Positions 1 to 8,171 of a DNA stretch of 8,171 bases are shown here, piece after piece. Every line of letters begins with the position of its first letter. Position 1 is the first letter of the stretch. Under the pieces are notes generated by a model. The model did not search any database. It saw nothing but the letters and a program-made list of their open reading frames with translations, and had not been told where the DNA came from. The stretch comes from an uncultured Eggerthellaceae bacterium. Its GTDB lineage: Bacteria > Actinomycetota > Coriobacteriia > Coriobacteriales > Eggerthellaceae. A program made the translations under genes and the position numbers. The stretch covers positions 1 through 8,171 of the forward strand of contig CABVEH010000046.1 in the NCBI GenBank assembly GCA_902497215.1, read 5' to 3'.

Positions 1-17
1 CGAGGCGGTGAGGTTCG

Positions 18-317
18 ATGGCTAGCCCGCAGATCAGGTTCGTGCCCGACAAGGCAGGCTTCGCCCGGATGCGCAACTGTCCAAAGCTGCAGCAGATCTG
101 CCTGTCCGCCGCCCAGGGCATAGCCCAGAGGGCGCGCCATGGCAGGTACGGCTACAGGACCGACGTCAGGACGGGCAAGAAGCGATGCTGGGCCCGCGCG
201 ACATGGTCGCCGGACGAATACCTTGCGTTGCAGGGGAGGTCCAAGTACATCGAATCGTTGCGCCAGGACCCTGCGAAGAAGGCGCTCGAGGACGCAGCTA
301 GGGGGTACAAGCTTTGA
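18..317 (+). CDS. HK97 gp10-like head-tail joining / minor tail protein
   Basis: This 99-residue basic protein probably sits at the head-tail interface, helping close the neck or tail end before joining. I see a short N-terminal segment (about residues 10-40) predicted helical with alternating Ala/Arg/Gln, then a Gly/Tyr-rich turn (RHGRYGYRTDV, about residues 40-50) followed by a basic strand and a C-terminal helix ending in RGYKL. That order, the size and the place just before a tail terminator match the HK97 gp10 / actinophage minor capsid family; there is no diagnostic catalytic motif, so the assignment rests on pattern and position. The ATG is preceded by GGTGAGG at 7-13, a good ribosome binding site. 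A TGA at 9-11 may end the preceding gene. The stop codon overlaps the TTG start of the next gene, indicating translational coupling. Confidence 0.7.
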   Translation: MASPQIRFVPDKAGFARMRNCPKLQQICLSAAQGIAQRARHGRYGYRTDVRTGKKRCWARATWSPDEYLALQGRSKYIESLRQDPAKKALEDAARGYKL

Positions 318-682
318 ACGATGAACAGAACGACGTCGGAACCGAGGTTTGCATCGGGATCCTTCAGGAGGCGTTCCCGGACATCGAGGTCACGAGCGAG
401 ATTCCGTTCGACAGGCCTGAAGACCCAATGATCCAGGTATCCCGCACGGGAGGCAAGCAAGGCGAGTTCGTTAGCGAGCCCACGATGCAGCTTCTCGTGT
501 GGGGAAGCGACGACTCCTCGGCGAGTTCGATGGCCACGACCGCGATTCAGTCGGTGGTCGCCGCGGCTCGCGACCACGAGTCGCTTTCGCATGCCGAATG
601 CACCTCGATGGAGCGTGACGAATGGGCTGCGGCCGGCGAATCACGCTACCGGGTGCAGATGAAGATGGTCATCAACCTGTAG
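314..682 (+). CDS. Tail terminator / tail completion protein
   Basis: This 122-residue acidic protein is likely the tail terminator that caps the tail tube at the head-proximal end and provides the surface for head docking. Visible family-like features are an N-terminal helix (LQEAFPDIEV, about residues 17-26), the stretch RPEDPMIQVSRTGG (about residues 34-47), a mid-protein strand with aromatic and hydrophobic residues (MQLLVWGSDDSSA), a helix rich in Ala/Val, and a closing ESRYRVQMKMVINL strand. The RP-x-F/I-V-x-V-x-RTGG, then V-x-V-W, then RY pattern is typical of actinophage tail terminators. The start is TTG: no ATG lies in frame nearby, the TTG shares bases with the upstream stop (TTGA), and a run of five G at 301-305 sits at ribosome-binding distance. 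Position before the major tail protein supports the role. It is less likely to be a second connector. Confidence 0.72.
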   Translation: MNDEQNDVGTEVCIGILQEAFPDIEVTSEIPFDRPEDPMIQVSRTGGKQGEFVSEPTMQLLVWGSDDSSASSMATTAIQSVVAAARDHESLSHAECTSMERDEWAAAGESRYRVQMKMVINL

Positions 683-708
683 GTCATTCGGCAGACATTC
701 GCATTCGC

Positions 709-733
709 AAAGGCGCCAAGGGCGCTTTATTTT
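709..733 (+). terminator. Hairpin plus T-run before the major tail gene (weak terminator or attenuator)
   Basis: The bases form an 8-bp stem (710-717 with 721-728, one G-T pair) closed by a 3-base loop AAG, followed by A and four T. It lies in the 64-base gap between the tail terminator and the major tail gene, just before the GGAAGGAGAGG ribosome binding site. It has intrinsic-terminator form but the stem is short and the T-run is brief, so it may act as an mRNA-stabilising or processing hairpin for the highly needed tube protein. Confidence 0.4.
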
Positions 734-746
734 CGGAAGGAGAGGC

Positions 747-1559
747 ATGGCCGACACAGTCTCAACCAACACGAACAAGAACAACAAGAACAACGTCTCG
801 ACGGCCAAAGGCGTCGCCGGAGGGTACCTCTTCTCGGCTCCCGCGGGAACGCCGGTTCCCACGAATTTCTGGGACGAGCTGGACCCTGCGTTCAAGTGCC
901 TCGGCTACGTTGCCGAGGACGGCCTCGAGGAGGTCCCTGATGGCTCGGCTGACGACGTCACCGACATGAACGGCGACGTGGTTGGCGAGACAAACGAGAA
1001 GACCACCGAGACCCTCAAGTTCAAGCTGATGGAGATATCGGAGGAGTCCTTGGCCATGCGCTTCGGCCACGAAAACATCGACAGCTCCGATGCCGCTCAG
1101 CTCGTCGTCGACCACAACTGGTCCAAGGCCAAGGAGGAGAGGGCCATAGTCGCCGAGCTTGTTCTTAAGAACAAGCGCCGCTGGCGCAAGGTCATCTCAG
1201 ACAGCACCGTGAACGAGCGCGGGGGGATGCAGCTGAACGGCTCGAACGTCGCGGGCCACGAGGTGACGGTCAAGTACCTCAGCGACGCCGACGGATCCTG
1301 CGCGAAGGACTACATCCAGAAGCTTGATGCGCAGGGCAAGCCCATCGCGCACGCCGAAGAGACATCCGTCGACCCCCAGTCCGACGGGCAGGGCGCGCCC
1401 GAGGCGCAGACCCTGTCCGCTGACAGCGTGCAGGGCGACCTCGCCCTGCAGGACATGACAGTCGCCCAGCTCAGGGCATACGCCTCGAACGAAGGCGTTG
1501 ACCTGACTGGCAAGAACACGAAGCAGGAAATCATCGACGCCATCCTGGCGGCGATCTAA
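747..1559 (+). CDS. Major tail (tube) protein with C-terminal SAP/HeH-like domain
   Basis: This 270-residue protein is the likely tail tube subunit that polymerises around the tape measure. It opens with an Asn/Lys-rich arm (residues 8-16), then YLFSAPAGTPVPT and LGYVAEDGLEE, which match the start of the actinophage/phi13-type tail tube fold. KFKLMEISEESLAMRFG and a basic strand-rich part (RRWRKVIS, then VAGHEVTVKYLSDADG) continue the pattern. Residues about 191-235 form a Gln/Ala/Asp/Ser-rich linker. The last 34 residues (237-270, starting MTVAQLRAYASNEG) look like a SAP or HeH/LEM helix-extended-loop-helix domain, probably displayed on the tube's outer face. The ATG follows GGAAGGAGAGGC, among the strongest ribosome binding sites here, which fits an abundant protein. 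A frameshift is not needed to reach the tail domain. What the C-terminal domain binds is unknown. Confidence 0.82.
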   Translation: MADTVSTNTNKNNKNNVSTAKGVAGGYLFSAPAGTPVPTNFWDELDPAFKCLGYVAEDGLEEVPDGSADDVTDMNGDVVGETNEKTTETLKFKLMEISEESLAMRFGHENIDSSDAAQLVVDHNWSKAKEERAIVAELVLKNKRRWRKVISDSTVNERGGMQLNGSNVAGHEVTVKYLSDADGSCAKDYIQKLDAQGKPIAHAEETSVDPQSDGQGAPEAQTLSADSVQGDLALQDMTVAQLRAYASNEGVDLTGKNTKQEIIDAILAAI

Positions 1560-1574
1560 GGAAAGGAGCCGAAC

Positions 1575-1814
1575 ATGGCAGCCACCGCAACGGTCGAATT
1601 CAACGGCAACAAGATCAAGTACGACAAGACGGCGGTCAGATCCTACAAGGTCCAGCGCGCGCTCGCGACTCCGGGCCAAGGGATGTTCGACGCCGTCGAC
1701 AGGATCCTCCTGGGGAAGTCGGAAGAGGTCGCCGAGTCCCTTGGCGACGACATGCAGGAAATGACGGCGCTGCTTACCGCAATCGCCGAGCAGGAGGCCG
1801 ACGCAAAAAACTAA
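1575..1814 (+). CDS. Tail assembly chaperone, short form (gpG-like)
   Basis: This 79-residue protein is the short product of the two-frame tail assembly chaperone locus found between tube and tape measure genes in long-tailed phages. It is thought to coat the tape measure before tube polymerisation and is absent from mature virions. The N-terminal part (VEFNGNKIKYDKTAVRSYKV) gives two short strands, as in related chaperones, and the rest is helical and acidic. It is shorter than lambda gpG (about 140 residues) but similar to many Gram-positive versions. The ATG follows AAGGAAAGGAG at 1559-1569. The gene ends AAA AAC TAA, so the last sense codons form the slippery heptamer used to make the long form. 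Function is assigned from position plus frameshift architecture rather than from a conserved motif. Confidence 0.8.
   Translation: MAATATVEFNGNKIKYDKTAVRSYKVQRALATPGQGMFDAVDRILLGKSEEVAESLGDDMQEMTALLTAIAEQEADAKN
1805..1811 (+). promoter_or_regulatory. -1 programmed ribosomal frameshift site, A_AAA_AAC
   Basis: The heptamer AAAAAAC is in the canonical X_XXY_YYZ phase for the upstream gene and is followed at once by its TAA stop. A -1 slip resumes reading at 1811, exactly the phase of the downstream open frame, and no stop interrupts the join. A possible stimulatory stem-loop follows: CTGCT (1828-1832) can pair with AGCAG (1858-1862), and GCTCG (1834-1838) with CGAGC (1849-1853). The spacer of about 16 bases is longer than usual, so the structure is less certain than the heptamer. 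Confidence 0.85.
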
Positions 1815-2218
1815 TCCTTCTGGCCCGCTGCTGGCTCGAGCGAAGATGCGAGCTCGAAGCAGACATGGCGCAGACCTACGGGATAAGGCTGGCTGATTAC
1901 GACTTGGACGGAGAGCCACCCGACGAAGACGTCAGGTGGCTCTCCTCTTTGTGCGCGCAACTCCCAGCCGACGCCCGCGTCCGCGTCATGGACGATCCTG
2001 ACCTGGCGTGGGACGACGCCACCAGGATGCAGCGAGCCATCGACTATCGGCTGCAGGAGATATCTTACCTGCTGCAGGGCAACAAAGGACAGAAGCCGAA
2101 GGCGCTCGACACGCCAAGCGAAGCTTCCCGCAAGGCCCAGATTGCCGAGGATTTCGACAAGAACCGTGCGATGGTCGACGAGCTGCTGGGCATCGTCCCC
2201 TTCGGGGGTGATGCCTGA
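1811..2218 (+). CDS. Tail assembly chaperone, frameshifted extension (gpT-like)
   Basis: This frame encodes the C-terminal part of the long chaperone, made when ribosomes slip -1 at 1805-1811. The fusion would be 214 residues: 79 from the upstream frame plus 135 here, beginning LILLARCWLERRCELEADMA. The extension is read through QTYGIRLADYDLDGEPP, a QTYGI segment typical of such extensions, then WLSSLCAQLPADARV, an ALAW-like DPDLAWDDATRMQRAIDYRLQEISYLL helix and a charged tail. In the family this part binds the tape measure and recruits tube subunits. The first ATG in frame (1865) lacks a clear ribosome binding site, and coding-like sequence with no stop continues upstream of it to the slip site, so independent initiation is unlikely. 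The stop TGA overlaps the tape measure ATG by one base. Confidence 0.8.
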   Translation, partial: LILLARCWLERRCELEADMAQTYGIRLADYDLDGEPPDEDVRWLSSLCAQLPADARVRVMDDPDLAWDDATRMQRAIDYRLQEISYLLQGNKGQKPKALDTPSEASRKAQIAEDFDKNRAMVDELLGIVPFGGDA

Positions 2219-4956
2219 TGGCCGGAATCGGAAACATAGGCACCGTCTACGTCAACGTCGCGCCATCCTCGTCGGGCTTCGCCAAGTCCCTGGGGGCCGC
2301 CGGCAGCGCCGGCGGAATCACCGCCGGCAACATGTTCAAGTCGTCCTTCGGGTCGATCGTCGGGGGCTCGGCCATAGGCAACGTCCTTGCAGCCGGGTTC
2401 TCGAAGGCGATGGGGGCGATATCCAGCTCCATGGGAGCTGCCGTATCGCGCGTTGACACGCTGAACAACTTCCCGAAGGTCATGGTCAACCTCGGCTATG
2501 GCGCCACCGAGGCCACAGCCTCGATCAACGCGCTGTCCGCAGGCATCGACGGCCTTCCTACGTCGCTCGACGGCATTGTGTCGATGACGCAGCAGCTCGC
2601 CCCATTGTGCGGCGGAATGGAAAAGGCGACGTCGCTTTCCCTGGCCATGAACAACATGTTCCTTGCATCCGGCGCATCTACTGCAGACCAGGCGAGAGCC
2701 ATGCAGCAGTACACGCAGATGCTGGGCCGCGGCAAGGTCGAGCTGAACGACTGGCGCACCCTCCAAGAGGTGATGCCTGGGCAGCTCAACCAGGTAGCCT
2801 CGGCGATGCTGGGCGTCGGCAAGAACTCCACCGACCTCTACGATGCATTGAAGTCCGGAAACGTGACGATGGACGACTTCAACGCAGCCGTCCTGAGGCT
2901 GAACCAGGAGGGCGTGAACGGGTTCGCGTCCTTCGAGGAGCAGGCAAGGACCTCCACGGAGGGCATCGGCACGGCCATGGAGAACGTGCAGAACCGCGTG
3001 GCCAAGGCCGTGGGCAAGGTCATAGACCACATTGGCCAGTCCAACATCTCGGGCGCCATCAACGGGTTCTCGTCGCAGTTCGGCGCGGTCGCCGACAAAT
3101 TCATTGCCATGTGGGACGGCATGATGTCGACGATCGACTTCGAGGGGTTCAAGACCGTATTTGGAGAGCTGCAATCAGCGGTCGGAGGCCTGTTTTCCCA
3201 GGGTGACACCGCTGCAACGTTCGGCGCGCAGCTTGGCACGGCCATAAACGGGCTCATACCCGTGATTCATGTACTGACGCCTTTCGTCCAGATGTTTGCG
3301 CTTGCCTTGAAAATAGCCATGGACAACGCGAGCTGGCTCATACCCGTCCTGCTCGTCGCTGTCGCGGCCTTCAAGGGCTTCGGAATCGTGAACACTGCAG
3401 CAGGCTTCCTGCAGGTGTTCACGGGCAAGGTGAAGCTGGCAAAGACCCCGACGGCGCAGTGTGCGAAGGAGATGCTTGGCGTCGGCGCAGCCGCATTGAT
3501 GGTCGGTGCAGGCGTCGCGCTTGCGTGCGCCGGCGTCTGGCTGCTTTCGAATGCGGCCATATCGCTTGCAAGCGAGGGGGGCATGGCCATTGTTGTCATG
3601 TTCGGAATGGTTGCGGCCGTTGCGGCCCTTGCGGTCGTGTTCGGCTTGCTGGCTCCGTCGCTGAGCTCCAGCGCGGTCGGATTGATCGCATTGGGGGCAT
3701 CGGTGCTTTTGGTGGCTGCAGGCCTGGCGATCCTTGCCACATGCGCGATAGCCTTGAGCGAAGCCGGGTCGCCGGCGATTCTCATGATGTTCGGAATGGT
3801 GGCCGTTGTTGCCGCGCTCGCCGTCGTGTTCGCGGCCCTGGGCCCGGTTCTGACCGCAGGCGCTGTCGGAATGCTCGCATTCGGGATGGCTGCGATGATG
3901 GTTGGCGTTGCGCTCGTGCTGGTTGCGACGTCAATCCTGATTGTGTCGACGTCGCTGCCTCTGCTGTCGCAATACGGAATGTCTGGGGCTGCCGCCCTGG
4001 TCTCGCTAGCAGGAGCCGTCGCACTTTGCGGCGCCGGCCTTCTGGTCATGGGCGCAGGTGCGCTGGTTGCTGCCGTAGGCGTCCTGGCGCTTGGCGCCGC
4101 CATTCTGGTGGCCGCTGTGGGAACGGCCATGCTGGCTGCTGCAGTTCTGGTGCTGTCGGCCGGAGTTCTTGTGCTTGGCGCAGGACTGATGCTCTGCGGC
4201 ACTGCAATGCTTCTGGTCGCGACAGGCGCCACGATGGGTGCCGCGGCATTGGCCATGATGGCGCCTGCTGCTCTCGCTGCAGCTCCCGGGTTGGCTGCGC
4301 TTGGCGTCTCTGCCGGCGCAGCCGCCCTTGGGCTGATGGCGGCTGTTCCAGGCCTTACGGGGCTTGCTGGCGCCGCAATGATGGGAGCCGCCGGAATCCT
4401 GGGCATAGCTGCAGGCTTCACGTCTGCAACGGCCACGTGCTCGTCGTATTCAGCGGCCATGGCCAAGGCGCAGAAGACTACAGACAGTTCCTGCAATTCC
4501 ATGTCTCAGAACATGGAGAAGCTTAAGAACAAGGCGTCCTCTACCGTCTCGCAGATTGTTCAGCAGTTTTCCGGGATGAGGCTCTACATCCCGTCGCCTC
4601 AGCTGGGCCCCATGCCGCATTTCTACATAAACGGCAGCTTCAACATGGAGACGGGAAGCGTCCCAACCATCGGCGTCAACTGGTACGCAAGGGGAGCGGT
4701 CTTCAAGAAGGCCTCGATCGTCGGAGTTGCAGAAGCCGGCGACGAGATGGCGCTGCCCCTCGACAACAAGAGCGCGACGGCACCCTTGGCGAACCAGATC
4801 GCCGATTGCGTGGTCGGCCGACAAAGCGAAACCGCCGACAAGATCGCAAGCCTGCTCGTCCAGGTCGTCTACCTGTTGGAAGAGATATCCGGGCGAATAC
4901 CAAAGGCAACGTCGGCCAGGGACATGAGGAGGATGCAGGCTTATGCACGCACTTAG
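2218..4956 (+). CDS. Tape measure protein
   Basis: This 912-residue protein sets tail length and is expelled before the DNA. Residues about 79-250 carry the classic tape measure N-terminal domain: VDTLNNFPKVMVNLGY, GIDGLPTSLDG, MLGRGKVELNDWRTLQEVMPG (split across about 168-188) and the following Gln/Asn-rich helices. From about 373, and densely from about 423 to 735, it is extremely hydrophobic, made almost only of Ala, Val, Leu, Gly and Met, with many possible membrane-spanning segments. A near-repeat FGMVA-x-VAALAVVF recurs at residues 462 and 525, 63 residues apart. The C-terminus has RLYIPSPQLG, then WYARGAVFKKASIVGVAEAG and DEMALPLDN (about 836-849), matching the GEAGPEAVLPL motif of this family. 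The ATG overlaps the chaperone stop (TGATG) and is preceded by GGGGGTGAT. By the usual 1.5 angstroms per residue it predicts a tail near 135 nm. Confidence 0.93.
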   Translation: MAGIGNIGTVYVNVAPSSSGFAKSLGAAGSAGGITAGNMFKSSFGSIVGGSAIGNVLAAGFSKAMGAISSSMGAAVSRVDTLNNFPKVMVNLGYGATEATASINALSAGIDGLPTSLDGIVSMTQQLAPLCGGMEKATSLSLAMNNMFLASGASTADQARAMQQYTQMLGRGKVELNDWRTLQEVMPGQLNQVASAMLGVGKNSTDLYDALKSGNVTMDDFNAAVLRLNQEGVNGFASFEEQARTSTEGIGTAMENVQNRVAKAVGKVIDHIGQSNISGAINGFSSQFGAVADKFIAMWDGMMSTIDFEGFKTVFGELQSAVGGLFSQGDTAATFGAQLGTAINGLIPVIHVLTPFVQMFALALKIAMDNASWLIPVLLVAVAAFKGFGIVNTAAGFLQVFTGKVKLAKTPTAQCAKEMLGVGAAALMVGAGVALACAGVWLLSNAAISLASEGGMAIVVMFGMVAAVAALAVVFGLLAPSLSSSAVGLIALGASVLLVAAGLAILATCAIALSEAGSPAILMMFGMVAVVAALAVVFAALGPVLTAGAVGMLAFGMAAMMVGVALVLVATSILIVSTSLPLLSQYGMSGAAALVSLAGAVALCGAGLLVMGAGALVAAVGVLALGAAILVAAVGTAMLAAAVLVLSAGVLVLGAGLMLCGTAMLLVATGATMGAAALAMMAPAALAAAPGLAALGVSAGAAALGLMAAVPGLTGLAGAAMMGAAGILGIAAGFTSATATCSSYSAAMAKAQKTTDSSCNSMSQNMEKLKNKASSTVSQIVQQFSGMRLYIPSPQLGPMPHFYINGSFNMETGSVPTIGVNWYARGAVFKKASIVGVAEAGDEMALPLDNKSATAPLANQIADCVVGRQSETADKIASLLVQVVYLLEEISGRIPKATSARDMRRMQAYART

Positions 4957-5770
4957 GTACGTAAGCGCGTCCGGCCTTGTGGTCGAGATGGACGGCCCTT
5001 CCACGTGGGCTGGAACCGCGCTGGACATGCGCGCGAACAAGTGGGACTACGAACTGGGGGCGCGCCGCCTGAAGCGCGCCCTCAGAAAGGCCTGGACCCC
5101 AGAGGTCGAGGTCTACTTCGGAAACTCGAAGGACGCCGACGTCGCCGCTGCAATCTTCGACGCGGACGTGGGGGCGGGGATCCCTGGAATGTTTTATGCC
5201 AACGGCTGCCATCAGCCAGGCTACTGTTTGGGACTCGTGCCGCTCAACCTCACCAGAAGGGGATTGAAGGCCAAGCTGCAGATCGCCCTGCTCGACGGGG
5301 TATGGCGCATCCCTGAGACGTATCACCTGTTCCCGCAATCTGGTGACATCAACGGAACCAAGGTGTACCCGCTCCGGTACCCATACACCTACGGTTCCTC
5401 TCTGGGTGTCAGGTATCTGAACATAGGTGACATGCTTCCGATTGCCTGGAAGATGGTCATCTACGGGTATGCCGTCACGCCTCAGCTGACAATCGGCGGG
5501 AACGTCTACCAGTTCGACGTGACGGTGCCGGACGGCGGTTACCTCGAGGTCGACACCTCGCCTGCAGATCCCACGGTTAGGCTCGTCACGGCAGACGGCG
5601 CCTCGATGGATGCCTTCGACTGCGCGCAGCGTGGCTCCGGCCCCGGTTGCGGAGCTTATGCGTTCGAGCGCATCAGCCCTGGCCGCAAGCCTGTCTACTG
5701 GAACGATTCCTTCGGCACGGATTTGACCGTTTACCACGAAACGGGGTGTCCGCCCAATGCTTGCGACTAG
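4943..5770 (+). CDS. Distal tail protein (Dit-like)
   Basis: This 275-residue protein probably forms the hexameric ring at the tail tip that joins tube to hub and fibres. The N-terminal part (LRYVSASGLVVEMDG, then TALDMRANKWDYELG) resembles the start of siphophage Dit proteins, and the middle is rich in short strands and Tyr/Gly. Residues about 180-230 (YGYAVTPQLTIGGNVYQFDVTVPDGGYLEVD) resemble the C-terminal galectin-like part of Dit proteins. No catalytic motif is seen. It begins inside the last codons of the tape measure gene (14-base overlap) and uses AGGAGG at 4927-4932, 10 bases before the ATG. It overlaps the next gene by 14 bases, so the tape measure, Dit and hub genes look translationally coupled. 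The tape measure-Dit-hub order is the standard siphophage order and supports the call. Confidence 0.78.
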   Translation: MHALRYVSASGLVVEMDGPSTWAGTALDMRANKWDYELGARRLKRALRKAWTPEVEVYFGNSKDADVAAAIFDADVGAGIPGMFYANGCHQPGYCLGLVPLNLTRRGLKAKLQIALLDGVWRIPETYHLFPQSGDINGTKVYPLRYPYTYGSSLGVRYLNIGDMLPIAWKMVIYGYAVTPQLTIGGNVYQFDVTVPDGGYLEVDTSPADPTVRLVTADGASMDAFDCAQRGSGPGCGAYAFERISPGRKPVYWNDSFGTDLTVYHETGCPPNACD

Positions 5771-6749
5771 GACGCCTCTGATAGTAATAGATCCATCGGG
5801 CAAGGCATTGGGCTCGATTTCGGACTACACGCTGGAACTTTCCTACGGCGAAGACGAGTGCGACTTCACGCTCTCCGACATAAACGCGGTCGTCATGCCT
5901 GTCCCCCATGGGCGCATAGGCATCGATGGGTCGCAGTACGCAGGCGTAGTGGACACCATGAGCGTGGATTCGGAGGAGGGGAAGGGCGACTCGTTGTCTT
6001 TCGCCGGGCGCACGATGCAGGGGATTGCCGTCGACGCCGTGATTATGCCCCCGTCCGGAAGCACGCACGAAGTGGTGTCAGGGACTCTTTCGGAGGTTGC
6101 AGAGCGAGAGATTTCACGCTGCGGGCTGTCCGACGTATTCTCGGTCGACAAATGCGACGTGCGTGTCTCCAGCTATGCGTTCAACCGATTCGTGAACCTC
6201 TACGACGGGCTGAGGATGCTGGCTGGAAAAGTCGATTACAGGCCGGGCTTCTACTTCCTCGAAGGAGAATTCCGGATCAGGTTCGAACCCAAGAACGCCT
6301 ACGGAACCGCTGCAGGCGAGCGCGTCTATTACAACTTCGACAAGGCCTACAGACCCATCAACGGAATCATAGGCCTGGGCTCGGGGCAAGGCCTAAGCCG
6401 CCTGACGTCCATATGGTACGCGTCCGAAACGGGCGCCGTGAGCCGTACGCAGAGCCTGTTCGGCGTAGACGCACGGATCATGACCTACCAGCTCAATTCG
6501 TCGGACCAGGCCGAGCTCGACTCTAAGGCAAAGGCGAAACTCGAGGAGATTCAAAAGAAGAACCAGGCTGACATTACCCTCCCCGAAGGCGTCGTGCTGG
6601 ACGTTGGGGACACGGTCAGGTTCTCCAAGCCCGAATACTCGATCGACGAATCCCTCGAGGTGTTACGCGTCGTTCTAAACGCCAAGGAAGGCGTCTGCAC
6701 GCCGGACTGCGAATTTGGCCTGGCCGATTGGCCAGAAGACGAAGACTAG
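5757..6749 (+). CDS. Tail tip hub / Tal-like protein (Gp37-like)
   Basis: This 330-residue protein is likely the baseplate hub that closes the tail tip and opens during DNA ejection. The beginning (TPLIVIDPSGKALGSISDYTLELSYGEDECDFTLS) is typical of the siphophage ReqiPepy6 Gp37/Tal hub family; in that family the fold is related to T4 gp27. Later parts include LSFAGRTMQGI (about residues 81-91), a helical insert, RPINGIIGLGSGQG (about 199-212) and a C-terminal segment VVLDVGDTVRFSKPEYSIDESLEVLRV, as seen at the ends of such hubs. There is no obvious peptidase or muramidase domain after the hub, unlike long Tal proteins, so cell-wall digestion is not encoded here. The ATG lies within the Dit reading frame with GGGGTG upstream (5743-5748). 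Eight bases separate its stop from the next gene. Confidence 0.72.
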   Translation: MLATRTPLIVIDPSGKALGSISDYTLELSYGEDECDFTLSDINAVVMPVPHGRIGIDGSQYAGVVDTMSVDSEEGKGDSLSFAGRTMQGIAVDAVIMPPSGSTHEVVSGTLSEVAEREISRCGLSDVFSVDKCDVRVSSYAFNRFVNLYDGLRMLAGKVDYRPGFYFLEGEFRIRFEPKNAYGTAAGERVYYNFDKAYRPINGIIGLGSGQGLSRLTSIWYASETGAVSRTQSLFGVDARIMTYQLNSSDQAELDSKAKAKLEEIQKKNQADITLPEGVVLDVGDTVRFSKPEYSIDESLEVLRVVLNAKEGVCTPDCEFGLADWPEDED

Positions 6750-6757
6750 GAGATAGC

Positions 6758-7003
6758 ATGCCCAGACGCACGAACATCACGCAGTGCGAATGCGACCGCT
6801 GCGAGTACAAGGAAATATTGGACGACGATTCTCCCACTGCCGCAGATTGGCATGACGTTGACCGTATCACAGCCGAGGGCAAGGCGCGCCACATGCTGCT
6901 TTGCAAAGGCTGCTACGAGAAATACAAGGACCTTGTTAACAAAGAGGACACGCAGTACCGCTTGTTCATGGGGGAGAGTACCAACTATGACGATCAATCT
7001 TAG
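6758..7003 (+). CDS. Small Cys-rich, zinc-ribbon-like protein
   Basis: I do not recognise this 81-residue protein. It has five cysteines: C10, C12 and C15 (CECDRC) and C49 and C52 (LCKGCYEKY), an arrangement that could bind one zinc as a ribbon. Between them is an acidic segment with Asp/Glu and a His at 45. The rest is charged with no membrane segment or signal peptide. The ATG is chosen because AGGAGA lies 4 bases upstream; an in-frame TTG at 6728 would be inside the hub gene and lacks such support. The gene sits between hub and fibre genes, overlapping the fibre start by 17 bases, so it is co-translated with the tip proteins. It could be a tip assembly factor or a regulator carried in the block. 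Sequence alone cannot decide. Confidence 0.72.
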   Translation: MPRRTNITQCECDRCEYKEILDDDSPTAADWHDVDRITAEGKARHMLLCKGCYEKYKDLVNKEDTQYRLFMGESTNYDDQS

Positions 7004-7850
7004 AACCGGCCTTACCGACAAGAGCGTACCTGCAGCTGCAGACCGGTCCCTTTATGCCGGCATAGCAGGCCCGGACGACTATGTACTAGACGATGGCGCA
7101 AAGCTGGCCGCCTCTCTCAGGGACGCCAACCACCTGGTTGTACAGGACGGATCCGCAATCATGTGCGGCGCTCATGTAACTTTCGACGGAACGACGGAGT
7201 TCGTCATCCCCTCAGGCGTGCAGGGCGCAAAGCGATCGAACATTGCAGTTGCCAGATTCTCGACAGATGGCGACACGGAAAAATGCGATGCGCTGGTGCT
7301 TTCGGGCGAACCTGTTACTGACGGCACACCTCCGGACCCTGAATTATCAACAGGAGACATTCGCGAAGGTGCAACCGTGCATGACATGAAGCTATATCGT
7401 GTCGTGACGGACGGAATAACCGCGCTGACCCCGGAACCTTTATTCAGCGTGCTCACGCCGATGTCCGAGCTTCAGAAGGCTTGGGATTCCATATCCCAGC
7501 GAAAGAAGCTTCTATGGAACGGGTGGCTGCAAGGCTCGGGCTCGCTTGAATTAGGTGACCTGTCTAGCTACAGGGCGCTGCTGCTGGAGTTCGACACAAA
7601 CTCGAATCGAGGCATATGTGCAGTCCCATGCGTCGATGGGACGTGGAAGATTGGAGACGCCCACGGCATCCCCGGGAATTTCGGCGGCAAGTGGGCCGTC
7701 AATTTCCTCGGCGTGGCAGTGACGATCAGCGGCGACACGCTTAGCTTCAGCGACGCAAAATACAGCATCTACTCGACCGTTGGGCTTGGAAGCGCACTGC
7801 TTTTCAGCGCCGGCGACATAAGCGGCCTCGCGGCCGTCTACGGGATATAG
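6987..7850 (+). CDS. Receptor-binding / tail fibre protein with switchable C-terminus
   Basis: This 287-residue protein is probably the host-contacting fibre or baseplate protein. Residues about 23-92 (YAGIAGPDDYVLDDG, ANHLVVQDGSAIMCG and HVTFDGTTEFVIPSG, then RSNIAVARF) are a recognisable N-terminal attachment domain of phage receptor-binding proteins. A short helical link follows (SELQKAWDSISQ, about 160-171). From there the C-terminal 120 residues, beginning RKKLLWNGWLQGSGSLELG, form a strand-rich, Gly/Ser-rich tip of the kind that varies between strains. The ATG at 6987 is preferred because GGGGGAGAG lies 9-17 bases upstream; an in-frame ATG at 6852 would add 45 residues of Arg/Thr-rich, non-protein-like sequence. 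At codons 167-171 (DSISQ) it contains a 17-bp dyad sequence that recurs inverted at 8115-8131. Its stop is followed 2 bases later by a minus-strand frame, so the present tip may be one of two alternatives. Confidence 0.78.
   Translation: MTINLRTGLTDKSVPAAADRSLYAGIAGPDDYVLDDGAKLAASLRDANHLVVQDGSAIMCGAHVTFDGTTEFVIPSGVQGAKRSNIAVARFSTDGDTEKCDALVLSGEPVTDGTPPDPELSTGDIREGATVHDMKLYRVVTDGITALTPEPLFSVLTPMSELQKAWDSISQRKKLLWNGWLQGSGSLELGDLSSYRALLLEFDTNSNRGICAVPCVDGTWKIGDAHGIPGNFGGKWAVNFLGVAVTISGDTLSFSDAKYSIYSTVGLGSALLFSAGDISGLAAVYGI
7482..7498 (+). repeat. Left copy of inverted 17-bp dyad (candidate inversion site)
   Basis: The sequence TGGGATTCCATATCCCA has perfect 6-bp arms (TGGGAT / ATCCCA) around the centre TCCAT. 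It lies inside the fibre gene, covering parts of codons 166-171. It matches the reverse complement of 8115-8131 at 14 of 17 positions, including ten in a row. Dyad arms around a short core are the form of serine or tyrosine recombinase crossover sites. Confidence 0.6.
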
Positions 7851-7852
7851 GA

Positions 7853-8128
7853 CTACATCGGCTCTACAAGCAGCACGCCATACGAAACTACGCACTGAGC
7901 AAGCGCGACGCTGCACAGTTGGAGATGCCTGTCATCGTCGTCGGCTGGCCAGTGGTAAGTCACGAAGAACCGCTGCCCATAGTCGGGCAGGGCGATGGGT
8001 ATTGGTCGCTTCTTGAAGCCGTAGGACGATAGGTCGAGGTTTTCCTCCAGGGCGTCTGGCGGGTTGATGACTTTGCCAGTGTTATGCCGGAAGAACACCA
8101 CCCGCCGGACACCATGAGATATGGAATG
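7853..8128 (-). CDS. Silent alternative tail-fibre C-terminal cassette
   Basis: The minus strand is open from just after a TGA (8129-8131) to a TAG at 7853-7855, 91 codons, with GC-rich third positions like the neighbouring genes. The product resembles the tip of a tail fibre: NPPDALEENLDLSSYGF, then KKRPIPIALPDYGQRFFVTY, a charged turn, and a closing CVVSYGVLLVEPM strand. The forward fibre tip also contains DLSSY, but otherwise the two tips differ. The first codons (H-SIS-H) line up in phase with codons 167-171 of the fibre gene (D-SIS-Q) through the shared 17-bp site, so inversion would create a 257-residue fibre. The nearest start codons are GTG at 8099-8101 and 8096-8098 with no convincing ribosome binding site. 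It is therefore read as a promoterless, start-less cassette expressed only after flipping. A remnant of an older fibre gene is the alternative. Confidence 0.62.
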   Translation of the reverse strand, partial: HSISHGVRRVVFFRHNTGKVINPPDALEENLDLSSYGFKKRPIPIALPDYGQRFFVTYHWPADDDDRHLQLCSVALAQCVVSYGVLLVEPM

Positions 8129-8131
8129 TCA
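8115..8131 (-). repeat. Right copy of inverted 17-bp dyad (candidate inversion site)
   Basis: On the minus strand this reads TGACATTCCATATCTCA. Its arms TGACAT and ATCTCA are complementary at 5 of 6 positions around the same TCCAT centre found in the fibre gene. It lies at the 5' boundary of the minus-strand cassette, with the in-frame TGA at its edge. The similarity to 7482-7498 does not extend past the 17 bases on either side. Confidence 0.6.
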
Positions 8132-8141
8132 GATAGCCGGA

Positions 8142-8171
8142 ATGTACAACACGAACGCGCTAGGCGTTGCC
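8142..8171 (+). CDS. Possible start of the next plus-strand gene (truncated by window end)
   Basis: An ATG at 8142 opens a frame reading MYNTNALGVA to the window edge. A weak CCGGA lies a few bases before it. If the inversion reading is right, it is the first sequence outside the invertible segment. Ten codons are too few to identify a product. An overlapping frame from ATG 8114 or 8126 is also open to the edge and cannot be excluded. Confidence 0.2.
   Translation, partial: MYNTNALGVA

Follow-up and report, generated by a model that had tools for sequence, protein, structure and literature searches.

A probable Rin-type invertible tip segment in the receptor-binding-protein gene of a siphophage tail region

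Introduction

The Rin system, as set out in the available sections of the 2018 paper on Bifidobacterium prophages, combines a 168-residue constant part with 95- to 100-residue tips, rix sites with the sequence TTCCCTAACCC and a XerD-like tyrosine recombinase, and its inversions were seen in both prophage and virion reads (PMC6109161). The same sections liken the constant part of the Rin fibres to a protein of phage 1358, suggest a recombinase acting in trans for prophages 689b-1/Bb423phi2, and refer to Gin/Cin/Min inversion, which exchanges fibre C-termini (PMC6109161). Excerpts of a 2022 paper report that E. lenta clade 1 prophages carry Rin with ttccgtat repeats, and there a tyrosine recombinase adjoins small tip genes (PMC8778435).

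Here we analysed a stretch of 8,171 nucleotides (the window), for which an earlier note, made from its letters, had proposed an invertible segment that swaps the tip of a tail fibre, and we compared it with these systems and with related loci.

Results

A tail-gene block with a predicted receptor-binding protein

The window contains a siphophage tail-gene block on the plus strand (Table 1), in which the tail tube and the tape measure have matches from mixed hosts. The tail tube also carries a C-terminal Rho_N/SAP-like stretch at residues 234-269 (E 9e-7). Matches of the fibre to PHROG 9994, 13141 and 25635 are restricted to its constant part. The AlphaFold2 model is mostly confident for residues 21-170, with a terminal helix at 159-169 and the tip (171-287) left unmodelled, and its top PDB matches are receptor-binding proteins of the lactococcal phages p2 (E 1e-4) and 1358 (E 3e-3). 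The constant part superposes poorly on these proteins (rmsd above 8 Å), thus the structural match backs the protein class only, and at that level the model supports the fibre as a receptor-binding protein.

The small frame before the fibre contains two cysteine pairs (CDRC...CKGC). A similar Cys-rich frame directly precedes the fibre in loci L003 and L004, and a small gene occupies the matching position in PMBT6 and ctl617.

Table 1 Features of the window and the basis of their assignment
Feature	Position	Strand	Basis or remark
Tail tube	747-1559	+	Open reading frame and profile matches
Tape measure	2218-4956	+	Open reading frame and profile matches
Gene in Dit position	4943-5770	+	PHROG Dit match only at E 0.26
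Minor tail protein	5757-6749	+	Open reading frame and profile matches
Small Cys-rich open reading frame	6758-7003	+	Overlaps fibre start
Predicted fibre/receptor-binding protein, 287 aa (constant part, residues 1-170, and active tip)	6987..7850	+	
Site 1, rix-like, inside the fibre gene, codons W-D-S-I-S	7482..7498	+	Position and motif as in relatives
Active tip, 117 residues and stop	7499..7850	+	Resembles inverted tips in L127 and L107
Silent tip frame HSISHGVRR...LLVEPM and stop, 91 residues	7853..8128	-	Open frame, back to back with active tip
Site 2, rix-like, inverted	8115..8131	-	Preceded by in-frame TGA (8129-8131), giving (stop)HSIS
Probable C-terminus of an additional silent tip, ...ATPSAFVLYIPAI, truncated at the window edge	8132..8170	-	Resembles P0002 tip end

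Two inverted sites share sequence and codon phase

The 17-bp sequence that had been noticed inside the fibre gene indeed recurs in inverted orientation as site 2. Site 1 reads TGGGATTCCATATCCCA on the plus strand and site 2 reads TGACATTCCATATCTCA on the minus strand; 14/17 bases are alike, including an uninterrupted identical run of ten bases, ATTCCATATC, and an inverted-repeat search recovered the pair as 13 nt at 92%, 616 nt apart. The codon phase is the same at both sites, as had been claimed (x-SIS-x), the fibre reading WDSISQ and the minus frame (stop)HSISH. The back-to-back stops were likewise confirmed, those of the fibre (7848-7850) and the minus frame (7853-7855) being separated by two bases. 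The dyad symmetry attributed to both copies is perfect (6+6) in site 1 and holds for 5/6 in site 2.

The chance of one in ten given in the earlier note covered any shared 10-mer, whereas the hinge position within the fibre is known independently from homologues and therefore permits a stricter test. When the hinge 17-mer was compared with 5000 dinucleotide shuffles of 7502-8171, 14/17 identity was reached in 8, a 10-base run in 20 and both in 2. Among control 17-mers taken from the constant part at every fifth base, 0/96 reached 14, the best being 13. Chance is a poor explanation because both features arise in 2/5000 shuffles and no control reaches 14.

Active and silent tips

Two other shufflons have, downstream of their fibre genes, inverted tips that resemble the active tip of the window: L127 (30% over 113 aa, 4e-9) and L107 (26% over 114 aa, 7e-7). 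The silent tip frame is the best of six frames by codon usage and the sole stop-free one, with weak support (0.026 bits per codon; active tip, 0.253), and no homologue of it was found in the phage collection or the protein database. The 90-residue replacement tip described earlier stands as an intact in-frame alternative, with its length corrected to 87 residues after SIS, or 91 counting HSIS.

The minus-strand stretch past site 2 translates as ATPSAFVLYIPAI, and its stop falls exactly at the site. In relatives, the stop before an inner site may be that of the next tip, and the one at the outermost site that of the recombinase gene rin (L001). ATPSAFVLYIPAI is identical at 6/13 positions to the last 13 residues of the tip of P0002, the protein described below, with a BLOSUM62 score of 44, and the other 227 stop-anchored 13-mers of the window score at most 9 against this end. 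That comparison against P0002 alone repeated a broader test in which 3/228 controls reached the score because they included the query itself and two members of the target set. None of the rin C-termini compared is similar to ATPSAFVLYIPAI, the best true rin scoring below 1 and two distant recombinases 6 and 2. Given the likeness to the P0002 end and to no rin C-terminus, we infer a minimum of three tips for the phage of the window, including a relative of the one displayed by P0002. The locus probably extends beyond 7482-8131 and has one or more additional minus-strand tips past the right edge.

A near-identical constant part carries a different tip in P0002

Among about 5.8 billion proteins searched, 4 matched the fibre, the nearest being P0002. 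It is identical to the window fibre at 167/170 residues of the constant part and continues with another tip directly after DSIS. With the P0002 tip as query, no match except itself was obtained. P0002 thus shows that this constant part occurs in nature with a different tip, which is consistent with inversion; phage tail genes often exchange modules, and such exchange between phages could be the alternative source of the tip of P0002, which is known here as a protein alone.

Related loci pair the fibre with an opposite-strand tyrosine recombinase

IMG/VR was scanned with the fibre, the constant-part alignment, the minor tail protein, the tape measure and the exact 18-base site, and yielded no relative by these queries. 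Blastn against phages returned 2 records, matching tape-measure DNA only, and none for 6700-8171. At the protein level, the fibre matched 4 records in the phage collection, namely PMBT6 (twice), ctl617 and one unannotated fecal record; in the fecal record MT837478 (L091), the fibre is distant and no such site was seen by eye after it. PMBT6 and ctl617 share the gene order of the window and the same hinge site with copies downstream, and each carries a minus-strand "integrase" (tyrosine recombinase) downstream, with repeated sites TTCCGTAACCC between fibre and recombinase. PF00589 (tyrosine recombinase) was found in both related-locus recombinases tested.

A genome scan gave three Bifidobacterium prophages with the fibre, and 3/3 have a downstream recombinase of the Rin family, the copy in L005 being interrupted by stops. 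In L003 (B. tissieri), two tips lie back to back between perfect 19-bp inverted repeats with rin alongside, an arrangement that makes it, as judged from these frames and repeats, the closest anatomical copy of the window layout. The earlier note had suggested comparing related prophages for the opposite orientation, and one such case was found, in the prophages of B. tissieri and B. vansinderenii: the tip active in L003 lies inverted in L004 (88% over 115 aa), and the tip active in L004 lies inverted in L003 (82% over 112 aa). Therefore, both orientations of one layout exist in nature. In the B. choladohabitans prophage L005, the recombinase (11061-11840) contains several stops while the hinge site and one inverted copy are kept, and the locus is to all appearance locked. 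In L014, a segment resembling the PMBT6 tip (8457-8735) lies directly upstream of the fibre on the same strand, and the stretch contains no rin match.

Four recombinase queries retrieved 34 IMG/VR loci, and a fibre of the window's family is present in 24/34, on the strand opposite to rin in 24/24; among the ten loci without a fibre, several are on short contigs and two have distant recombinases. In Bifidobacteriaceae, the fibre matched in 20/189 genomes at 23 places, and a recombinase match lies nearby in 10/23 stretches examined (one broken by stops, one partial), several of the 23 stretches ending at contig ends. In two further families of the same phylum, the fibre matched in 11/138 and 9/140 genomes, and a rin-like recombinase is present in 7/21 stretches, with a weak match in L133. 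Of these 7 stretches, 5 have the hinge site and inverted copies of it; L115 and L133 have a recombinase and no hinge site with inverted copies where examined. The window itself, which ends 40 bp past site 2, contains no recombinase gene. Since rin often, but not always, accompanies this fibre family, we consider it likely rather than certain that the window locus has it alongside.

The site falls in a series with a variable core dinucleotide

A site of this kind occupies the fibre hinge in 36 distinct relatives, nearly all with downstream copies and an opposite-strand rin. The hinge reads TGGGATTC-NN-T(A/G)(A/T)CC(C) in most relatives and GGGGATTCCGTATCCC, CGGGATTCCNTATCCC or GGGGAATCCGTATCCC in the two further families, where the site layout was checked in the recombinase-bearing stretches together with the window. 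The ATTCCATATCCCA of the window falls within this series. The site, which had not been recognised from any known system, can thus be placed as a variant of the published rix site.

Among 40 loci with the hinge core (34 distinct hinges), the distinct ones contain 104 further copies, 72 inverted and 32 direct, counted with the dinucleotide of the hinge itself and at most one mismatch required and with L107 skipped for lack of the hinge pattern; some of these copies are probably false sites, for example one inside rin of L002. An in-frame stop directly precedes 67/104 of the copies, like the TGA of the window, and the silent sites of L127 read TAG CAT TCC GTA TCC, that is (stop)HSVS versus (stop)HSIS in the window. 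The inverted match of the hinge does not rise above controls in several relatives (as-good controls: L001 95/96, L072 91/93, L073 50/96, L065 13/96), and in L072 and L073 the hinge 17-mer has no good inverted partner.

When the dinucleotide was left free in 37 distinct loci (the window and 36 relatives), 105 further core-like sites carried the pair of their hinge and 34 another, of which one looked true by eye (L069, TAGCTTTCCGTAACCC). The hinge dinucleotides are CG in 20, CC in 10, GC in 4, and AC, CT and CA in 1 each, CA being that of the window, where both copies keep it within the ten-base core. The core TTCCATATC, as read from these letters, is new in the window. The dyad TGGGAT...ATCCCA probably represents the arms bound by the recombinase, and the strand-exchange region, where tyrosine recombinases need identity, probably contains the variable pair.

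An inverted repeat precedes rin in relatives

Within 150 bp upstream of rin in L001-L005 and L037-L088, a region outside the window, we found the repeat AA[AT]CCCA-N30-36-TGGG[AT]TT, often AAACCCACACG...CGTGTGGGTTT, in 29/34 distinct upstream regions. The pattern was written after inspecting those upstream regions, and it has no other match in the 327,629 bases of those loci. Its arms resemble the rix arms, and the repeat is a candidate operator or binding site of Rin. The words palindrome, operator, promoter and dyad do not occur in the 2018 Rin paper (PMC6109161); relative to that paper, the conserved inverted repeat before rin, seen in relatives only, is new here.

Discussion

The layout agrees with the published descriptions, as far as the available text goes, of the Rin loci of Bb423phi1, Bl30698phi1 and Bl157phi1, in which the constant part has 168 residues (about 170 in the window) and the tips 95-100 (about 90-117), and in which a site lies inside the gene and at the silent-tip start, with tips downstream on the opposite strand (PMC6109161). 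In contrast to the TTCCCTAACCC published for those phages, which the hinges of L067, L069 and L078 carry, the window has the core TTCCATATC, and its tips are unrelated as far as searched. Compared by partial description with E. lenta clade 1 Rin, the TTCCATAT of the window is one base off ttccgtat, whereas the constant gene there is described as much larger (PMC8778435). A constant N-terminus with exchangeable tips is indicated in the window by homology to the fibres of rin-bearing loci and by P0002; an in-phase crossover site lies in the gene and, inverted, at the silent-tip start; and of the silent, mutually dissimilar tips of a Rin shufflon the window has one complete 91-residue frame, of weak codon support, and a probable further end.

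The invertible, tip-swapping segment of the earlier note is supported by the homologues' hinge site, inverted copies, opposite-strand recombinase and reciprocal orientations. On these comparisons it is highly probable that a Rin-type shufflon, with 7482-8131 as its first unit, lies in the receptor-binding-protein gene; the siphophage concerned probably infects Actinomycetota. The window is very likely a further example, with its own core, of the Rin switch known from related gut-bacterial phages. The constant domain would be joined at the rix-like site to one of several tips, with a silent tip placed back to back on the other strand and starting at the inverted copy of the site. The switch would be worked by a Rin tyrosine recombinase, whose gene is expected on the minus strand past the right edge of the window: by recombining the inverted sites it would flip the segment and fuse the other tip in frame to the constant domain, and the phage population would thus carry more than one receptor specificity.

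The shufflon could instead be decayed or locked, with the recombinase lost or site 2 dead and the tip fixed, or be flipped by a recombinase in trans. The 13/23 Bifidobacteriaceae fibre places without a recombinase in the stretch examined, the stop-interrupted recombinase of L005 and the imperfection of site 2 speak for this reading; however, the 10-base core is intact in both copies, both tips are open, and the variable dinucleotide CA is identical in the two sites, as relatives keep theirs, and we regard it as unlikely. That a chance inverted repeat meets a spurious minus frame, with the P0002 tip acquired by ordinary module exchange, would fit the habit of tail genes to trade modules and a silent frame with weak codon support and no homologue, yet it is very improbable in view of the shuffles, the use of this very position for the site in relatives, the relative-like (stop)HSIS start with its abutting in-frame stop and the existence of inverted relatives of the active tip.

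The analogy drawn earlier with phages Mu and P1 concerns the outcome: in the Gin/Cin/Min systems (Mu, P1, p15B), as proposed for the window, inversion exchanges the C-terminal part of the tail fibre. Those systems use serine recombinases and other sites, gix/cix-type crossover sites being 26 bp, whereas the homologous fibres have a tyrosine recombinase alongside and the window site belongs to the rix series, and a serine-invertase switch is accordingly the reading we consider extremely improbable. Because the recombinases of the related loci are of the tyrosine type, the likeness to Mu and P1 is functional only, and the published Rin system is the one to which the Rin-type shufflon proposed here belongs.

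More broadly, and tentatively, Rin shufflons may be widespread in actinobacterial siphophages, with a core dinucleotide (CG, CC, GC, AC, CT or CA) that diverges between lineages while one pair is kept within each phage, so that the recombination of each lineage would be largely insulated from that of its relatives, and with rin controlled by, or its product bound to, the rix-armed inverted repeat before it; the lineage of the window would then be one with three or more tips and a core of its own. One assembled fibre sequence would under-represent such a phage population, which matters for predicting the hosts of gut phages. Moreover, the loci collected here may ease testing how an arm-less tyrosine recombinase picks inverted sites and avoids deletions, a question raised in the Rin literature.
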